From: Saccharofermentans sp.
GTDB lineage: Bacteria; Bacillota; Clostridia; Saccharofermentanales; Saccharofermentanaceae
DNA: 64,000 nt
Direction of reading: 5' to 3'
Assembly: GCA_016292215.1 (NCBI GenBank)
Contig: JAEFBB010000001.1
Span: forward strand, 62,001-126,000
Shown: in pieces, positions 1 to 64,000 of the stretch
Position numbering within the stretch: the stretch's first letter is position 1
Layout: the number at the start of each line of letters is the position of its first letter
Translations under genes and position numbers: made by a program
The notes under the pieces: model-generated
Database searches by the model: none
What the model saw: only the letters and a program-made list of their open reading frames with translations
What the model was told of the DNA's origin: nothing

Positions 1-432
1 GGTCTGCCGTTCGTGGGAAGATCAGGTCAGCTCCTGCAAAATCTCCTGGGAAGCTACGGCTTTACGAGCAACGACTACCACATCTGCAATATTGCCAAGT
101 GCCGTCCGCCCCAGAACAGGCGTCCTACTCCTGAAGAGATACATGCCTGCAAGCCGCTTCTTGCCGAGCAGTTTATGCTGGTAAGGCCTAAGGTGATCCT
201 TTTGTGCGGCTCTACTGCTTACGAGGGATTCTTCGGTACAAAGCCCGTCATGCATGACGTGAGGGGAGTCTTCATCGAGAAGAACGGCTATTACATCATG
301 ACCACATACCATCCCGCTTATGCCCTCCGCAATCCGGCCAACAAGATGCCGATCTATGAGGATATGGGCAAAGTCAGACAGAAACTGACCGAGATCGGAG
401 CCATGCCGCCCCTGGAGGCCGTGACGGAATAA
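1..432 (+). CDS. Uracil-DNA glycosylase, family 4/5 type (3' part only)
   Basis: The gene enters the window already open; frame 1 reads from base 1 to the TAA at 430-432. The first residues, GLPFVGRSGQLL, match the conserved segment just after the catalytic GExPG motif of family 4/5 uracil-DNA glycosylases. The middle part, with NIAKCRPP and then a C-terminal HP-containing segment (TTYHPAYALR), also fits that family. These enzymes remove uracil from DNA in base-excision repair and usually carry a 4Fe-4S cluster; the cysteine in NIAKC and a second cysteine (HACKPL) are the likely visible cluster ligands. About 50-60 N-terminal residues lie outside the window, so the catalytic motif itself cannot be checked. 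The next gene on the strand is a tRNA with its own promoter. Confidence 0.85.
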   Translation, partial: GLPFVGRSGQLLQNLLGSYGFTSNDYHICNIAKCRPPQNRRPTPEEIHACKPLLAEQFMLVRPKVILLCGSTAYEGFFGTKPVMHDVRGVFIEKNGYYIMTTYHPAYALRNPANKMPIYEDMGKVRQKLTEIGAMPPLEAVTE

Positions 433-469
433 GACTTTTTGGGCCTTCCAAAAAGAATTGCCAACTGTA

Positions 470-498
470 TTGATTTTCAGAAATGGCTTTGCTATAAT
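470..498 (+). promoter_or_regulatory. Promoter of tRNA-Gln
   Basis: TTGATT at 470-475 and a perfect TATAAT at 493-498 are separated by 17 bases. They lie 20 bases upstream of the tRNA 5' end, the usual arrangement for a single tRNA transcription unit. Confidence 0.75.
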
Positions 499-518
499 TC
501 CTGAGTTGTAAAAAGCAT

Positions 519-592
519 TGCCGAATTGTGTAACGGTAGCACACCGGTCTCTGACACCGTTTGTCAAGGTTCGAATCCTTGTTCGGCAGCCA
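519..592 (+). tRNA. tRNA-Gln (anticodon CTG)
   Basis: The 7-bp acceptor stem is TGCCGAA (519-525) with TTCGGCA (582-588), followed by G and an encoded CCA (590-592). The D arm has GTG/CAC, the T arm CAAGG/CCTTG around TTCGAAT. The anticodon loop is CTCTGAC with anticodon CTG at 551-553, reading the glutamine codon CAG. The outermost anticodon-stem pair appears to be C.T, a small irregularity. It is a lone tRNA with its own promoter and terminator. Confidence 0.93.
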
Positions 593-598
593 AAAGTA

Positions 599-637
599 AA
601 ACCGCAGATAGCTTGTTAAAGCGTTTGCGGTTTTTTT
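599..637 (+). terminator. Rho-independent terminator of tRNA-Gln
   Basis: AAACCGCA (599-606) pairs with TGCGGTTT (626-633) and runs into a seven-T tract. Confidence 0.8.
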
Positions 638-736
638 ATTCCCCGACAAGAAAAATTGATATTCACCGCACAAGACTCAGGCGGCTTATTATTTGTGGTA
701 TAAGTAATTATATTTTCTTCAAGGGGGTATATTTTT

Positions 737-967
737 ATGCCGCACGTAGTCATTAAATGTTTTAAGGGACGCACTGAGGAAGTGAAGCAGAAGTGCGTTG
801 ATAAGGTCGCTCAGGATGTAGCTGAGCTGATGGGGTGCGACCTTTCTTCTGTATCGGTATCCGTAAAAGAATTCGACAAGGAAGAATGGAAGCCTCAGGT
901 ATGGGATAAAGAGATTGCGCCTGAGATGGATTCGCTTTACAAGAAACCCGGATATACATGTGATTAA
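737..967 (+). CDS. 4-oxalocrotonate tautomerase family protein
   Basis: This 76-residue protein begins MPHVVIKCF. In the family the initiator Met is removed and the exposed Pro-1 acts as catalytic base in keto-enol tautomerisation or related dehalogenation. Length, N-terminal Pro and a central basic/charged helix fit the 4-OT superfamily, which forms hexamers of about 60-80-residue subunits in the cytoplasm. An AGGGGG ribosome-binding site lies about nine bases upstream. There is no pathway neighbour, so the natural substrate cannot be told; many stand-alone copies are of unknown role. Confidence 0.8.
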   Translation: MPHVVIKCFKGRTEEVKQKCVDKVAQDVAELMGCDLSSVSVSVKEFDKEEWKPQVWDKEIAPEMDSLYKKPGYTCD

Positions 968-1011
968 TAATACTTTTATGTACCTATTTGGTAGGATTTG
1001 ATTTTTCGTGA

Positions 1012-1033
1012 TGTTATAATCCTTAACGGTTAA
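1012..1033 (+). promoter_or_regulatory. Extended -10 promoter and palindrome upstream of GH9
   Basis: TGT-TATAAT (1012-1020) is an extended -10. The 11-bp palindrome TTAAC-G-GTTAA at 1023-1033 covers the expected start site at about 1027 and could be a repressor operator. No clear -35 is present. Confidence 0.5.
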
Positions 1034-1058
1034 CAAATCCTTTAGGGGGAGGTTAGTT

Positions 1059-3287
1059 ATGAAGAAAAAGATCGTGAGTATGGTCCTGGCATGTTCCATG
1101 ATCATCGGTGTGGCTTCCTGCAAGAAGGCTGACACGACGGAAGTCTCTGATTCTTCGGAATCATCTGAGATCACAGAGACCACAAAAGATCCGAATTCCA
1201 TCGTTGGCGAAAACCTGATGAAGAACGGTGATTTCTCTGATCCTGAGCTTTTATGGGGCACTTTTTTCGAGGGCGGAAGCGGTGAGCTTTTCATTAACGA
1301 CAAGCAGGAGCTTCAGTTCGACGCACAGAAGCTCGGCAGCGTTAACTGGGCAAACCAGGTCAATTATGACGGCTTCAGACTCTATCAGTCCTGCGTTTAT
1401 GAGATGCAGTTTGACGCATATGCGACCGTTGAGCGCGATGTCGAATACAGGATCCAGATCAACGGAAGCGACTATCATCCTTATAATATCGAGACTATCC
1501 ATCTGACGACTGAAGTACAGCATTTCGACTTCGTCTTCACGATGGAAGAAGAGACCGATCCGGCTCCCCGTCTTTGCTTAAATATGGGCTTCTTTGACGG
1601 ATATGAGGATATGGGCCCTCATTCTCTTATGTTCGATAACTTTGATCTGCAGTGCATCGACGATTCTGCTTATCTTGCAAGCAGCGGAAACGACACACCT
1701 ATGATCAACCTTAACCAGATCGGCTATTTCCCTGAAGCAGAGAAGGTAGCTGTCCTTAACGGCGATGCAATCGTTGATAAGGCTGCTGTTGTTGACGCGA
1801 AAACAGGAAGCACAGTATTCGAGGGCAATGTCGGTGCTGCATCACATAACGCTTCAACTGACAGAGACGAAGCAAGATTTGATTTCTCAAGCTTCACGAC
1901 TCCGGGTACTTATAAGATCGTAGCTAACGGCATTGAGTCGTACGAGTTTGCGATCGGCGAAGATATTTACGACGAAGCATTCAAGGCTACACTCCGCATG
2001 TTCTATTTGCAGAGATGCGGCACAGAGCTTACTGAGGAGTATGCGGGTGTTCACTCTCATCCCGAGTGCCACACAGGCATGGGCAAGATCTACGGTACGG
2101 ATACCCTTATCGATGTATCAGGCGGCTGGCATGATGCAGGTGACTACGGAAGATATGTAGTACCTGGCGCAAAGGCAGCAGCTGACTTGATGCTCGCTTA
2201 CACGCTCTATCCCGATGCATTTGATGACAGCGTCGGAATCCCCGAGTCAAATAACGGCATCCCCGATGTCCTTGATGAAGTTAAGTACGAGCTCGACTGG
2301 CTCTTTAAGATGCAGGCTTCCGACGGCGGCGTTTACCACAAGGTAACCTGCGTTGATTTCCCGGGCTTTGTTATGCCTGAGGAAGAGCAGAACCAGCTCT
2401 TCGTTACCAAGCCGTCCACCACGGCTACAGCTGACTTTGCAGCAGTCATGTCTATGGCATCTTATGTTTATGAGACCATCGATGCTGATTTTGCCGACAG
2501 ATGCCTTGCTGCAGCAGTAAAGGCTGCCGAGTATCTTGATGAACATCCTGACTGCGAAGGCGCTAAGAACCCGATGGGCATCAAGACAGGTGAATATCCT
2601 GACGATAACGATATCGATGAGAGACTCTGGGCTTATGCCGAGCTCTTCAAGGCAACAGGCAATTCCATCTACGATGACAAATTCTGTGAGCTTTTGGGCT
2701 CCGGAATCCCCTGCGCTGCAGATCTCGGATGGCAGGGCGTAGGCGCATATGCAGGCTATGCTTATCTGTCTTCCGCTCCTACGGGCAAGGACTATGATAA
2801 AGTCCTCACAAGCTTTACGAGCGGTATCGATACAGTTAAGAACGCAGCTGCAGCAGACGCTTATAATTCATCGCTTACCACATATCCTTGGGGCAGCAAC
2901 ATGACCATTGCCAACAACGCTATGTACCTGCTTCTCTACGATAATCTCAAGGGCGGCAAGGACGGTGACGCGGTAGCAAGAGAACAGCTCAACTACCTGC
3001 TCGGCACCAACGGCACTGGCTTCTGCTTCATCTCAGGATTCGGTACGGTATCTCCTGAAAGACCTCACCACAGACCTTCACAGGCAACAGGCGTACCTGT
3101 TCCCGGCATGGTCGCAGGCGGTCCTGACGAGAGCCTCGAAGATCCGTACGCAGAGAATGTACTTACAGGTACTGCTCCCGCGCTCTGCTATGCAGACAGC
3201 GACCAGGCTTACTCATTGAACGAGATAACTATCTACTGGAACTCTCCTGTAGTATTCGTTTTCGCGTATGTTGAGGCAAACAGCTGA
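1059..3287 (+). CDS. Lipoprotein GH9 cellulase with CBM4-like domain
   Basis: A secreted, lipid-anchored beta-1,4-glucanase of 742 residues. Residues 1-21 form a lipoprotein signal ending in the lipobox VASC. An acidic Ser/Thr linker is followed by a CBM4/CBM-like beta-sandwich (about 50-200, starting NLMKNGDFS), an Ig-like CelD_N domain (about 215-300, starting INLNQIGYFP), and the GH9 (alpha/alpha)6 domain (about 305-740). The catalytic-base motif WHDAGD gives Asp359 and Asp362; the C-terminal proton donor is Glu722 in SLNEI. The HHRPS motif of the active-site cleft is also present. The CBM4-Ig-GH9 order is that of CbhA/CelK exo-acting enzymes. No dockerin is visible, so it is a cell-surface enzyme and not a cellulosome subunit. 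A GGGGAGG ribosome site precedes the ATG. The gene stands alone between a promoter and a terminator. Confidence 0.9.
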   Translation: MKKKIVSMVLACSMIIGVASCKKADTTEVSDSSESSEITETTKDPNSIVGENLMKNGDFSDPELLWGTFFEGGSGELFINDKQELQFDAQKLGSVNWANQVNYDGFRLYQSCVYEMQFDAYATVERDVEYRIQINGSDYHPYNIETIHLTTEVQHFDFVFTMEEETDPAPRLCLNMGFFDGYEDMGPHSLMFDNFDLQCIDDSAYLASSGNDTPMINLNQIGYFPEAEKVAVLNGDAIVDKAAVVDAKTGSTVFEGNVGAASHNASTDRDEARFDFSSFTTPGTYKIVANGIESYEFAIGEDIYDEAFKATLRMFYLQRCGTELTEEYAGVHSHPECHTGMGKIYGTDTLIDVSGGWHDAGDYGRYVVPGAKAAADLMLAYTLYPDAFDDSVGIPESNNGIPDVLDEVKYELDWLFKMQASDGGVYHKVTCVDFPGFVMPEEEQNQLFVTKPSTTATADFAAVMSMASYVYETIDADFADRCLAAAVKAAEYLDEHPDCEGAKNPMGIKTGEYPDDNDIDERLWAYAELFKATGNSIYDDKFCELLGSGIPCAADLGWQGVGAYAGYAYLSSAPTGKDYDKVLTSFTSGIDTVKNAAAADAYNSSLTTYPWGSNMTIANNAMYLLLYDNLKGGKDGDAVAREQLNYLLGTNGTGFCFISGFGTVSPERPHHRPSQATGVPVPGMVAGGPDESLEDPYAENVLTGTAPALCYADSDQAYSLNEITIYWNSPVVFVFAYVEANS

Positions 3288-3312
3288 TAGGAGCTGAAAA
3301 TACTTAAAACAA

Positions 3313-3360
3313 CAGGGTCTGTCAGGACGGCACAAGTCAGGACAGGCCCTGATTCTTTTA
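3313..3360 (+). terminator. Terminator after the GH9 gene
   Basis: CAGGGTCTGTC (3313-3323) pairs with GACAGGCCCTG (3341-3351) with one G-T wobble, followed by a T-rich run. Confidence 0.75.
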
Positions 3361-3400
3361 TGTTAGAATTAACGCATAGTGTTTCTTAAGGAGGCTGCTA

Positions 3401-4171
3401 ATGGATGCTTCATATTATGATCTGATCTTCAAGCGCAAGTCGTTCCACCGTTATGGTGAACCGGATGACAAGAAGATCACTGAAGAAGAGCTCGATGAGA
3501 TCCGCGGGATGTGGTTTAAGTTCACGCCTCTTTTCGAAAACATCAAGACAAAGATAAAGATAGTTCCGGGCAATCAGACGAGCTGCAACAGAGGTGAAGA
3601 GTACTGCATGCTGATCTACAGCGAGAAGAAGCCCGGCTATCTTCAGAATATCGGTTATATCGGAGAACAGCTTGACCTGTGGCTTACTTCAAGAGGCATC
3701 GGTCCTTTGTGGTTCGGCGTCGGCAGGACCAAGGAAAGAAGATTTGAAGGCCTTGATTACGTCATCATGATGGCTATGCGCAAGATCGATGATGACTCCA
3801 AGTTCCGCACGCCGGGCGACCTTTCGGACTTCAAGCGCGTTACCGTTGAAGAGATCTGGGAAGGCCCTGTGATGGAAGGTATTACTGATGTTGTAAGACT
3901 TACTCCGAGTGCATGCAATATCCAGCCCTGGAGAGTCGTAAATAAGGAAGACGGCACGCTCGAAGTCTACCGCTACAGGCGTCCCGGCAAGCACGGCATC
4001 ATCCCGCCATTCAGGCTCGCATATTTTGGAAGCATTGATACGGGCATCTTCCTTCTGATGCTCGAATTGTGTCTTGAACATAAGGGCATCGCCTTTGAAC
4101 GCGTGCTGACGCCTGATGACGGCAACTTCCAAAGGCTTAATCTCAACGCTGTATATAAGCTCAAGAACTGA
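3401..4171 (+). CDS. Nitroreductase-fold protein (TM-nitroreductase type)
   Basis: A 256-residue protein resembling the putative TM nitroreductase family. The N terminus DLIFKRKSFHRYG is the R-K-S-x-R FMN-binding start typical of nitroreductases. A second half carries RLTPSACNIQPWRV, matching the usual SxxNxQPW motif that contacts FMN. The family is thought to be FMN-dependent NAD(P)H oxidoreductases. No strong membrane helix is visible despite the family name. An AAGGAGG site precedes the ATG by seven bases and a terminator isolates it from the gene before. Substrate is unknown. Confidence 0.75.
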   Translation: MDASYYDLIFKRKSFHRYGEPDDKKITEEELDEIRGMWFKFTPLFENIKTKIKIVPGNQTSCNRGEEYCMLIYSEKKPGYLQNIGYIGEQLDLWLTSRGIGPLWFGVGRTKERRFEGLDYVIMMAMRKIDDDSKFRTPGDLSDFKRVTVEEIWEGPVMEGITDVVRLTPSACNIQPWRVVNKEDGTLEVYRYRRPGKHGIIPPFRLAYFGSIDTGIFLLMLELCLEHKGIAFERVLTPDDGNFQRLNLNAVYKLKN

Positions 4172-4224
4172 AGTAAATATATAAGGGTTGGCTTTCGGGA
4201 ATTTCTGCAAACGAAAAACAGGTA

Positions 4225-4282
4225 TTGACACCCTGATACTACAAGTGTAGAATAACCGCATAAAGCAGTTCTACACTTGTAG
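4225..4282 (+). promoter_or_regulatory. Promoter with twin TACANNTGTA (BlaI/MecI/CopY-type) boxes
   Basis: TTGACA (4225-4230) and TAGAAT (4248-4253) are 17 bases apart. Box 1, TACAAGTGTA (4240-4249), overlaps the -10; box 2, TACACTTGTA (4272-4281), lies 32 bp further on, just after the expected start site. Each sits in a CTACA...TGTAG palindrome. TACANNTGTA is the core recognised by the BlaI/MecI/CopY repressor family. No such repressor gene is present in the window. Confidence 0.65.
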
Positions 4283-4327
4283 AATGCGCGAATAAAAAGA
4301 AGTATAGCTCTTATGGAGGGAAATAAT

Positions 4328-5197
4328 ATGAAACCCGTTGATAAAGGGACGATTAAGTCAAAGAATAAAGCCTTGATGCTTGCAGCCGTTCTTCTTTCCG
4401 GTACGGTTGCTGTCTCATCTACCGGCTGCAAGGGTGAGATAAAGGCAAGTGGAATATCGATCGACAGCCTTGAGATCAAGGCTTCAGGCGATGAAGATGT
4501 TAACGTTGATGTTAATGTTACTGAAGATGCCGGGACAAGTGAAGAAAGCACACCTTCACAAAAGGAGATGCCGGCACCGGACGAGATCGTATCTGTAATG
4601 AAAATGATGAGCGATGACCGTTTCAAAATACCGCACATCAATCTTGATACGGACGAGATCCGTCAGTTAAATGATCATATTGAAGAAGAAGCCGCAGATT
4701 TCATTGCGCCGGGCTTTGATGATTACTCCGGCTACAGGATCGACTTCGAAGTGTTCAATGGCCTGGAAGGAATATATTCCATCGCTATCGATTACAATTA
4801 TGACGGCTGGGCAGGCTATTATAAGACATACACATTCAGTGCAGACGGACATGTCTTAAGCACATCAGAGATCATAAGACTGGCAGGACTTTCCGAGAAT
4901 ACATTTTTCAGCGAGGTCAAAAAAGCGATCATGACCACAGCCGGGGAATTCGAATCGCAGGGTCAGAAGGCCATCGTAAACGGCGAGATCAATCCTGATT
5001 ATGAGCATGCCGAGCTTCTGGCTGAGAGCCTGTCTGAGAAATATATCAATCTTGACATGCCAATGATCATTGGAAATGACGGCAAGTTCTATGTCTGCAT
5101 GTGTATCATACCTTTTGCCGATCCCCATGATATGGATAACTTCTACAGTGTTCCGGGCGGAATCAAAACAGAAGTTAAAAAGGCCAGCTGGGATTAA
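4328..5197 (+). CDS. Lipoprotein with DUF3298-like C-terminal domain
   Basis: Start chosen at 4328 because GGAGGG at 4315-4320 lies seven bases upstream; the ATG at 4313 would overlap that site. The 289-residue product has a lipoprotein signal with lipobox STGC, an acidic low-complexity linker, and a C-terminal region (about 115-285) resembling DUF3298/RsiV-type extracellular domains (a beta-rich core with TYTFSADGHVLS). Such domains occur on anti-sigma factors and lone lipoproteins; no transmembrane anti-sigma part is present here. It sits behind a promoter with two BlaI-type boxes, so it is probably inducible, perhaps by cell-envelope stress. Function unknown. Confidence 0.65.
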   Translation: MKPVDKGTIKSKNKALMLAAVLLSGTVAVSSTGCKGEIKASGISIDSLEIKASGDEDVNVDVNVTEDAGTSEESTPSQKEMPAPDEIVSVMKMMSDDRFKIPHINLDTDEIRQLNDHIEEEAADFIAPGFDDYSGYRIDFEVFNGLEGIYSIAIDYNYDGWAGYYKTYTFSADGHVLSTSEIIRLAGLSENTFFSEVKKAIMTTAGEFESQGQKAIVNGEINPDYEHAELLAESLSEKYINLDMPMIIGNDGKFYVCMCIIPFADPHDMDNFYSVPGGIKTEVKKASWD

Positions 5198-5224
5198 ATT
5201 TGTTGATTTGATTTAACTTTGGGG

Positions 5225-5259
5225 CTGCCCTGCTCTATATGAGCGGGGCAGTCTTTTAT
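5225..5259 (+). terminator. Terminator
   Basis: CTGCCCTGCTC (5225-5235) pairs with GAGCGGGGCAG (5241-5251) with one wobble; the TCTTTTAT tail follows. Confidence 0.8.
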
Positions 5260-5333
5260 ATTTGTTTATTGCCCGGTAAAGCATTTTCCATTAATATAGA
5301 CACTGTTTTAGTATGTTTTTGGGATGGTAACAG

Positions 5334-6047
5334 ATGAGAAAGATCCTGGTTGTAAACGATGACGGCATCACGTCTGAAGGTCTTGTAAGACTGGCAAGGC
5401 TTGCCAAGAAATACGGCGAAGTATGGGTCATTGCTCCGGACAGACAATTCAGCGCAAAGTCACACTCGGCAACTTTCTGGGAGCCCGTTGACATATGGCC
5501 GGTGGACTTTCCTGTCGAAGACGTTCATGCATATGCCATCTCTGGCACGCCGTCTGACTGTTCCTGCCTCGGCATTAACGAGGTCATTCCCGGCGGCCCT
5601 GACAGGGTATTCTGCGGGATCAACCTGGGCTATAACATAGCTTCAGATATCCAGTATTCGGCAACGGTAGGCGCTGCTATGGAAGCTGCCAGCCACGGTG
5701 TTCACACTATTGCTTTTTCAGAGCACCATGATGCTCCTCACGATATAACCGATAAGTACATTGAAAGAATAGCAGATGAGCTTATCGATAAGCCATTGGG
5801 CAAAAATGAGATATGGAATGTTAATTTCCCCGGGTGCTCACTTGAGGAGTGCCGCGGCATCAAATACGACTGCATCGTTTCACAGGATGACTTCTATGCA
5901 GGCGGCTATAATGAAATTGCCAGAGACGGTGACAAGATCTCATATCAGGTCGATTTCTCGCGCAACTGGCAGGGCGAAGAAGGCACAGATCTGGGTGCTA
6001 TAACAGGCAATTACATATCTGTCGGCAAGGTAAAGAACTACAGCTGA
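5334..6047 (+). CDS. surE: 5'/3'-nucleotidase SurE
   Basis: The 237-residue protein hydrolyses nucleoside monophosphates and possibly short polyphosphate in the cytoplasm, as a metal-dependent phosphatase. It begins MRKILVVNDDG; NDDG (8-11) holds the metal-binding Asp pair. SAKSHSAT, ISGTPSDCSCLGI and the INLGYNIASDIQYSATVGAAMEA stretch are the family's other hallmarks; usual sequences have GTVGAAMEG, so this copy varies slightly at the end. Length is a little under the usual 250. It is followed one base later by a membrane protein gene, so the two are probably co-transcribed. Confidence 0.9.
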   Translation: MRKILVVNDDGITSEGLVRLARLAKKYGEVWVIAPDRQFSAKSHSATFWEPVDIWPVDFPVEDVHAYAISGTPSDCSCLGINEVIPGGPDRVFCGINLGYNIASDIQYSATVGAAMEAASHGVHTIAFSEHHDAPHDITDKYIERIADELIDKPLGKNEIWNVNFPGCSLEECRGIKYDCIVSQDDFYAGGYNEIARDGDKISYQVDFSRNWQGEEGTDLGAITGNYISVGKVKNYS

Positions 6048-6048
6048 T

Positions 6049-6903
6049 ATGAGTAAAGTAAGGGACAGCAAGGCGCTCGGTATCCTGATAATTACGGTTA
6101 TCTATATAGCCGCATCTTTTCTCGGTGTCTGGCTCTATTTTCTTCTGCCATTCCCATTCTGGCTCAATCTTCTTATCGCAGATGTAGTAGCAACGGTATT
6201 TGTTTTTTCCTTCAGCGTGGTCTTTAAAAATGCTTCTGTTTACGATCCTTACTGGAGCGTCCAGCCAATCGTGATACTCGTATGCTTTGCATGGCATTAT
6301 AAGCTGACATCTGCTTCCATACTGCTCCTTATCTCGATAATCTTCTGGGGCATCAGGCTCACGGGCAACTGGGCTTATGTTTTCGGAGGGTTAAATCATC
6401 AGGATTGGCGTTATACCAAGCTTAAAGAGGATAACGGCAAGCTCTATCCGCTTATTAATTTCGCGGGCATCCACATGGTGCCGACGCTTATCGTATATAT
6501 GTGCACGCTCCCGGCGGTTTATGTTGTGATCACGGAATTAGATGCCAATGCCGGAAGTTATATCGGAATGGCTGTCTGCATCGGGGCCGCCACGCTGCAG
6601 CTTGTTGCAGATACGCAAATGCATAAATACAGGGCAAGCGGCGAGCACGGCCTCATCCGCACAGGCCTTTGGAAATACGCAAGACACCCGAATTACTTAG
6701 GTGAGATATCGATGTGGTGGGGTGTCGCTATACAGGCGGTATCTGTTATGCCTGATCGCTGGTGGCTTATAGCGGGCGCCGTCGCGAATACGATACTGTT
6801 TTTTACCGTAAGCATTCCGATGGCTGACAAGAGACAGTCTAAAAAGCCCGGTTATGCCGAGTATAAAAAGTCTACGAGAAGTCTTTTGCCGATCCCTAAA
6901 TGA
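6049..6903 (+). CDS. DUF1295 integral membrane protein (5-alpha-reductase/ICMT-like)
   Basis: This 284-residue, multi-helix membrane protein belongs to DUF1295, related to steroid 5-alpha-reductases and isoprenylcysteine methyltransferases. The C-terminal signature is clear: GLIRTGLWKYARHPNYLGE followed by a tryptophan-rich helix and a final KKSTRSLLP. In this superfamily the RHPxYxGE segment binds the cofactor. The N-terminal half has four or five hydrophobic segments with YDPYWSVQP. The natural substrate is unknown. It starts one base after the surE stop, indicating translational coupling. Confidence 0.8.
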   Translation: MSKVRDSKALGILIITVIYIAASFLGVWLYFLLPFPFWLNLLIADVVATVFVFSFSVVFKNASVYDPYWSVQPIVILVCFAWHYKLTSASILLLISIIFWGIRLTGNWAYVFGGLNHQDWRYTKLKEDNGKLYPLINFAGIHMVPTLIVYMCTLPAVYVVITELDANAGSYIGMAVCIGAATLQLVADTQMHKYRASGEHGLIRTGLWKYARHPNYLGEISMWWGVAIQAVSVMPDRWWLIAGAVANTILFFTVSIPMADKRQSKKPGYAEYKKSTRSLLPIPK

Positions 6904-6909
6904 TGACCT

Positions 6910-7719
6910 TTACTGAAGCCAGATAAGACCGCTGTTAGGGCTCCTGAACTGTTCGAAAGGAGCTGAGAAAACAGTGTTGTCATCGGGGCTGTTGGTGATG
7001 GACCAGACGCTGTAAGCGATGGCTACTGCGTCGTTCCACGAACAGATGCTCCTTTGTCCGCCTACAAAGTATGTGCATTCATCGTAGTGGCGCTCGAAGT
7101 GGAACTGTACCAGGCCGTGCGCGGGATTGGAGTCGGCATCTTCAAAATAGGGCAGGGTGAAATCGTTTTTCAGGTATTCGAAAGAATACATGGATACCTG
7201 GCGCCTGTCGTTATCAGGGATATCTTCAATGTACTCACAGATGATGAATACCGATCTGTAATCGCCGAAGTCCTTTTGGAACCAGTTTGAGTGGCCTATC
7301 TTGGTCTGTTCCGGATCTTTCTCATTTGCTTCTATAAGATCGTCATAGGTATAAAGACCTTTTTCGAGCCAGCCGAGATCGGATGTCAGCTTGTAAAGCT
7401 CGAAAATATCTCCCTCAGAAGTGTGCGTGATGTAATCTTCCATGTTGACGTTCATGGTGATCTCCATCTCGTAATCACGGCCTTCATAGATCGTATAGGT
7501 ATATTCCTTTGAAAAATCAGGAGCCGGCCTGGTCTCTTCCGTAGTCTCGGTAGGAGCGGGAGCAGGCGTGGCAGTGGGGGTAGGGGTAGCAGTTACTGTG
7601 GGTTCGGGCGTGACTGTAGGTTCCGGCTCTTTCTTGCAGGAAGCCAAAGAACCACAAAAAGAAGAGACAAGCACAAGGCTGATCATCTTTTTTGCAAGTC
7701 CGGAACTCATGTTCTGCAT
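6910..7719 (-). CDS. Hypothetical lipoprotein with Pro/Thr linker
   Basis: A 269-residue secreted lipoprotein. The signal peptide ends in the lipobox LASC, followed by a repetitive Thr-Pro-Glu/Ala linker (about 32-65) that would lift the domain from the membrane. The rest is an acidic, aromatic-rich alpha/beta region with no motif I recognise. An AGAGGAGG site lies just upstream of the first ATG at 7719; the ATG three codons later is an alternative. It is convergent with the DUF1295 gene, with only six bases between them, and divergent from the CAAX protease gene. Function unknown. Confidence 0.6.
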   Translation of the reverse strand: MQNMSSGLAKKMISLVLVSSFCGSLASCKKEPEPTVTPEPTVTATPTPTATPAPAPTETTEETRPAPDFSKEYTYTIYEGRDYEMEITMNVNMEDYITHTSEGDIFELYKLTSDLGWLEKGLYTYDDLIEANEKDPEQTKIGHSNWFQKDFGDYRSVFIICEYIEDIPDNDRRQVSMYSFEYLKNDFTLPYFEDADSNPAHGLVQFHFERHYDECTYFVGGQRSICSWNDAVAIAYSVWSITNSPDDNTVFSAPFEQFRSPNSGLIWLQ

Positions 7720-7856
7720 CGTCCTCCTCTAAATATTTTCACGCCAATAATATCACGAATCCCCGGGTATGTTCATAACCCGATGAACGAATCGCCGGAA
7801 TAGGCCGCCTGATAATTATGGTAAAATAACAAAAACATATAAGGAGGATAGGGAAG

Positions 7857-9005
7857 ATGGAAGTCATTGAATCAAAAGATTTGATTAGGAAAAGACTTAT
7901 AGTATTTGCCTTGGTTGCTTACGGAATCTCTTTCCTCATGATGATCCCGATGTATATCGGCAAGAAGAACGGCATGGATCTTACCCAGATCGTTGATGCC
8001 CAGATGTGCTCACCCGCTGCAGGCGTGGCTTTGGGATATCTCATGTTCTACAAGGGCGAGAAGCGCGTTCCGAAGATGTTCATGATAGTCCTTGTCATAA
8101 ACTATGTTATCCAGCTGGTGCTCGGTCTTCTGAGCATATTTGCAAATCCGTTCACGGCTGATGATGTTATTAATCTTGCACAGGCAGCAGGACCAGCTTC
8201 GGATGATGTCACTGCACTCGCAGGCTCGCAGTCGGTATTAAAGCTCCAGCAGATCTATCTTTTGTTAGGTGAACTGGCGCTCATGGGCTGTTCTATCCTT
8301 CTTTGGATCGGATATTTCACGGCAGGAAGAGAAAGACGCAAGTTTGCAGGACTCTCGAGAAACAACGAGGGCAAGGGCGCATTGCTCATTCTCCTTTTCG
8401 TAGGCCTTTATTGCTTGAGGATCTTCGTGCCGATGATCGCCGAAGGCCTTCTCACCAATTCGTTGAGAGAATACGGGGAAATGTATGCCGGTATCCTCAA
8501 AAATCCTTTGTTTTACCTGTCTATCATAAGCTTGCCTATCAATTATCCTCTGTTGATAATTGCCTTTTTAGGCGAGGAATACGGATGGAGACATTTCCTC
8601 CAGCCGATCATGCAGAAGAAGTTCGGAATGAAATTAGGCGTCATTCTCCTCGGCGTTGTATGGGGCCTGTGGCACATTCCTGTAGATACGATGTATTACA
8701 CTCAGGATTCCGTTCCTCAGATGATCATAGGCCAGATAATCACATGTGTAGCCATCGGAATCTTCTTCGGATACGCTTATCTTAAGACCAACAACATCTG
8801 GGTCCCCGTATGCATGCACTTCCTTAATAACAATCTCATCCCGATCTTAACGGGCGAGTTTACAGCCGAAGTGCTTGAGGACCAGCATGTGCCGTGGGAA
8901 TATCTCATTGAGATCCTTATAATTGATTTCCTGGTATTCTGTCTCTTTATTTTCGCGAAAGAATACAAGGAAAAGAAAAAGACCAAAGAGGCATTAGATG
9001 CGTGA
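7857..9005 (+). CDS. CPBP family intramembrane metalloprotease (Abi/CAAX type)
   Basis: The 382-residue membrane protein has about eight hydrophobic helices. The CPBP motifs are all visible: EEYGWR (EExxxR) at about 240, WGLWHIP about 25 residues later, and MHFLNNN near 320. These supply the metal ligands of a glutamate-dependent intramembrane protease related to Rce1. Bacterial members act in peptide maturation, bacteriocin immunity or sigma-factor control; the role here cannot be read from context. AAGGAGGA precedes the ATG, and an extended -10 (TGGTAAAAT, 7819-7827) is the likely promoter. The 3' end overlaps rluA by eight bases. Confidence 0.82.
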   Translation: MEVIESKDLIRKRLIVFALVAYGISFLMMIPMYIGKKNGMDLTQIVDAQMCSPAAGVALGYLMFYKGEKRVPKMFMIVLVINYVIQLVLGLLSIFANPFTADDVINLAQAAGPASDDVTALAGSQSVLKLQQIYLLLGELALMGCSILLWIGYFTAGRERRKFAGLSRNNEGKGALLILLFVGLYCLRIFVPMIAEGLLTNSLREYGEMYAGILKNPLFYLSIISLPINYPLLIIAFLGEEYGWRHFLQPIMQKKFGMKLGVILLGVVWGLWHIPVDTMYYTQDSVPQMIIGQIITCVAIGIFFGYAYLKTNNIWVPVCMHFLNNNLIPILTGEFTAEVLEDQHVPWEYLIEILIIDFLVFCLFIFAKEYKEKKKTKEALDA

Positions 9006-9981
9006 CTTTAAAGTAACCAGATCCCAGGACGGCCTGCACGTTGTAAAGGCGTGCCAGGAGGCTTTCCCTCAGCTTAAATCAGCTGACCTTTTCCATGCGC
9101 TCAAGCGCCGTGACATCAGGATCGACGGCAAGAAGACAAATAAGGATATTGCCGTTAAGGAAGGAAATACCGTTGAGATATGGCTCCCGGACGAGCTTTT
9201 TGACGCTTCGAAAAAGGCACCTGCCAAAGAAAAGGCGCCAGATAAGATGTTTGAGATCGCAGCTGAGACCAAGGGGCTTCTTATCGTTAATAAATCGCAG
9301 GGCATTGCCGTACACTCCGGAAAGAGTGATATCGAGGATACCCTGATCGACCAGATCCGCGAGACGACCAAGTTTAAGGATGCCGAGCTCTGCCACAGGA
9401 TCGATATGAATACGGGCGGACTCGTGCTTATCGCTAAGAATAAGCAGGCTCTGGCAGACTGTGTCGAGCTTTTCAAAAACGATCTTGTCACTAAAAGATA
9501 CAGGGCTCTCGTGCTCGGAGAGCCTGATGCGGGTGAGCCTTCGGTAGGAGTCGACGGCACGATCTATAAGGAAGTAAAGGGTTTTCTTGAGAAGACCCGC
9601 CAGGGAAAGGTCTATATCCATGACGAGAAGCAGCCCGGCGACCTTGATATAGCCACAAAATACCGTATCCTCAAGGTTTTCGAGGACGCGGGTCCTGACG
9701 GCGAGAGCGTGTCAGACCTGGAATTGGAGCTCGTTACGGGCAGGACACACCAGATCAGGGCGCAGTTCGCGCACATAGGACACCCCGTCATCGGAGACGG
9801 CAATTACGGAAGGAATAAAGTAAATCTTCATTTCGAGACCAAGGACGGCAAGAAGGTCAGATACCAGCAGCTTTTCAGCTGCCAGATCATGTTCGGAAGG
9901 ATCCCGAAGAACAACATGCACGTTGACGTGTCGGGCAAAACCTTTAAAATAGGACCAGACTATAATGTTCGCCTTAAATAA
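8998..9981 (+). CDS. RluA-family 23S rRNA pseudouridine synthase
   Basis: A 327-residue enzyme that isomerises uridine to pseudouridine in rRNA. An N-terminal S4 RNA-binding domain (about 12-65) precedes the RluA catalytic domain. The catalytic motif CHRIDMNTGGLVLIAK (about 139-154) contains the essential Asp; most RluA proteins have HRLDxxTSG, so the Gly-Gly variant is a conservative difference. GRTHQIRAQFAHIGHPVIGD is the second family signature. The start codon lies inside the end of the protease gene upstream, so the two are translationally coupled. Which position it modifies (RluC/RluD type) cannot be told. Confidence 0.87.
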   Translation: MRDFKVTRSQDGLHVVKACQEAFPQLKSADLFHALKRRDIRIDGKKTNKDIAVKEGNTVEIWLPDELFDASKKAPAKEKAPDKMFEIAAETKGLLIVNKSQGIAVHSGKSDIEDTLIDQIRETTKFKDAELCHRIDMNTGGLVLIAKNKQALADCVELFKNDLVTKRYRALVLGEPDAGEPSVGVDGTIYKEVKGFLEKTRQGKVYIHDEKQPGDLDIATKYRILKVFEDAGPDGESVSDLELELVTGRTHQIRAQFAHIGHPVIGDGNYGRNKVNLHFETKDGKKVRYQQLFSCQIMFGRIPKNNMHVDVSGKTFKIGPDYNVRLK

Positions 9982-9997
9982 AGGAAGAAGGATATAA

Positions 9998-10825
9998 ATG
10001 ACTGATAACAGACCGATCGGAGTTTTCGATTCTGGTATCGGAGGACTTACGGTTCTCCGTGAGATATGGAATGCGGTGCCGGGTGAGAGCACCATATATT
10101 TCGGTGACAATTCGAGAGCCCCTTACGGCACGAAGTCCAGGAGCACCGTCATCCGTTATTCTCTTCAGAACATGAAGTTCCTCGAGAGCAAAGACGTCAA
10201 GATGATCGTTATTGCCTGCAATACCGCAAGCGCTTACGCATATGAAGAGTTAAAGAAAAGGGCTAATGTCCCTGTCGTTGAAGTGGTCACGCCCGGAGCC
10301 GACAAGGCCTGCCGCGCTACCAGGAACGGCAAGATAGGCATTATCGCCACCAAAGGTACGATATCGACAGGCGTTTACAAGGAAGCCGTAGAGAGAAGAG
10401 CCAAAGAACTCGGCCTTAAGGATATTGAGATCTTTGAGAAGGCTTGCCCTTTGTTCGTATCCCTTGCCGAAGAAGGCTGGTGGGATACCGAGGTCACCAG
10501 GCTTACCGCCGAAGAGTACTTAAAGCCCTTAAAGGAGGCAGGCGTAGATACGCTTGTCATGGCCTGCACGCATTATCCGCTGCTGTCTAAGGTTATAGGC
10601 GAAGTAATGGGCGAAGGCGTTACGCTGGTCAATACCGGCGAAGCTACGGCACAGGTCGTAAAGGATCTCCTTGATTCTGAGTCGGGAAGTAGCAGGCCCG
10701 TTAGAGAGTTTTATACGAGCGATGAGCCGGATCTTTTCGAAAAGGTCGCAGCACCGTTCTTAGGCGAGGGCCTTCCTTCCGGAACAAAGCATTTTAATAC
10801 TGACCGCTATGAGGTAACTATCTGA
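9998..10825 (+). CDS. murI: Glutamate racemase
   Basis: MurI makes D-glutamate for peptidoglycan. The 275-residue product shows VFDSGIGGLTVLR at 9-21, the first catalytic cysteine in VIACNTASA (Cys74) and the second in VMACTHYPLL (Cys190), which act as the two-base pair. Length is normal. A GGAAGAAGGAT site is upstream. It follows rluA by 16 bases and its stop codon overlaps the next start (TGATG), consistent with an operon. No metal or ATP site is expected. Confidence 0.95.
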   Translation: MTDNRPIGVFDSGIGGLTVLREIWNAVPGESTIYFGDNSRAPYGTKSRSTVIRYSLQNMKFLESKDVKMIVIACNTASAYAYEELKKRANVPVVEVVTPGADKACRATRNGKIGIIATKGTISTGVYKEAVERRAKELGLKDIEIFEKACPLFVSLAEEGWWDTEVTRLTAEEYLKPLKEAGVDTLVMACTHYPLLSKVIGEVMGEGVTLVNTGEATAQVVKDLLDSESGSSRPVREFYTSDEPDLFEKVAAPFLGEGLPSGTKHFNTDRYEVTI

Positions 10826-11241
10826 TGGAAGAGAAGTGCCTCCTTGAGATCAGGTCCGGAATGTACGGAGAACCTCTTAAAACGCCGGGCACGGTGACCA
10901 CAGAGGGTGCCAGGACCGTCTACGAATGGAAAGAAAAGCACAATGATAATGAAAAAGAGACTCATTTTGTAATGACTCTTATTAAAGAAGAAGCAAAGGC
11001 CATCGTAGTAAGAAACGGGGATGTCACTTCCAGGATGGTCTTCGAGGTCGGCAATAAGACGACAAGCGCCATGAATACCGCTTTCGGCGTTATTGACGTA
11101 GTGATCGACACGGATTATATTAACTTCCCGGGAGGCCTTGTAGACGGCGCGGAGATCAGTTATACGCTCGATCCTGACAGCGGCGAACCGATAAGGAATA
11201 TCTTTTCGATAAAAAGGCTCTTGCAAAACGAAGAAATATAA
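10825..11241 (+). CDS. DUF1934 (YwiB-like) beta-barrel protein
   Basis: A 138-residue cytoplasmic protein of the DUF1934/calycin-like type. Typical features are the repeated short beta-strands, a mid-protein TSRMVFEVGNKTTSAMNTAFG stretch and the C-terminal ISYTLDPDSGEPIRN. Function is not established. The start codon shares its A with the murI stop, so translation is coupled. It lies directly before rpmF, the place more often held by a DUF177 gene. Confidence 0.7.
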   Translation: MEEKCLLEIRSGMYGEPLKTPGTVTTEGARTVYEWKEKHNDNEKETHFVMTLIKEEAKAIVVRNGDVTSRMVFEVGNKTTSAMNTAFGVIDVVIDTDYINFPGGLVDGAEISYTLDPDSGEPIRNIFSIKRLLQNEEI

Positions 11242-11285
11242 TGTATTATCTTCAAGCATTTGTGTAAAGAAAGAGGTGAAGATGA

Positions 11286-11471
11286 ATGGCACATCCGAAG
11301 CGTAAATGGTCGAAGGCAAGGACAGCTCGTCACAGAAGCGCATGGAAACTTAACATGCCGGGTCTCGTTGAATGTCCCCAGTGTCATGCTAAGATGCTTC
11401 GCCGCACGGTCTGCAAGAACTGCGGTTACCTGGATGGAAAACAGGTTATCAAAGTCGACGAAGAGATCTGA
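11286..11471 (+). CDS. rpmF: 50S ribosomal protein L32
   Basis: The 61-residue protein begins MAHPKRKWSKARTARHR, the basic L32 N terminus. Cys30, Cys33, Cys43 and Cys46 form the zinc ribbon (CPQC and CKNC), so this is the zinc-containing C+ form. GAGGTGA lies six bases before the chosen ATG at 11286; the ATG at 11282 is out of frame. A terminator follows. Confidence 0.96.
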   Translation: MAHPKRKWSKARTARHRSAWKLNMPGLVECPQCHAKMLRRTVCKNCGYLDGKQVIKVDEEI

Positions 11472-11496
11472 GATAATTAACGAAGTATTACTTAAC

Positions 11497-11536
11497 GAGG
11501 CAGTGTATGGAATTAAGGCACTGCCTCTTATTTTTG
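11497..11536 (+). terminator. Terminator after rpmF
   Basis: GAGGCAGTG (11497-11505) pairs perfectly with CACTGCCTC (11519-11527), followed by TTATTTTTG. Confidence 0.8.
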
Positions 11537-11558
11537 CAAAGGAAGGATTAACGAGGGC

Positions 11559-12890
11559 ATGAGCAAACCGGTAGTGGCAATAGTGGGAAGGCCTAATGTA
11601 GGCAAATCCTCTCTGTTCAACACCATCTATGGTGAGCGTATCTCCATCGTGCATGACACTCCCGGTGTCACGCGCGACCGTATCTATGCCGAGACTTCCT
11701 GGTGCGGAAGAGACTTCATAATGATCGATACGGGCGGTATAGAGCCCGACACGGGAGATGACATCATATTGCAGCAGATGCGCGTCCAGGCGGAGATCGC
11801 GATCGAGACTGCTGATGTCATCCTTTTTATGTGTGACCTCAAGAGCGGACTTACGGCAGCTGACGAAGAGATCGCGGTAATGCTGCGCAAGGCAGCACGC
11901 CCGGTCGTTGTATGCGTCAACAAATCCGACTATGTAGGCGATCCCCCGCCGGAATTTTACGAATTCTATAATCTCGGCTTAGAGGACGTCTGCGCCATCT
12001 CCGCTGCTCACAAGCTGGGCCTGGGCGAGATGCTTGATATGGTGGTGTCCAAGTTCCCGCCGGCTGATGAAACAGAAGGCAAGGACGAGACCATCAGGGT
12101 AGCCATCATCGGAAGACCAAATGCGGGCAAGTCCTCATTATCCAACAGACTTTCAGGTACCGAGAGGAGCATCGTCTCCGATATCGCCGGTACCACAAGA
12201 GATACCATTGACTCCCTGATCGAGAATGAATACGGTTCTTTCACGATCGTAGATACTGCAGGCATGCGCAAGAAGGGCAAGATCGAAGACGTCATCGAGC
12301 GTTATTCGATGGTCAGGGCCGTTGCCGCAGTCGACAGGGCAGATGTATGCGTCATCCTGATCGATGCCGAGGCAGGCGTAACAGAGCAGGATACAAGGAT
12401 CGCGGGTATGGCCCACGATTCGGGCAAGGCATCCGTTATCGTCATCAACAAGTGGGATCTCATAGACAAGCAGACAGGCACATTAGAGCAGATGGAGAAG
12501 ATCGTAAAAGACCGTCTGCCGTTCATGGATTATGCGCCCGTACTCTTTATTTCAGCGAAAACTGGACAGCGCGTGGACAAGCTTTTCGCGCTGATCAAGA
12601 CAGTATATGAGAATTCTCAAAAGCGCCTTACTACAAGCGTTCTGAACCGCATGATCTCGGAGGCCGTAACGCAGGTCCCGACTCCCCAGGACAAGGGCAG
12701 GCACCTTCGTATCTATTACGGCACACAGGTATCCGTGCAGCCGCCCACGTTCGTGCTTTTCGTCAACGACAAGGAATTGTCGCATTTTTCATATGAGAGA
12801 TATCTCGAGAATCAGCTTCGAAGAAACTTCGGCTTCGAAGGCGTTCCAATACGTCTCCTTTTGCGTAATAAGAATGGCGAAGAAGACTGA
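11559..12890 (+). CDS. der: Ribosome-assembly GTPase Der (EngA)
   Basis: Der is an essential GTPase for 50S subunit maturation. The 443-residue product has two tandem G domains: GRPNVGKSS (about 8-16), DTPGVTRD and NKSD in the first, and GRPNAGKSS (about 185), DTAG and NKWD in the second. A C-terminal KH-like domain follows (about 350-440). The length is normal. GGAAGGA lies upstream. It follows rpmF with a terminator between, so it may have its own promoter or rely on read-through. Confidence 0.95.
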   Translation: MSKPVVAIVGRPNVGKSSLFNTIYGERISIVHDTPGVTRDRIYAETSWCGRDFIMIDTGGIEPDTGDDIILQQMRVQAEIAIETADVILFMCDLKSGLTAADEEIAVMLRKAARPVVVCVNKSDYVGDPPPEFYEFYNLGLEDVCAISAAHKLGLGEMLDMVVSKFPPADETEGKDETIRVAIIGRPNAGKSSLSNRLSGTERSIVSDIAGTTRDTIDSLIENEYGSFTIVDTAGMRKKGKIEDVIERYSMVRAVAAVDRADVCVILIDAEAGVTEQDTRIAGMAHDSGKASVIVINKWDLIDKQTGTLEQMEKIVKDRLPFMDYAPVLFISAKTGQRVDKLFALIKTVYENSQKRLTTSVLNRMISEAVTQVPTPQDKGRHLRIYYGTQVSVQPPTFVLFVNDKELSHFSYERYLENQLRRNFGFEGVPIRLLLRNKNGEED

Positions 12891-13019
12891 TATTTTGTGA
12901 AATATCACAGTCACAAATAACGCCGTTTCAGTAGCAAAATATTACTCGGTTTAAATTAATAATTATTAGGAATATCGGCTTGGGGCTATATCCCCATCTA
13001 TTTTACGGAGAAATCATTT

Positions 13020-14873
13020 ATGGCAGTCATGACTATCGAGAATTTAAGAAACATCGCAATCATCGCTCACGTTGACCACGGTAAGACAACGATCGTAGAT
13101 TCCATGCTCAAGCAGGCAGGCGTATACCGTGAGAACGAGACAGTCGTAGAGCAGGTTATGGACTCTAACGATCTGGAGCGTGAGAGAGGCATTACGATCC
13201 TTGCCAAGAACACAGCCATCGATTACAAGGGCATCCGCATCAATGTTGTAGATACTCCCGGCCACGCTGACTTCGGCGGTGAGGTAGAGCGTGTACTCAA
13301 GATGGTTGACTCGGTTCTCCTCGTAGTTGACGCTTTTGACGGACCGATGCCCCAGACAAGATTCGTTCTTCACAAGGCACTTGAGTTAGGTCTTAAGCCT
13401 ATCGTCTGCATCAACAAGATCGACCGTCCCGACGCAAGACCTCTTGAAGTAGTTGACATGGTTCTTGACCTCTTCATCGAGCTCGGCGCTGATGACGACC
13501 AGCTCGAATTCCCCGTTGTATATACATCCGGTAAGACATGCATCGCTACTCTCGACCTCAAGGAATATGAAGAAGGCAAAGAGCTCGACTTCACACCTCT
13601 TCTTGATACAGTAGTTAAATACACACCCTGCCCGGTAGGCGATCCCGAAGGCCCCATGCAGCTCCTCGTATCCAATATCGACTCTGACCCTTATATCGGA
13701 AGGATCGGCGTAGGAAGAGTAGAGAGAGGCACCATCAAGCAGGGCGAGAACGTAGCTCTCATGACATTTGGCGAAGACGGCAAGCGTAACGCAAGAGTCG
13801 TTAAACTCATGAGATTCCACAATCTCGGACGCGAGGAAGTCTCTGAAGCTTCCATCGGTGAGATCGTTTGCGTTGCAGGTATCGCTGACATCAACATCGG
13901 TGACACTCTCTGCGATGCTTTGAATCCCGAGCCGCTCCCGTTCGTTAAGATCGACGAGCCTACCATTGCAATGACATTCTCCGTCAACGACAGCCCCTTC
14001 GCAGGCCAGGAAGGTAAGTTCGTTACATCACGTCACTTAAGAGACAGACTCTTCAAGGAGATCGAGACAAACGTTTCCATGAGAGTCGAAGAGACAGATA
14101 CCACAGAGGCATTCATCGTAAAGGGAAGAGGCGAGCTCCATCTCTCTATCCTCATCGAGACAATGCGCCGTGAAGGTTATGAGTTCCAGGTAAGTAAGCC
14201 GCAGGTCATCATGAAGGAGATCGACGGTGTCCTCTCTGAACCTGTTGAAGAGCTCGTTATCGACGTTCCTGAGGATTTCGTAGGTCCTGTCATGGAGAAG
14301 ATCGGTAAGCGTAAGGGTGAGCTCCTCAACATGCTTCCTCCGACCAAGGGATATACACGTCTTGAGTTCAAGATCCCTTCAAGAGGACTCCTCGGTTACC
14401 GTACCGAGTTTTTGACCGACACTAAGGGCAATGGTATAATGAACTCCGTTATCTCGGGCTTTGAACCCTTCGCAGGTGACATCGAGACGAGAGGTCAGGG
14501 AGTGCTCGTAGCATTCGAGACCGGAACGGCCGTAACCTACGGATTGTACAATGCCCAGGACAGAGGTGCACTCTTCATCGGAGCAGGCACACCGGTATAT
14601 GAAGGCATGATCGTAGGTATCAATCCTAAGCCTGATGATATTACCGTTAATGTCTGCAAGAAGAAGCATGTAACCAACATGCGTTCTTCGGGCGCTGACG
14701 ACGCTATGCGTCTTACACCGCCTTTGACATACTCCCTTGAGCAGTGCTTGGAATTTGTCGAAGATGATGAGCTTTGCGAGGTAACTCCCCAGAGCATCAG
14801 ACTTCGCAAGAAGATATTGAATAACGACTTGCGCGCCAAGACGGTAGCTAAACAGAAGAATAAGGACGCGTAA
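13020..14873 (+). CDS. typA: Translational GTPase TypA/BipA
   Basis: The 617-residue ribosome-associated GTPase acts in stress and low-temperature ribosome assembly. It shows AHVDHGKTT (G1), [13 protein letters not shown] (switch I region), [14 protein letters not shown] (G3) and [10 protein letters not shown] (G4), then domain II, EF-G-like domains III and V, and the BipA-specific C-terminal domain. Length is as expected. The leader contains a TGGGG/CCCCA hairpin at 12978-12995 before the ACGGAGAAA site, which might modulate initiation. It is followed by mltG 34 bases later. Confidence 0.95.
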
Positions 14874-14907
14874 AGACTATAGACATTCGGGGGTGAAGCT
14901 TTAACTT

Positions 14908-16122
14908 ATGTTATCTAACAAAGTCAGAGTCGCTCTCAGAATATTGATCATCCTGACACTGTTATTCGGATTTGCAGTAGCCGGCGTTTACGTCGGCTAT
15001 AACTATGTCATCTCACAGGACAAGAGACTTACTGCTCTCAAGCAGGACATAGAAGACGGCAAGTATAAGATCAAGGCTGATACGGAAGGTGCTGTCACCA
15101 TCGTCATCAAGAGCGGTGATTCCACATCCGACATCGCAGAACAGTTATACGATCAGGGTCTTATCACAAACAAGTTCCTTTTCTCGATCATAAGTAAGCT
15201 CAACGGATATGACGGCGCTTACATAGCAGGTACGCACTATCTGCTCAAAGGCTTCTCCTACGATGAGATCATGTATCTGCTCACCATGCAGCCTGCTGCC
15301 GTTACCGTAACTATTCCTGAAGGCTCAACATATTACGAGGTCAAGAAGCTCCTTCATGACGCTGGATTGAATTTCGATGATGCTGAGTTCGACAAGTGCA
15401 TGAATTCACCGAATCTCTTTGTCGACTATGAGTTCGTATCCCAGATCGAGATCAAGGAGGGAAGAGACTATATCCTCGCAGGATATCTCTATCCTGATAC
15501 TTATACATTCGACGTTAATGCGAGCCCCGAATCGATCATAAGAAGATTCTTAAACAATACGCAGAATAAGCTCTATGATGAGTACTATGTGCGCGCAAAG
15601 AAGCTCGGCATGTCAATGGATGAGATCATGACGCTTGCGTCCATTATCCAGATGGAGACCGGTAAACCGATTGACATGATGTACGTTTCTGCAGTATTCC
15701 ATAACAGACTTGATTCGGATGACGAGTCCATGAGATATCTGGGATCTTCAGCCACGATCAACTACCTGATCAAATCAAACGGCGGTAAGTCTACGCTCCT
15801 TCATACTGATGCCCAGCTTACCATCGACAGTCCGTATAACACTTATACGCATCCGGGACTTCCTCCGGGACCTATCTGCATGCCCGGCAGCTATGCCATT
15901 TCAGCAGCTCTTTATCCCGAACCGAACTGCAATTATTTATACTTCTGCGCTACTGGTATCGAAGGCGGTACGGCTTTTGCCACGACGCTTTCAGAGCACG
16001 AAGAGAACCTCGAGAAGTACAAGGATAACTGGATCGCCGCAGATAACGCTCCTGAAGTCACCCCTACAGAGTCTTCTGAGGAGACTACAGAGTCAACGGC
16101 TATGGTCATTCTTGATGACTGA
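14908..16122 (+). CDS. mltG: Endolytic murein transglycosylase MltG
   Basis: MltG cleaves nascent glycan strands at the membrane and sets strand length. The 404-residue product has one N-terminal helix (about 10-32), a LysM-like segment (about 65-135) and the YceG catalytic domain with LASIIQMETG, FHNRL, HTDAQLTIDSPYNTYTHPGLPPGPICMPG and FCATG. In relatives known to me the motif is usually ASI(V/I)E-x-E-T; here the first Glu is Gln and only the second remains (see findings). A Ser/Thr/Glu-rich tail ends the protein. The neighbouring U32 gene matches the yrrL-yrrO order of Bacillus. Confidence 0.88.
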   Translation: MLSNKVRVALRILIILTLLFGFAVAGVYVGYNYVISQDKRLTALKQDIEDGKYKIKADTEGAVTIVIKSGDSTSDIAEQLYDQGLITNKFLFSIISKLNGYDGAYIAGTHYLLKGFSYDEIMYLLTMQPAAVTVTIPEGSTYYEVKKLLHDAGLNFDDAEFDKCMNSPNLFVDYEFVSQIEIKEGRDYILAGYLYPDTYTFDVNASPESIIRRFLNNTQNKLYDEYYVRAKKLGMSMDEIMTLASIIQMETGKPIDMMYVSAVFHNRLDSDDESMRYLGSSATINYLIKSNGGKSTLLHTDAQLTIDSPYNTYTHPGLPPGPICMPGSYAISAALYPEPNCNYLYFCATGIEGGTAFATTLSEHEENLEKYKDNWIAADNAPEVTPTESSEETTESTAMVILDD

Positions 16123-16153
16123 TCTGACTTAAGTTTTCGAAAAGGTACACAAA

Positions 16154-17446
16154 ATGGGTCACGACCGTTCACGTTATGAGATCTTAAGCCCTGCCGGCAA
16201 CCCGGATAAACTCCGCGCCGCAGTCAATTACGGTGCAGACGCAGTCTACCTGTCAGGCCAGAGCTACGGCCTCCGCGCTTTTTCCGATAACTTCAATGAA
16301 GATGAGATGAAGGCAGGTATTGCCTATGCTCACGATCACGGCGTAAAGTGCTATGTCACGCTGAACGTTATGCCGACCGAAGAAGATCTTGCAGGCCTTG
16401 AGCATGCCGTCAGATTTGTGGGCAACGAGAGCGGCGCAGATGCGGTGCTCGTATCCGATCCCGGCGTGTTCACCATGGTCCGCACCTTATGTCCTGACCT
16501 GGAGATACATATCTCGACACAGGCAAGCGTTACAAACAGCGCTGCCTGCAATTTCTGGGCATCCCAGGGCGCGAAAAGAATAGTTCTCGCGCGCGAGGTC
16601 TCACTTGACCAGATAAAGAAGATCCGCAAAGCGATCCCTTCAGATGTTGAGCTTGAATGCTTCATCCACGGCGCCATGTGCGTCTCATATTCGGGAAGAT
16701 GCCTGCTGTCCAACTATTTCACGGGCAGAAGATCCAACGGCGGCGCCTGCGCCCAGCCCTGCAGATGGGGCTATTATGTTGTCGAAGAAAAACGTCCCGA
16801 CATCCCGCTCCCCGTGGAAGAGGATCAGAGAGGCACATATATTTTCGGAAGCCGTGATATCTGCATGATCGATCACGTCCCCGAGCTTGTGGATGCGGGC
16901 ATCAATTCGTTCAAGATCGAAGGCAGGATCAAGGGCGCTTACTATGCTGCCGCAGTTACAAAGGTCTACAGGGAAGCCATAGATCTGTACTGCAAGGATC
17001 CTGATAACTATAAAGTCGATCCCAGATGGAAAGTGATCCTCGACAAGGTTGTCCACAGAGACTATGACACGGGTTTCTTCTTTGATTCTCCCGCTGATGA
17101 CGCGAAGATAGATCCTGACAAGTCTTATAACAAGCCTGCTTTTGTGGTGGGCGTTACTTGCGCTGCAGATAATGAGACAGGCCTCATAAAGGTTACCCAG
17201 AAGAATAAACTCTATGAAGGCGATACCCTAAATGTGCTCATGCCTGAAGGGTATATGGCTCCTATCGTCGTATCCGAGCTTTACGATGACAAGATGAACA
17301 GGGTAAAGGACTGCCCGCATCCCGAGATGACTTTCTACATGAAGGCTGTATCATCTGCTGACGGCAGTCCGGTTGTGCTTCCTGAGATGACTTTCCTCTC
17401 CCGTGACGGCGATAAGGACTTCGGAATTCCCGCTCCCGCGATTTGA
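16154..17446 (+). CDS. trhP: U32 family protein, TrhP/YrrO-like (tRNA hydroxylation)
   Basis: The 430-residue protein carries the U32 signature: ECFIHGAMCVSYSGRCLLSNYFTGRRSN in part, then GGACAQPCRW. The conserved cysteines in CVSYSGRC and CAQPC are expected to hold an iron-sulfur cluster. An N-terminal TIM-barrel-like half starts EILSPAGNPDKLRAAVNYGADAVYL. U32 proteins were annotated as peptidases or collagenases, but TrhP/RlhA members are involved in 5-hydroxyuridine formation in tRNA or 2501 hydroxylation in rRNA from prephenate. The position after mltG matches Bacillus yrrN/yrrO, supporting the tRNA role. The second TrhP subunit is not seen here. Confidence 0.8.
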   Translation: MGHDRSRYEILSPAGNPDKLRAAVNYGADAVYLSGQSYGLRAFSDNFNEDEMKAGIAYAHDHGVKCYVTLNVMPTEEDLAGLEHAVRFVGNESGADAVLVSDPGVFTMVRTLCPDLEIHISTQASVTNSAACNFWASQGAKRIVLAREVSLDQIKKIRKAIPSDVELECFIHGAMCVSYSGRCLLSNYFTGRRSNGGACAQPCRWGYYVVEEKRPDIPLPVEEDQRGTYIFGSRDICMIDHVPELVDAGINSFKIEGRIKGAYYAAAVTKVYREAIDLYCKDPDNYKVDPRWKVILDKVVHRDYDTGFFFDSPADDAKIDPDKSYNKPAFVVGVTCAADNETGLIKVTQKNKLYEGDTLNVLMPEGYMAPIVVSELYDDKMNRVKDCPHPEMTFYMKAVSSADGSPVVLPEMTFLSRDGDKDFGIPAPAI

Positions 17447-17553
17447 CAATTTACAGATTTTGCTCTGAACGGCCATTTTCTTTTACAGGTATTGCCTGAT
17501 ATCTGTATGTCAGAAATCATTCATTATTTTGTAACACTTTCTGACATCGGTTG

Positions 17554-17562
17554 TGCTATACT
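17554..17562 (+). promoter_or_regulatory. Extended -10 promoter of the orphan RNA unit
   Basis: TGC-TATACT is a strong extended -10. Transcription would start at about 17569. A TTGTAA at 17529 is too far to be an ideal -35. Confidence 0.55.
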
Positions 17563-17609
17563 CAAGCCATCAAAGAAAGGAACTCAATAAGTTCAAGGAG
17601 GTGAGACCA

Positions 17610-17660
17610 ATGGGAAGTGAAGCACAAACAAGCAGACGGTTGGTCTCGCTTGATTCATAG
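17610..17660 (+). CDS. Possible 16-residue peptide with perfect ribosome site
   Basis: The ATG at 17610 follows AAGGAGGTGA (17595-17604) at ideal spacing. It encodes a hydrophilic 16-mer, MGSEAQTSRRLVSLDS, ending at TAG 17658-17660. The ribosome site is one of the best in the window, yet both it and the first base of the ATG sit in predicted stems. There is no signal peptide or transmembrane character, so it is not a typical type I toxin. It could be a leader or signalling peptide, or the match could come from the palindromic RNA. The opposite strand also has GGAGG plus a 21-codon ORF because the element is near-symmetric. Confidence 0.35.
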   Translation: MGSEAQTSRRLVSLDS

Positions 17661-17767
17661 TTTCCTCCAAGTAAGTTTTTACTTAACATTGAGTTTTTCT
17701 CAAAATAGAATCAACAGATCGATCGACAAGCTAACTTACAGCTAAATATGTTTGTAACAGTAAACCC

Positions 17768-17799
17768 AACTCCCGCAAAAGTCAGCGGGAGTTTTTCTT
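17768..17799 (+). terminator. Terminator of the orphan RNA unit
   Basis: AACTCCCGC (17768-17776) pairs perfectly with GCGGGAGTT (17785-17793), followed by TTTCTTT. Confidence 0.85.
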
Positions 17800-17856
17800 T
17801 GATCTTTGAAAAGACATCAAGAGCCTAAGTTTATTGATGAATTCTATATTCTATGT

Positions 17857-17865
17857 TGATATAAT
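17857..17865 (+). promoter_or_regulatory. Extended -10 giving a leaderless transcript
   Basis: TGA-TATAAT ends six bases before the ATG at 17872, so transcription should start on the start codon itself. No Shine-Dalgarno is present between them. Confidence 0.6.
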
Positions 17866-17871
17866 ACGTGC

Positions 17872-19119
17872 ATGGATAAGTATAAGAAGCGTTTCAACAA
17901 AACCGAGAAGAACAGATGGGCAGGACTTACGATATCACTGTGTATCGTAGTAATTTTCTACATGCTGCTGTCAAATATCGGCAACTTGAAGGGGTTCTTT
18001 AATTCATTTTTCGCGATCACTTCAACGGTCATCATAGGTGCCGTTATAGCCTATATTGCAAATCCTCTTGCTGTTTTCATCTACAGACATTTAGAGAAGA
18101 AATTCAAAGTCCATAAGAACAACGCGTGGGTCATCTCGGCTGTTATCTCCCTGACGGTGATAATCGGTCTTCTGATCACGCTCTTTATCCTTATCACCCC
18201 GAGGCTCATTGAGAACGTTACGACGTTTGCCAAGGGTCTTAACGGATATATCAACAGCCTGAAAAATCTTGTCCTCAGGACCGAATTCGATGAAGATATC
18301 AAAATGTCCATCATCGGTTTCATCGATGAGAACGCGAGTATCACGGCAGTTGTTACCAGGTATCTTTCCGTAAACGAGATCACGGCCAGCTGGGTATTGA
18401 GTTTTTCCGCAGGCATCGGTGCCAAGGCTTTGGGAGTCATTATCGGAATCATTCTCGCCTACTATTTCCTTTGTGCCAAGAAGAAGCTGATCGACGGATT
18501 AAGCGAATTCTTTTTCCTGGCGATACCTTCGAGGTATTACGAGGATTGGAGAGGCGTGTGCAACAGACTCAATGCGATCTTCTCGAGATTCCTGGTCTGT
18601 GAATTTGTTGATGCACTTCTTGTCGGAATCGTAAATGCGATCTTTATGTTCGCAACGGGCATGCCTTATGTCGTTATCTGTTCTGTGGTCGTATCCATCA
18701 CAAACCTCGCACCGACATTCGGTCCTTTTGTGGGCGCGTTCATCAATGCGGTCATCCTCTTGCTCGTTAAGCCTGATGCGGTAATTCCGTTCCTTATCTT
18801 CACATTGGCATTGCAGCTCATTGACGGTTATGTCATTAAGCCCAGGCTCTTTGGCTCGGCATTGGATGTTCCGCCGTTCCTCGTTCTCGTATTCCTCGTT
18901 GTAGGCGGAAAGATCTGGGGTGTACCGGGCGTGCTTTTGGCGATCCCTTTGGCTGCGATCTTATCTTACATCTACAAGCAGATCGTTGTGCCGTGGCTTG
19001 CCGCGCGCAAGAAGGTCAAGGATGAAGACGAGGCCAAAGAACGCGAAAAGGCTAAGAATAAAGCCGAGAAAAAGGCAGAGGCAGCGTTACCGGAAAATAC
19101 CGATAATAAGAAGAGTTAA
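17872..19119 (+). CDS. AI-2E family transporter
   Basis: The 415-residue membrane protein has the AI-2E family pattern: two N-terminal helices, a long extracytoplasmic loop (about 115-165), then five or six helices including TNLAPTFGPFVGAFINAV and PRLFGSALDVPPFLVLVFLVVGG, which are family hallmarks. The C-terminal 40 residues are a highly charged Lys/Glu/Ala tail. Members export autoinducer-2-type signals or act as Na+/H+ antiporters; the substrate cannot be assigned. The start at 17872 has no ribosome site and lies on the predicted transcription start, so it looks leaderless. It follows the orphan RNA unit by 72 bases. Confidence 0.85.
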   Translation: MDKYKKRFNKTEKNRWAGLTISLCIVVIFYMLLSNIGNLKGFFNSFFAITSTVIIGAVIAYIANPLAVFIYRHLEKKFKVHKNNAWVISAVISLTVIIGLLITLFILITPRLIENVTTFAKGLNGYINSLKNLVLRTEFDEDIKMSIIGFIDENASITAVVTRYLSVNEITASWVLSFSAGIGAKALGVIIGIILAYYFLCAKKKLIDGLSEFFFLAIPSRYYEDWRGVCNRLNAIFSRFLVCEFVDALLVGIVNAIFMFATGMPYVVICSVVVSITNLAPTFGPFVGAFINAVILLLVKPDAVIPFLIFTLALQLIDGYVIKPRLFGSALDVPPFLVLVFLVVGGKIWGVPGVLLAIPLAAILSYIYKQIVVPWLAARKKVKDEDEAKEREKAKNKAEKKAEAALPENTDNKKS

Positions 19120-19156
19120 TTGGAATAAGGATAGATATTAACGGGAGGGAATGAAA

Positions 19157-19783
19157 ATGGCTATTTGTCCCAGCTGCGGAACGTTTAATAACGATAACAA
19201 CAAATTTTGCATGGCCTGTGGAGCTGTGATTCCTGTAATGCAGCCGGCCCAGCCCGTCCAAGCTGCCCAGCCTGTAACACAACCTGTTCAGCCGGCCCAG
19301 CCTGCCGCAGCTCCTGTATATCAGCCCGCTCAAGCAGCCCAGCCTGCCGCAGCCCCGGTTTATCAGCCCGTACAGCAGGCTGCTCCCGGACAAAAGCCCA
19401 TGATACCTGTAGTTCAGACCACACCGTCTGCGCCGGTTCCGCCGCTTAACGGGAACGATGTAAATGCAGTATATATGCAGCCCGAATACCTTAAGACATA
19501 TTCGGATACTCCCAGACAGGGTAACAACAAGTACTGCAAGACCGGTTTTGCTCTGGCCATTATCGGCATTTTCTGCATGGGTCTGACTTGCCCTGTCTCG
19601 ATCGTCTTTTGCATTATCGGTTTCTTTGACGCGCGCAAAAAGCAGGAAGAGGGCAAGATCCTGGCAATTCCGGGCTTTGTCATCTCAACGTTCATACTTT
19701 TCTGTCTTATTGTAACGGCAATTGCTGAGCCGTCAGTTTATACCGAATTTATCGAATTGTGGAAAACTGTCTTCAACAGGTAA
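19157..19783 (+). CDS. Zinc-ribbon, Pro/Ala/Gln-repeat membrane protein (DUF4190-like)
   Basis: Start chosen at 19157 because GGAGGG (19144-19149) gives seven-base spacing; the ATG at 19151 is too close. The 208-residue protein begins with a zinc ribbon (CPSCG ... CMACG), then about 80 residues of repeated PAQPV/AAPVYQP units, then two hydrophobic helices (about 135-185) in a DUF4190-like arrangement. Such proteins are common in Clostridia and of unknown role; the cytoplasmic ribbon plus a flexible linker suggests an adaptor at the membrane. The repeat tract has some direct-repeat DNA and may vary in length between strains. Confidence 0.7.
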   Translation: MAICPSCGTFNNDNNKFCMACGAVIPVMQPAQPVQAAQPVTQPVQPAQPAAAPVYQPAQAAQPAAAPVYQPVQQAAPGQKPMIPVVQTTPSAPVPPLNGNDVNAVYMQPEYLKTYSDTPRQGNNKYCKTGFALAIIGIFCMGLTCPVSIVFCIIGFFDARKKQEEGKILAIPGFVISTFILFCLIVTAIAEPSVYTEFIELWKTVFNR

Positions 19784-19801
19784 CACTTGCTCAACATTTC
19801 T

Positions 19802-19881
19802 TGATATAATCCTTATATAGGCATGACGTTATTTGGGGAGTCGTGCTTCTGGGGAATACGGATAAATAGGAGAAGATAATC
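19802..19881 (+). promoter_or_regulatory. Promoter and hairpin leader of lipoprotein 1
   Basis: TGA-TATAAT (19802-19810) is an extended -10. The leader opens with GCATGAC and GTCGTGC forming a 7-bp stem around a 12-base loop ending TTGGGGA, then TTCTGGGGAA, then AGGAG. The same layout precedes the paralogue at 22454 and the CAAX protease at 44369. Confidence 0.5.
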
Positions 19882-22320
19882 ATGATTACGGCAAAAAGAT
19901 TATCAGCCGCTTTTTTGGCGGCGGTTCTTTTCGCGTCTTCGGTAATGAGCGCAGGATGCGGCAAGAAAAAACAGGAAGGAAAGGTCTCAGCGGAAGATCC
20001 GTGGTTCTCGGCTACGAAGATAAGGATAGGAGACCGGTTTTTTCAGGACAAGGAAAACCAGGGCATAGATTCCAAGTTTATCGGCTTGGCTGAAGATAAA
20101 GCAGTATTCCTTGTAAGCGGATACAAAAGGGCACCCGAAGGCGTAAACGAAGAGTATTATGACTTTTTTTCATCGATGTTTTATTATTTCGAGATATTCA
20201 GCGGCAATTCAACGCTTGAAGGGTCCATAGATATCAGGGGCAAGATCGACGACTATATTATTAAAGAGTACGGCGAGAAAGCAAATTGGCAGTTGTTGAC
20301 GGATTATACTATCAAAGACAAGGCCGTTACGGCTATGATATTCGCTTATCTCCCGGCAGGTGTTAATGACACCTATGTACAAAAATGCGTGCATGTGAGT
20401 TTTGACATTGAAAGCGGTGAGATCACCGGATTCGATCTGTCTTCGAATACTGACGTGCGGTATACGGAAGGAAGCTACGATTTCGACGGTTATGTTGTGA
20501 AGACCAGCTCAAATTACTGGGGAACTCAGACCGAGTATGTTATCGATGTCACACGTCCCGACGGTACAAAGGAGCAATACGACGCCTCAAAACTCCTTAC
20601 GGGACGCACTATCGCGTATATTACTGACATGCTGTATCTGGGAAACGGCAAAGTGGTAATGACTGCTTTCACTCTGGAAGTCGTCGGGCAGCAGTTATAC
20701 GAGATGGATCTCAAAACCGGTCAGTTCACAGAATATACGGGTGATGATTCATTTATCAGAAGTATTATCGGATGGGTAAAATATATGCCCGGTATCGGCA
20801 ATATCATTGTCGACGGAGAAGGCATCAAGACGGTCGATCTCGAAAACAAGACCAAGACCAATTATTTCTCTTTCGAAGACTGCAATATAAACCGCAGTGA
20901 AGCCGTGACTATGGAGCTCCTCGCGATGACAGAGGATAAGATATATATGTCCGCGTACCCGCCGGGAGGTCTTGGAACCGTTAATTCACCGGAACTGAAT
21001 GCGCTGAATCTTTATATCCTCACTAAGGAAAAGACCAATCCGCATGCGGGAAAGACCATCATAAAAGCGACAACATTAGGTGATTATTCGTATTCGGTAT
21101 GTGAAGCAGTATCGGTCTTTAACGATACGAATCCTGATTACTTCATCAAGCTCGATAATAAGTATTCTTCCGAGTATTTTATAAGCAACGGCGGAATCAG
21201 TTTTTGGGATGAGAATTACGGTGACAAGCTTACTGAGGCCACTATCGAACTCACCTATCAATTGAGGATGGACCTTATGAATGGCGAAGGTCCGGATATA
21301 GTTTTCGGAGGCGCAGAATATTCTCATCTGAACAGCAGTGATTGTTTTCTGGATCTTAAACAGGAGATAAGTACCGAAGGACTTTTTGAGAATGTGATTG
21401 AAGCGAATGAGTACGACGGCAAACTGTATCAGTGCCCTCTGGCTTTTTACGTAACAGGAATAGTCGCTCCCAAAAAAGATGTCGGTCAGGATCAATGCGG
21501 ATTTGACTTTGACCAGTATAAGGTTTTTGTAGAAGGTCCTTGTAACGGCGAAGATCCTCTCAGTTTTGATAGCAGCAGGACAGGTTTTTTTATTACATGT
21601 GTAAGCAAGATGCAGGATGCATGCTGGGATGATGAGAGACAGAGCTATGACACTCCGGCATTCCGGGAATTAGCTGAATATGTAAATGCCAACGTAACGG
21701 AACAGCCTTACGAAAATTTTGAATATGAATTGGTTCCGGTTGAAAGCAGCAAGCGAAATAATACTTATGAGTACTTAATGACATTTCCTTATTTCATGTA
21801 TATCTATTCTGACAGTATATCGGACATGAAGATCCTGGGTGCGCCTTCTGTAGACGGCAGAGGTCCGGCAATAAAATCAGGACCCTCGGTCGGAATAGCC
21901 GCACAGACGAAAGAAAAGACTGCTTGCATCGACTTCGTTAATCTTCTTCTTTCTGAGGATATACAGGAATGCTTTGAAGAATGGGATGAATGCACACCTT
22001 TGAGAAGATCCGCTTTTGAGACAGCAGGACACAGGCAGGTGGATGCTTATAACGAGAACTATCGCCAGAATGCGAGCAGATATACAAGGATACAGCTAAT
22101 AGAGTATATGTATGCATGGTGCGAGATCGACAGCAGCGCAGTTGATGAGTATGAGAAGATGATCGAGAGCTGCAAGTCGATGACTGCATTTGATCCGGCG
22201 CTCGAGAAGATATTAGAAGAAGAGATGCCTGCTTATTTCGCGGGGCAGAAATCTTTGGACGAGGTCATAACCATAATCAATGACCGGTCAAAAACTTACA
22301 TAAGCGAACGTTCAAATTAA
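19882..22320 (+). CDS. Lipoprotein: propeller-like sensor fused to solute-binding domain (paralogue 1)
   Basis: An 812-residue secreted lipoprotein (lipobox SAGC). Residues about 30-385 are a beta-rich region with repeated strand patterns (NGKVVMTAFTLEVVGQQLYEMDL..., NIIVDGEGIKTVDL) like a propeller. Residues about 390-810 resemble an ABC sugar-type extracellular binding protein: DLMNGEGPDIVFGGAEYSHLNSSDCFLDL is the usual GxGPDI...L..L.. motif, followed by DGKLYQCPLAFYVTGI. No ABC permease or ATPase gene is near, so it may be a sensor or capture lipoprotein rather than a transporter part. A tandem paralogue follows. AGGAG precedes the ATG by eight bases. A terminator separates the two copies. 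Confidence 0.7.
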   Translation: MITAKRLSAAFLAAVLFASSVMSAGCGKKKQEGKVSAEDPWFSATKIRIGDRFFQDKENQGIDSKFIGLAEDKAVFLVSGYKRAPEGVNEEYYDFFSSMFYYFEIFSGNSTLEGSIDIRGKIDDYIIKEYGEKANWQLLTDYTIKDKAVTAMIFAYLPAGVNDTYVQKCVHVSFDIESGEITGFDLSSNTDVRYTEGSYDFDGYVVKTSSNYWGTQTEYVIDVTRPDGTKEQYDASKLLTGRTIAYITDMLYLGNGKVVMTAFTLEVVGQQLYEMDLKTGQFTEYTGDDSFIRSIIGWVKYMPGIGNIIVDGEGIKTVDLENKTKTNYFSFEDCNINRSEAVTMELLAMTEDKIYMSAYPPGGLGTVNSPELNALNLYILTKEKTNPHAGKTIIKATTLGDYSYSVCEAVSVFNDTNPDYFIKLDNKYSSEYFISNGGISFWDENYGDKLTEATIELTYQLRMDLMNGEGPDIVFGGAEYSHLNSSDCFLDLKQEISTEGLFENVIEANEYDGKLYQCPLAFYVTGIVAPKKDVGQDQCGFDFDQYKVFVEGPCNGEDPLSFDSSRTGFFITCVSKMQDACWDDERQSYDTPAFRELAEYVNANVTEQPYENFEYELVPVESSKRNNTYEYLMTFPYFMYIYSDSISDMKILGAPSVDGRGPAIKSGPSVGIAAQTKEKTACIDFVNLLLSEDIQECFEEWDECTPLRRSAFETAGHRQVDAYNENYRQNASRYTRIQLIEYMYAWCEIDSSAVDEYEKMIESCKSMTAFDPALEKILEEEMPAYFAGQKSLDEVITIINDRSKTYISERSN

Positions 22321-22327
22321 CATACAG

Positions 22328-22366
22328 ACACCCATTGAATTTGTGTAATTCAATGGGTGTTTTTTA
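22328..22366 (+). terminator. Terminator between the paralogous lipoproteins
   Basis: A perfect 14-bp stem, ACACCCATTGAATT (22328-22341) with its complement at 22347-22360, is followed by TTTTT. Confidence 0.88.
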
Positions 22367-22379
22367 CAAAACGGTTTTA

Positions 22380-22453
22380 TATAATGCAAATAGAAGTACG
22401 ACATTATGGGGATCGTACTTATTGGGGATTTTTTAGAAGAATAGGAGTACATC
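22380..22453 (+). promoter_or_regulatory. Promoter and hairpin leader of lipoprotein 2
   Basis: TATAAT (22380-22385) is followed by a perfect 8-bp stem AAGTACGA/TCGTACTT around a loop ending TTATGGGGA, then ATTGGGGAT and AGGAG. The stem bases differ from those at 19820 while pairing is kept. Confidence 0.5.
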
Positions 22454-24967
22454 ATGAGAACGGAAAAATTGATTTCCGCTGCGATGGCAGCGGCTGTTTT
22501 TGCTACCTCGATTTTTGTATCAGGCTGCAACAAACGAAAAGATGAAGGCACCGACAAATTTGTATCGGCAGACGATCCGTGGTACACGGTCAAAGAAGTT
22601 ACGGTAGGTGAGAGATTTGCGGATGATCCGGAAGTCGATTACATGAATGTGGCGTTTGCCGGCATTGAAGACGGTAAGATGGTCTTTAGTCTGACAGGCC
22701 AGTACTTTACCCCGGTAGGAAAAGAAGTAAGCTGGGAGGAGCTCATGTTCGGGTTTATAGATGTTTACAGCGCTGACGGCGACTACGAAAGATCTATAGA
22801 TATCAACAAGCTGTTTAATGAAACGGAATTATACAAACCTTCTGAAGAAGAGATGGAGAAATACCGCGAAGGATACAGGAAAATGGTCGGAGATCCTAAT
22901 GCGGAATATGAGTTTGAAGCTTCTTGGATGATCGATAACGGCGTTAAGCTCAAAGACGGAAAAGTAGTGTTTACGGCTTCGGCTTACATTCCGTCATACG
23001 ATTTTATGAATTTCTATCCGATCGTAGAAGAGTTCACGGTAGATCTTAACAGCGGAGCATTGCTTTCGCACGGTTTGCGCGGATCTAATGACGGTAATTC
23101 TAATGAATCTGATTATGATTACGTTGAAGAAACGTTTGATTTCGAAGGTTATACAGTCGAATCCGCAGTTAAATACAATATGGACGTTATGACAAACGTA
23201 TTGGTCATTACGGATCCTGAAGGAAAGAAAAATGTTATTCCATTGGATCTTGCCTTACCCGACGTTGCGATCAATTACGTAAATGGAATGATGTATCTTG
23301 GTGACGATAAAGTGATCGTCAGCATCACTACCATGGATTATAACGATCTGTATTATGAATTGGATCTCAAGAACGGTTCTTTAACGCCGTATCTGCAGGA
23401 TGTTTCCAGGATTGCAAACGAGTTCTGGAATACCACTTACGTAAACGGTACCGGAAATATAATCGTTGATACCGAAGGTGTCAAAACCGTAAATGTCAGG
23501 GAAAACAAGATCGAGACTATCCTGTCTTTTGATGAATGCAACATCAACCGTATGGCAAGCTCTTTTATGCAGCTCCTGACGATCGAAGACGACAAAATGT
23601 ATCTGAACGGAATGTTTGTTTATTCGAGTCAGTATTATGCAGGCGCCGCGGTTAATCCGATGCCGCTTTACATCCTGACCAAAGAGCAGACAAATCCTAA
23701 CGCAGGAAAGAAGATATTGACGCTTGCTTCCCTTAATTCACTTTCTTATGCGGCATACGATGCTATATGCACGTATAACAATACGAACGAAGAGTATTTC
23801 GTTAAGATCGATGATACATATTCTTTACAGAAAAAGATCAGCAGCGGAGATATTACTTACAACGATGACGATTTCGATGAGAAGTATGATAAGGCCATGT
23901 CAGATCTGTCATATCAGCTGATGTCGGATCTGATCGCAGGCGACGGGCCGGACATTGTAATGGACGCAGCTTCCATCCCGCATCTGAACAGCGGAGACGT
24001 CTTTATAGATCTGAAGAAAGATATAGGCACAACAGGACTTTTCGGAAACATCGTAAAAGCTTCGGAAAAGAACGGAAAGATCTATAACTTCCCGATCACT
24101 GTCCTCGTAGAGGGAATCCTCGCGAAAAAGTCCGATGTGGGCAATAAACAGACCGGATTTACTTATGAGCAGTATAAGGACTTTGTCAGCGGGCCTTGTA
24201 ACGGAAAAGATCCTTTGGAATGCGGAAAGAACAAGTTTTTCACGACCTGCATGAGCGGCATGCACGAGGAGTTTATCAAAGGCAATAAAGCCGATTTTGA
24301 CAAAGACGAATTTAAGAAGCTTGCCGAGTATGTATATGAGAATGTAAATGAGCCGATGGACATTGATGAATTCAAGGTTATCGGAGCCGTGGAGAGCAAA
24401 ACATTCAGCCCTACTTATGAGAACATGATCTCTTTCCCGTACGTGCTATACAGATACTCGGATAATATTTCAAACATAAAGATATTGGGATTGCCTTCAA
24501 AAGACGGAAGGGGCCCGAACATATCAGTTGACTGCTCTGCAGCCGTGTCTGTTAATTCAAAGGAGAAAAATGCTAGCATTGAGTTCATAAAAACACTGCT
24601 TTCCGATGAGATACAGGCAGATTTTGTTTATCGCGACGGCATTGTTCCGGTAAAGAAAGCGGTATATGAGGACTGCGCAAACGCGGCGGTCGAAAAGTAC
24701 AATGAGCTGTATGAACGCTTCTCTGAGATCTATGACCCGAATCAACTTGTTGAATTTGGTTATCCTTGGCATGCGGTAGACAAATCGGCAGTCAATGATT
24801 TTAAGGAGATGCTTGAGTCGTGCGAGGCTTTATCGTCGAGCGATCCGGGAATCACCATGATCTTAAATGAAGAAATGCCCGCATATTTTACAGGTCAGAA
24901 ATCGCTTGATGAGGTCATTACGATCATTAATGACCGTGCGAATACATACTTAAACGAGCGCGGCTGA
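22454..24967 (+). CDS. Lipoprotein: propeller-like sensor fused to solute-binding domain (paralogue 2)
   Basis: The 837-residue paralogue of the 19882 product, clearly colinear: lipobox VSGC, DDPWYTVKEVTVGERF near the N terminus, the beta-rich region with GTGNIIVDTEGVKTVNV, and the binding-protein half with DLIAGDGPDIVMDAASIPHLNSGDVFIDL and NGKIYNFPI. Both end with the same segment, PAYFTGQKSLDEVITIINDR. Divergence is large enough to make this an old duplication, each copy having its own promoter, leader hairpin and ribosome site. Function is inferred only from the fold: surface binding of a sugar or peptide. No partner transporter is nearby. Confidence 0.7.
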   Translation: MRTEKLISAAMAAAVFATSIFVSGCNKRKDEGTDKFVSADDPWYTVKEVTVGERFADDPEVDYMNVAFAGIEDGKMVFSLTGQYFTPVGKEVSWEELMFGFIDVYSADGDYERSIDINKLFNETELYKPSEEEMEKYREGYRKMVGDPNAEYEFEASWMIDNGVKLKDGKVVFTASAYIPSYDFMNFYPIVEEFTVDLNSGALLSHGLRGSNDGNSNESDYDYVEETFDFEGYTVESAVKYNMDVMTNVLVITDPEGKKNVIPLDLALPDVAINYVNGMMYLGDDKVIVSITTMDYNDLYYELDLKNGSLTPYLQDVSRIANEFWNTTYVNGTGNIIVDTEGVKTVNVRENKIETILSFDECNINRMASSFMQLLTIEDDKMYLNGMFVYSSQYYAGAAVNPMPLYILTKEQTNPNAGKKILTLASLNSLSYAAYDAICTYNNTNEEYFVKIDDTYSLQKKISSGDITYNDDDFDEKYDKAMSDLSYQLMSDLIAGDGPDIVMDAASIPHLNSGDVFIDLKKDIGTTGLFGNIVKASEKNGKIYNFPITVLVEGILAKKSDVGNKQTGFTYEQYKDFVSGPCNGKDPLECGKNKFFTTCMSGMHEEFIKGNKADFDKDEFKKLAEYVYENVNEPMDIDEFKVIGAVESKTFSPTYENMISFPYVLYRYSDNISNIKILGLPSKDGRGPNISVDCSAAVSVNSKEKNASIEFIKTLLSDEIQADFVYRDGIVPVKKAVYEDCANAAVEKYNELYERFSEIYDPNQLVEFGYPWHAVDKSAVNDFKEMLESCEALSSSDPGITMILNEEMPAYFTGQKSLDEVITIINDRANTYLNERG

Positions 24968-24990
24968 GACGATCCGATGACAAAAAACAG

Positions 24991-25018
24991 TTGACATTTG
25001 GGCTGACTAGTATTATTT
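24991..25018 (+). promoter_or_regulatory. Promoter of the trp operon
   Basis: A perfect TTGACA (24991-24996) lies upstream of TATTATT. The -10 spacing is 14 to 16 bases depending on register, so the -10 assignment is uncertain. Confidence 0.5.
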
Positions 25019-25019
25019 T

Positions 25020-25289
25020 TGTCATAACAATCAAACCGTTGAAGCGGAGATAAAGATAGTAGAGGCCATACAGAGAGCTTCCGTTGCTGAGAGTGAAGCT
25101 GGAACCGGATTATCAAATGGACCGCGGAGGGTGCATTAAATGTGCAACGTAAGACTCGCGTAAGCAGTCCGGGATATGTTGGTATCCTTTGAGTGTGCGT
25201 CTCACAAACGCAAAGCCAGGGTGGCACCGCGGATTATTAGTTAATTCGTCCCCGGCAGGAACACTATAATTCCTGCTGGGGATTTTTAT
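25020..25289 (+). promoter_or_regulatory. T-box riboswitch, tRNA-Trp specific
   Basis: The invariant T-box AGGGTGGCACCGCGG is at 25218-25232. Upstream, AGAGAGC and the GCTGAGAG-type segment belong to stem I, and the specifier region AAATGGACC holds TGG (tryptophan). The terminator is TCCCCGGCAGGAA (25249-25261) with TTCCTGCTGGGGA (25270-25282) and a T-run. Uncharged tRNA-Trp binding would favour the antiterminator and allow transcription into trpD. Confidence 0.92.
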
Positions 25290-25326
25290 TTCCGGCAGAA
25301 AAACCAACCGGAAGGAGAAAGAAAAA

Positions 25327-26352
25327 ATGATTAAGGCGGCAATCGAAAAGATCGTAAACAAGCAGGACCTCACTTATGAAGAGGCTTACGAGACAATGAA
25401 CGAGATAATGAGCGGCATGTCCACATCGACACAGAACGCTGCATTCCTCGCTGCACTGTCCACAAAGAGCGCAGGCTTTGAGACCATCGATGAGATCACT
25501 GGATGCGCTGCAGCAATGCGTGACCACGCTACAAAGGTAGACAAGGGCGATATGGAAGTCCTTGAGATCGTAGGAACAGGCGGAGACAGAGCGCAGAGTT
25601 TTAACATCTCCACAACATCAGCATTCGTTATCGCTTCAGCAGGCATCAAGGTCGCTAAGCACGGCAACCGCGCGGCTTCTTCAAAGTCAGGCACCGCTGA
25701 CTGCCTCGAAGCTCTTGGCGCTAACATCAACTTAGATCCCGAAAAGTGCGTTGAGCTTCTTAAAGAAGTAGGCTTCTGCTTCTTCTTTGCTCAGAAGTAT
25801 CACACTTCAATGAAGTATGTAGGACCCATCCGTAAGGAGCTGGGCTTCAGAACGGTATTCAATATCCTTGGCCCCTTGACCAATCCCGCACAGCCTGACT
25901 TCTATCTTTTAGGCGTTTACGACCAGTATCTTGCTGAACCCGTTGCTCATGTATTAAAGTCATTGGGTGCAAAGAGAGCGCTCGTAGTATACGGCGAAGA
26001 CAAGCTCGATGAGATCTCAGGATCAGCAGAGACTTTCGTAGCTGAATTAAGAGCTGACGGCACCATCACAACTTATGAGATCAAGCCTGAGGACTTCGGC
26101 TTCGAAAGATGCACAAAGGATGATATCGTAGGCGGAACACCTGCAGAGAACGCTGAGACCACAAGAGGCATTCTCGAAGGCAAGATCACAGGTCCCAAGA
26201 GAAACGTCGTTTGCATGAACGCCGGCGCAGCTATCTATGCGGCTGGAAAGGCTAAGACTATAGAAGAGGGCGTAGGCCAGGCCAAGCACCTTATCGACAG
26301 CGGCGCAGCTCTCGAAGCGCTTAACAGATTTGTTGAAGCATCTAACAAGTAA
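25327..26352 (+). CDS. trpD: Anthranilate phosphoribosyltransferase
   Basis: TrpD transfers phosphoribose from PRPP to anthranilate, the second step of tryptophan synthesis. The 341-residue protein contains [24 protein letters not shown] (PRPP-binding glycines at about 79-82), [21 protein letters not shown] and the metal-binding KLDE region ([11 protein letters not shown]). [11 protein letters not shown] is also typical. It is the first gene after the T-box; no trpE or trpG precedes it. GGAAGGAGAAA lies upstream of the ATG. Confidence 0.96.
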
Positions 26353-26372
26353 TTCAAGTAAAGGAAACCATC

Positions 26373-27158
26373 ATGGCTGACATTCTCGAACAGATAGCAG
26401 AACATAACGAGATGATATATCTGAGCAGAAAGCTCGAAGTATCACTCTCCGAAATGAAGGATATGGCGTATGCCGCTCCTTCCAAGGGCTTTGCGTTTGA
26501 GAATAAGCTTAAGGAAGAGGGAATGAGCTTTATCTGCGAGTGCAAGAAGGCTTCTCCTTCCAAGGGCATCATAGCCGAAGAATTCCCTTACCTTGATATC
26601 GCAAAATCGTATGAAGCGGCAGGCGCATCCTGCATCTCCGTCCTTACAGAGCCCAAGTGGTTTATGGGATCTCTCGATTACTTGGATGAGATCGCATCGG
26701 AGGTAGAGATCCCCGTTCTCCGCAAGGATTTTACGGTAGACGAGTATATGATCTACGAGGCGCGCGCCAGAAAAGCTTCGGCAGTCCTTCTCATCTGCTC
26801 GATCCTTGATTCTGCCACGCTCGGTAAATACATCAGGATCTGTGATGAGTTAGAGCTTACGGCCCTGGTGGAAGCGCACGACAAGAACGAGTGCGATATG
26901 GCTTTGGGCGAAGGCGCAAGAGTAATCGGAGTCAATAACCGTAATTTAAGAGATTTTACAGTCGATCCTGCGAACTGTCTCAGATTAAGAGATTATGTAG
27001 GAGACAAGGCACTTTTCGTTGCCGAGAGCGGCGTAAAATCAAGAGAAGAGATCGAAGTGCTGGAAAAGGCCGGCGTAGATGCAGTCCTCATCGGTGAATC
27101 GATGATGAGAGCAGAAGACAAGACGGCGTTCCTTAAGTCTTTGAAAGGATTAGCGTAA
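26373..27158 (+). CDS. trpC: Indole-3-glycerol-phosphate synthase
   Basis: TrpC closes the indole ring from carboxyphenylaminodeoxyribulose phosphate. The 261-residue TIM barrel shows ICECKKASPSKGII (the KxxSPS motif), SVLTEPKWFMGS, VLRKDFTVDEYMIYEAR, VGVNNRNL-type IGVNNRNL and VAESGVKSREEI, with VLIGESMMRA at the C-terminal phosphate site. Its stop overlaps the trpF start by one base, so translation is coupled. Confidence 0.96.
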   Translation: MADILEQIAEHNEMIYLSRKLEVSLSEMKDMAYAAPSKGFAFENKLKEEGMSFICECKKASPSKGIIAEEFPYLDIAKSYEAAGASCISVLTEPKWFMGSLDYLDEIASEVEIPVLRKDFTVDEYMIYEARARKASAVLLICSILDSATLGKYIRICDELELTALVEAHDKNECDMALGEGARVIGVNNRNLRDFTVDPANCLRLRDYVGDKALFVAESGVKSREEIEVLEKAGVDAVLIGESMMRAEDKTAFLKSLKGLA

Positions 27159-27775
27159 TGTTTGGCACAGAGCTTAAGATATGCGGATTGTCCCGCCTCG
27201 AAGATATCATCGCCGTTAACAGACACGGCGCTGATTACGCGGGCTTTGTCTTCTATCAGAAGTCCAAAAGATACGTCGATCCTTACAAGGCCAACGAACT
27301 GATCGAGCTCTTGAGGGCTGATATTAAACCGGTAGGCGTCTTTATGGACGAGCCCCTGGATAATGTCGTCAGGATCGCAAGGCTTACAGGCGTTGAGCTG
27401 GTCCAGCTTCACGGCCATGAGTCCGAAGAATACGTTGAGTATGTTAAGAGGACTCTCGACCGTCCCGTCATCAAGGCCTACAAAGCGAGTGAGGAAGGCG
27501 CTCTTGAGAAAGCGGCAAACAGCAATGCCGATTATGTCATGATCGATTCCGGCGCAGGCTCGGGCAAGAAGTTTGACTGGAGCATCTTAAAGGACTTCAA
27601 GAGGGACTATTTCCTCGCAGGAGGTCTTGATCCCGAGTCGGTAGGCGAAGCGATAAGAATGCTCGAACCCTTCGCTGTCGATGTAAGCTCGGGTGTTGAG
27701 ACAGACGGCGTCAAGGACGAAGCGAAAATAGCAAGTTTTATCAAAGCAGTTAAGTATGGAGGTAGTTATGCCTGA
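27158..27775 (+). CDS. trpF: Phosphoribosylanthranilate isomerase
   Basis: TrpF carries out the Amadori rearrangement before TrpC. The 205-residue barrel begins [12 protein letters not shown], with the catalytic Cys in [34 protein letters not shown] and [11 protein letters not shown] are family motifs; the catalytic Asp is in MIDSG. The end overlaps the trpB start by eight bases. Confidence 0.95.
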
Positions 27776-28958
27776 TTCAAAAGGAAGATTCGGAATACAC
27801 GGAGGACAGTATATCCCCGAGACTCTGATGAACGCGATCATAGAGCTTGAAGAGGCTTATAACCATTACAAGGACGATCCCGAGTTCAACAAGGAACTCA
27901 CGGAACTGTTAAATGAATATGCTGGCCGTCCGTCCAATCTCTATTTCGCAGAGAAGATGACTAAGGACTTAGGCGGCGCGAAGATCTATCTCAAGAGAGA
28001 AGATCTCAATCACACGGGTTCTCATAAGATCAACAACGTACTTGGCCAGGCTCTTCTTGCCAAGAAGATGGGCAAGACAAGACTCATCGCTGAGACTGGC
28101 GCGGGCCAGCACGGCGTTGCTACGGCTACGGCAGCTGCTCTCTTCGGTATGGAGTGCGTCATCTTCATGGGTAAGGTAGACTGTGAGCGCCAGGCTCTCA
28201 ACGTCTACAGAATGAAGCTTCTCGGCGCTGACGTAGTTCCTGTAACCTCAGGTACGGCCACGCTCAAGGATGCCGTATCAGAGTGCATGCGCGAATGGAC
28301 GACAAGGATCGATGATACTCATTACTGCTTAGGCTCGGTTATGGGTCCTCATCCGTTCCCGACTATAGTAAGAGACTTCCAGGCAGTTATTTCCCGTGAG
28401 TCCAAGGCTCAGATCTTGGAAAAGGAAGGACGCCTTCCTGACTATGTCCTTGCTTGCTGCGGCGGAGGCTCCAATGCCATCGGATCCTTCTACCACTACA
28501 TCGAGGATGAAGGCGTAAATCTCATCGGCTGCGAGGCTGCAGGCAGAGGTATCGATACCTTTGAGACGGCAGCAACCATCAACACAGGCAAGCTCGGCAT
28601 CTTCCACGGCATGAAGTCTTATTTCTGCCAGGACGAATACGGCCAGATCGCTCCGGTCTATTCGATCTCTGCAGGACTTGATTATCCGGGCATCGGACCT
28701 GAGCACGCCATGCTCCACGATATGGGCAGAGCACAGTATGTTGCCATAACAGATGACGAGGCAGTAAATGCTTTCGAGTATCTGTCCAGGATGGAAGGCA
28801 TCATCCCGGCCATCGAATCCGCACACGCTGTGGCTCACGCCATAAAGCTCGCGCCCGCTCTCGGTAAGGAAAAGATCATGATCATCACGATCTCCGGAAG
28901 AGGCGACAAGGACTGCGCAGCCATTGCACGTTACAGAGGGGAGAACATCAATGAGTAA
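27768..28958 (+). CDS. trpB: Tryptophan synthase beta chain
   Basis: TrpB condenses indole with serine using PLP. Start chosen at 27768: GGAGG at 27758-27762 lies five bases upstream, and the protein then begins [21 protein letters not shown]. The PLP lysine is in [13 protein letters not shown], and the phosphate-binding loop is [25 protein letters not shown] is the conserved COMM-domain entry. The 396-residue length is normal for TrpB1. It overlaps trpA by eight bases. Confidence 0.96.
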
Positions 28959-29727
28959 TATAGCTAAAGCATTTGAGAACGGCAAAGCATTCATTCCTTT
29001 TATTACCTGCGGCGACCCTGATCTCGATACAACGGCAAAGTGCGTAGTCGAGATGCAGAAGGCAGGTGCTTCTTTAGTAGAGCTCGGCATCCCTTTCTCC
29101 GATCCTACGGCTGAAGGCCCCGTCATTATGGAGGCTTCTTTGAGAGCGCTCGAGGCAGGCTGCACCACGGATAAGGTTTTCGAGATGGTCAAAAAGCTCA
29201 GAAACGAAATGAGCGTTACCATTCCGATGGTGTTCATGACATACGCAAACGTCGTATTCTCATACGGAATCGAGAGATTTTGCCAAAATGCCGCTGAATG
29301 CGGAGTGGACGGCATTATCCTGCCCGATGTTCCTTACGAGGAGAAGGATGAGTTTGACGGCATCTGCAAGGCTCACGGTCTTGATATGATTTCCCTGATC
29401 GCACCCACGTCTCACGAGCGTATCTCCATGATCGCCAAAGAGGCTTCAGGCTTCATCTATATTGTATCGAGTCTTGGCGTTACCGGCGTAAGGAGCAAGA
29501 TCACGACAGATATCCCTTCACTCTGTGCAGCTGTTAAGGCATCTTCTGACGTGCCCTGCGCCATCGGCTTCGGAATATCGACCCCCGAACAGGCCGCAAA
29601 TATGGCAAAAAGCGCTGACGGCGTCATCGTCGGCTCAGCCATCGTAAAGATCGTCGCTCAGTACGGTAAGGATGCTCCTTCGCATGTCGGAGAGTATGTT
29701 AAGTCGATGGCAGACGCAATTAAGTGA
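28951..29727 (+). CDS. trpA: Tryptophan synthase alpha chain
   Basis: TrpA releases indole from indole-3-glycerol phosphate and passes it to TrpB. Start at 28951, preceded by GAGGGGAGA within the trpB end. The 258-residue TIM barrel has the catalytic Glu in [20 protein letters not shown] and the second catalytic Asp in [24 protein letters not shown] and [10 protein letters not shown] bind phosphate. Usual sequences read PFSDPxADGP; here the second Asp of that motif is Glu (TAEGP), a common variant in Firmicutes. Confidence 0.95.
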
Positions 29728-29751
29728 TTTTCATTAGTGTTATATATATGA

Positions 29752-29783
29752 CGGCGCCTCCTATCCGGGGCGCTGTTTATTTG
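29752..29783 (+). terminator. Terminator of the trp operon
   Basis: CGGCGCC (29752-29758) pairs with GGCGCTG (29769-29775) with one wobble, followed by TTTATTTG. Moderate strength. Confidence 0.6.
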
Positions 29784-29846
29784 TGGGACGGCGGAATGAA
29801 AGGTGCCGCTGTAATCCATATCGTCTGCATCTCGCTGGCTCTGCCT

Positions 29847-29938
29847 TTGCCCCTGAAACCTGAAAAATCCTCTCTCAGGGGCAATATTTCATGATTTTTG
29901 CCCCCGGAGCGCGAAAAACGGGCACTGAGGGGCAAAAA
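29847..29938 (+). repeat. Four-arm inverted-repeat element
   Basis: Arms are TTGCCCCTGA (29847-29856), TCAGGGGCAA (29875-29884), TTTTTGCCCC (29895-29904) and GGGGCAAAAA (29929-29938). Arms 1-2 and 3-4 are perfect pairs, but 1-4 and 2-3 also match over 7-9 bp, so two folds are possible. The surrounding 29784-30020 has no gene I can support. Confidence 0.6.
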
Positions 29939-30023
29939 CTCCAGGCCATTGACGGATTTCTGAGGAGATTTTTTATCGTTTTCTGCAAATCTGAAAATTG
30001 CCTTAGTGAGGGGGGCTTTTCGA

Positions 30024-30052
30024 TTGAAATGACCCTATTATTTATATATAAT
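30024..30052 (+). promoter_or_regulatory. Promoter of the IscU-like/GGGtGRT pair
   Basis: TTGAAA (30024-30029) and TATAAT (30047-30052) are exactly 17 bases apart. The leader is about 57 bases and ends in AAAGGAGAAA. Confidence 0.75.
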
Positions 30053-30115
30053 ATCAACTCGGAAACTATATTTCATTCCACCAACAAATTCCTTGAAAGG
30101 AAAGGAGAAATAGAC

Positions 30116-30808
30116 ATGATTTATTCGACAGAAGTCAAGAACATGTGCTCTGTTCATCAGGGTGTTCATCACGGTGCTGCACCGATCCCTGAGGAAGCAA
30201 AGTGGGTTAGCGCAAAGGATGTTAAGGACATCTCCGGTTACACACATGGTATCGGCTGGTGCGCTCCTCAGCAGGGTGCTTGCAAGCTGTCCCTCAACGT
30301 TAAGGACGGTATCATCCAGGAGGCATTGGTTGAGACAATCGGCTGCTCCGGTATGACACACTCCGCTGCTATGGCATCTGAGATCCTCCCGGGCCTCACA
30401 GTCCTCGAAGCTCTCAACACAGACCTTGTTTGCGACGCTATCAACACAGCAATGAGAGAGCTCTTCCTCCAGATCGTTTATGGTAGAACTCAGAGTGCTT
30501 TCTCTGAAGAAGGACTCCAGATCGGTGCTGGTCTTGAGGACCTTGGTAAGGGCGCTCGTTCAATGGTAGGTACAACATACGGTACACTCGCTAAGGGTCC
30601 CCGTTACCTTGAGCTTACAGACGGCTATATCACAGAGCTCGCTATCGACGAGAACGACGAGATCATCGGCTACAAGTTCGTTAACTTCGGTAAGATGATG
30701 GACTTCATCAAGAAGGGTGACGAGCCTGCAGAAGCTCTCAAGAAGGCTTCCGGCAAGTATGGACGTGTTGACGATGCTGTTAAGTTCATCGATCCGCGCA
30801 AGGAATAA
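30116..30808 (+). CDS. IscU/NifU-like iron-sulfur scaffold family protein
   Basis: Start chosen at 30116 because AAAGGAG precedes it; an open frame extends upstream but crosses the promoter. The 230-residue product resembles the NifU N-terminal/IscU-like family found next to GGGtGRT proteins. Conserved cysteines are in YTHGIGWCAPQQGACKL and ETIGCSGMTHSAAMA; IscU uses three cysteines for transient clusters. The C-terminal half has GYITELAIDENDEIIGYKF. No cysteine desulfurase is nearby. It is followed 14 bases later by its partner gene. The codon usage looks highly optimised, with many repeats of preferred codons, suggesting high expression. Function of the pair is not established. Confidence 0.75.
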   Translation: MIYSTEVKNMCSVHQGVHHGAAPIPEEAKWVSAKDVKDISGYTHGIGWCAPQQGACKLSLNVKDGIIQEALVETIGCSGMTHSAAMASEILPGLTVLEALNTDLVCDAINTAMRELFLQIVYGRTQSAFSEEGLQIGAGLEDLGKGARSMVGTTYGTLAKGPRYLELTDGYITELAIDENDEIIGYKFVNFGKMMDFIKKGDEPAEALKKASGKYGRVDDAVKFIDPRKE

Positions 30809-30822
30809 AGGAGGAATTAACA

Positions 30823-31845
30823 ATGGCAGAGTTATTTGAATCATACGAGAGAAGATTACCCCAGATCAACGCTAAGCTCGCTGAATATGGTATTTCTTCC
30901 ATCGAAGAAGCTGAGAAGATCACAAAGGACGCAGGTCTTGATGTTTATCACCTCATCGAAGGTATTCAGCCTATCTGCTTCGAGAATGCTAAGTGGGCTT
31001 ACACAGTAGGCGCTGCTATCGCAATCAAGAAGAACTGCAGAAGAGCTGCTGACGCTGCTGCTGCAATCGGTGAAGGCCTCCAGGCTTTCTGCATCCCGGG
31101 TTCAGTTGCTGACAGACGTAAGGTTGGTCTTGGCCACGGTAACCTCGGTAAGATGCTCCTTGAAGAAGATACAGAGTGCTTCGCATTCCTCGCAGGCCAC
31201 GAGTCTTTCGCTGCTGCTGAGGGCGCTATCGGTATCGCTGAGAAGGCTAACAGAGTTCGTCAGAAGCCCCTCAGAGTTATCCTTGATGGTCTTGGAAAGG
31301 ACGCTGCAAAGATCATCTCCAGAATCAACGGCTTCACATACGTTGAGACAGAGTTCGATTATAAGACAGGCGAGCTCAAGGAGCTCTCCAGAACATGCTA
31401 CTCCAAGGATCCTGCATCCCCGAGAGCAAAGGTTAACTGCTATGGTGCAGATGACGTTCAGGAAGGCGTAGCTATCCTCTGGAAGGAGAACGTTGACGTT
31501 TCCATCACAGGTAACTCAACCAATCCTACAAGATTCCAGCACCCTGTTGCAGGCACATACAAGAAGGAGCGCCTCGAGGCAGGCAAGAAGTACTTCTCTG
31601 TTGCTTCCGGTGGTGGTACAGGCCGTACACTTCACCCTGATAACATGGCTGCAGGTCCTGCTTCCTATGGTATGACAGATACTATGGGCCGTATGCACTC
31701 TGACGCTCAGTTTGCAGGTTCTTCTTCCGTTCCTGCTCACGTTGAGATGATGGGTCTCATCGGCGCCGGTAACAACCCGATGGTTGGTATGACTGTTTCC
31801 ACAGCAGTATCCGTTGAGGAAGCTGCTAAGGCAGGCAAGTTCTGA
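30823..31845 (+). CDS. GGGtGRT family protein
   Basis: The 340-residue protein carries the family-naming motif SVASGGGTGRTLHPDNMA (about 262-279). Other conserved-looking blocks are IEGIQPICFENAKWAYTVG, GLGHGNLGKMLLEEDTECFAFLAGHESFAAAEGAIG and a C-terminal GMTDTMGRMHSDAQFAGSSSVPAHVEMMG. The glycine-rich segments suggest nucleotide or cofactor binding, but no reaction is known. AAAGGAGGAA precedes the ATG. The gene always seen by me beside an IscU-like gene suggests a joint metallo-protein role; this is inference. Optimised codons suggest high expression. A strong terminator follows. Confidence 0.85.
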   Translation: MAELFESYERRLPQINAKLAEYGISSIEEAEKITKDAGLDVYHLIEGIQPICFENAKWAYTVGAAIAIKKNCRRAADAAAAIGEGLQAFCIPGSVADRRKVGLGHGNLGKMLLEEDTECFAFLAGHESFAAAEGAIGIAEKANRVRQKPLRVILDGLGKDAAKIISRINGFTYVETEFDYKTGELKELSRTCYSKDPASPRAKVNCYGADDVQEGVAILWKENVDVSITGNSTNPTRFQHPVAGTYKKERLEAGKKYFSVASGGGTGRTLHPDNMAAGPASYGMTDTMGRMHSDAQFAGSSSVPAHVEMMGLIGAGNNPMVGMTVSTAVSVEEAAKAGKF

Positions 31846-31874
31846 TAGTTCGATAAATCAGTTGTCTATATAAG

Positions 31875-31902
31875 CCCCCGGAAATTCCTCCGGGGGTTTT
31901 AT
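31875..31902 (+). terminator. Terminator after the GGGtGRT gene
   Basis: CCCCCGGA (31875-31882) pairs with TCCGGGGG (31889-31896), followed by TTTTATTTTT. Confidence 0.88.
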
Positions 31903-31951
31903 TTTTCGCATTTTGACTTATTGAAAGGCCTTATTTTATTGCATTTGCGGT

Positions 31952-31980
31952 TTGAGACGTCGCGCTTGCGGTGCTATTAT
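31952..31980 (+). promoter_or_regulatory. Promoter of the NhaC gene
   Basis: TTGAGA (31952-31957) and an extended -10, TGC-TATTAT (31975-31980), are 17 bases apart. TTGCGGT occurs twice around the -35 (in 31945-31972). Confidence 0.65.
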
Positions 31981-32010
31981 GAACTTATCTTGCTATTCGG
32001 AGGTTAGTTT

Positions 32011-33660
32011 ATGGAAGCTGAATTTGTTCCGGTTTTGTACAACACCATATGGGCGCTCGTACCACCGCTTGTAGCAATCGTCCTGGCGCTTATCACCAAA
32101 GAGGTCTACAGTTCGCTCTTTGTGGGTATCGTCACCGGCGGCGTGCTTTACTCACTGCAACCAATTTCCGGAAACCTTTATATGATCCGTCCGGTTGCGG
32201 CTTTGGAACATGTCTTCAAGGGCGGTATTATTAAATCGCTGGCTGATGATTACAACGTAGGTATTCTGGTTTTCCTTGTCTTCCTTGGCATCATAGTGGC
32301 CTTGATGAATAAGGCCGGAGGTTCAGCGGCTTTCGGTAATTGGGCCTCAAAGCACGTAAAGTCCAGAGTAGGTTCCCAGCTTGCTACTATCTGTCTGGGC
32401 GTTTTGATCTTCATCGATGACTATTTTAACTGCTTAACAGTCGGTTCAGTTATGAGACCCGTTACTGACAGCAAGAAGATTTCGAGAGCAAAACTTGCAT
32501 ATCTTATCGATGCGACCGCAGCTCCTGTCTGCATTATCGCTCCGGTATCTTCCTGGGCAGCAGCCGTATCAGGCTTCGCACCTGAAGGTACTAACGGAAT
32601 CATGCTTTTTATCAAAGCAATTCCTTATAACTACTATGCTATTCTTACACTCCTCATGATGGTCCTCATGGTAGTCTTTAAGATTGAATTCGGTCCCATG
32701 GCACGTCATGAAAGAAATGCTCAAAAGGGTGATCTCTTCACAGTAGCACCTGTTGTTGCTAAAGAAGAGGAAACTACTGCAAATAAGAAGGGGAAGGTTA
32801 TTGATCTGGTATTGCCTGTAGTAGTCCTTATTATCTGTTGTGTGTTGGGAATGCTTCAGACAGGCGGATTCTTCGAGACAGTATATAGCGGCTCTGTCGG
32901 TGAGAGGATCGCTACTTTCTTCAAAGAATTTGTTTATGCATTTTCAAACAGTGATGCTTCTGTCGGTCTTGCTTACGGATCATTCGGAGGCATCGTATTT
33001 ACAGTTGTTTTCTATCTCATCAGAAAGATTATGAATTTTAAGGAGTGCATGTCTTGCATAGAAGAAGGCTTCAAGGCTATGGTTCCTCCTATGCTCATCC
33101 TGACTCTTGCTTGGTCTTTGAAGGCTATGACAGATTCTTTAGGCGCAGCTGAATTTGTAGCAGGAATCGTAGAGCGTACACAGGGTCAGTATATTTTTAT
33201 CCTTCCTGCCGTTATCTTCGTTATTGCTTGCCTTCTGTCTTTTGCTACAGGCACATCTTGGGGTACATTCGGTATCCTTATCCCGATCACCTTAAAGGCA
33301 TTCTCGCTTTCTGATCCTGATCCTTCAAAATCAACACTTGCTATCATCTGCGTATCTGCCTGCATGGCCGGTGCTGTTTGCGGAGACCACTGCTCACCTA
33401 TCTCTGATACAACGATCATGAGTTCTGCCGGTGCCCAGTGCAACCACATCGCTCACGTATCCACGCAGTTGCCATATGCTCTTGTTTGCGCAGGCGTATC
33501 ATTCATTACATATCTGATCGCAGCCTTTGTTAAGAACGCCTTCATATCGCTTCTGGTAGGCATCTGTATGATGGTGGGAATGGTCCTTCTCCTCAGATTT
33601 GTTATGATACCTGATGCTGATGCTTCGAAGCCAGAGACTCCGACACCTGCGAAAGAATGA
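32011..33660 (+). CDS. Na+/H+ antiporter, NhaC family
   Basis: A 549-residue membrane protein with about 12-13 helices. The NhaC signatures are visible: FIDDYFNCLTVGSVMRPVTD (with the conserved acidic pair), ATAAPVCIIAPVSSWAAAV, SFATGTSWGTFGILIPI and GAVCGDHCSPISDTTIMSSAGA. It would exchange Na+ for H+, or malate/lactate for Na+, as some NhaC members do. CGGAGG precedes the ATG. The 3' end overlaps the convergent DMT gene by 59 bp; the last residues (PDADASKPETPTPAKE) are a non-conserved tail. Confidence 0.88.
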   Translation: MEAEFVPVLYNTIWALVPPLVAIVLALITKEVYSSLFVGIVTGGVLYSLQPISGNLYMIRPVAALEHVFKGGIIKSLADDYNVGILVFLVFLGIIVALMNKAGGSAAFGNWASKHVKSRVGSQLATICLGVLIFIDDYFNCLTVGSVMRPVTDSKKISRAKLAYLIDATAAPVCIIAPVSSWAAAVSGFAPEGTNGIMLFIKAIPYNYYAILTLLMMVLMVVFKIEFGPMARHERNAQKGDLFTVAPVVAKEEETTANKKGKVIDLVLPVVVLIICCVLGMLQTGGFFETVYSGSVGERIATFFKEFVYAFSNSDASVGLAYGSFGGIVFTVVFYLIRKIMNFKECMSCIEEGFKAMVPPMLILTLAWSLKAMTDSLGAAEFVAGIVERTQGQYIFILPAVIFVIACLLSFATGTSWGTFGILIPITLKAFSLSDPDPSKSTLAIICVSACMAGAVCGDHCSPISDTTIMSSAGAQCNHIAHVSTQLPYALVCAGVSFITYLIAAFVKNAFISLLVGICMMVGMVLLLRFVMIPDADASKPETPTPAKE

Positions 33661-34501
33661 TCGCAGCGAACATGATCAGGCATCCTGCCGCCTCTCTCGG
33701 TGACATGCCTTCGTGAAGGACGATCGCAGCCGCAATGACTGCGAAGACCGATTCGAGGCACATGAGAAGTGAAGCAACGACAGGACTTGCGTGTTTCTGT
33801 CCTACGATTTGAAGTGTATAAGCTATACCGCAGCTCATTATTCCCGAATACAAAAGGGAAGGGGCTGCGGTTTTTATATCCGCAAGATTCGGCTGCTCGA
33901 AAATAAACATCGCGATGATCGATATTATCGCAGCTACAAAGAACTGCATGAATGACAGCTGTACGCCGCTGATGTTCTCTTCCATGAACTTATCTATCAG
34001 CATTATCTGGACAGCGTAGAAGACCGCGCAGATAAGCGCTAATATATCGCCCATATTGATGTTTGAAAGATCAGTAGGATCCAGGCATAAAAGGAATAAG
34101 CCTAGCAATCCTATGAAGATCGACAGCCACGTGAGTACGGCTATTCTCTTCTTCAGGAAAATGACGCTGAAGAGCGGCACGAAGAACATATAGAATGCCG
34201 TGATGAAGGCGATCTTGCCAGACGTTGAATAATAGAAAGCAAATTGCTGGAAGTTCTGGGCGATGGAAAAGACTATTCCGAGAATGAGGCCTTTTTTGAG
34301 TGTACTCTTCCTGAAATCAAATCCCTTGTTGATTATCAGCGTGAAGGGAAGAAGAAACAGCATTCCGAGCGTGGTTCTTATTCCTGTGAAAGTGAATGCA
34401 TCGATGCTCTCCATGCCGATCGACTGTGCAACAAAAGACGAACCCCAGATGATGGCGGTTATCAGAAGCAGTACGATTCCTAAAGGCTTGGTGCGGCGCA
34501 T
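33602..34501 (-). CDS. DMT superfamily (EamA) transporter
   Basis: The 299-residue protein has ten hydrophobic helices in two EamA repeats; the first starts LLLITAIIWGSSFVAQSIG, the second includes the usual LYSGIMSCGIAYTLQIVGQKH and LESVFAVIAAAIVLHEGMSPRE motifs. EamA proteins export amino acids or metabolites. GAAAGGA lies six bases before the ATG. The C-terminal tail after the last helix runs 59 bp into the NhaC gene on the other strand, an unusual tail-to-tail overlap without a terminator between. Substrate unknown. Confidence 0.85.
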   Translation of the reverse strand: MRRTKPLGIVLLLITAIIWGSSFVAQSIGMESIDAFTFTGIRTTLGMLFLLPFTLIINKGFDFRKSTLKKGLILGIVFSIAQNFQQFAFYYSTSGKIAFITAFYMFFVPLFSVIFLKKRIAVLTWLSIFIGLLGLFLLCLDPTDLSNINMGDILALICAVFYAVQIMLIDKFMEENISGVQLSFMQFFVAAIISIIAMFIFEQPNLADIKTAAPSLLYSGIMSCGIAYTLQIVGQKHASPVVASLLMCLESVFAVIAAAIVLHEGMSPREAAGCLIMFAAIILSQVSESLASKHQHQVS

Positions 34502-34608
34502 GGTTATTCCTTTCTTTAAGCAAGAGAAATATATATTAGTGAAATTGGTTTTGCAAGGAAATTGGGTGCACCTCCTTTGAAATGTCGGCCTAAAATGCGA
34601 AAAACATC

Positions 34609-34806
34609 ATTTTTATCCGTAGGTAGGGGGGTATATTTTTGCTTGTGCTTTGAATTTTGCCGGGATTTCGCGAAAAACTTGATTCAAAAAGCGGCTTGAG
34701 CGGCCGGACAGCCTGTTTTCAAAGCTTTTATCGGTTTTGAAAGGCCTTTTGCGAGGCCGCTAACCGGGTTTTCGAGAATTCAAAAAGGAAACCTACGGAT
34801 AAAAAT
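34609..34806 (+). repeat. 198-bp element bounded by perfect 16-bp inverted repeats
   Basis: ATTTTTATCCGTAGGT (34609-34624) is repeated in reverse complement at 34791-34806. The palindromy continues imperfectly on both sides: CGAAAA outside each arm, and TTTGAATT/CCGGG blocks inside (34650-34673 against 34763-34782). The interior has no ORF I can support. It could be a MITE-like insertion or a long structured RNA. No target-site duplication is evident. Confidence 0.65.
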
Positions 34807-34847
34807 CGAGATTTTCGTGATTTAGTCCGTCGTGCGCATTTCAAAAC

Positions 34848-34908
34848 TTGACACATACCCTGTAGGGGTATATAGTGAATGAAGAAATACAATACCCCTA
34901 TGGGGTAT
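34848..34908 (+). promoter_or_regulatory. csoR-copA promoter with two CsoR-type operators
   Basis: TTGACA (34848-34853) and TATAGT (34871-34876) are 17 bases apart. ATACCC-TGTAG-GGGTAT (34855-34871) fills the spacer, and ATACCCC-TAT-GGGGTAT (34892-34908) lies after the start site. GTACCC/GGGTAT G-tract palindromes are the known CsoR operator type. Confidence 0.8.
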
Positions 34909-34927
34909 GCTCGGCGGAGGTATAAGC

Positions 34928-35230
34928 ATGGCAGAAAAGAAATGTCCGCACTGCAGAACAAAAGACAGATCCGATGAAGAGATCAAGGACCTTATTACAC
35001 GTCTTAACCGTATAGAAGGCCAGATAAGAGGTATCCGCAAGATGGTCGAAGAGGATGCTTACTGTGTTGATGTCCTTACTCAGGTAAGCGCAGCCAAGTG
35101 TTCGCTGAACAGCTTTTCGAAGGTGCTCCTGGGCAATCACATCAGGACCTGTGTCGCTGAAGATATAAGAAGCGGTTCAGACGAGAAGACTGAAGAGCTG
35201 GTTGAGCTCCTTCAGAAACTTATGAAATAA
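34928..35230 (+). CDS. csoR: Copper-sensing repressor CsoR
   Basis: Start at 34928, with GGAGG seven bases upstream; an in-frame ATG at 34907 lies in the operator. The 100-residue all-helical repressor has the Cu(I) ligands Cys46 (DAYCVDVLTQ), His71 and Cys75 (LGNHIRTC), and the LINRLxRIEGQIRGI-type N-terminal helix. An extra CPHC at 6-9 may add metal binding. Cu(I) releases CsoR from the twin operators just upstream, so it controls itself and copA. Confidence 0.93.
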   Translation: MAEKKCPHCRTKDRSDEEIKDLITRLNRIEGQIRGIRKMVEEDAYCVDVLTQVSAAKCSLNSFSKVLLGNHIRTCVAEDIRSGSDEKTEELVELLQKLMK

Positions 35231-35257
35231 TCTCTCAACCTTAGAATCAGGTAATAG

Positions 35258-37816
35258 ATGGATAACTACAATCCGAAGACAGAGAAATACTTAGTGACCG
35301 GCATGAGCTGCGCGGCCTGCCAGGCGCATGTCGAGAAGGCGGTAAAGGGAGTAGAAGGCGTTGAATCATGCAGCGTCTCGCTTCTTACTAATTCGATGAG
35401 CGTCACGGGCCCGGCTGATCCAAACGCGGTTATCAAGGCGGTTGAAGCTGCCGGTTATGGCGCGTCAGTTGAGAACAACACTTCCAAGGCTAAAGGCAGT
35501 CTCTATGAGAATATGGAAGAGCAGCTCAAGGACAGGGAGAAGCCGGTCCTGGTAAAAAGGCTTATAAGCTCGCTCGTATTCCTTCTGATCCTTATGTATT
35601 TCTCGATGGGCGTTTCTATGTGGGGATGGCCCGCTCCTTCGTTCCTGGAACACAATATGGTGGGCATAGGGATCATTGAGATGCTGCTTGCCGGCATCGT
35701 AATGGTGATCAACAAGAAGTTTTTCGTTAACGGATTTAAGGCGCTCCTGCACAAGAGCACCAATATGGATACTTTGGTGGCTATGGGCTCCGGAGTATCG
35801 TTCATTTATAGCTTTGTAACATTGTTACACATGACTTCTGCAGCCAATCACGAGGAACAGATGGCACTGATGAACGACCTTTACTTCGAATCAGCCGCCA
35901 TGATCGTTACCCTCATCACGATCGGTAAGCTTTTGGAGGCGATCTCGAAAGGAAGGACCACAAATGCTCTCAAAGGACTGCTCAATCTGCAGCCTAAAAC
36001 TGCGGTTCTGATAAGAGACGGACAGGAAGTAACGGTACCAGTTGAAGAAGTAGCGGTCGGTGATATCTATGTTGTAAGACCCGGCGGATCCTTTCCTGTT
36101 GACGGAGTTATCGTTGAAGGCGACTGTGCTGTAGATGAATCGGCTCTCACCGGTGAATCAGTTCCGGCAGATAAGACAAAAGGCGATAAGGTGTCTGCTG
36201 CGACGGTAAATAAGACAGGCTTCGTTAAATGCCGTGCCGTAAAGGTCGGTGAAGACACCACGCTGGCGCAGATCATAAAGATGGTAAGTGATGCATCAGG
36301 CTCGAAGGCTCCTATTGCAAGGATCGCTGATAAGGTGTCCGGTGTATTTGTTCCTGCAGTCCTTGCGATTGCTTTGATCGTATTTATCGTCTGGATGTTG
36401 CTCGGCGCAGAGGTCGGTTATTCGCTTACAAGGGCAATCAGCGTTTTAGTCGTAAGCTGCCCGTGCGCTCTGGGTCTTGCGACTCCTGTAGCAATAATGG
36501 TCGGTAACGGAGTGGCTGCCAGGAACGGCATTTTGTTTAAGACTTCCACATCGCTTGAGCAGACAGGCAGAGCTCAGATAAACGTTCTTGATAAGACCGG
36601 CACGATCACGAGCGGTGTGCCGGAAGTAACGGATATCATTCCTGTAGAAGATGAGAATGAATTGCTCACATATGCCTTTGCTTTGGAGAACGGCAGCGAG
36701 CATCCTCTGGGAAAAGCTGTAGCAGAATATTGCAAGGCAAAAGGTATTTCACTTAAGCCCGCTGAAAACTTCAAAGTATATGCAGGAAACGGACTTGAAG
36801 GCATTGCTGACGGCAAGCTTATAAAAGGCGGCAACCTCAGTTTTGTGACGTCTGTTGAGCCTGAATATGAAGCTAAAGCACAGGCACTTGCAGAGCAGGG
36901 AAAGACACCGCTTTTCTTTGAAGCAGACGGTAAACTCATAGGTATCATTGCAGTTGCGGATGCGATCCGCGAGGCTTCTTCTGAAGCAATAGAAGAATTC
37001 AAACGCATGGGACTTTACACGGTCATGCTTACAGGTGACAACAAGAGAACAGCTGACAGCATAGGTAAGACCGCAGGCGTCGACATGACTATCGCCGGAG
37101 TTCTTCCTGACGGTAAGGAAAAGGTGATCCGTAAGCTTAAAGAATATGGAAAAGTAATTATGGTAGGCGACGGCATAAATGACACGCCTGCTCTTACGAG
37201 TGCGGATATCGGTATTGCCATTGGAGCCGGAACAGATATCGCGATCGATGCTGCAGATGTAGTGCTGATGAAGTCAGATCTTAAGGATGCAGCAGCTGCG
37301 ATCAGGATCTCGAGAAGAACCATTACTAACATTCACGAGAACCTCTTCTGGGCGTTCATATATAATGTCGCGCTAATACCGTTGGCAGCGGGCGTGTACG
37401 CTTCCTTAGGCCTTACTATGTCACCGATGTTCGGTGCTGCTGCCATGAGCCTTTCGAGCTTTACTGTATGCATGAATGCATTAAGACTGAATCTTATCAA
37501 GCCATACGACACAAGGCATGATAGGGCGAAGGGTGATATCAGGGAAAGACTTGCAGGTCTAAAAGATGAATTTGAAAAAGAAAATATGAAAAAGGAGAAT
37601 CAAAAAATGGAAAAGACAATCACTATCGAAGGCATGATGTGCGGTCACTGCGAAGCATCTGTTAAGAAGGCTCTTGAGGCTTTGGACGGCGTTGTTAAGG
37701 CTGATGTATCCCACGATAAGGGCACGGCTGTCGTAACACTGGAGAAGGATATTTCTGACGACATTCTTACCAAGGCTGTCGAAGATAAAGACTTCAAAGT
37801 AACAGGTATTGCTTAA
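35258..37816 (+). CDS. copA: Cu(I)-exporting P1B-type ATPase CopA, with N- and C-terminal HMA domains
   Basis: The 852-residue ATPase pumps Cu(I) out of the cytoplasm. Domains: N-terminal HMA with GMSCAAC (Cys18, Cys21); eight helices; TGES actuator loop; CPC (Cys401-Cys403); DKTGT phosphorylation site (Asp445); HP motif in GSEHPLG; GDGIND. A charged linker (about 760-783) leads to a second HMA domain at the C terminus with GMMCGHC (Cys795, Cys798). C-terminal HMA domains on CopA are rare. The linker DNA contains AAGGAG and an in-frame ATG at 37607, suggesting internal initiation of a free chaperone. The gene follows csoR by 27 bases and is under its control. Confidence 0.93.
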   Translation: MDNYNPKTEKYLVTGMSCAACQAHVEKAVKGVEGVESCSVSLLTNSMSVTGPADPNAVIKAVEAAGYGASVENNTSKAKGSLYENMEEQLKDREKPVLVKRLISSLVFLLILMYFSMGVSMWGWPAPSFLEHNMVGIGIIEMLLAGIVMVINKKFFVNGFKALLHKSTNMDTLVAMGSGVSFIYSFVTLLHMTSAANHEEQMALMNDLYFESAAMIVTLITIGKLLEAISKGRTTNALKGLLNLQPKTAVLIRDGQEVTVPVEEVAVGDIYVVRPGGSFPVDGVIVEGDCAVDESALTGESVPADKTKGDKVSAATVNKTGFVKCRAVKVGEDTTLAQIIKMVSDASGSKAPIARIADKVSGVFVPAVLAIALIVFIVWMLLGAEVGYSLTRAISVLVVSCPCALGLATPVAIMVGNGVAARNGILFKTSTSLEQTGRAQINVLDKTGTITSGVPEVTDIIPVEDENELLTYAFALENGSEHPLGKAVAEYCKAKGISLKPAENFKVYAGNGLEGIADGKLIKGGNLSFVTSVEPEYEAKAQALAEQGKTPLFFEADGKLIGIIAVADAIREASSEAIEEFKRMGLYTVMLTGDNKRTADSIGKTAGVDMTIAGVLPDGKEKVIRKLKEYGKVIMVGDGINDTPALTSADIGIAIGAGTDIAIDAADVVLMKSDLKDAAAAIRISRRTITNIHENLFWAFIYNVALIPLAAGVYASLGLTMSPMFGAAAMSLSSFTVCMNALRLNLIKPYDTRHDRAKGDIRERLAGLKDEFEKENMKKENQKMEKTITIEGMMCGHCEASVKKALEALDGVVKADVSHDKGTAVVTLEKDISDDILTKAVEDKDFKVTGIA
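37607..37816 (+). CDS. Nested CopZ-like copper chaperone start inside copA
   Basis: The in-frame ATG at 37607 follows AAGGAG (37592-37597) with nine-base spacing, in an A-rich, unstructured stretch ideal for initiation. The 69-residue product would be a complete HMA domain: MEKTITIEGMMCGHC... ending at the copA stop. CopZ proteins have this size and hand Cu(I) to CopA. So the gene may yield both a fused ATPase-HMA protein and a free chaperone. The alternative is a simple fusion of copA with a former copZ in which the old ribosome site is a relic. Confidence 0.55.
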   Translation: MEKTITIEGMMCGHCEASVKKALEALDGVVKADVSHDKGTAVVTLEKDISDDILTKAVEDKDFKVTGIA

Positions 37817-37881
37817 TCTCAAAAAATAATAATATGCCAATCCCCCTCTTGAATGTATAATTAGAGTGTTTGGGGGTACGT

Positions 37882-38535
37882 ATGATACACATACTTATAG
37901 TTGAAGACGAGAAACCGATATCTAATCTGATCCGAATGAGTCTTACGAAGGCGGGTTATAACTGCACATGCGCGTTTGACGGCGAGGAAGCTCTTACCCT
38001 GATAACGAATAATGTCTATGACCTTATCCTGTTAGACGTAATGATCCCGAAGATAGACGGATTCTCATTGATGCAATACATCAGACCTATGAAGGTCCCT
38101 GTAATTTTCCTGACAGCTAAAAACATGGTTCAGGACAAGGTCAGAGGACTTGAGCTCGGCGCAGAGGATTATCTCCCGAAGCCTTTTGAGATCATTGAGC
38201 TGCTCGCGAGAGTCAATGTTGTTTTGCGCCGTTATAACAAGACAGATACGGAGATCCGTATGGCGGGTCTCACTATTGATACGAAGGCAATGATCGTATA
38301 CAAGGACGGATACCAGATCCCGCTGACACCTAAGGAGTATGAACTGCTTCTTCTTTTCGCGAGGAACCCGGGAATCGCAATGTACCGCGAGACGATCTAC
38401 GAGCGTGTGTGGAACGAGCCTTTCCCGTACGGAAGCAAGACGGTCGATCTGCACGTTCAGAGACTTCGTAAAAAACTCGGCTGGGAGGAAGTAATCACAG
38501 CTGTGCCTAAGGTCGGATACAGACTGGAGGCCTGA
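37882..38535 (+). CDS. OmpR-family response regulator
   Basis: Start at 37882, after GGGGG; TATAAT at 37856-37861 gives a short leader of about 14 bases. The 217-residue regulator has a receiver domain (phospho-acceptor Asp52 in LILLDVMIPK, acidic pocket Glu8-Asp9, Lys in FLTAKN) and a winged-helix domain ending LRKKLGWEEVITAVPKVGYRLEA. The partner kinase starts three bases after the stop. It lies just after copA, but nothing else links it to copper. Confidence 0.92.
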   Translation: MIHILIVEDEKPISNLIRMSLTKAGYNCTCAFDGEEALTLITNNVYDLILLDVMIPKIDGFSLMQYIRPMKVPVIFLTAKNMVQDKVRGLELGAEDYLPKPFEIIELLARVNVVLRRYNKTDTEIRMAGLTIDTKAMIVYKDGYQIPLTPKEYELLLLFARNPGIAMYRETIYERVWNEPFPYGSKTVDLHVQRLRKKLGWEEVITAVPKVGYRLEA

Positions 38536-38538
38536 TCG

Positions 38539-39915
38539 ATGCGCTTTCGGCAGAAGATGGTCCTCGTAATGGTTTGGCTTCTCACACTGAGTTATGGTGT
38601 GGGAGGCGTTCTTCTGATAAGGCAGAATTTTCAGAGCAGTCTTACGCAGATCCAGACTAATGCCGAAGAGTCTTATGAGATGATCTTGAAGTCGATCCAG
38701 CTCGTTAACTTCGTTGATATCCAGCAGGATCTTTCAAATATCAGCAATACTCTCGAGACGATGAACACTTCTGAGAGTCTTGCCGGCATGAGCCTTAAGA
38801 GAGGCGACAAGGTCTTATACCAGAACGGCGAGAATATTGAAGAAGTCGAGAGCAGTACCGCGTTTATCTCGCTCCTTTTTACAAGAGAGAACAGACACCT
38901 CTACCAGATAAGCGGCGAGATCAAGACTAACGGTAAGCCGCTGGTGCTTACTGTGGTCTATGACATTACATCGGTTTATCAGGCAAGAGATGACCAGATC
39001 AAGACTTATCACCAGGTCCTTGCAGCACTGCTCCTTATCGGAGGTGTCGCAGCGTGGTTTACCGCATATCTCATGACCAAGCCTCTTGTTAATGTCTCGA
39101 AAACAGCCCGCGCATTATCTAACGGTGACCTCGATGCAAGAGTTAATCCTAAGACACATGACGAGATCGGACAGCTTGGTTCGGACTTTGACAACATGGC
39201 CGAACGTCTGTCTGATAACATTTCCGAACTTAAGAATTCAATGGAACACCAGGAGATGTTCATGGGAAGCTTCGCGCATGAGCTGAAGACACCTATGACA
39301 TCCATTATCGGATATGCCGATCTGCTGCGAAGCGATGCTTTAGGACCTGAAGAATCGCAGGAAGCAGCGAACTATATCTTCTCCGAAGGCAAGCGTCTTG
39401 AAGCTTTGTCGTTTAAGCTTTTGGATCTCCTCATGATGAGAAACCAGAAGCTTAAGATGGTGCCGACTGATATGAAGCACATGATAGAAAATCTTACTTA
39501 TCATCTTCAGCCGGTGTACAGGAAGAGGGGCATCGCTCTCCAGTGCCGCTGCGAACCCGGTATCTGCATGGCTGAGCCCGACTTGTTCGGTTCGGTAATT
39601 GCTAACCTTGTCGATAACTCCCGTAAAGCTATGGATCACGGCGGAAACATCATGATCATGGGCGACAGCTACAACGGTGATTACCGCATCCGTGTTATCG
39701 ATAACGGACGCGGTATGCCTGAAGAAGCAATAAGGCATATTACCGAAGCGTTCTACCGTGTAGATAAATCACGTTCGAGAGCGCAGGGCGGCGCAGGACT
39801 GGGACTGACTCTTTGTAAGGAGATCATCGATCTTCACAACGGCAAGATCGCTTTTGCTTCCAGAGAAGGCAACGGTACTTGTGTTACTGTCACGATAAAG
39901 GAGATTACAGCATGA
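38539..39915 (+). CDS. Sensor histidine kinase with HAMP domain
   Basis: The 458-residue membrane kinase has helix 1 (about 6-27), an extracellular sensor (about 28-155), helix 2 (about 160-182), HAMP (about 183-235), and the kinase core with His247 in FAHELKTPMTSIIGY, an N box (NLVDNSRKAM), G1 DNGRGMPEE and G2 GGAGLGLTLCKEI. It would phosphorylate the regulator just upstream. The sensor domain has no motif I know. Its stop overlaps the next start (ATGA). Confidence 0.92.
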   Translation: MRFRQKMVLVMVWLLTLSYGVGGVLLIRQNFQSSLTQIQTNAEESYEMILKSIQLVNFVDIQQDLSNISNTLETMNTSESLAGMSLKRGDKVLYQNGENIEEVESSTAFISLLFTRENRHLYQISGEIKTNGKPLVLTVVYDITSVYQARDDQIKTYHQVLAALLLIGGVAAWFTAYLMTKPLVNVSKTARALSNGDLDARVNPKTHDEIGQLGSDFDNMAERLSDNISELKNSMEHQEMFMGSFAHELKTPMTSIIGYADLLRSDALGPEESQEAANYIFSEGKRLEALSFKLLDLLMMRNQKLKMVPTDMKHMIENLTYHLQPVYRKRGIALQCRCEPGICMAEPDLFGSVIANLVDNSRKAMDHGGNIMIMGDSYNGDYRIRVIDNGRGMPEEAIRHITEAFYRVDKSRSRAQGGAGLGLTLCKEIIDLHNGKIAFASREGNGTCVTVTIKEITA

Positions 39916-40658
39916 GAAAGATATATTTCTTTGTAGCCGCAATCTTCGTAATAATGGCAGTAGCGCTTGGCTGGTTTTTACCGCTCGCTGCATTCAATAT
40001 CGATGATAAGATCAACGAAGGCAAACAGCAGGAGCTTGAGATCGAGCGTGTAAATCTTACTTACAGGGACGACCTTACGATCGCCCAGAAAATCGAGATC
40101 GTAAATAACACATATCAGCTGGCCGACACTATCGAACTTGATAAGGGAATATTCCTTACGGAAGAAGAAGTAATCGATATAATAAGCGAATTCCTTGCGG
40201 ACTTTACAGGCCATCACTATGACCTGCATGAAAATGATTATTTAGTTTACGCCACGCCCATGCTCGTTAATCTTACCGGCAACAGAGGAACTACAGTTAT
40301 ATGGTCTGCTGAATTCTATATACCTGACGGCTGGTATTTCTCTTGCGCGATCGATGACAAGACAGGAGCGATCCTTAAGGTTAATTTCTCCGGATATGGT
40401 TATAACTGGGATTCGTTGATATTTGATTTTGCCAACGCTGATGATCCCAATACGCTTATCTGTGATAAGTATCGTAATGCTATCTATAATAATTACTCGA
40501 AAAGATTAAATGCAAAGTTCGTTACTTATCATCTGCTCCAGGATACATATGACTATGATTATGCAAGTTATGTCATGATATTCAGAGACGGCAGGAACGA
40601 GACTTTTGAAATAAATCTTGGCATTTCAGTTAATAGCGACTACATAGAGAGCTACTAA
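39912..40658 (+). CDS. Membrane-anchored protein co-encoded with the two-component system
   Basis: Start at 39912, where ATGA overlaps the kinase stop. The 248-residue product has one N-terminal hydrophobic segment (about 5-27), likely a membrane anchor or uncleaved signal, and an extracellular alpha/beta part with two PepSY-like blocks (LTEEEVIDIISEFL, WYFSCAIDDKTGAILKVNFSG). The DDKTGAIL turn is typical of PepSY-like folds. It may modulate the kinase sensor from outside. No enzyme motif seen. Confidence 0.6.
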   Translation: MRKIYFFVAAIFVIMAVALGWFLPLAAFNIDDKINEGKQQELEIERVNLTYRDDLTIAQKIEIVNNTYQLADTIELDKGIFLTEEEVIDIISEFLADFTGHHYDLHENDYLVYATPMLVNLTGNRGTTVIWSAEFYIPDGWYFSCAIDDKTGAILKVNFSGYGYNWDSLIFDFANADDPNTLICDKYRNAIYNNYSKRLNAKFVTYHLLQDTYDYDYASYVMIFRDGRNETFEINLGISVNSDYIESY

Positions 40659-40670
40659 AAAAATTTTCAA

Positions 40671-40690
40671 TTGATGCCGTTTTGATGCCG
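40671..40690 (+). repeat. Tandem direct repeat TTGATGCCG
   Basis: TTGATGCCG occurs at 40671-40679 and 40682-40690, one helical turn (11 bp) apart, upstream of the 40760 gene. This spacing is typical of OmpR-family regulator sites. Confidence 0.45.
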
Positions 40691-40759
40691 ATTTAGTACT
40701 TTTTTGATTTTTCCCTTTGCAATAATACACTCAGAAAGTTAAGCAAAGGAGGAAAAGAC

Positions 40760-40990
40760 ATGTTTCCGGATTTGGCTATTAGGATTAAAAGTTATGCCGC
40801 AGATATGGGGAGCGGATTCGTTGTGATTGCGGGCTTTTTGCTCGCAATCACACTGGTGTTTGTTATTGTTTTCGCACGCTGGAACGGAATAAAGAACAAT
40901 TCTTCCACATACGTAAACGTTGAGAAACCCAGGGTGGAATCAACAGTTGATACCGGCCATGTATCACTGATCCTGCCCGAAGAAGGTTAA
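40760..40990 (+). CDS. Small single-helix membrane protein
   Basis: A 76-residue protein with one transmembrane helix (about 19-41, rich in Val, Ile, Ala, Phe) and a polar C-terminal tail of about 30 residues. AAAGGAGGAA gives an excellent ribosome site. It follows the two-component operon by about 100 bases, behind the TTGATGCCG repeat, so it may be a target or feedback partner of that system. No family recognised. Confidence 0.5.
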   Translation: MFPDLAIRIKSYAADMGSGFVVIAGFLLAITLVFVIVFARWNGIKNNSSTYVNVEKPRVESTVDTGHVSLILPEEG

Positions 40991-40994
40991 GTAA

Positions 40995-41963
40995 TTAATC
41001 TTCACCTAAAAATACATTCCAGGATGCAATCTCTGAATCACTAATGGTCTTCATGACGAGTTTTGCATTGTCGAGAAGATAGTCGCTGTGGCCCGAAGAC
41101 CAACCGCGACCGACCAGTTCCTTGATAACCATACCGCTTATTTCTTCGATCAGATTAATCTTGTCTGAGCTCTTCTCCTCGCTCATTTGGGAGAGCTTCA
41201 TAAGCGGTTCAGCAGCACAGTTCAAGGTGGTAAGCTCCTTCATCGCTCTGAAACGCCATTTATAATATGGCATGTATCGGCCGTTAAGAAGGAACAATGC
41301 CGCGGAAATCTTGTATATGAATTCCGTAACACAGCAATATGCAGCGCCGATATCACCACGCTTAATAGAGCGATAATAATTGAATTGCCCGGTTTTACCC
41401 GCCATGGCAAGGTCTGCAGCGACTTTCTTCTTTTTTACATCTTCAGGATAATAACCAGACCACACATCCCGAATAGCACTGAACTTGCCGGAGACGTCTC
41501 GGAAAACCTTTCCGTTGACTGCTTCGGCAAGATGCATTTGAGGGGTAGCAAGCCAGTCCTGCGTCGTAACGGGCGCGTGGGTCATGCCTGTATGCTCGTA
41601 GTAGAATTCTTCAATGCTGTGTACACCTACGCGGTGCCTTCTTGCGCCGGTCATGATATTGCTTGGCTCAGCCATTCCGACATCAGCTCTGTGATTTAAA
41701 ATGAATTCCTGAACGGGAAGCTCTTCATATGCTTTCTGGAGATCATCGCCGATCTTCTTTTTTAGTTCTTCCGGAAGCCAGAGGCAGAAGCCAGGCGCGT
41801 AATCGTGATCTCTCGATATGTAGTCATCGTATCCGAAGCACTCGGATGTCTGGCCGGCAAGGCCTGATGCTATCTCATCTTTATATTCAGAGAATTTTTC
41901 CTCGAGCATGGGAAGACCGTACTCTTCGAAAAATACTTCAGATATCTTAAGTCCGTTCCACAT
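40995..41963 (-). CDS. DUF4037 family protein
   Basis: The 322-residue protein matches DUF4037: GLKISEVFFEEYGLPMLEEKF at the start, then GYDDYISRDHDYAPGFCLWL, resembling a nucleotidyltransferase-type acidic motif (DDYISRDHD). The rest is helical with a charged C terminus. Function unknown; a nucleotidyltransferase fold is likely. GAAGGGGC lies upstream of the ATG. It lies downstream of pta on the same strand, with the pta terminator between. Confidence 0.75.
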   Translation of the reverse strand: MWNGLKISEVFFEEYGLPMLEEKFSEYKDEIASGLAGQTSECFGYDDYISRDHDYAPGFCLWLPEELKKKIGDDLQKAYEELPVQEFILNHRADVGMAEPSNIMTGARRHRVGVHSIEEFYYEHTGMTHAPVTTQDWLATPQMHLAEAVNGKVFRDVSGKFSAIRDVWSGYYPEDVKKKKVAADLAMAGKTGQFNYYRSIKRGDIGAAYCCVTEFIYKISAALFLLNGRYMPYYKWRFRAMKELTTLNCAAEPLMKLSQMSEEKSSDKINLIEEISGMVIKELVGRGWSSGHSDYLLDNAKLVMKTISDSEIASWNVFLGED

Positions 41964-41975
41964 AATAAAGCCCCT

Positions 41976-42014
41976 TCGAAAAAATAAGAAGCGCTGATCA
42001 CATCAACGCTTCTT
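41976..42014 (-). terminator. Terminator of buk-pta
   Basis: AAGAAGCG (41986-41993) and CGCTTCTT (42007-42014) form a perfect 8-bp stem; on the minus strand it is followed by ATTTTTTC. Confidence 0.75.
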
Positions 42015-42041
42015 CTATTCTACATCAATTGTCTTAAATTC

Positions 42042-43055
42042 TTATTGCTTTGAAGATGCCATCTGCTGTGCCTGTACTGCGGTGATGCAGATAACGCCTG
42101 CGAGCTCATCTACGCTGCATCCTCTGGAAAGGTCATTGACAGGAGCTGCAAGGCCCTGGAGGAAGCTGTATGCTTCAGCCTTACCGATTCTCTGGATGAG
42201 CTTGTAACCGATGTTGCCTGCCTCAAGGTTAGGGAAGATCAATACGTTAGCCTGACCTGCAACGGGTGAGCCGGGAGCCTTTGAAGCACCGATCTCAGGG
42301 ATGATCGCAGCATCGAGCTGGAGCTCGCCGTCGAGCATGATGTCGGGATACTTTTCTTTCGCGATCTTAACGGCTTCAACTACCTTATCAACGAAGGGGT
42401 GATTAGCAGAACCCTTTGTGGAGTGGCAAAGGAAAGCGACTTTTGCTTTTTTGCCGATAAGAGCTTCGAATGAAGCTGCGGATTCAGCACCGATCTCAGC
42501 GAGTTCTTCGGGATTAGGATCCTGCATAAGAGCGCAGTCAGCGCAGAGGATGATGCCGTCTTCACCGAATTCGCAGTCGGGAATATCGAACATGAATGCG
42601 ATGGAAGCGATCTTTCTCTCGGGAGCTGTTTTGATGATCTGAAGAGCAGGGCGGAGCATGTCTGCAGATGTGTGGCATGCACCTGAAACAAGACCGTCAG
42701 CGTCGCCTGACTTGACCATCATGATGCCGAAAGTGAGCTTGTCAGATGTGATGAGCTCTTTAGCCATATCGAAGGTCATGCCCTTCTTGGCTCTGATCTC
42801 TGCAAGGAGAGAAGCATACTTATCGATCTCAGTTGACTTTGTGTGATCTAAGATCTGTACGCCTGTAAGGTCTGCGCCGAGTCTTGCGGCAGCACCCATG
42901 ACTTCTTCTTCGGTTCCGATGATGATGGGAGCAGCTGTGCCTTCAGCAAGGACCTTTGCTGCTGCAAGTATTGTTCTGTCGTCTTCTGATTCGGGAAGAA
43001 CGATAGTCTTAACGTCACTTCTTGCTCTTTGCTTAATAGTCTCGATAAAGCTCAT
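42042..43055 (-). CDS. pta: Phosphate acetyltransferase
   Basis: Pta interconverts acetyl-CoA and acetyl phosphate. The 337-residue short-form enzyme starts KTIVLPESEDDRTI; GLVSGACHTSADMLRPALQIIKT is the central signature, and NVLIFPNLEAGNIGYKLIQRIG and the C-terminal PVNDLSRGCSVDEL complete it. It is too long and too Pta-like for a phosphotransbutyrylase. The ribosome site lies in the end of the kinase gene upstream, with three bases between the genes, so they are one operon. The partner kinase is of butyrate-kinase type, not AckA. Confidence 0.92.
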   Translation of the reverse strand: MSFIETIKQRARSDVKTIVLPESEDDRTILAAAKVLAEGTAAPIIIGTEEEVMGAAARLGADLTGVQILDHTKSTEIDKYASLLAEIRAKKGMTFDMAKELITSDKLTFGIMMVKSGDADGLVSGACHTSADMLRPALQIIKTAPERKIASIAFMFDIPDCEFGEDGIILCADCALMQDPNPEELAEIGAESAASFEALIGKKAKVAFLCHSTKGSANHPFVDKVVEAVKIAKEKYPDIMLDGELQLDAAIIPEIGASKAPGSPVAGQANVLIFPNLEAGNIGYKLIQRIGKAEAYSFLQGLAAPVNDLSRGCSVDELAGVICITAVQAQQMASSKQ

Positions 43056-43058
43056 ATA

Positions 43059-44180
43059 TTACTCTCCTTTAAGAAAATCGAATCCGTCAAATCTCGGCTT
43101 GCCGGGATATGTCTTAGCCTGTTCGTCGCCTCTTAATACTCTGAGCGCAGCAGCTCTCATAGCTTCGTGCTCGAGCTCGCCCGGATAGGATGCGATAGGT
43201 GCGATCCAGCCGCATGCTTCCTTGATGCCGTCGAAAATATCCTGGAAACGCATAAGTCCGCCTGTTAAGACGATACCGTCAACTTCACCGTGAAGCACGC
43301 AAGCCATAGAGCCGATCCACTTGGTGATCTGATAGATCATGGCATTCCAGATGAGCTGCGCCTTAGGATCTCCGGCCTCAACCATCTCGTGGATAGTATC
43401 CGAATTGGAAGTGCCGAACCAGGAGGAGAGACCGCCAGTTGCAAGGCAGAGGCTTCTGATCTCTTCCTTGGGTCTGTCGTAAAGCTTTGTGAGGACATCG
43501 GTAATAGCCATTGTACCCATTCTTGTAGGAGTCATCGGGCCGTCTCCGCCGCTGCCGTCATTGGCATCGATCATCTTGCCGTGCTTGTGCGCGGTGATCG
43601 TGATCCCGCCGTCGATGTGGCAGACGATGAGGTTCATCTCGTTATATTTCTTGCCTACGCTCTTGGCATATTTGTGAGCTGTGGCACGAAGGTTAAGAGC
43701 GTGTGTTGCAGATGTTCTGTATATGCCCTTAACGCCTGTGATCCTTGCGACGTCCTGATACTCATCAACGACGATAGGATCTACCATGAAAAGTCTTCCG
43801 CCGAATTCGTCATGGAACTGCTTTGCCATCTGGACACCCAGCATGCTCGAGTGGTATACGCCGCCCTTTGCTTCGCGGATATCGTTTACAAGTCTGTCGT
43901 CTACTTCGTATGTGCCGCCTTCGATGGGATAGCAGGCGCCGCCTCTTCCTACGATCGCGTCAATGCCTGTAAGGTCGATGTTATTGTCAGTGAGCCACTT
44001 CCTTACGACTTCCATACGGTAATCCAACTGGTCGTTAATGGTAGGAAAGTTCTTTAGGATCGCTGAATCGTGGAAAACATTAGCTTCGACGATGCTTTTC
44101 TCATTCTCGAAAAACTCTACTTTGGTGGAAGTGCTGCCCGGATTTACTACGAAAATCCTGAAAACCTTTGAATCAGACAT
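43059..44180 (-). CDS. buk: Butyrate kinase family acyl-phosphate kinase
   Basis: Start at 44180, after AGAGGAACC; the upstream in-frame codons lack a ribosome site. The 373-residue ASKHA kinase shows VVNPGSTSTKVEFF, VGRGGACYPIEGGTYEV, CHIDGGITITAHKHGKMIDANDGSGGDGPMTPTR and VLTGGLMRF. These match butyrate kinase more than acetate kinase (AckA is about 400 residues with a different HRVVHGG motif). With Pta in the same operon it may make ATP from acetyl phosphate, or from a branched or butyryl phosphate. Substrate is inferred. Confidence 0.85.
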   Translation of the reverse strand: MSDSKVFRIFVVNPGSTSTKVEFFENEKSIVEANVFHDSAILKNFPTINDQLDYRMEVVRKWLTDNNIDLTGIDAIVGRGGACYPIEGGTYEVDDRLVNDIREAKGGVYHSSMLGVQMAKQFHDEFGGRLFMVDPIVVDEYQDVARITGVKGIYRTSATHALNLRATAHKYAKSVGKKYNEMNLIVCHIDGGITITAHKHGKMIDANDGSGGDGPMTPTRMGTMAITDVLTKLYDRPKEEIRSLCLATGGLSSWFGTSNSDTIHEMVEAGDPKAQLIWNAMIYQITKWIGSMACVLHGEVDGIVLTGGLMRFQDIFDGIKEACGWIAPIASYPGELEHEAMRAAALRVLRGDEQAKTYPGKPRFDGFDFLKGE

Positions 44181-44250
44181 TTTGGTTCCTCTTTTACTTA
44201 ATATAATTAGGACAGTATACACGCATTTCGTTGGAAAAACATATATAATA

Positions 44251-44309
44251 GCTTTGGGAAAATAACAAATTATAGTGATATTTTGTTATTATTGCTTTGG
44301 GATAGTAAC
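44251..44309 (+). repeat. Direct and inverted repeats in the buk/CAAX-protease divergent region
   Basis: GCTTTGGGAAAATAAC (44251-44266) recurs as GCTTTGGGATAGTAAC (44294-44309), 43 bp apart. AATAACAAA (44261-44269) and TTTGTTATT (44282-44290) are a 9-bp inverted repeat between them. Probable regulator sites. Confidence 0.5.
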
Positions 44310-44368
44310 GAAGGCGGGAGTTCGTAACTATTTGCGGATACATCCGGCTCGTTTTTGCGGAGGATAAA
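44284..44368 (+). promoter_or_regulatory. Promoter and hairpin leader of the second CAAX protease
   Basis: An extended -10, TGT-TATTAT (44284-44292), precedes a 9-bp stem AGTAACGAA/TTCGTAACT (one A-A mismatch) around a GGCGGGAG loop, then ATTTGCGGAT and GCGGAGG. The order matches the leaders at 19811 and 22386. Confidence 0.45.
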
Positions 44369-45592
44369 ATGGGAGAAAACAAAGCTTTGCAGAGAGGCTT
44401 TTCGATAGCGGCGATCATCCTTATTGCGGTGTCGGCTTTCGCTATTGTTTTTTTCGATGCCAGGGGATTACTTGAAGGTGAGAGCGCGACTTTCGCAGGC
44501 TTGCCTCTTATGGCTATTGTCGCAGTACTGCTTCTTGGCGTTCTCATTTTTCTGGTCATAATGCTTAAGAATACCGATACTGTTGATAATATGATCGCCT
44601 CAGTAGCCGTCCGTTATGCTTTTTTCGGCTGGTTCTACGTGTTCCTGATCAGATTCGCAGACCTGCTTATCAGGCAGTATGTCAACGATTATCTGTTCTT
44701 TGAGAAGTATTATTCTTCGATCTACCTGATGATGAACTCGTTCAATGTCTGTGTGGTCGGCACACTGGTTATCGGTCTTACGATGCGCCAGCTTCCGACA
44801 TACAAGATCGCCCAGAGAAAGCTCAGGGTAGGCCAGCTCCTTCTGCTTATCATGATGATGTACGGCCTGACGCTTGTCGGCTCCGTTATGGGACTGCCGA
44901 TACACACGTTCCTGTCTTCTTTTACTCCTGATAATCCGCAGACAGAAGGCGTTGACCTGAGCGGTCTTCTCCTGGGCTCCGGAATCTATTTCAGGATTAT
45001 TTGTGTAGGCATACTTCCTGCGATATTTGAAGAGCTGTTGTTCAGAAAGTTCCTTATAGACAGGACGATCCGCCACGGCGAATTTATAAGCTGCGCCATG
45101 TCAGGAATCATGTTCGGCATGTGGCACGGCAATTTCCAGCAGTTCTTCTTCACATTCTTTATCGGAGTCCTGTTCGCGTTCGTTTATATCCGCACGGGTA
45201 AGATCATCTACACAATGATCATGCACGCGAGCATGAACCTGGTAACGACTGTCATTACCATGTCGCTGCTGTCTGAGATGATCAAGAAGGTAGGAGACGG
45301 CTCCGTTATTAACGGTATGAGCGAGGACGATCTGATGTCTTCAGTAATGCCGCTGCTCCTTTTACTGCTCTTATGGTTAGTGATCCTGGTATCCTTCATG
45401 ATCACAGGCCTCGTCTTTGTCATCAAGAAGCGCAAGAATTTCAAGCTTTTCCTTATGGAAGGGGAGCTTAAGAGGAAGGAGATACTTCATAAGCTTACAC
45501 ACACTCCCGAGATGTGGGCTTTCTTCTCCTTTGCCTTGCTGCTGTTCTTCCATTATTACCTGCCGGATATATTGGCTTACATATTCCAGTAA
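44369..45592 (+). CDS. CPBP family intramembrane metalloprotease (second copy)
   Basis: A 407-residue membrane protein with about nine helices. CPBP motifs: EELLFRKFL (EExxxR) at about 221, FGMWHGNFQQ, and MHASMNL. It is not a close copy of the 7857 protein; the N-terminal half and the C-terminal extension (about 330-407) differ. The C-terminal KLTHTPEMWAFFSFALLLFF segment adds two helices. Role unknown: sigma-factor control or peptide processing are usual for the family. It diverges from the buk operon and shares the hairpin-type leader of the two lipoproteins. Confidence 0.82.
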   Translation: MGENKALQRGFSIAAIILIAVSAFAIVFFDARGLLEGESATFAGLPLMAIVAVLLLGVLIFLVIMLKNTDTVDNMIASVAVRYAFFGWFYVFLIRFADLLIRQYVNDYLFFEKYYSSIYLMMNSFNVCVVGTLVIGLTMRQLPTYKIAQRKLRVGQLLLLIMMMYGLTLVGSVMGLPIHTFLSSFTPDNPQTEGVDLSGLLLGSGIYFRIICVGILPAIFEELLFRKFLIDRTIRHGEFISCAMSGIMFGMWHGNFQQFFFTFFIGVLFAFVYIRTGKIIYTMIMHASMNLVTTVITMSLLSEMIKKVGDGSVINGMSEDDLMSSVMPLLLLLLLWLVILVSFMITGLVFVIKKRKNFKLFLMEGELKRKEILHKLTHTPEMWAFFSFALLLFFHYYLPDILAYIFQ

Positions 45593-45618
45593 AGGTATTT
45601 AACAGATATACAAACTAA

Positions 45619-45648
45619 AAGAGGTTGTCACTAGGACAACCTCTTCTA
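45619..45648 (+). terminator. Bidirectional terminator between CAAX protease and HU
   Basis: A perfect 11-bp stem, AAGAGGTTGTC (45619-45629) and GACAACCTCTT (45635-45645). T-rich on the plus side (TCTATT) and TTTTAGTTTG on the minus side. Confidence 0.85.
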
Positions 45649-45676
45649 TTAGTTAGCAATTATCAGTTGACTGAGA

Positions 45677-45976
45677 TTACTTCTTGGACTTCTTAGAAGG
45701 CTTTGTGTTAACCTTATCCTTGAGTGCCTTACCAGCCTTGAACTTAGGAGCTGTGCAAGCCTTGATCTTTGTAGCAGCGCCTGTCTGAGGGTTACGGCCT
45801 GTTCTTGCAGCTCTCTCAGATGTCTCGAATGTACCGAAACCTACGAGCTGAACCTTACCCTTGTTCTGAAGCTCGTCAGAAACAACCTCGATGAAAGCCT
45901 TAACAGCAGCATCAGCATCCTTCTTGGAGATGTCAGCCTTTACAGCGATTGCATCAACTAATTCTTGTCTGTTCAT
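45677..45976 (-). CDS. hup: DNA-binding protein HU
   Basis: Start at 45976, with GGGAGGAAATT upstream; an in-frame extension of 33 codons has no ribosome site. The 99-residue protein begins MNRQELVDAIAVKADISKKDA and has the beta-arm GRNPQTG, with the tip Pro that intercalates into DNA. The Lys-rich tail (KVNTKPSKKSKK) is a little longer than the usual 90 residues. It binds DNA non-specifically as an abundant nucleoid protein. Confidence 0.94.
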   Translation of the reverse strand: MNRQELVDAIAVKADISKKDADAAVKAFIEVVSDELQNKGKVQLVGFGTFETSERAARTGRNPQTGAATKIKACTAPKFKAGKALKDKVNTKPSKKSKK

Positions 45977-46046
45977 TATTAATTTCCTCCCTAAATATGG
46001 GTTAATTACTTTGCCAGCAAGGCTTTTGGCCGCTGACAATGTCGAT

Positions 46047-46075
46047 ATTATAAAGTTCTTTGATATTAAAAACAA
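46047..46075 (-). promoter_or_regulatory. HU promoter
   Basis: On the minus strand TTGTTT (46075-46070) and TATAAT (46052-46047) are exactly 17 bases apart. Confidence 0.75.
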
Positions 46076-46163
46076 GGGAATTTGAGGTTTTTTGAGGGAT
46101 TTTTTTGCTAAAAACCCTTATTTCTAGGGATTTGTAACATTATTACACCGTATTTTAGGGGTG

Positions 46164-46228
46164 TTGACGGCCCGAAAATGGTGTGATAGTATAATGAACA
46201 AATGAACATATGAGCAATCATTCATATG
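46164..46228 (+). promoter_or_regulatory. Promoter and ArsR/SmtB-type operator
   Basis: TTGACG (46164-46169) with TAGTAT at 46187 (17-base spacing) or TATAAT at 46190. CATATGA (46207-46213) and TCATATG (46222-46228) form an inverted repeat over the start of the transcript, like SmtB/CzrA ATATGA...TCATAT operators. Confidence 0.65.
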
Positions 46229-46250
46229 ATAAACGGAAAGGAGATGCAAG

Positions 46251-46580
46251 ATGGCTCACGATCACGGTGCTCTTTTAGATCATGTTAAGGCAGATATGCC
46301 TGCTGATGAGCTTTTGCAGGATTTGGGTGACCTTTTCAAGGTCTTCGGTGATACGACAAGGATCAAGATAATGTACGCGCTCTATGAAGATGAGATGTGT
46401 GTCTGCGCCATCGCAGAACTTATCGGAATGACCCAGTCTGCGGTATCTCACCAGCTTAAGTCCTTAAAGGCCGCAAATCTTGTGGCTTCAAGAAGGGAAG
46501 GTAAGACGATCTACTACCGTTTGTCTGACGATCACGTTAAGTCGATCATAGCTCAGGGATATGAACATTTAACGGAATAA
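46251..46580 (+). CDS. ArsR/SmtB-family metal-sensing repressor
   Basis: The 109-residue winged-helix repressor has both possible metal sites: Cys50-Val-Cys52 in helix 3 (the CadC/SmtB CVC motif) and an alpha-5 site with Asp93, His95, His106 and Glu109, spaced as in zinc-sensing CzrA/SmtB. TQSAVSHQLKSLKAANLV is the recognition helix. An N-terminal His/Asp start (HDHGALLDH) may add ligands. It precedes an HMA protein and a Zn/Cd ATPase and would release its operator upon Zn, Cd or Pb. AAAGGAGATG precedes the ATG. Confidence 0.92.
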   Translation: MAHDHGALLDHVKADMPADELLQDLGDLFKVFGDTTRIKIMYALYEDEMCVCAIAELIGMTQSAVSHQLKSLKAANLVASRREGKTIYYRLSDDHVKSIIAQGYEHLTE

Positions 46581-46602
46581 TTTATTAGAAGGAGATATAC
46601 AT

Positions 46603-46821
46603 ATGAAGAAGACATTTGAATTGGAAGATCTTGACTGCGCTAACTGCGCCATGAAGATGCAGGAAGCAGTATCGAAGATCCCCGGAGTTAAGAACTGCGA
46701 AGTAAGCTTCATTAAGCAGAAGATGACTTTGGAAGCTGACGATGCAGATTTTGACAAGATCGTAAAGCTCGCTGTAAAGGCTATCGCCAAGGTAGAGCCT
46801 GACTGCACAGTATTAGTTTAA
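46603..46821 (+). CDS. Stand-alone HMA metal-binding protein
   Basis: A 72-residue ferredoxin-like HMA domain with DCANCAMK (Cys12, Cys15). The Asp before the first Cys (DCxxC) is common in Zn/Cd HMA domains, unlike the MxCxxC of copper chaperones. It supplies the metal-binding domain that the ATPase downstream lacks. The ribosome site and spacer (AGAAGGAGATATACATATG) are a very strong initiation region. Confidence 0.88.
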   Translation: MKKTFELEDLDCANCAMKMQEAVSKIPGVKNCEVSFIKQKMTLEADDADFDKIVKLAVKAIAKVEPDCTVLV

Positions 46822-46868
46822 ATCGCAGCCGCAGCCTGAAAACTGCGGCTTTTTAAGGATTAAGCACT

Positions 46869-48761
46869 ATGAAGTATAAATTGACGAAAAAACAAAAGAA
46901 GATGCTCAGAAGGATAATTATCGCCATTGCTTTGCTGGCGGTAATCGTCGTAACGCTTCATTTTGTAGAAGTCCCGTGGTGGGCAGAGCTCGTCATTTAT
47001 GCTGTTCCATACGTTATTGCAGGCTTTGATGTTTTAAAGACTGCTTTTATAAACCTGATACACGGCCAGATCTTTGATGAGAAGTTCCTCATGATGGTAG
47101 CAACGGTAGGCGCATTTGCCACGGGTGAGTATCCTGAAGCTTCTGCGGTTATGCTCTTCTACCAGATCGGTGAGCTTTTCCAGAGCATCGCTGTCGGAAG
47201 GTCGCGCAAGTCTATTGCAAAGCTGATGGACATAAGGCCTGACAGTGCGACAGTAATTAGAGACGGTCAGGAGATCGAGGTGTCGCCTGATGAAGTCGAA
47301 GTAGGCGACACGATAATCGTTAAGCCCGGAGAGAAGATCCCCTTGGATGGCGTCATCATCGAAGGCGAGAGCTCTGTTAACCAGGCTGCCCTTACAGGCG
47401 AATCTGCTCCTGTGGATAAGGCTTTCAGCGATAACGTAATCTCCGGAACGCTCAATCTTACGGGCGTTATCAAGGTCAGGACCACATCGACATTCGGCCA
47501 GAGCACGGTATCGAAGATCCTGGAGCTCGTCGAAAATGCTTCGGATAAGAAAGCAAAGGTCGAGAACTTCATCACGAAGTTCGCAAGATATTACACACCG
47601 ATCGTTGTTATCGCAGCACTGGTACTGGGAACTGTTCCGCCTTTGTTTATGGGAATAGGCGATGTTGAAATCTGGAAGACATGGCTAACAAGAGCCTGTG
47701 TATTCCTTGTAGTATCCTGCCCCTGCGCGCTCGTCGTATCTGTTCCGCTCTCGTTCTTTGGCGGTATCGGCGGAGCTTCCAAAGACGGTATTCTCATCAA
47801 AGGCGCAGGCTATATGGAAGTCTTGTCCAAGATAGATACTGTTGTTTTCGATAAGACCGGAACGCTTACAAAAGGCGTATTTGCAGTAGATGACATTCAC
47901 CCGAATCTTATCAGCAGCGCTGAGCTTCTTGATATAGCAGCTTGCTGTGAGAGCTTCTCGAGCCATCCTGTAGCGCAGTCGATCGTAAGGGCGCACGAAG
48001 ATCACATCGATAAGGCTCTTGTCGGAGAAGTAACCGAGATAGCGGGAAAAGGCGTTAAGGCAGTAGTTGAAGGCAAGACTTACTATTGCGGAAACGGCCA
48101 GCTTATGGAGATGTGCGGCGCAGACTGGCACGACTGTCATCTGACGGGAACCATTATCCATATAGCAAGGATCGATGGTAATGTCTGCGATTATCTGGGC
48201 CATATCGTTATTAACGACCAGATAAAAGAAGATTCCGAAGAAGCGGTTAAGAGCCTTAAAAATGTCGGTGTTAAGCGTCTCATAATGCTCACCGGTGATA
48301 AGAAAAATGTAGCAGAGAATGTAGCAAATAAGCTTGGTCTTACGGCTTTCTTTGCAGAGCTTCTTCCTGCAGATAAAGTCGCGAGAATGGAAGAGATATT
48401 GTCGGATGGTAAGGGCAAAGTCGCATTTGTCGGAGACGGTATAAACGATGCACCTGTTCTTATGCGCGCTGACTGCGGAATCGCCATGGGCGCAATGGGT
48501 TCTGACGCTGCGATCGAATCTGCGGATATAGTCTTGATGGATGACAAACCCTCCAAGATCGCGGATGCCGTTAAGATCGCCAGAAAGACTATGAGGATCG
48601 TCTGGGAGAATATCATTTTCGCGCTCGGTGTAAAGGTAATAATCCTGGTCTTAGGCGCGCTCGGTATCGCAAATATGTGGCTTGCGGTCTTCGGAGATGT
48701 AGGCGTTCTCATTATCGCGATCCTCAACGCCATGAGGTGCATGAGAAGGCTCAAGAATTAA
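46869..48761 (+). CDS. cadA: Zn/Cd/Pb-exporting P1B-type ATPase
   Basis: The 630-residue ATPase has no N-terminal HMA domain; the protein starts with basic residues and a helix. Motifs: TGES in AALTGESAPVDK, SCPCALVVSVP, DKTGTLTKG, a HP motif (SSHPVA), GDGINDAPVL and a Lys/Asp-bearing last helix region. CPC plus the ArsR-type partner point to Zn(II)/Cd(II)/Pb(II) export. The separate HMA gene upstream probably delivers metal. The three genes form one operon under the ArsR operator. CadA is the usual name; ZntA is equivalent. Confidence 0.9.
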   Translation: MKYKLTKKQKKMLRRIIIAIALLAVIVVTLHFVEVPWWAELVIYAVPYVIAGFDVLKTAFINLIHGQIFDEKFLMMVATVGAFATGEYPEASAVMLFYQIGELFQSIAVGRSRKSIAKLMDIRPDSATVIRDGQEIEVSPDEVEVGDTIIVKPGEKIPLDGVIIEGESSVNQAALTGESAPVDKAFSDNVISGTLNLTGVIKVRTTSTFGQSTVSKILELVENASDKKAKVENFITKFARYYTPIVVIAALVLGTVPPLFMGIGDVEIWKTWLTRACVFLVVSCPCALVVSVPLSFFGGIGGASKDGILIKGAGYMEVLSKIDTVVFDKTGTLTKGVFAVDDIHPNLISSAELLDIAACCESFSSHPVAQSIVRAHEDHIDKALVGEVTEIAGKGVKAVVEGKTYYCGNGQLMEMCGADWHDCHLTGTIIHIARIDGNVCDYLGHIVINDQIKEDSEEAVKSLKNVGVKRLIMLTGDKKNVAENVANKLGLTAFFAELLPADKVARMEEILSDGKGKVAFVGDGINDAPVLMRADCGIAMGAMGSDAAIESADIVLMDDKPSKIADAVKIARKTMRIVWENIIFALGVKVIILVLGALGIANMWLAVFGDVGVLIIAILNAMRCMRRLKN

Positions 48762-48774
48762 GTGAGGTTACAAG

Positions 48775-49101
48775 ATGTTTTGGAATAAGATATCGTCTGT
48801 ATACGATCTGTTCGAAAATATTTATAACCGCAAAGTATATAAAGGTACAGGCGTTAAAGTATCTGAGTTTATAACAGGTCCTGACAGGGTGCTTGAATGC
48901 GCCTGCGGAACCGGCGCGATCACCGTGAGCATAGCTAAAAACTGCAGGGATCTGGTCGCGACGGATTTTGCCGAAGGGATGCTGAAGCGCGCTGCTAAGA
49001 AATGCAGGAAGTTCTTTGAAGACAAAGGCTATGCTAATGCCGAGTATCACGTTGTAGAAGGAAGGATGCCCTGCGCTATTGCAGTGATAACAAAGTTGTG
49101 A
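48775..49101 (+). pseudogene. SAM-dependent methyltransferase with an apparent internal deletion
   Basis: The 108-codon frame begins as a normal UbiE-like class I methyltransferase, with motif I in VLECACGTGAITVSIA and ATDFAEGML. It then passes directly to a segment resembling the C terminus of such enzymes (FFEDKGYANAEYHVVEGRMPCAIAVITK). About 90-100 residues holding motifs II and III and the substrate site would be missing. The frame is kept and the ribosome site is fair (GAGGTTACAAG). It is probably an inactive remnant, though a short protein may be made. It lies 13 bases after cadA. Confidence 0.6.
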
Positions 49102-49140
49102 TTCGATAAGTGTAATACTGAAAGGAAGATCAACTTTAAA

Positions 49141-50010
49141 ATGTTCGATCCTAAGACGAACCGCTATCCGTATCCTGAACAGACGGATCACCACTACCTT
49201 GAGATCCATAAGGACAGGGGCCTGTTGTTCGATGCTTCATACCCTTATATCGACAGATCAGGATGGTTCAGATTCCGTCAGGGCGTGGTCCGTTTTCTTC
49301 TTAACCTGATAGTTTTCCCCATGGCAAAGATACGTCTGGGTCTTAAGATCGAGGGACGCGAAAACCTCAAGAAGTATAAGGATGTTCTTGATAACGGAGT
49401 GGTATCCGTAAGTAACCACATACACATGTGGGACTACATTTCGGTAATGAAGGCGCTTCGTCCTCATAAGACCAATCTTCTGGTGTGGGCACCGAATATC
49501 AACGGCGAGAACGGTACGATAGTAAGACTTGTCGGAGGTATTCCGATTCCCGAGAATGATGTCGCTGCGCAAAAAGCTCACCTCAAAGCTCTTAAAGGAC
49601 TTCTTAACGACCACGGCTGGATACATGTATATGCGGAAGGCAGCATGTGGGAATATTATGCCCCTATCCGTCCGTTTAAGCGCGGCGCCGCATTCATAGC
49701 CGTAAGCAATGATAAGCCGGTATTGCCTATGGGATTTTCTTACCGTGAGCCCGGCAGGATCCGCAGGAATGTTTTTCATCAGACTGCTTTATTCACACTC
49801 CGTATCGGTGAGCCTTTGTATCCTGACAAGAATCTGAAGTTAAAAGACCGCGAAAAGGACCTCACGATACGTGCACATGAAGCCGTTTGCGCCCTTGCCG
49901 GTATTGACCCTGACATGAATATCTATGAGCCGGTCTTTAATGATTCCAAGAGGATCGATTACTACACTGACACGTACGGCGTGGGTTACAGGGGATCCAA
50001 GCAGATATAA
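49141..50010 (+). CDS. PlsC-like 1-acylglycerol-phosphate acyltransferase
   Basis: The 289-residue protein carries the acyltransferase motif NHIHMWD (HX4D) and the second block YAEGSMWEYY with FKRGAAFIA. PVLPMGFSYREPG is the fourth block. It would acylate lysophosphatidic acid, or a related lipid, at the membrane. An N-terminal hydrophobic segment (FLLNLIVFPMAKI) supports membrane association. It starts 39 bases after the methyltransferase remnant with AAAGGAAGA upstream. Confidence 0.82.
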   Translation: MFDPKTNRYPYPEQTDHHYLEIHKDRGLLFDASYPYIDRSGWFRFRQGVVRFLLNLIVFPMAKIRLGLKIEGRENLKKYKDVLDNGVVSVSNHIHMWDYISVMKALRPHKTNLLVWAPNINGENGTIVRLVGGIPIPENDVAAQKAHLKALKGLLNDHGWIHVYAEGSMWEYYAPIRPFKRGAAFIAVSNDKPVLPMGFSYREPGRIRRNVFHQTALFTLRIGEPLYPDKNLKLKDREKDLTIRAHEAVCALAGIDPDMNIYEPVFNDSKRIDYYTDTYGVGYRGSKQI

Positions 50011-50170
50011 GATATCTGGCAAAAATATCAAATTTATTGGTGAATTTATACAAGTTGACGGCTCTTTGTTTGAGAAGTTTGTTTTTTAAAATTGCTTTAT
50101 ATTATATAAGTTGAAGTAGTGTTCTCTTTTGAGAACAAATGGGGCCCTTTTAAATTAATAGGAGATCATT

Positions 50171-52528
50171 ATGAGCAGAAAGAATATCTGGCATCTTCCT
50201 GTTGCCATCATTGTTGTATGTGTCACGATGCTTTTCTTTGGCAGTATCTCTGTAAGTGCTGAAGAATACAGCGGTGAATGCGGAGCTGAAGGAGATAACC
50301 TGACATGGTCATTCTCCGAAGGAACACTTACTATAAGCGGTACCGGTGAAATGAGATACTATCAATATGGTAGTGCACCTTGGCTCATTAATTGTGGCAG
50401 TTCAATAACAAAAGTAGTTATTGAGGAGGGTGTAACAAGCGTAAGCGCGTATGCATTTTATGAGTGCAGACACATTCAGTCAGTATCATTCCCTGAGACT
50501 TTAACGAGCATCGGGGACAATGCATTCCAGTGTATAGATGATCTGACTTATGCTCCTTTGCCGGCTTCACTGGAAACAATCGGTAAGTGTGCTTTTAACC
50601 AGACACATCTTACTTCGGTTAATCTCGGCGAGAATGTTAAAACCATTGGAAAAGGTGCTTTTTCAGGCGGGTTTGATCTTGAGACTGTTACGATCTCAGG
50701 AAAGAATCTGACCAGCATTGGAGAAGGCGCTTTCAGCAGCTGTCAGAAGCTTGTGACAGTTACTTTCTCTGAGGATGCAACCTGCAACATAGGAGATAAA
50801 ATGTTTGAGAGCTGCATTTCGCTAGAGTCGATTAATATACCGGGCGGCGCTAAAAGTATCGGCAAAGAGGCATTCTATTATTGCCAGAATTTAACCGGTG
50901 TAACACTTCCTAATGGTCTTGTTACTATTGGAAATTGTGCCTTCGAGTATAGCGGAATAAAGACGATCAATATACCTGAAAGTGTTACAACTATTGAGTG
51001 GGGAGCATTTTCACTTTCCGGGCTCGAATCAATAACAATTCCGGGCACAGTTAAGGACATTGATGCTTCTATATGTTATCGTTGCGAAAAGCTTAAGAGT
51101 GTAACGCTTTCAGAGGGCGTGGAGACAATAGGCAATGAGGCGTTTAGAGAATGCCCGGCGTTAGAAAATGTTTCTTTCCCGAATTCTCTTACTTCGATCG
51201 GTGAAAGTGCATTCTGCCAAAGCGGACTTACTTCTGTAACTATTTCAGGCAGCGATCTTGTTATTAATGATTACGCATTTAACGCCTGCTTTGCCCTTAA
51301 ATCTGTAAAGCTCGATGGTGTGACAAAGATTAAATATGGTGCGTTTTATTATTGCCAAGCGCTGGAGACAATCGAGATTCCTGCTACGGTAACAGAAATC
51401 GGTCACTATGTTTTTTATGAGTGCGGTGCAATTACTGATATCTATTGTTATGCGGATTCAACTTTAGATTGGTATTATTTGTATGATGGTTTCGACGAGA
51501 ATTTTGATGAAAATCATAAGCCGACTATTCATGTAAGATCATCTGAACTGAATGCTTACAAAGAGAAGTTCAGTTCTATGAATGCTAATTTTGTCGGTGA
51601 TCTTGACAGCATCAGTTCTAAGATAATCGGCCATTCGATCACATTGTCTGATATGATCGGTGTTAATTTCTATTTGAATCTCTCTTCTGCAGAAAACGTT
51701 ACAGTAACATTTAACTGGGGCGTTGGTGATTATGCCAAGACTGCAAAGGGAACGCTGGTTCCTGTTAACCAGTATGGTGCTAATTATAAAGTAACCTGCG
51801 GTGTTGCAGCACGTTGTATGATCGATGATATTACAATGATCGTTAAGTGCGGAGACGAGGAGATTTTAAGAGACAGTTACAAGGTAATCGATTATATTAC
51901 TGTTCTCGGCAAGACATACCCGTTAGACGAAACTCTTCAGCAGTTGCTGGCTGCTTTACAGGATTACGGAGCTGACTCACAGCGTTACTTTAAATATCGT
52001 GACAATTTAGTTTTACCTGATGCTTATTTTACTTACAGATATGACATAATTAGTTATGATGCACTTTCTGCAATAAGCGCTGCCAGATCCGATCTTGAGA
52101 ACAGAACGGATCTCATAGATCCTGATATGCCCGTTAAGCACATTGGTGATACGCGTGATATCGGACTTTCTTATTATGGCGCTTCGGCGGTTTGTTCATC
52201 TCAGACTAAGATCAGACTGTATTTTACAGTTACTGATGAGACAAAGTTTGCTGAAGTACAGGCATACTATGGTTCGAAAGCTCTTACTTTCAAGAATGCA
52301 AAAGTCGGAGAACAGTCAGTAGTTTATATCGAGACACCGGGATTGGTGCCTGATAAACTGATTGCCCCGATCGTCTTCACCATAGGCGGTGTTGACTATG
52401 AATATGACTTTACAGAATATGTTGGTAAGTGCATAGCCGGATCAGACTATGAACTTCATGACGTCGCTGTATCATTATATCTTTATGGTTATTTTGCAAA
52501 TCAGTACAAGGGGGACCATCATGTTTAA
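50171..52528 (+). CDS. BspA-type leucine-rich repeat surface protein
   Basis: A 785-residue secreted protein with a signal peptide (about 1-31, ending VSAEE). Residues about 35-460 contain a CGxxGDNLTW-type capping domain and about 14 LRR_5/BspA repeats (patterns such as LTSIGDNAFQ, VKTIGKGAFSG). The C-terminal half (about 490-785) is a beta-rich region with ITLSDMIGVNFYLNL, seen in other Clostridia surface proteins but of unknown role. BspA repeats often bind host or substrate proteins. No anchor (LPxTG or SLH) is visible. The leader has a GTTCTC/GAGAAC hairpin then AAATGGGG. Confidence 0.8.
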   Translation: MSRKNIWHLPVAIIVVCVTMLFFGSISVSAEEYSGECGAEGDNLTWSFSEGTLTISGTGEMRYYQYGSAPWLINCGSSITKVVIEEGVTSVSAYAFYECRHIQSVSFPETLTSIGDNAFQCIDDLTYAPLPASLETIGKCAFNQTHLTSVNLGENVKTIGKGAFSGGFDLETVTISGKNLTSIGEGAFSSCQKLVTVTFSEDATCNIGDKMFESCISLESINIPGGAKSIGKEAFYYCQNLTGVTLPNGLVTIGNCAFEYSGIKTINIPESVTTIEWGAFSLSGLESITIPGTVKDIDASICYRCEKLKSVTLSEGVETIGNEAFRECPALENVSFPNSLTSIGESAFCQSGLTSVTISGSDLVINDYAFNACFALKSVKLDGVTKIKYGAFYYCQALETIEIPATVTEIGHYVFYECGAITDIYCYADSTLDWYYLYDGFDENFDENHKPTIHVRSSELNAYKEKFSSMNANFVGDLDSISSKIIGHSITLSDMIGVNFYLNLSSAENVTVTFNWGVGDYAKTAKGTLVPVNQYGANYKVTCGVAARCMIDDITMIVKCGDEEILRDSYKVIDYITVLGKTYPLDETLQQLLAALQDYGADSQRYFKYRDNLVLPDAYFTYRYDIISYDALSAISAARSDLENRTDLIDPDMPVKHIGDTRDIGLSYYGASAVCSSQTKIRLYFTVTDETKFAEVQAYYGSKALTFKNAKVGEQSVVYIETPGLVPDKLIAPIVFTIGGVDYEYDFTEYVGKCIAGSDYELHDVAVSLYLYGYFANQYKGDHHV

Positions 52529-52625
52529 AGAAGAGTATAAGAATTTATCAATTGAAGTATTATATTTTGAAGCAAAAGATGTGATCACTTCGAGTGATGA
52601 TGATGATGCTTTAGATATTAAGTAA
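52521..52625 (+). CDS. 34-residue acidic-tailed small protein
   Basis: The ATG at 52521 overlaps the last codons of the BspA gene by eight bases and has AAGGGGGA upstream. It encodes 34 residues, starting MFKEEYKNLSIEVLYFEAKD and ending VITSSDDDDALDIK. Small proteins with an E-V-x-x-F-x-A/E-x-D-V-I-T-S pattern and an acidic end are frequent next to surface or secreted genes in Clostridia and Bacteroidetes; I cannot assign a function. A terminator follows within 30 bases, so it is the last gene of this operon. The length and the ribosome site argue for a real gene. Confidence 0.6.
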   Translation: MFKEEYKNLSIEVLYFEAKDVITSSDDDDALDIK

Positions 52626-52652
52626 TCATTAAGTCTTTCATTTCAACAAATA

Positions 52653-52681
52653 AGAGGACGGGAAATTCCCGTCCTCTTTTG
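52653..52681 (+). terminator. Terminator after the BspA operon
   Basis: AGAGGACGGGAA (52653-52664) and TTCCCGTCCTCT (52666-52677) form a near-perfect stem followed by TTTTG. It may also stop pilT transcription from the other side. Confidence 0.88.
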
Positions 52682-52705
52682 TTATATTCTGATTGTTTTC
52701 GCGTA

Positions 52706-53773
52706 TTAGAACGAATAGCTGTTAACGCCCAAAACCTTTTCAAGATCCTGAGGATCGTATGCGGCGTCCAAAGCGGTCTTTCTGCTGATGAGGCCCATTG
52801 TGTTAAGTCTTACGAGATCATCGTTGAGAGTATGCATTCCCTCATGACGTGCGGACTGGATAGCGCCGGGGATCATGTGGATCTTATCCTCAAGGATGAG
52901 GTTCTTAACTGCGCTTGTTCCTACCATGACTTCAGTCGTGAGGATGCGTCCGTTACCGTCAGCTGTAGGGAGAAGCTGCTGTGAGATAACACCCTTGATG
53001 CTTGAGGCAAACTGGGATCTGATAGTCTGCTTCATTTCGAGAGGTGAACCGTCAATGATTCTGTTGATGGTCTGGGCAGCGCTCTGTGTATGGAGTGTGG
53101 AGAGGACGAGGTGTCCGGTCTCTGCTGCGGTGATCGCTGCTGATATAGTCTCGAAATCTCTCATCTCACCTACGAGGATGATATCAGGGTCTTCACGCAG
53201 AGCTGAACGGAGAGCGCTTGCAAAGGAGTCTACATCGCGGCCTACTTCACGCTGGTGGATCATGGCACGGTTGTGAGGATAGATATATTCGATAGGATCC
53301 TCGATAGTGATAACGTGCTTAGCTACGTTATTGTTGATGTAATCAACGATTGCGGAAAGGGTAGTTGTCTTACCTGAACCCGTAGGACCGGTAACGAGGA
53401 TGATACCGTTATTTGCGGTAGCAAGAGTCTTGATGATCTCGGGGAGGCCTAAGTTTTCAAAATCAGGGATCTGAGCCATGAGCAGACGGATGCTGCAGGC
53501 GAGGTTATTACGCTGATGGTAAACGTTAGCTCTGATTCGGATATTGTTGTCGATCATGCGTCCGACGTCAACGTCTTCACCATTCTCAACACGCTTGATC
53601 TCATCGGTGGAGAGGATCGTGTAGATCATGTCGCGGGCTTCTTCAAAAGACGGATTCTCATCAAGGATATGGAGTTCTCCGTATCTTCTTACAGCAAGGT
53701 TAGTACCCTGAGTAATATGTACATCTGAGCAATCGCGGGAAATGGCATAATCCATCAGTTCTTCAAAAGTCAT
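52706..53773 (-). CDS. pilT: PilT-type twitching ATPase
   Basis: Start at 53773, with GGAGG seven bases upstream; the upstream frame crosses the promoter (TATAAT at 53809-53804, minus). The 355-residue protein has the PilT N-terminal DVHI domain, Walker A GPTGSGKTT (129-137), Asp box IIEDPIE-type (TIEDPIEY), Walker B DIILVGEMRD and the His box STLHT. AIRE-type retraction motif is not clear. PilT retracts type IV pili. No pilin, pilB or pilC gene is present nearby, so it works with pili encoded elsewhere. Confidence 0.88.
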   Translation of the reverse strand: MTFEELMDYAISRDCSDVHITQGTNLAVRRYGELHILDENPSFEEARDMIYTILSTDEIKRVENGEDVDVGRMIDNNIRIRANVYHQRNNLACSIRLLMAQIPDFENLGLPEIIKTLATANNGIILVTGPTGSGKTTTLSAIVDYINNNVAKHVITIEDPIEYIYPHNRAMIHQREVGRDVDSFASALRSALREDPDIILVGEMRDFETISAAITAAETGHLVLSTLHTQSAAQTINRIIDGSPLEMKQTIRSQFASSIKGVISQQLLPTADGNGRILTTEVMVGTSAVKNLILEDKIHMIPGAIQSARHEGMHTLNDDLVRLNTMGLISRKTALDAAYDPQDLEKVLGVNSYSF

Positions 53774-53943
53774 ATAGAAACCTCCAAGGTATAAAGTACT
53801 AATATTATAAACAAAATCAGCGGATTTGGAGGGGATGTTTAATTCTGCTTTTACCGCGAAATAATGAAACTGTCCCATTATTCGCCTTTGAAAATTGCCG
53901 GTTTAATCTTAAAATCTAAGCAGAAAGATTTTGAGGTAATGAC

Positions 53944-56900
53944 ATGATCAGTTTTAAGACTTACAGCGCGATCAGACCCGTCTCAAGGGAAGTGATCTTA
54001 GACGCTATTAAGAATTCGCAGGGCAGGGACATTATCTTTGTCGCGCCTGAATTTGCGAAGGCCCAGGTAGAGCGCGAAGTCCTCGCGTTTAAGGAGGACA
54101 GGTCAGGCGGCAACGGTACGATCGATACCGGAGACCATATGCTCACTTTATCAGCTTCCCTGGTCTCAGGCGATGTCGTAAGCTTCAGAAGGCTTGCCGG
54201 CAATATCCTGGATGATCTGGGCACCAATTATGTCGCAGAAGGCGGAGAGATCATGCTCCGCAATGCGATCTACAACATACTTGCCAATAACAAGGATAAG
54301 CTCAAGGCATTCGGCACACTGTCTTCAAGGATCGACTATATCAACCTGATGATCGCTTTATTAGGCGACTTCTCAAGATACGGTGTCGGTGTCGAAGATA
54401 TCGAGAAAGCCGTCAAAGCCATTGACGGTGCTTCGTCACATGTAGCTTTTATCAACAAGCTCAATGATCTGTGCCTGATCATGAGAGAACTTGAACAGAT
54501 GAATGTCACATACGGTCTTAATCTCCTGAGAGAGCCCATCGCGCTTGCCTGCGATAAGTTATCATCTGTCAAAGAAGGCAGGCTGTCATCCAGAAGGGCG
54601 AGCGGCCTTGCGTCACTTTTGAAGTCAAAGATAGTGTTTGTCGGATTCGGCGCGACAAGAATGCTTACCCCAAAGGAGATTAAGTTGGTCTCTTTGTTAT
54701 CTGAACTCGGTTGTGAGATCAGTTTCAATGTTTTCACCGGCAACAGCGGTTCGCAGTTCTCATCTGTCTACAAGACCGGTGAGGAATTTGCTTCTATGCT
54801 TGAAGGCCTGGGCGCATCCGGTACCGGCCTCGGTGCAGCAGAAGGCACGGATCCGCTGAGCCTTATAGTTAAGGGGTTTGCAGCTGATAACAAGCCCGGC
54901 GGAATAGATGCTGAAGGTAAGGTCCGCCTTGCCGAGCTTGCGAGCCTTGATGACAGGGTCGGTTTTATCTTCAACGAGATAATCGACCTTACCAGAAATC
55001 AGGATTACAGATACCGCGACATCAGGATCGTGTGCTGCAGTGAGGACATCATGACCAGAATGAGAAGCACTGCAGAGCTTTACGGCCTGGATGTCTTTAT
55101 CGACCGCAAGATCGCACTTGGCGGTACGGTCGTTCCTTACATGATGCAGATAGTCTTGGAGCTTCCGAGAGCAGGCTACACCTTGGAGCTTATCATGAAG
55201 GCTATGCGTTCCGGTATGCTCAAGATCCCTCCTTATATTGCTGACGGATTTGAGAATTACTGCTATCTGAAGAACATTACCGATGCGGGAAGATTGTTTG
55301 ATGAGAATGCTTATATCGATTCTGAAGATGAGCATAAAGGCCGTCCCAGATTCTGGATAATCGGCGGCACCGTTCCGGGTTATAAGGAGGGTTTTGTTGA
55401 CAGCGGAAAGTTCTTCTACGAATACATCGTTAAGCGTACTCTGATGCCTTTGAAGGATTCGTGTAATGCCATTTACAGCGAGAAGACGTTGTCCGGGAAA
55501 GCCAGAAAGAGCCTTGAATTCTTTGACAGCATGAGAGGATTCATTGAGCCCTTGCGTGATGAATTTATCTCGAGGGGAGATGAGGCTGCGGCCGTTGCTC
55601 TGGTCAGAGGCTATGATGAACTCATAAGCCTTCTCATGTGCTCTACGCATGAGATGAATGACTGCGGGATAAGCCAGAAGGATTTCCTGTCAATGATCAG
55701 GACAGACATGCGCAACCGCACTGAAGGTACTATCCCTCTGAAGGTCGATTCTATCGAGATAACCACACCTGAGCATGCATTTGTCACGCCTTGCAAGGTG
55801 CTCTTTATCATTGGTGCACAGAAGGATAATTTCCCTTATATGAGGATGAGGGAAGGACTTCTCAGCGGTAATGAATTAAAGACGCTGTCTGATGCCACAG
55901 AGCACATAGAGCTGCCTGATAAGGCCCAGAGCAAGATGAGAGAAGAGTTCGTCACGGCATGCCTGCTTTTAGGTTCTGCAACTGACAGACTCTATATGAT
56001 CCATGAGTATGGAAAGCCGAAGAGCAGGGTTTTCGAATACCTGGAAGGATTTTCACCAGAAGGATTCCACAACGTCAATTCTTTCAAGAACCCGATAGCA
56101 GGTGAGGCCGTTAAGTTCAGACACAACTGTGAGGACGCAAAGATACCTGCTGACGTTATGGCAAGGCTTCTTACGACAACAAAGGAAGACGGCACGAAGG
56201 GCAAGGTCATTTATGCGAGCGTATCGTCTATTGAGGGTTTCAGGAAATGCGCGTTCCAGTCCATGCTCGAAAAGCAGCTGCGCATAAAGACCAGAGAAGA
56301 CAATACAAAGATACAGGTAAATTCTTTCGGAAGCCTTATTCACGGCATGTTTGAGCATGCATACAGAACGCTCAGAGATTCAAGCGGAAAGGATCCTGAA
56401 AAGTTTAACAACCTGGCAAAAGAACTCCTCGGGAACGAAGACAAGTATGATGAATTCACAAACGAGTGTCTTAAGGATGCTGTTGTCTTAAGAGCTGCAT
56501 ATGGCTCAGTCGATAAGGAAGGCAATCCTAAGGACAAAGCATTTGAGATGGATACTATCGCTAAGCTTCGAAGGATGTTTTCGAAGATGTTCCGTGATGT
56601 TCTGGGTGAATCTGTCAGCACGGGATTTGTTCCTGAAGGCGTTGAAGAACAGATCGGAAGTGAAGAATTAAAGCTTAACATACCGTATGAAGGTATCGAT
56701 CTTAAGTTTACCGGGTATATTGACAGGTATGACAAGAGAAGAGATGAAGAGGGGAAGATCCATTTGCGGACGATCGACTACAAGAGCGGTGATAAAGCTG
56801 TTGAATCGACTGAGCTCCTGAATGGTACGCAGATCCAGCTCCCTGCCTATTCCGGAGCGATACTTGATAAGCATGCACAAGATTCAGATGCAGTTATCGA

Positions 56901-57390
56901 TGATTACGGATATGTTCTCGTTGGTCTTGACGCAGAGCTTGATGCTGATCCGATAACGTGTGTCCCCGAGTTTTCCGGTTACGATGAAGAGGCTATGAAA
57001 ATAGCCATAGATTATTCGAAGCACATTATCAAGGAGAGTGTAGATCAGATAGCGGAAGGAAAGGTGGATGCCATTACTTCCGAACCTAAGCTTAAACTCT
57101 GCAAATACTGCAGTTATAAGGGTTATTGCGGAAATGATCCCAAGGATCCGAAGTCCAAAAAGCAAATTGATCTCGGCAGTAAGGGCAAATACGGAACTAT
57201 GGTGGATAACTGCGAGAAGTTTGCCGAGCCAACGAAGAGCGGCAAGCAAAGAAAAGATCCCGGGTACGATGACATTACCAAAAAGATTGGTGCCGATACG
57301 GGTATGAAGAAGGCTGACAGGAAAGCTGTTCTTGCAATGAAGGATATTCTCGAAGGCAAAGACGATGCAAAAGACGGAAAGGAGGAGTAA
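53944..57390 (+). CDS. addB: AddB-like helicase-nuclease subunit
   Basis: A 1148-residue subunit of the AddAB DNA end-processing enzyme. The N-terminal region lacks a Walker A P-loop (it reads DIIFVAPEFAKAQVE), as in RexB-type subunits. The C-terminal nuclease has RTIDYKSGDK (the DYK motif), and cysteines in GFRKCAFQS and KLCKYCSYKGYC would hold the 4Fe-4S cluster. A lysine-rich tail (about 1080-1148) is longer than usual. AddA follows by three bases, with GGAGGAG in the addB end. Together they resect double-strand breaks for RecA. Confidence 0.87.
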   Translation: MISFKTYSAIRPVSREVILDAIKNSQGRDIIFVAPEFAKAQVEREVLAFKEDRSGGNGTIDTGDHMLTLSASLVSGDVVSFRRLAGNILDDLGTNYVAEGGEIMLRNAIYNILANNKDKLKAFGTLSSRIDYINLMIALLGDFSRYGVGVEDIEKAVKAIDGASSHVAFINKLNDLCLIMRELEQMNVTYGLNLLREPIALACDKLSSVKEGRLSSRRASGLASLLKSKIVFVGFGATRMLTPKEIKLVSLLSELGCEISFNVFTGNSGSQFSSVYKTGEEFASMLEGLGASGTGLGAAEGTDPLSLIVKGFAADNKPGGIDAEGKVRLAELASLDDRVGFIFNEIIDLTRNQDYRYRDIRIVCCSEDIMTRMRSTAELYGLDVFIDRKIALGGTVVPYMMQIVLELPRAGYTLELIMKAMRSGMLKIPPYIADGFENYCYLKNITDAGRLFDENAYIDSEDEHKGRPRFWIIGGTVPGYKEGFVDSGKFFYEYIVKRTLMPLKDSCNAIYSEKTLSGKARKSLEFFDSMRGFIEPLRDEFISRGDEAAAVALVRGYDELISLLMCSTHEMNDCGISQKDFLSMIRTDMRNRTEGTIPLKVDSIEITTPEHAFVTPCKVLFIIGAQKDNFPYMRMREGLLSGNELKTLSDATEHIELPDKAQSKMREEFVTACLLLGSATDRLYMIHEYGKPKSRVFEYLEGFSPEGFHNVNSFKNPIAGEAVKFRHNCEDAKIPADVMARLLTTTKEDGTKGKVIYASVSSIEGFRKCAFQSMLEKQLRIKTREDNTKIQVNSFGSLIHGMFEHAYRTLRDSSGKDPEKFNNLAKELLGNEDKYDEFTNECLKDAVVLRAAYGSVDKEGNPKDKAFEMDTIAKLRRMFSKMFRDVLGESVSTGFVPEGVEEQIGSEELKLNIPYEGIDLKFTGYIDRYDKRRDEEGKIHLRTIDYKSGDKAVESTELLNGTQIQLPAYSGAILDKHAQDSDAVIDDYGYVLVGLDAELDADPITCVPEFSGYDEEAMKIAIDYSKHIIKESVDQIAEGKVDAITSEPKLKLCKYCSYKGYCGNDPKDPKSKKQIDLGSKGKYGTMVDNCEKFAEPTKSGKQRKDPGYDDITKKIGADTGMKKADRKAVLAMKDILEGKDDAKDGKEE

Positions 57391-57393
57391 GTT

Positions 57394-60300
57394 ATGAAGT
57401 TTTCGGCTGAACAGGAAAAAATAATCTTTGCTGGACTTGATAATAATCTCGTTTCCGCATCTGCAGGTTCAGGCAAGACGACTGTCCTGACTGCAAGAAT
57501 AGGCGAAGAAGTTAAGACGGGGAAGCTCTCCGTAGACAAAATGCTCGTTGTTACTTTTACCGAAGATGCAGCATCTCATATGGCTGACAAAATCGAAGAA
57601 AAGCTGCGGAGTCTTCGAAATGATGCGGTTTCAGCGGGAGACTATGATCTTGCTGCCCGTTTATCTACGCAGATCGATCTTCTGCCAAACGCTTATATAC
57701 AGACCATGCACGGATTCTGCTCGCGCGTTATCAAGGAGAAAGGTTATGTCTTGGAAGACGGACCGATGGCTGATTTTACGGACCCTTCCACCAGGATATT
57801 AAGCGAGAGCGAACAGGGCGTCTTACTCCAGAATGCAGTCGAATACGCGATCGAAGCTATGTATCGCGAATGCGCGTCTGAAGATGATGACTTTGTAAGA
57901 CTGACAAGACGGTTCGGAGACGGCAGAAGTGATGCTTCACTGACGGCCATTGTCACTGACACATATAAGACTTTGCGAAGCCTGCCTGATTATCTGGACA
58001 GGTGTGAAGAGCTGATCGGAGAGCGTGAAAAGCGTGATCTTGAAGGTAAGATCATGTACTTTGAAGATGAAAATGAGATCCCCAAAGTAATCGCGGATTA
58101 TCTTGCTAATGTTAAAGCCATGATAGAAGACAGTGAGTTTGATTCTGTTCTGGCAAGCCATGAGACGTATCAGATCGTCAAAGAAATGACGAATGAGGAA
58201 TTCATCAGTGAAGTCATCAGCAGGATCGACAATGTCCTGGAAGCTTATAAGGTCAATAAAGGAGCCGGCTTTTTCAGTTCGTTAGCTCCGCTTAAAGAGC
58301 TTGGAGAGCTTTCATTTAACAACATCTTCAAGGGTGCTGATCTCAGAGGAGATGACAGGCAGTTTCTGGCTGTCATAACACTTAGACGTTTTATCTCACC
58401 CGGCAGTTGGGACAGCATTAAATACGACAATCCTTATGATCTTCCGGAAGAATACAGCAGTCTCATAGGTTTTGATGAGGAACAGATACTTAAGAATCAG
58501 AGAGAAGGCACCATAGCCTGCCGTGCTTTTGTAAAGCTCTTGGAGAAAACTGACGAATACTATGCTATGGTCAAGAATAACATGCACGGCATGGATTATT
58601 CTGATCTGGAGCATACTGCTCATGCAATCTTAAAGAGTGATGAAGCAGCCTCTTTCTATCGTGAGAAATTCACTGAGATATTTGTTGATGAGTATCAGGA
58701 TAACACGAGGCTTCAGGATGCTATTATTGCTTGTTTTAGCAGCCCTGCGGGAAACGTTTTCCGTGTTGGTGATATCAAGCAGAGCATTTATAAATTCCGT
58801 TTTGCAGATCCTAATATCTTCGGGACCAGAATGGACGATATAAGGAGCGGAAAGGAAAAGGGAAATCTTCATTTTCTTAAGGAAAATCACAGAAGCACAT
58901 GTGAGATCCTGTCTTTTGCGAATTATGTCTTCAGGCAGATAATGAGCAAAGACGCTTCTGAGATCGAGTATGATGACACGCAGTGCTTAAGCAAAGCCCT
59001 TGAAACAAGAAAAGGCGCGATTCCAAGAATAATCGTTACGGATAAGTCTGTTCCTAAATCAGACGACGGCGATAAGACAAAGCCTGAAGTAAGAGCTGTT
59101 TTGGCTGCTGTCGAGAGCGAGGTTAAAAGATATCTTGAAGAATGCACGCGTGTAGACGGCTCTAAGACTGAATTCAAGGATATCTGCGTGCTTACGGCTT
59201 CAAATAACCAGGCGGAAAGGATCGCCAGATATCTTAACGGATGTACATTGAAAGACGGCAGAAAGATAGAGGCATCAGGCAGATTTACGACTGATGTTTT
59301 CGAGGATATGGACATTCACAGGCTGATTAATTTCCTCATCTGTCTTGGCAATGAATACAGAGACGAATACCTTGCCGGAGTAATGCTCTCAAATTATAAG
59401 TTCGCTAACTTTACGGTCGGTGAGCTTGCGACAGTTCAGGCATTTATTCATGAGCTTGAAGGCGCGTCAATAGAGAAAGAACCGCTGATGTTAAGGCTCA
59501 GGGTATTTGCGGAGAAGTGTAATGATGAACTGGCTATGAGAGTTGCTCATTTTATTGATGTTTTTGACAAGATAAGAATGAGTTCTCTGGTCAGTGATAT
59601 TGATGACATCATCGAGCTCGTATACCGTGAGACGGATATTAAGGCGACTTTGGAAGCCAGAGAAGGTGACAGTAATAAGTTTGATGTCTTTAAAGACTGG
59701 CTCTCTGAAAGCTTTAAGCTGAGGGGCTCTGATCTGTCAGGTATTGCCGATGAGCTTGAGCAGATGAAGATCCATATCAAAGAGGCTGATATTGAAGTAA
59801 CTGACGCAAGCAAGAACAAGATAACGACCATGACCGTTCATAAGAGTAAGGGTCTTGAATTCCCGTTCGTTATTCTTGTAGCGACGGGCGGATCTGATGA
59901 ACTCAAGGATACTTTGTCGAGCATTATGTTTGACAGAGACGACGGCTTTATTACTGAAGATTACGATGATAGTGCCATTACGAGGAGCCATTCTTTCGAG
60001 CAATATATCTACAAGATGAAGATGAGGCTCCAGTCGAATGCAGAGACTTGCAGGCTCTTGTATGTAGCGCTCACACGTGCCGAAGAAGATCTGTCGATAA
60101 TCACGAGCTGCAATGTTGATGATAAGAGCAAGTCCAGCCCGATGAAAAAGGCATTTGCGCAGGCTATCGATTACGAAGGCAGGCAGTTTGATAAGCGCCA
60201 CTGGCTCGCGGGAGACATGAAGCTTCCTTACTGTCTTTTCAGTGCTCTTGCAAGAAGCGCCGACGGTGAGAAATTAAGAGAGATTGCCGAAGTCGGTGAT

Positions 60301-61188
60301 CTTAAGCAGAGCAATGTGGTTCCTTTCCGTGACCTGGACGGCAATATTGCCAAGGGCTTTGAGGTATGCGAAATATCCGCGGATAAGATCGTCGAGCTGT
60401 ATGAAGCGCAGAAAGTACAGGCAGCCCGGAACGCGGAGGAAGAAGATAAAGAGGATGCTGAAAAGGAAAGACCGCAGTTTGATGCTGACGGCAAGCTTGT
60501 CCTGCCCGGGTACAAATATCAGGAGAGCGTGGATGTTCCGTTCAAAGTGTCCGTAACAGGTATCTCAGGCGATAAGAAGCCTTCTGACACGACTCACGTC
60601 GATCTCCAGATAAGGAGCGTAGATGATTTTGAGAGCGTCAATGTATCAATGCTTACGGGTGCCGCAAAGGGTACGATCCTTCACAGGATAATGCGATTTA
60701 TTGATCTTGAAGCGATCCGCAGCGGTTCTATCTCGTTTGAGCTTGAGATCGAGTCCATGATAAACGGCGGATATCTCAATATCTGTTCTGCCGATCAGGC
60801 AAGGGAAGTGGCAGAGGAGTTCAGAAGCGGAATCACTGCCTTCTGCAGCAGTGACAGGTGCGGGGAGATCATAAAGAGCTTTGCTGATGGTAGCGCGCGT
60901 TCTGAAAAGCCTATTGTTTTCTCCGTTTTTATCAGCGGCGACGAAGGCGATTCGGCGCTTGTCCAGGGTATGATCGACCTTATCTACAAAACAGATGAAG
61001 GCTATACGATCTTAGATTACAAGACGGACCGCTTAGACGGCGTTACACCTGAAGACCGGGCTAAGGAATCCCTTGAGAGGCATGCGTTCCAGCTTAACAG
61101 TTATGCTGCCGCATGTGAAGAAGACGGGCTGAAGGTCGCCCACAAGCTCTTGTATCTTGTCCGTTACGGGGAGTTTGTCGAAGTTTAA
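57394..61188 (+). CDS. addA: AddA helicase-nuclease subunit
   Basis: The 1264-residue UvrD-family helicase has Walker A SASAGSGKTT (about 21-30), motif II DEYQD (about 430), later motifs TVHKSKGLEFP and LYVALTRAEED, and a C-terminal RecB-type nuclease with LDYKTDR (about 1207). Length is normal. It forms AddAB with the subunit upstream and processes DNA ends in homologous repair. The last four bases overlap the tadA stop on the other strand. Confidence 0.95.
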   Translation: MKFSAEQEKIIFAGLDNNLVSASAGSGKTTVLTARIGEEVKTGKLSVDKMLVVTFTEDAASHMADKIEEKLRSLRNDAVSAGDYDLAARLSTQIDLLPNAYIQTMHGFCSRVIKEKGYVLEDGPMADFTDPSTRILSESEQGVLLQNAVEYAIEAMYRECASEDDDFVRLTRRFGDGRSDASLTAIVTDTYKTLRSLPDYLDRCEELIGEREKRDLEGKIMYFEDENEIPKVIADYLANVKAMIEDSEFDSVLASHETYQIVKEMTNEEFISEVISRIDNVLEAYKVNKGAGFFSSLAPLKELGELSFNNIFKGADLRGDDRQFLAVITLRRFISPGSWDSIKYDNPYDLPEEYSSLIGFDEEQILKNQREGTIACRAFVKLLEKTDEYYAMVKNNMHGMDYSDLEHTAHAILKSDEAASFYREKFTEIFVDEYQDNTRLQDAIIACFSSPAGNVFRVGDIKQSIYKFRFADPNIFGTRMDDIRSGKEKGNLHFLKENHRSTCEILSFANYVFRQIMSKDASEIEYDDTQCLSKALETRKGAIPRIIVTDKSVPKSDDGDKTKPEVRAVLAAVESEVKRYLEECTRVDGSKTEFKDICVLTASNNQAERIARYLNGCTLKDGRKIEASGRFTTDVFEDMDIHRLINFLICLGNEYRDEYLAGVMLSNYKFANFTVGELATVQAFIHELEGASIEKEPLMLRLRVFAEKCNDELAMRVAHFIDVFDKIRMSSLVSDIDDIIELVYRETDIKATLEAREGDSNKFDVFKDWLSESFKLRGSDLSGIADELEQMKIHIKEADIEVTDASKNKITTMTVHKSKGLEFPFVILVATGGSDELKDTLSSIMFDRDDGFITEDYDDSAITRSHSFEQYIYKMKMRLQSNAETCRLLYVALTRAEEDLSIITSCNVDDKSKSSPMKKAFAQAIDYEGRQFDKRHWLAGDMKLPYCLFSALARSADGEKLREIAEVGDLKQSNVVPFRDLDGNIAKGFEVCEISADKIVELYEAQKVQAARNAEEEDKEDAEKERPQFDADGKLVLPGYKYQESVDVPFKVSVTGISGDKKPSDTTHVDLQIRSVDDFESVNVSMLTGAAKGTILHRIMRFIDLEAIRSGSISFELEIESMINGGYLNICSADQAREVAEEFRSGITAFCSSDRCGEIIKSFADGSARSEKPIVFSVFISGDEGDSALVQGMIDLIYKTDEGYTILDYKTDRLDGVTPEDRAKESLERHAFQLNSYAAACEEDGLKVAHKLLYLVRYGEFVEV

Positions 61189-61712
61189 AGGCCTGAGCGC
61201 TTCTTGCCGGCATCTCTTTTCCTGATGGCGCGGAAGAAATCGAGCATCATCTGTGAGCATTCTTTCTCGAGAATGCCGCCTTCGAATTCCACTTTGTGGT
61301 TGTGTCCGTGTGAGACGTCGAAAATATCATTGCAGGATACAACTGCGCCGCTCTTGGGCTCGTAAGCTCCGAAGTAGACCTTGCGTATCCTTGACTGGAT
61401 GATCGCGCCCGAGCACATGGTGCAGGGCTCTAGGGTAACGTACATATCGAAGTCTTCAAGGCGCCAGTCTCCGAGCTTTCTGCAGGCCTTGTCTATGGCG
61501 ATCACCTCGGCATGGGCTATGGCATTGCCTCTCGTGAGGCGCAGATTGTGTGCCCTTACGAAGATCTTGCCGTCCTTTACGAGAACGCAGCCTATCGGGC
61601 ATTCGCCGAGCTCAATGGCTTTCTCGGCTTCCTTTATGGCTTCAAGCATGAACTTTTCCTTCTCGGAAGAAGGCTTGAAGTCAGGATAAAGCTTGGATTT
61701 TGTTCTCGGCAC
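61185..61712 (-). CDS. tadA: tRNA-specific adenosine deaminase
   Basis: TadA converts A34 to inosine in tRNA-Arg(ACG). Translation starts at a GTG (61712) after GAGGT. The 175-residue protein has HAEVIAI (zinc ligand and catalytic Glu) and PCTMCSGAII (two cysteine ligands), with a usual core. An N-terminal extension of about 18 residues precedes EKEKFMLEAIKEA. It is convergent with addA. Confidence 0.92.
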   Translation of the reverse strand: MPRTKSKLYPDFKPSSEKEKFMLEAIKEAEKAIELGECPIGCVLVKDGKIFVRAHNLRLTRGNAIAHAEVIAIDKACRKLGDWRLEDFDMYVTLEPCTMCSGAIIQSRIRKVYFGAYEPKSGAVVSCNDIFDVSHGHNHKVEFEGGILEKECSQMMLDFFRAIRKRDAGKKRSGL

Positions 61713-61807
61713 GGTGATACCTCTTTTGCGGGTGATAGGAAAGATGATACAGACGGGCGGTTTAGGGTGTCAAGTGATGACGGCCCCAAAAGTTCTGTTA
61801 AAGACAC

Positions 61808-61836
61808 TTGACAATATTATATTTGCTAATTATAAT
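61808..61836 (+). promoter_or_regulatory. Consensus promoter of the zinc-ribbon membrane gene
   Basis: TTGACA (61808-61813) and TATAAT (61831-61836), both perfect and 17 bases apart: the closest to consensus in the window. The leader to 61980 is about 137 bases, with a CCGT-ATTG-ACGG hairpin. Confidence 0.88.
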
Positions 61837-61979
61837 TTCTTTTTGCTATTAAGTATAACTATGCCTACGCAGAGGGAATTCCGTATTGACGGCTCGTTTG
61901 CACCATTGTGTCCCTGAAAAGTAGCCTGGCTTTGTGTTTGCTTAAAGCGCTAACTTCAACGTTAAAGGACGATTATTTG

Positions 61980-62738
61980 ATGGCAACTAAACAAGGTATG
62001 TGCAAGAACTGCGGTTCTTTGGTCATGTTCGATGACAGAGATGAACTCTGCGAGTGCGTTTTCTGTAATTGCGTATTCCCTTCATCTGAAGCTGCAGAGA
62101 TCCTTGCAAATCCGGACGGATACGAGTTTAAGAACGAGACTTTTGAGAAGCAGGAAGGCTCCAAGCATTATTATTCCAATCCCGTTATGCCCGACATTAT
62201 CGAGAAGGCAGTAAAGAGGGATGAGATCTCCAAGGCAAAGGCTGATTCTGCAAAGCTTAAGCCCAATGAATTTGAGATCTCTCCTAATGACGTCAAGGCT
62301 CCCAAGAAGCTCTTGATCCAGTGGGGAATTGGTACTCTCATTGTTGTTGCGATTATTGTGGCAATCGCACTGCCGCTTTATCTTAACCGCAAGTCTTTGA
62401 AAGATAAGATTTCAGCTGATGTTAATATGATCTACGCTACGTCGAGCAATGTTGACTACAGCACGTTTGATTATAAGCAGATCAACATCTACGGCATTAC
62501 TTGCCAGTATGTTAAGATCGCCCTTTCCGGCGATATCGATGACGGTGATGCACAGGCTCTGTATTCGAACTATTCACATCTCCGTTCAGATAAGCGCGGT
62601 AAGACTACTAACGATGTTGAGATGTATATCTACACTCCTGACACGATCTACTTCATCTCCGAAGAGAAGGGCTTGGTCAAGGATGTTCAGGAACCTGTTG
62701 AGATCATTGAGACAACAACAGAAGAGACCAGCAAGTAA
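61980..62738 (+). CDS. Zinc-ribbon membrane protein
   Basis: Start at 61980, with AAAGGA about 11 bases upstream; an upstream in-frame start would have a poor ribosome site. The 252-residue protein has an N-terminal ribbon (CKNC ... CECVFCNC), a helical middle, one transmembrane helix (about 115-138, [20 protein letters not shown]), and an outer domain ending in a Glu/Thr-rich tail. It looks like a membrane sensor or adaptor with a cytoplasmic metal ribbon. No known family assigned. It precedes rpoD with its own strong promoter and may be co-transcribed with it. Confidence 0.6.
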
Positions 62739-62812
62739 TCTTTTCGCCGTGTGATAACGGCATAAGGCAAGCGGACAACTATTTATTGACAATCTATGAG
62801 GTGATCTATCAC

Positions 62813-63865
62813 ATGACAGAATTTGAGAAAGCGCTGGCACAGGCAAAGAAATTCGCAGAGAAGAATGAGAATCAGATTACTGAGACAGAGTTCGAGACTC
62901 TTACTGATTCATACAAGATCGAACCGGATGAACTCATTAATCTGAGAGCAGAGCTTGAGAACAGCGGTGTAAAGATCAACGATCCTGATCTGGACAACGA
63001 CGATACCGATCTCGACAGCGACGGCGAAGATGCCAATGTAGTCGATGACTCGGTCAAGATGTATCTCAAGGAGATCGGTAAGATCGAGCTCCTCGATGCA
63101 GAGCAGGAAAAGGACATTGCCCAGAGGATGGCTAAGGGTGACGAGGAAGCTAAGGAGCTCCTTATCAACTCCAACTTGAGACTCGTTGTATCCATTGCCA
63201 AGAAGTACATGAACCGCGGCCTTTCGCTCCTCGATCTTATCCAGGAGGGTAATATCGGTCTTATCAAGGCGGTTGATAAATTCGACTACACAAAGGGATT
63301 TAAGTTCTCCACATATGCGACATGGTGGATCCGTCAGGCTATCACCAGAGCTATCGCAGACCAGGCAAGAACGATCAGAATTCCCGTTCATATGGTTGAG
63401 ACGATCAATAAGCTCACAAGAGTTCAGCGTCAGCTCGTTCAGGACCTCGGAAGAGAGCCTACTACAGAAGAACTCGCTGAAGCTATGAGCATGGATGTTG
63501 CAAAGATCAGAGAGATCCAGAAGATCTCACAGGATCCTATCTCCATCGACAAGCCGGTAGGTGAGGAAGAGGACAGCCACCTGGTTGACTTCATTTCCAA
63601 CGATGAGCTTGCAGCACCCGAAGAGGAAGTCGCAAGGATCCTTCTTAAGGAAGATCTTATCCAGGCTCTCAACGGCTTAACAGACAGAGAAAGAAGAGTT
63701 ATTGAATTAAGATTCGGTCTTAAGGACGGAGTCCCGATGACATTGGAGCAGGTCGGTAAGAAGCTCGGAGTTACTCGTGAGCGTATCAGACAGATCGAGG
63801 CTAAAGCTATCAGGAAGCTCAACAGATCACCTAAGTCTAAGAAGCTCGAAGGATATTCCGATTGA
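62813..63865 (+). CDS. rpoD: Primary sigma factor RpoD/SigA
   Basis: Start at 62813, eight bases after AGGTGA. The 350-residue sigma-70 has a short acidic region 1.1, then region 1.2 ([17 protein letters not shown]), 2.1-2.4 ([44 protein letters not shown]), 3 and 4.2 ([28 protein letters not shown]). Length suits a Firmicute SigA. No dnaG primase lies upstream, as is usual in Firmicutes. A GTGAT/ATCAC pair brackets the ribosome site and could fold over it. Confidence 0.96.
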
Positions 63866-63952
63866 TAGTCGGTGCTTTTGCACCATACCTTTACGGGATC
63901 AGATAAAGTGGCAGACCGCAGGCGATATTCATTCTACAGAGGACTTTTTACA

Positions 63953-63989
63953 GGGGACGTTTTGAACTTTTCGAAGCGTTCCCCTTTTG
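63953..63989 (+). terminator. Terminator after rpoD
   Basis: GGGGACG (63953-63959) pairs with CGTTCCCC (63977-63984, one bulged base) followed by TTTTG. AAGGAG at the very end of the window suggests a gene starting just beyond it. Confidence 0.6.
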
Positions 63990-64000
63990 TCAAGGAGATC

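Follow-up and report, generated by a model that had tools for sequence, protein, structure and literature searches.

A conserved family of compact transcription units in Saccharofermentans-like rumen bacteria, predicted to encode micropeptides whose start site is masked by their own codons

Between a U32-family peptidase gene (16154-17446; PF01136) and an AI-2E-type transporter gene (17872-19119; PF01594), the window, by which we mean the whole 64,000-nucleotide stretch of DNA that was analysed, holds a compact transcription unit (Table 1) with a predicted transcript of about 230 bases. Transcription would begin near position 17569, and a search for intrinsic terminators found one where 0.2 were expected. 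In most relatives a GC hairpin and T tract are recognisable with altered stem letters, and the 5' hairpin upstream of the Shine-Dalgarno (SD) sequence persists while its own letters vary (alignment, judged by eye). The first-pass annotation of this DNA had described an extended -10, a perfect SD, the ATG of a 16-codon ORF and a strong terminator, and all of these are present; it placed the unit correctly but set the left edge too far in, as the unit extends to the operator at about 17507. At the gathering score Rfam has no match to the unit, the sole match in the window being a tRNA elsewhere; relaxed thresholds gave sub-threshold matches for the unit with E-values of 0.5 or worse, and a literature search found no description of it.

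Table 1. Features of the unit, in window coordinates.
Feature	Position	Strand	Details and basis
Compact transcription unit	17507-17799	+	operator, extended -10, SD, ATG, ORF, nested hairpins, terminator; sequence
Putative regulator box	17507-17547	+	ATGTCAGAA...TTCATT...GTAACAC...TTCTGACAT; kept in main family
Extended -10, TG-C-TATACT	17554-17562	+	TG 17554-17555, TATACT 17557-17562; sequence; kept in homologues
5' hairpin upstream of SD	17580-17594	+	GAACT...AGTTC; alignment
Perfect SD	17595-17604	+	AAGGAGGTGA; sequence
Fold A, 13-bp stem	17599-17651	+	AGGTGAGACCAAT 17599-17611 with GTTGGTCTCGCTT 17639-17651; prediction and conservation
Small ORF	17610-17660	+	ATG at 17610; 16 codons, peptide MGSEAQTSRRLVSLDS
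Fold C	17637-17725	+	CGGTTGGTCT 17637-17646 with AGATCGATCG 17716-17725; duplex energies, covariation
Helix H2	17650-17714	+	TTGATTC 17650-17656 with GAATCAA 17708-17714; continues fold C
Second anti-SD	17661-17668	+	TTTCCTCC; directly after stop; can pair with AAGGAGG outside stem A (predicted folds)
Hairpins H3 and H4	17669-17703	+	H3 17669-17674 with 17679-17684; H4 17689-17693 with 17699-17703; covariation
3' element ACAnnTnAAYA	17738-17748	+	apparently unpaired; columns invariant in alignments A1 and A2
Intrinsic terminator hairpin	17768-17793	+	element to 17799; 9 pairs, 6 GC, then T-rich tail

Sequence searches indicate that the unit belongs to a conserved family confined to one genus of rumen bacteria, Saccharofermentans-like. 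BLAST found it in 23 of the 59 related genomes searched, every one of the same genus, and a pattern scan of GTDB contigs gave 39 loci, many from rumen or gut, labelled Saccharofermentans, Mageeibacillus, Clostridia, Clostridiales, Oscillospiraceae or Ruminococcaceae, among them contigs of Ruminococcaceae bacterium AB4001 and YAD3003, whose records carry no metagenome-assembly label; a pattern scan of viral sequence collections gave no match. A covariance model of the core recovered homologues in 46 of 85 genomes of the genus, in none of 103 from other genera of the order, and, when 391 genomes sampled across the class were searched, in nothing beyond the genus. The start-site pattern occurred in 58 of the 85, a count that includes a few chance matches such as the clearly unrelated L150 and L151 (the reversed control gave one match); it was absent from the same 103 genomes, and tolerating two mismatches brought in nothing outside the genus. 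Tandem copies about 370 bp apart occur in two genomes (L092 and L093; G011, G022), and one of these copies has GGAGGCAAGACC with GGTTTTGC, all 13 pairs of stem A being retained through altered letters. One further copy, L096 (G098:C162, 266-401), lacks the SD and part of the 5' region (TGAAGACCAATGGG), which may reflect decay of the copy or a fault in the assembly.

The start site is conserved. All of the first 31 aligned homologues carry GGAGGTGAGACC unchanged, GGAGGTGAGACC-N-ATG is likewise invariant in the first aligned set, and the distance from ATG to TTGGTCT is exactly 27 nt in 39 of 39 loci, although 18-46 was permitted. The ORF has 17-28 codons in relatives and 16-28 in the family as a whole; in the window copy and in L028 the frame ends at codon 16 because one base is missing after GATTCA. 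None of the 52 distinct copies has an in-frame stop within the first 48 nt, against 11 of 52 and 52 of 52 in the other two frames. Peptides mostly start M-G-x-[E/D], codon 4 specifying E or D in 49 of the 52 with its third base free (entropies 0.24, 0.37 and 1.26), and a change from AGA to AAG at codon 9 still leaves R or K there, though it breaks a possible RNA pair. In divergent subfamilies the ORF past codon 6 is unrelated to that of the main family, yet it stays open (for example MGSEEPLILMPDSSYPHNSH and MGSETQSSISEYSSARKIIS). Beyond codon 4 the peptide sequence is weakly conserved, which is what a role for the start site or the RNA alone would predict. Taken together, the pattern in these sequences favours translation, with most of the peptide sequence not tightly conserved. 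The peptides are hydrophilic and often Ser-rich, inspection by eye found no membrane-length hydrophobic stretch in any of the 52 (for example MGSEAQTSRRLVSLDS and MGSETQSSISEYSSARKIIS), and a Pfam search of the peptides gave no match. A similar start site at L148 (G104:C133, 916-939, minus strand) precedes a longer ORF whose leader is of the double-glycine type (MGNEKRSDKDTRSVSLDELENVVGG...) and which may encode a bacteriocin-like precursor; we set this locus aside, since the match may be due to chance.

Regulators of the OmpR/PhoB family bind 11-bp-spaced direct repeats overlapping the -35. The box upstream of the unit reads as just such an array, that is, 11-bp-periodic direct repeats (TTMAYA-like) over the -35 region, and it can also be read as a long dyad. 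Across the upstream regions of main-family and divergent copies the repeat score at period 11 averages 12.5, whereas shuffles give 9.3 and the other periods 8.5-10.4, and within the window the best box lies at 17509. From these repeats, the unit is probably under an OmpR/PhoB-type regulator. Allowing up to three mismatches, there is no second copy of the operator in the genome. In a test for a Pho regulon, no canonical pst operon was recognised there; the best pstB-like matches resemble amino-acid transporters and lack a matching box, which speaks neither for nor against a link to phosphate.

The stretch folds more strongly than expected (-60.1 kcal/mol, against -47.1 ± 4.1 in dinucleotide shuffles; z -3.2, 0 of 200). 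The rod described in the first-pass annotation is not a single structure: two alternative pairings compete for the strand that covers the SD, and each excludes the other. In fold A, codons from the second half of the ORF are predicted to pair over a portion of the SD and the first letters of the ATG and so to act as the mask. Within the main family 98.8% of cells in stem A are paired with no two-sided changes, and as the stem scarcely varies there, its support in that family consists of conservation only. Inspection of folds and sequences indicates that divergent subfamilies re-pair the same region with other letters (GAGACC:GGUCUC, GAGUCC:GGAUUC, GAUACC:GGUAUC and GAUUCC:GGAAUU). Among 16 representatives, one per subfamily, native stem A duplexes average -18.4 kcal/mol and permuted ones -16.4 (permutation p = 0.0002); over all copies the values are -19.05 for native and -14.7 for swapped pairs, and in the GATACC group the pairing is no better than that of swapped sequences. 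The second anti-SD falls inside the ORF in relatives (..VSSK) and is CU-rich without strict conservation, and divergent ORFs repeatedly show UCCUCC-like stretches in their second half.

In fold C, a 3' strand is predicted to take the masking strand instead, leaving the SD free. Its duplexes have energies of -13.6 kcal/mol when native, -10.3 when swapped and -6.5 when shuffled, and over the whole C structure in the main family 58 cells carry two-sided changes, compared with 18.8 in shuffles (0 of 500); the alignment behind the latter count was fitted to the C structure, whereas the duplex-energy test was not. In H2 one pair switches from A-U to G-C in 18 of 39 sequences, and in H3 and H4 four pairs per helix are changed on both sides, the alignment of H3 being loose (74% paired). 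The earlier annotation had named homologues without paired changes as the finding that would count against it; paired changes are present, in both the fold C duplexes and the covariation. Fold C was not recovered in every divergent group. A local hairpin (CAAGC..GCTTG) considered as a third state was rejected for its weak covariation.

For the window copy the predicted energies of the two folds are nearly the same (-38.2 and -38.4 kcal/mol). The median cost of the open over the locked state is 2.2 kcal/mol in 35 main-family copies and 6.8 in 16 divergent copies, so that the latter look locked in these predictions. When equilibrium folding was computed for a growing transcript, stem A reached 0.98 with the RNA end at 17652, and fold C appeared at full length only (0.28).

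Several known systems resemble the unit in part. SgrS/SgrT and SR1/SR1P are likewise stand-alone regulated RNAs that end in a terminator and contain a small ORF; their peptides have about 39-43 amino acids and their base-pairing targets are known. At 16-28 residues, the peptides of the unit are shorter than those of these dual-function sRNAs. In hok/sok, Hok is a membrane toxin and Sok an antisense RNA; the hok mRNA is similar to the unit in its metastable 5' hairpins and in that the fold of the full-length mRNA governs translation of a small peptide, and we saw no sequence relation. The closest experimental parallel is provided by the AapA1 and AapA3 type I toxin mRNAs of Helicobacter pylori (PMC6733600). 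Both AapA and Hok toxin mRNAs hide the SD with anti-SD elements, which in AapA3 also lie inside the ORF, and the full-length aapA3 RNA has 225 nt and metastable SD-masking hairpins, one of them within the ORF (PMC6733600). The unit shares with AapA1 and AapA3 its size (about 225 nt), a very small peptide, a hairpin-masked SD with an anti-SD in the ORF, an alternative long-range pairing and hairpins backed by compensatory changes. In contrast, the final long-distance helix of AapA locks the SD and needs 3' trimming, whereas the 3' helix of the unit is predicted to bind the mask, and the direction of the final switch therefore seems reversed; furthermore, the AapA peptide is a toxin whose locus is controlled by the antisense RNA IsoA, while the unit has a hydrophilic peptide and no conserved antisense promoter. 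The parallel is one of mechanism, not of membership. The first-pass annotation knew of no family with this arrangement, which holds for Rfam and does not hold for the mechanism, as AapA and Hok mask their SD in this way (PMC6733600).

We propose, with a confidence only a little above even, that the unit is a stand-alone micropeptide mRNA for 16-28 residues whose translation start is gated by its own fold. An OmpR/PhoB-type activator would turn the promoter on. Once transcribed, the second half of the ORF would close over the SD and ATG by base pairing, giving fold A, and block early initiation; once the 3' part is transcribed, it could seize the masking strand (fold C), upon which the SD would be exposed and the peptide made. 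Because the mask sits within the ORF, a ribosome that has already initiated would also hold it open. Transcription itself, the order of folding, fold C as the translated state, the regulator and the peptide as product are all inferred. Of the three options offered by the first-pass annotation, a structure-gated peptide gene is the best and has the backing of conservation. Against it stand the GATACC type, with its pairing no better than swapped, and the divergent groups in which fold C was not recovered. More tentatively, and with a greater chance of being wrong than right, the family may consist of genus-wide two-state micropeptide mRNAs that use their own coding sequence as the switch: lineages would re-invent an anti-SD within the ORF, the need to mask the ribosome site would write the second half of the peptide, and the 3' strand would unmask it at transcript completion. 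If true, start-site masking by a gene's own codons, known from a few toxin mRNAs, would also evolve in a family of peptides that are not toxin-like, with the mask rebuilt from new sequence lineage by lineage. The family offers a clean natural series where peptide and RNA constraints overlap, and it extends the gene repertoire of rumen bacteria by an unannotated family. As far as can be read from sequence, it would be a new example of a structure-gated peptide mRNA, by a masking mechanism already known from AapA and Hok.

The unit could also be a trans-acting or dual-function regulatory RNA, in which other mRNAs are the pairing partners of the CU-rich anti-SD or of the unpaired 3' element, and ribosomes loaded on the small ORF do no more than tune the folding or stability of the RNA. 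We regard this as rather unlikely. Strong covariation of the rod, the recurrent UCCUCC-like stretches of divergent ORFs, the conserved 3' element, the weak conservation of the peptide past codon 4 and the independence of a unit with its own promoter and terminator would all fit such a role; however, the CU stretch is not strictly conserved and is accounted for by self-pairing with the SD, and a regulatory RNA has no need of an invariant start site, an E/D codon or an always-open frame. A 6S-like or ribosome decoy RNA without a useful peptide, another of the options in the first-pass annotation, has in its favour the long rod of some predicted folds and the perfect SD. Given that Rfam returns no 6S match, that constraint is strongest at the start site and its complement, and that unrelated subfamilies retain both the open frame and the E/D codon, we find it scarcely credible.

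The resemblance to AapA and Hok raises the question whether the unit is a type I toxin mRNA whose peptide acts as the toxin while an antisense RNA serves as antitoxin. The size class is equal (aapA3, 225 nt; PMC6733600), the SD of the primary transcript is masked by a structure, stem A, that is predicted and conserved, the anti-SD lies in the ORF, there is an alternative long-range pairing, and two genomes have tandem duplicates. Such mRNAs encode short hydrophobic, membrane-acting peptides, whereas the 52 inspected here are hydrophilic, often Ser-rich and without a membrane span; on the opposite strand of the unit, where we looked for an antisense RNA, the window copy has no promoter-like site and the alignment shows no such minus-strand site that is conserved; and the long-range helix binds the mask rather than the SD, which reverses the predicted logic. 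We believe a toxin to be improbable. A cis-acting leader or attenuator of the downstream gene is more improbable still, even though the terminator lies upstream of genes and the ilvN and trpE contexts recall leader peptides. The flanking pairs vary between U32/AI-2E, U32/BlaI-BlaR, ilvN/61-aa protein and DJ-1-like or other genes/trpE (most names were read by eye from protein sequences; ilvN was confirmed by NCBIfam), while promoter, SD, ORF and terminator move together across these contexts. Since the neighbours vary, the unit is not the leader of one gene: a leader would be expected to keep its target, and the downstream gene differs by species (AI-2E transporter, BlaI/BlaR, 61-aa protein or trpE). 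Several downstream genes have a promoter-like sequence of their own (by eye), and a run of regulatory codons is absent.

Two kinds of protein recur beside the RNA. A 55-61 aa protein (MDIDVNKIK... or MVDLPNIDINKVKETASGALDAV...) is often found 3' of it across divergent subfamilies (L014, L100 and L140), about 245 bases past the SD in L014; its Pfam matches are weak and sub-threshold, to an MT0933-like antitoxin or SepF. A DUF815 AAA-ATPase (PF05673, tested in L098) lies just upstream of the RNA in L098, L136 and L147, and a short protein resembling the N-terminal part of this ATPase takes the same upstream place in L016-L018, L042 and L054.
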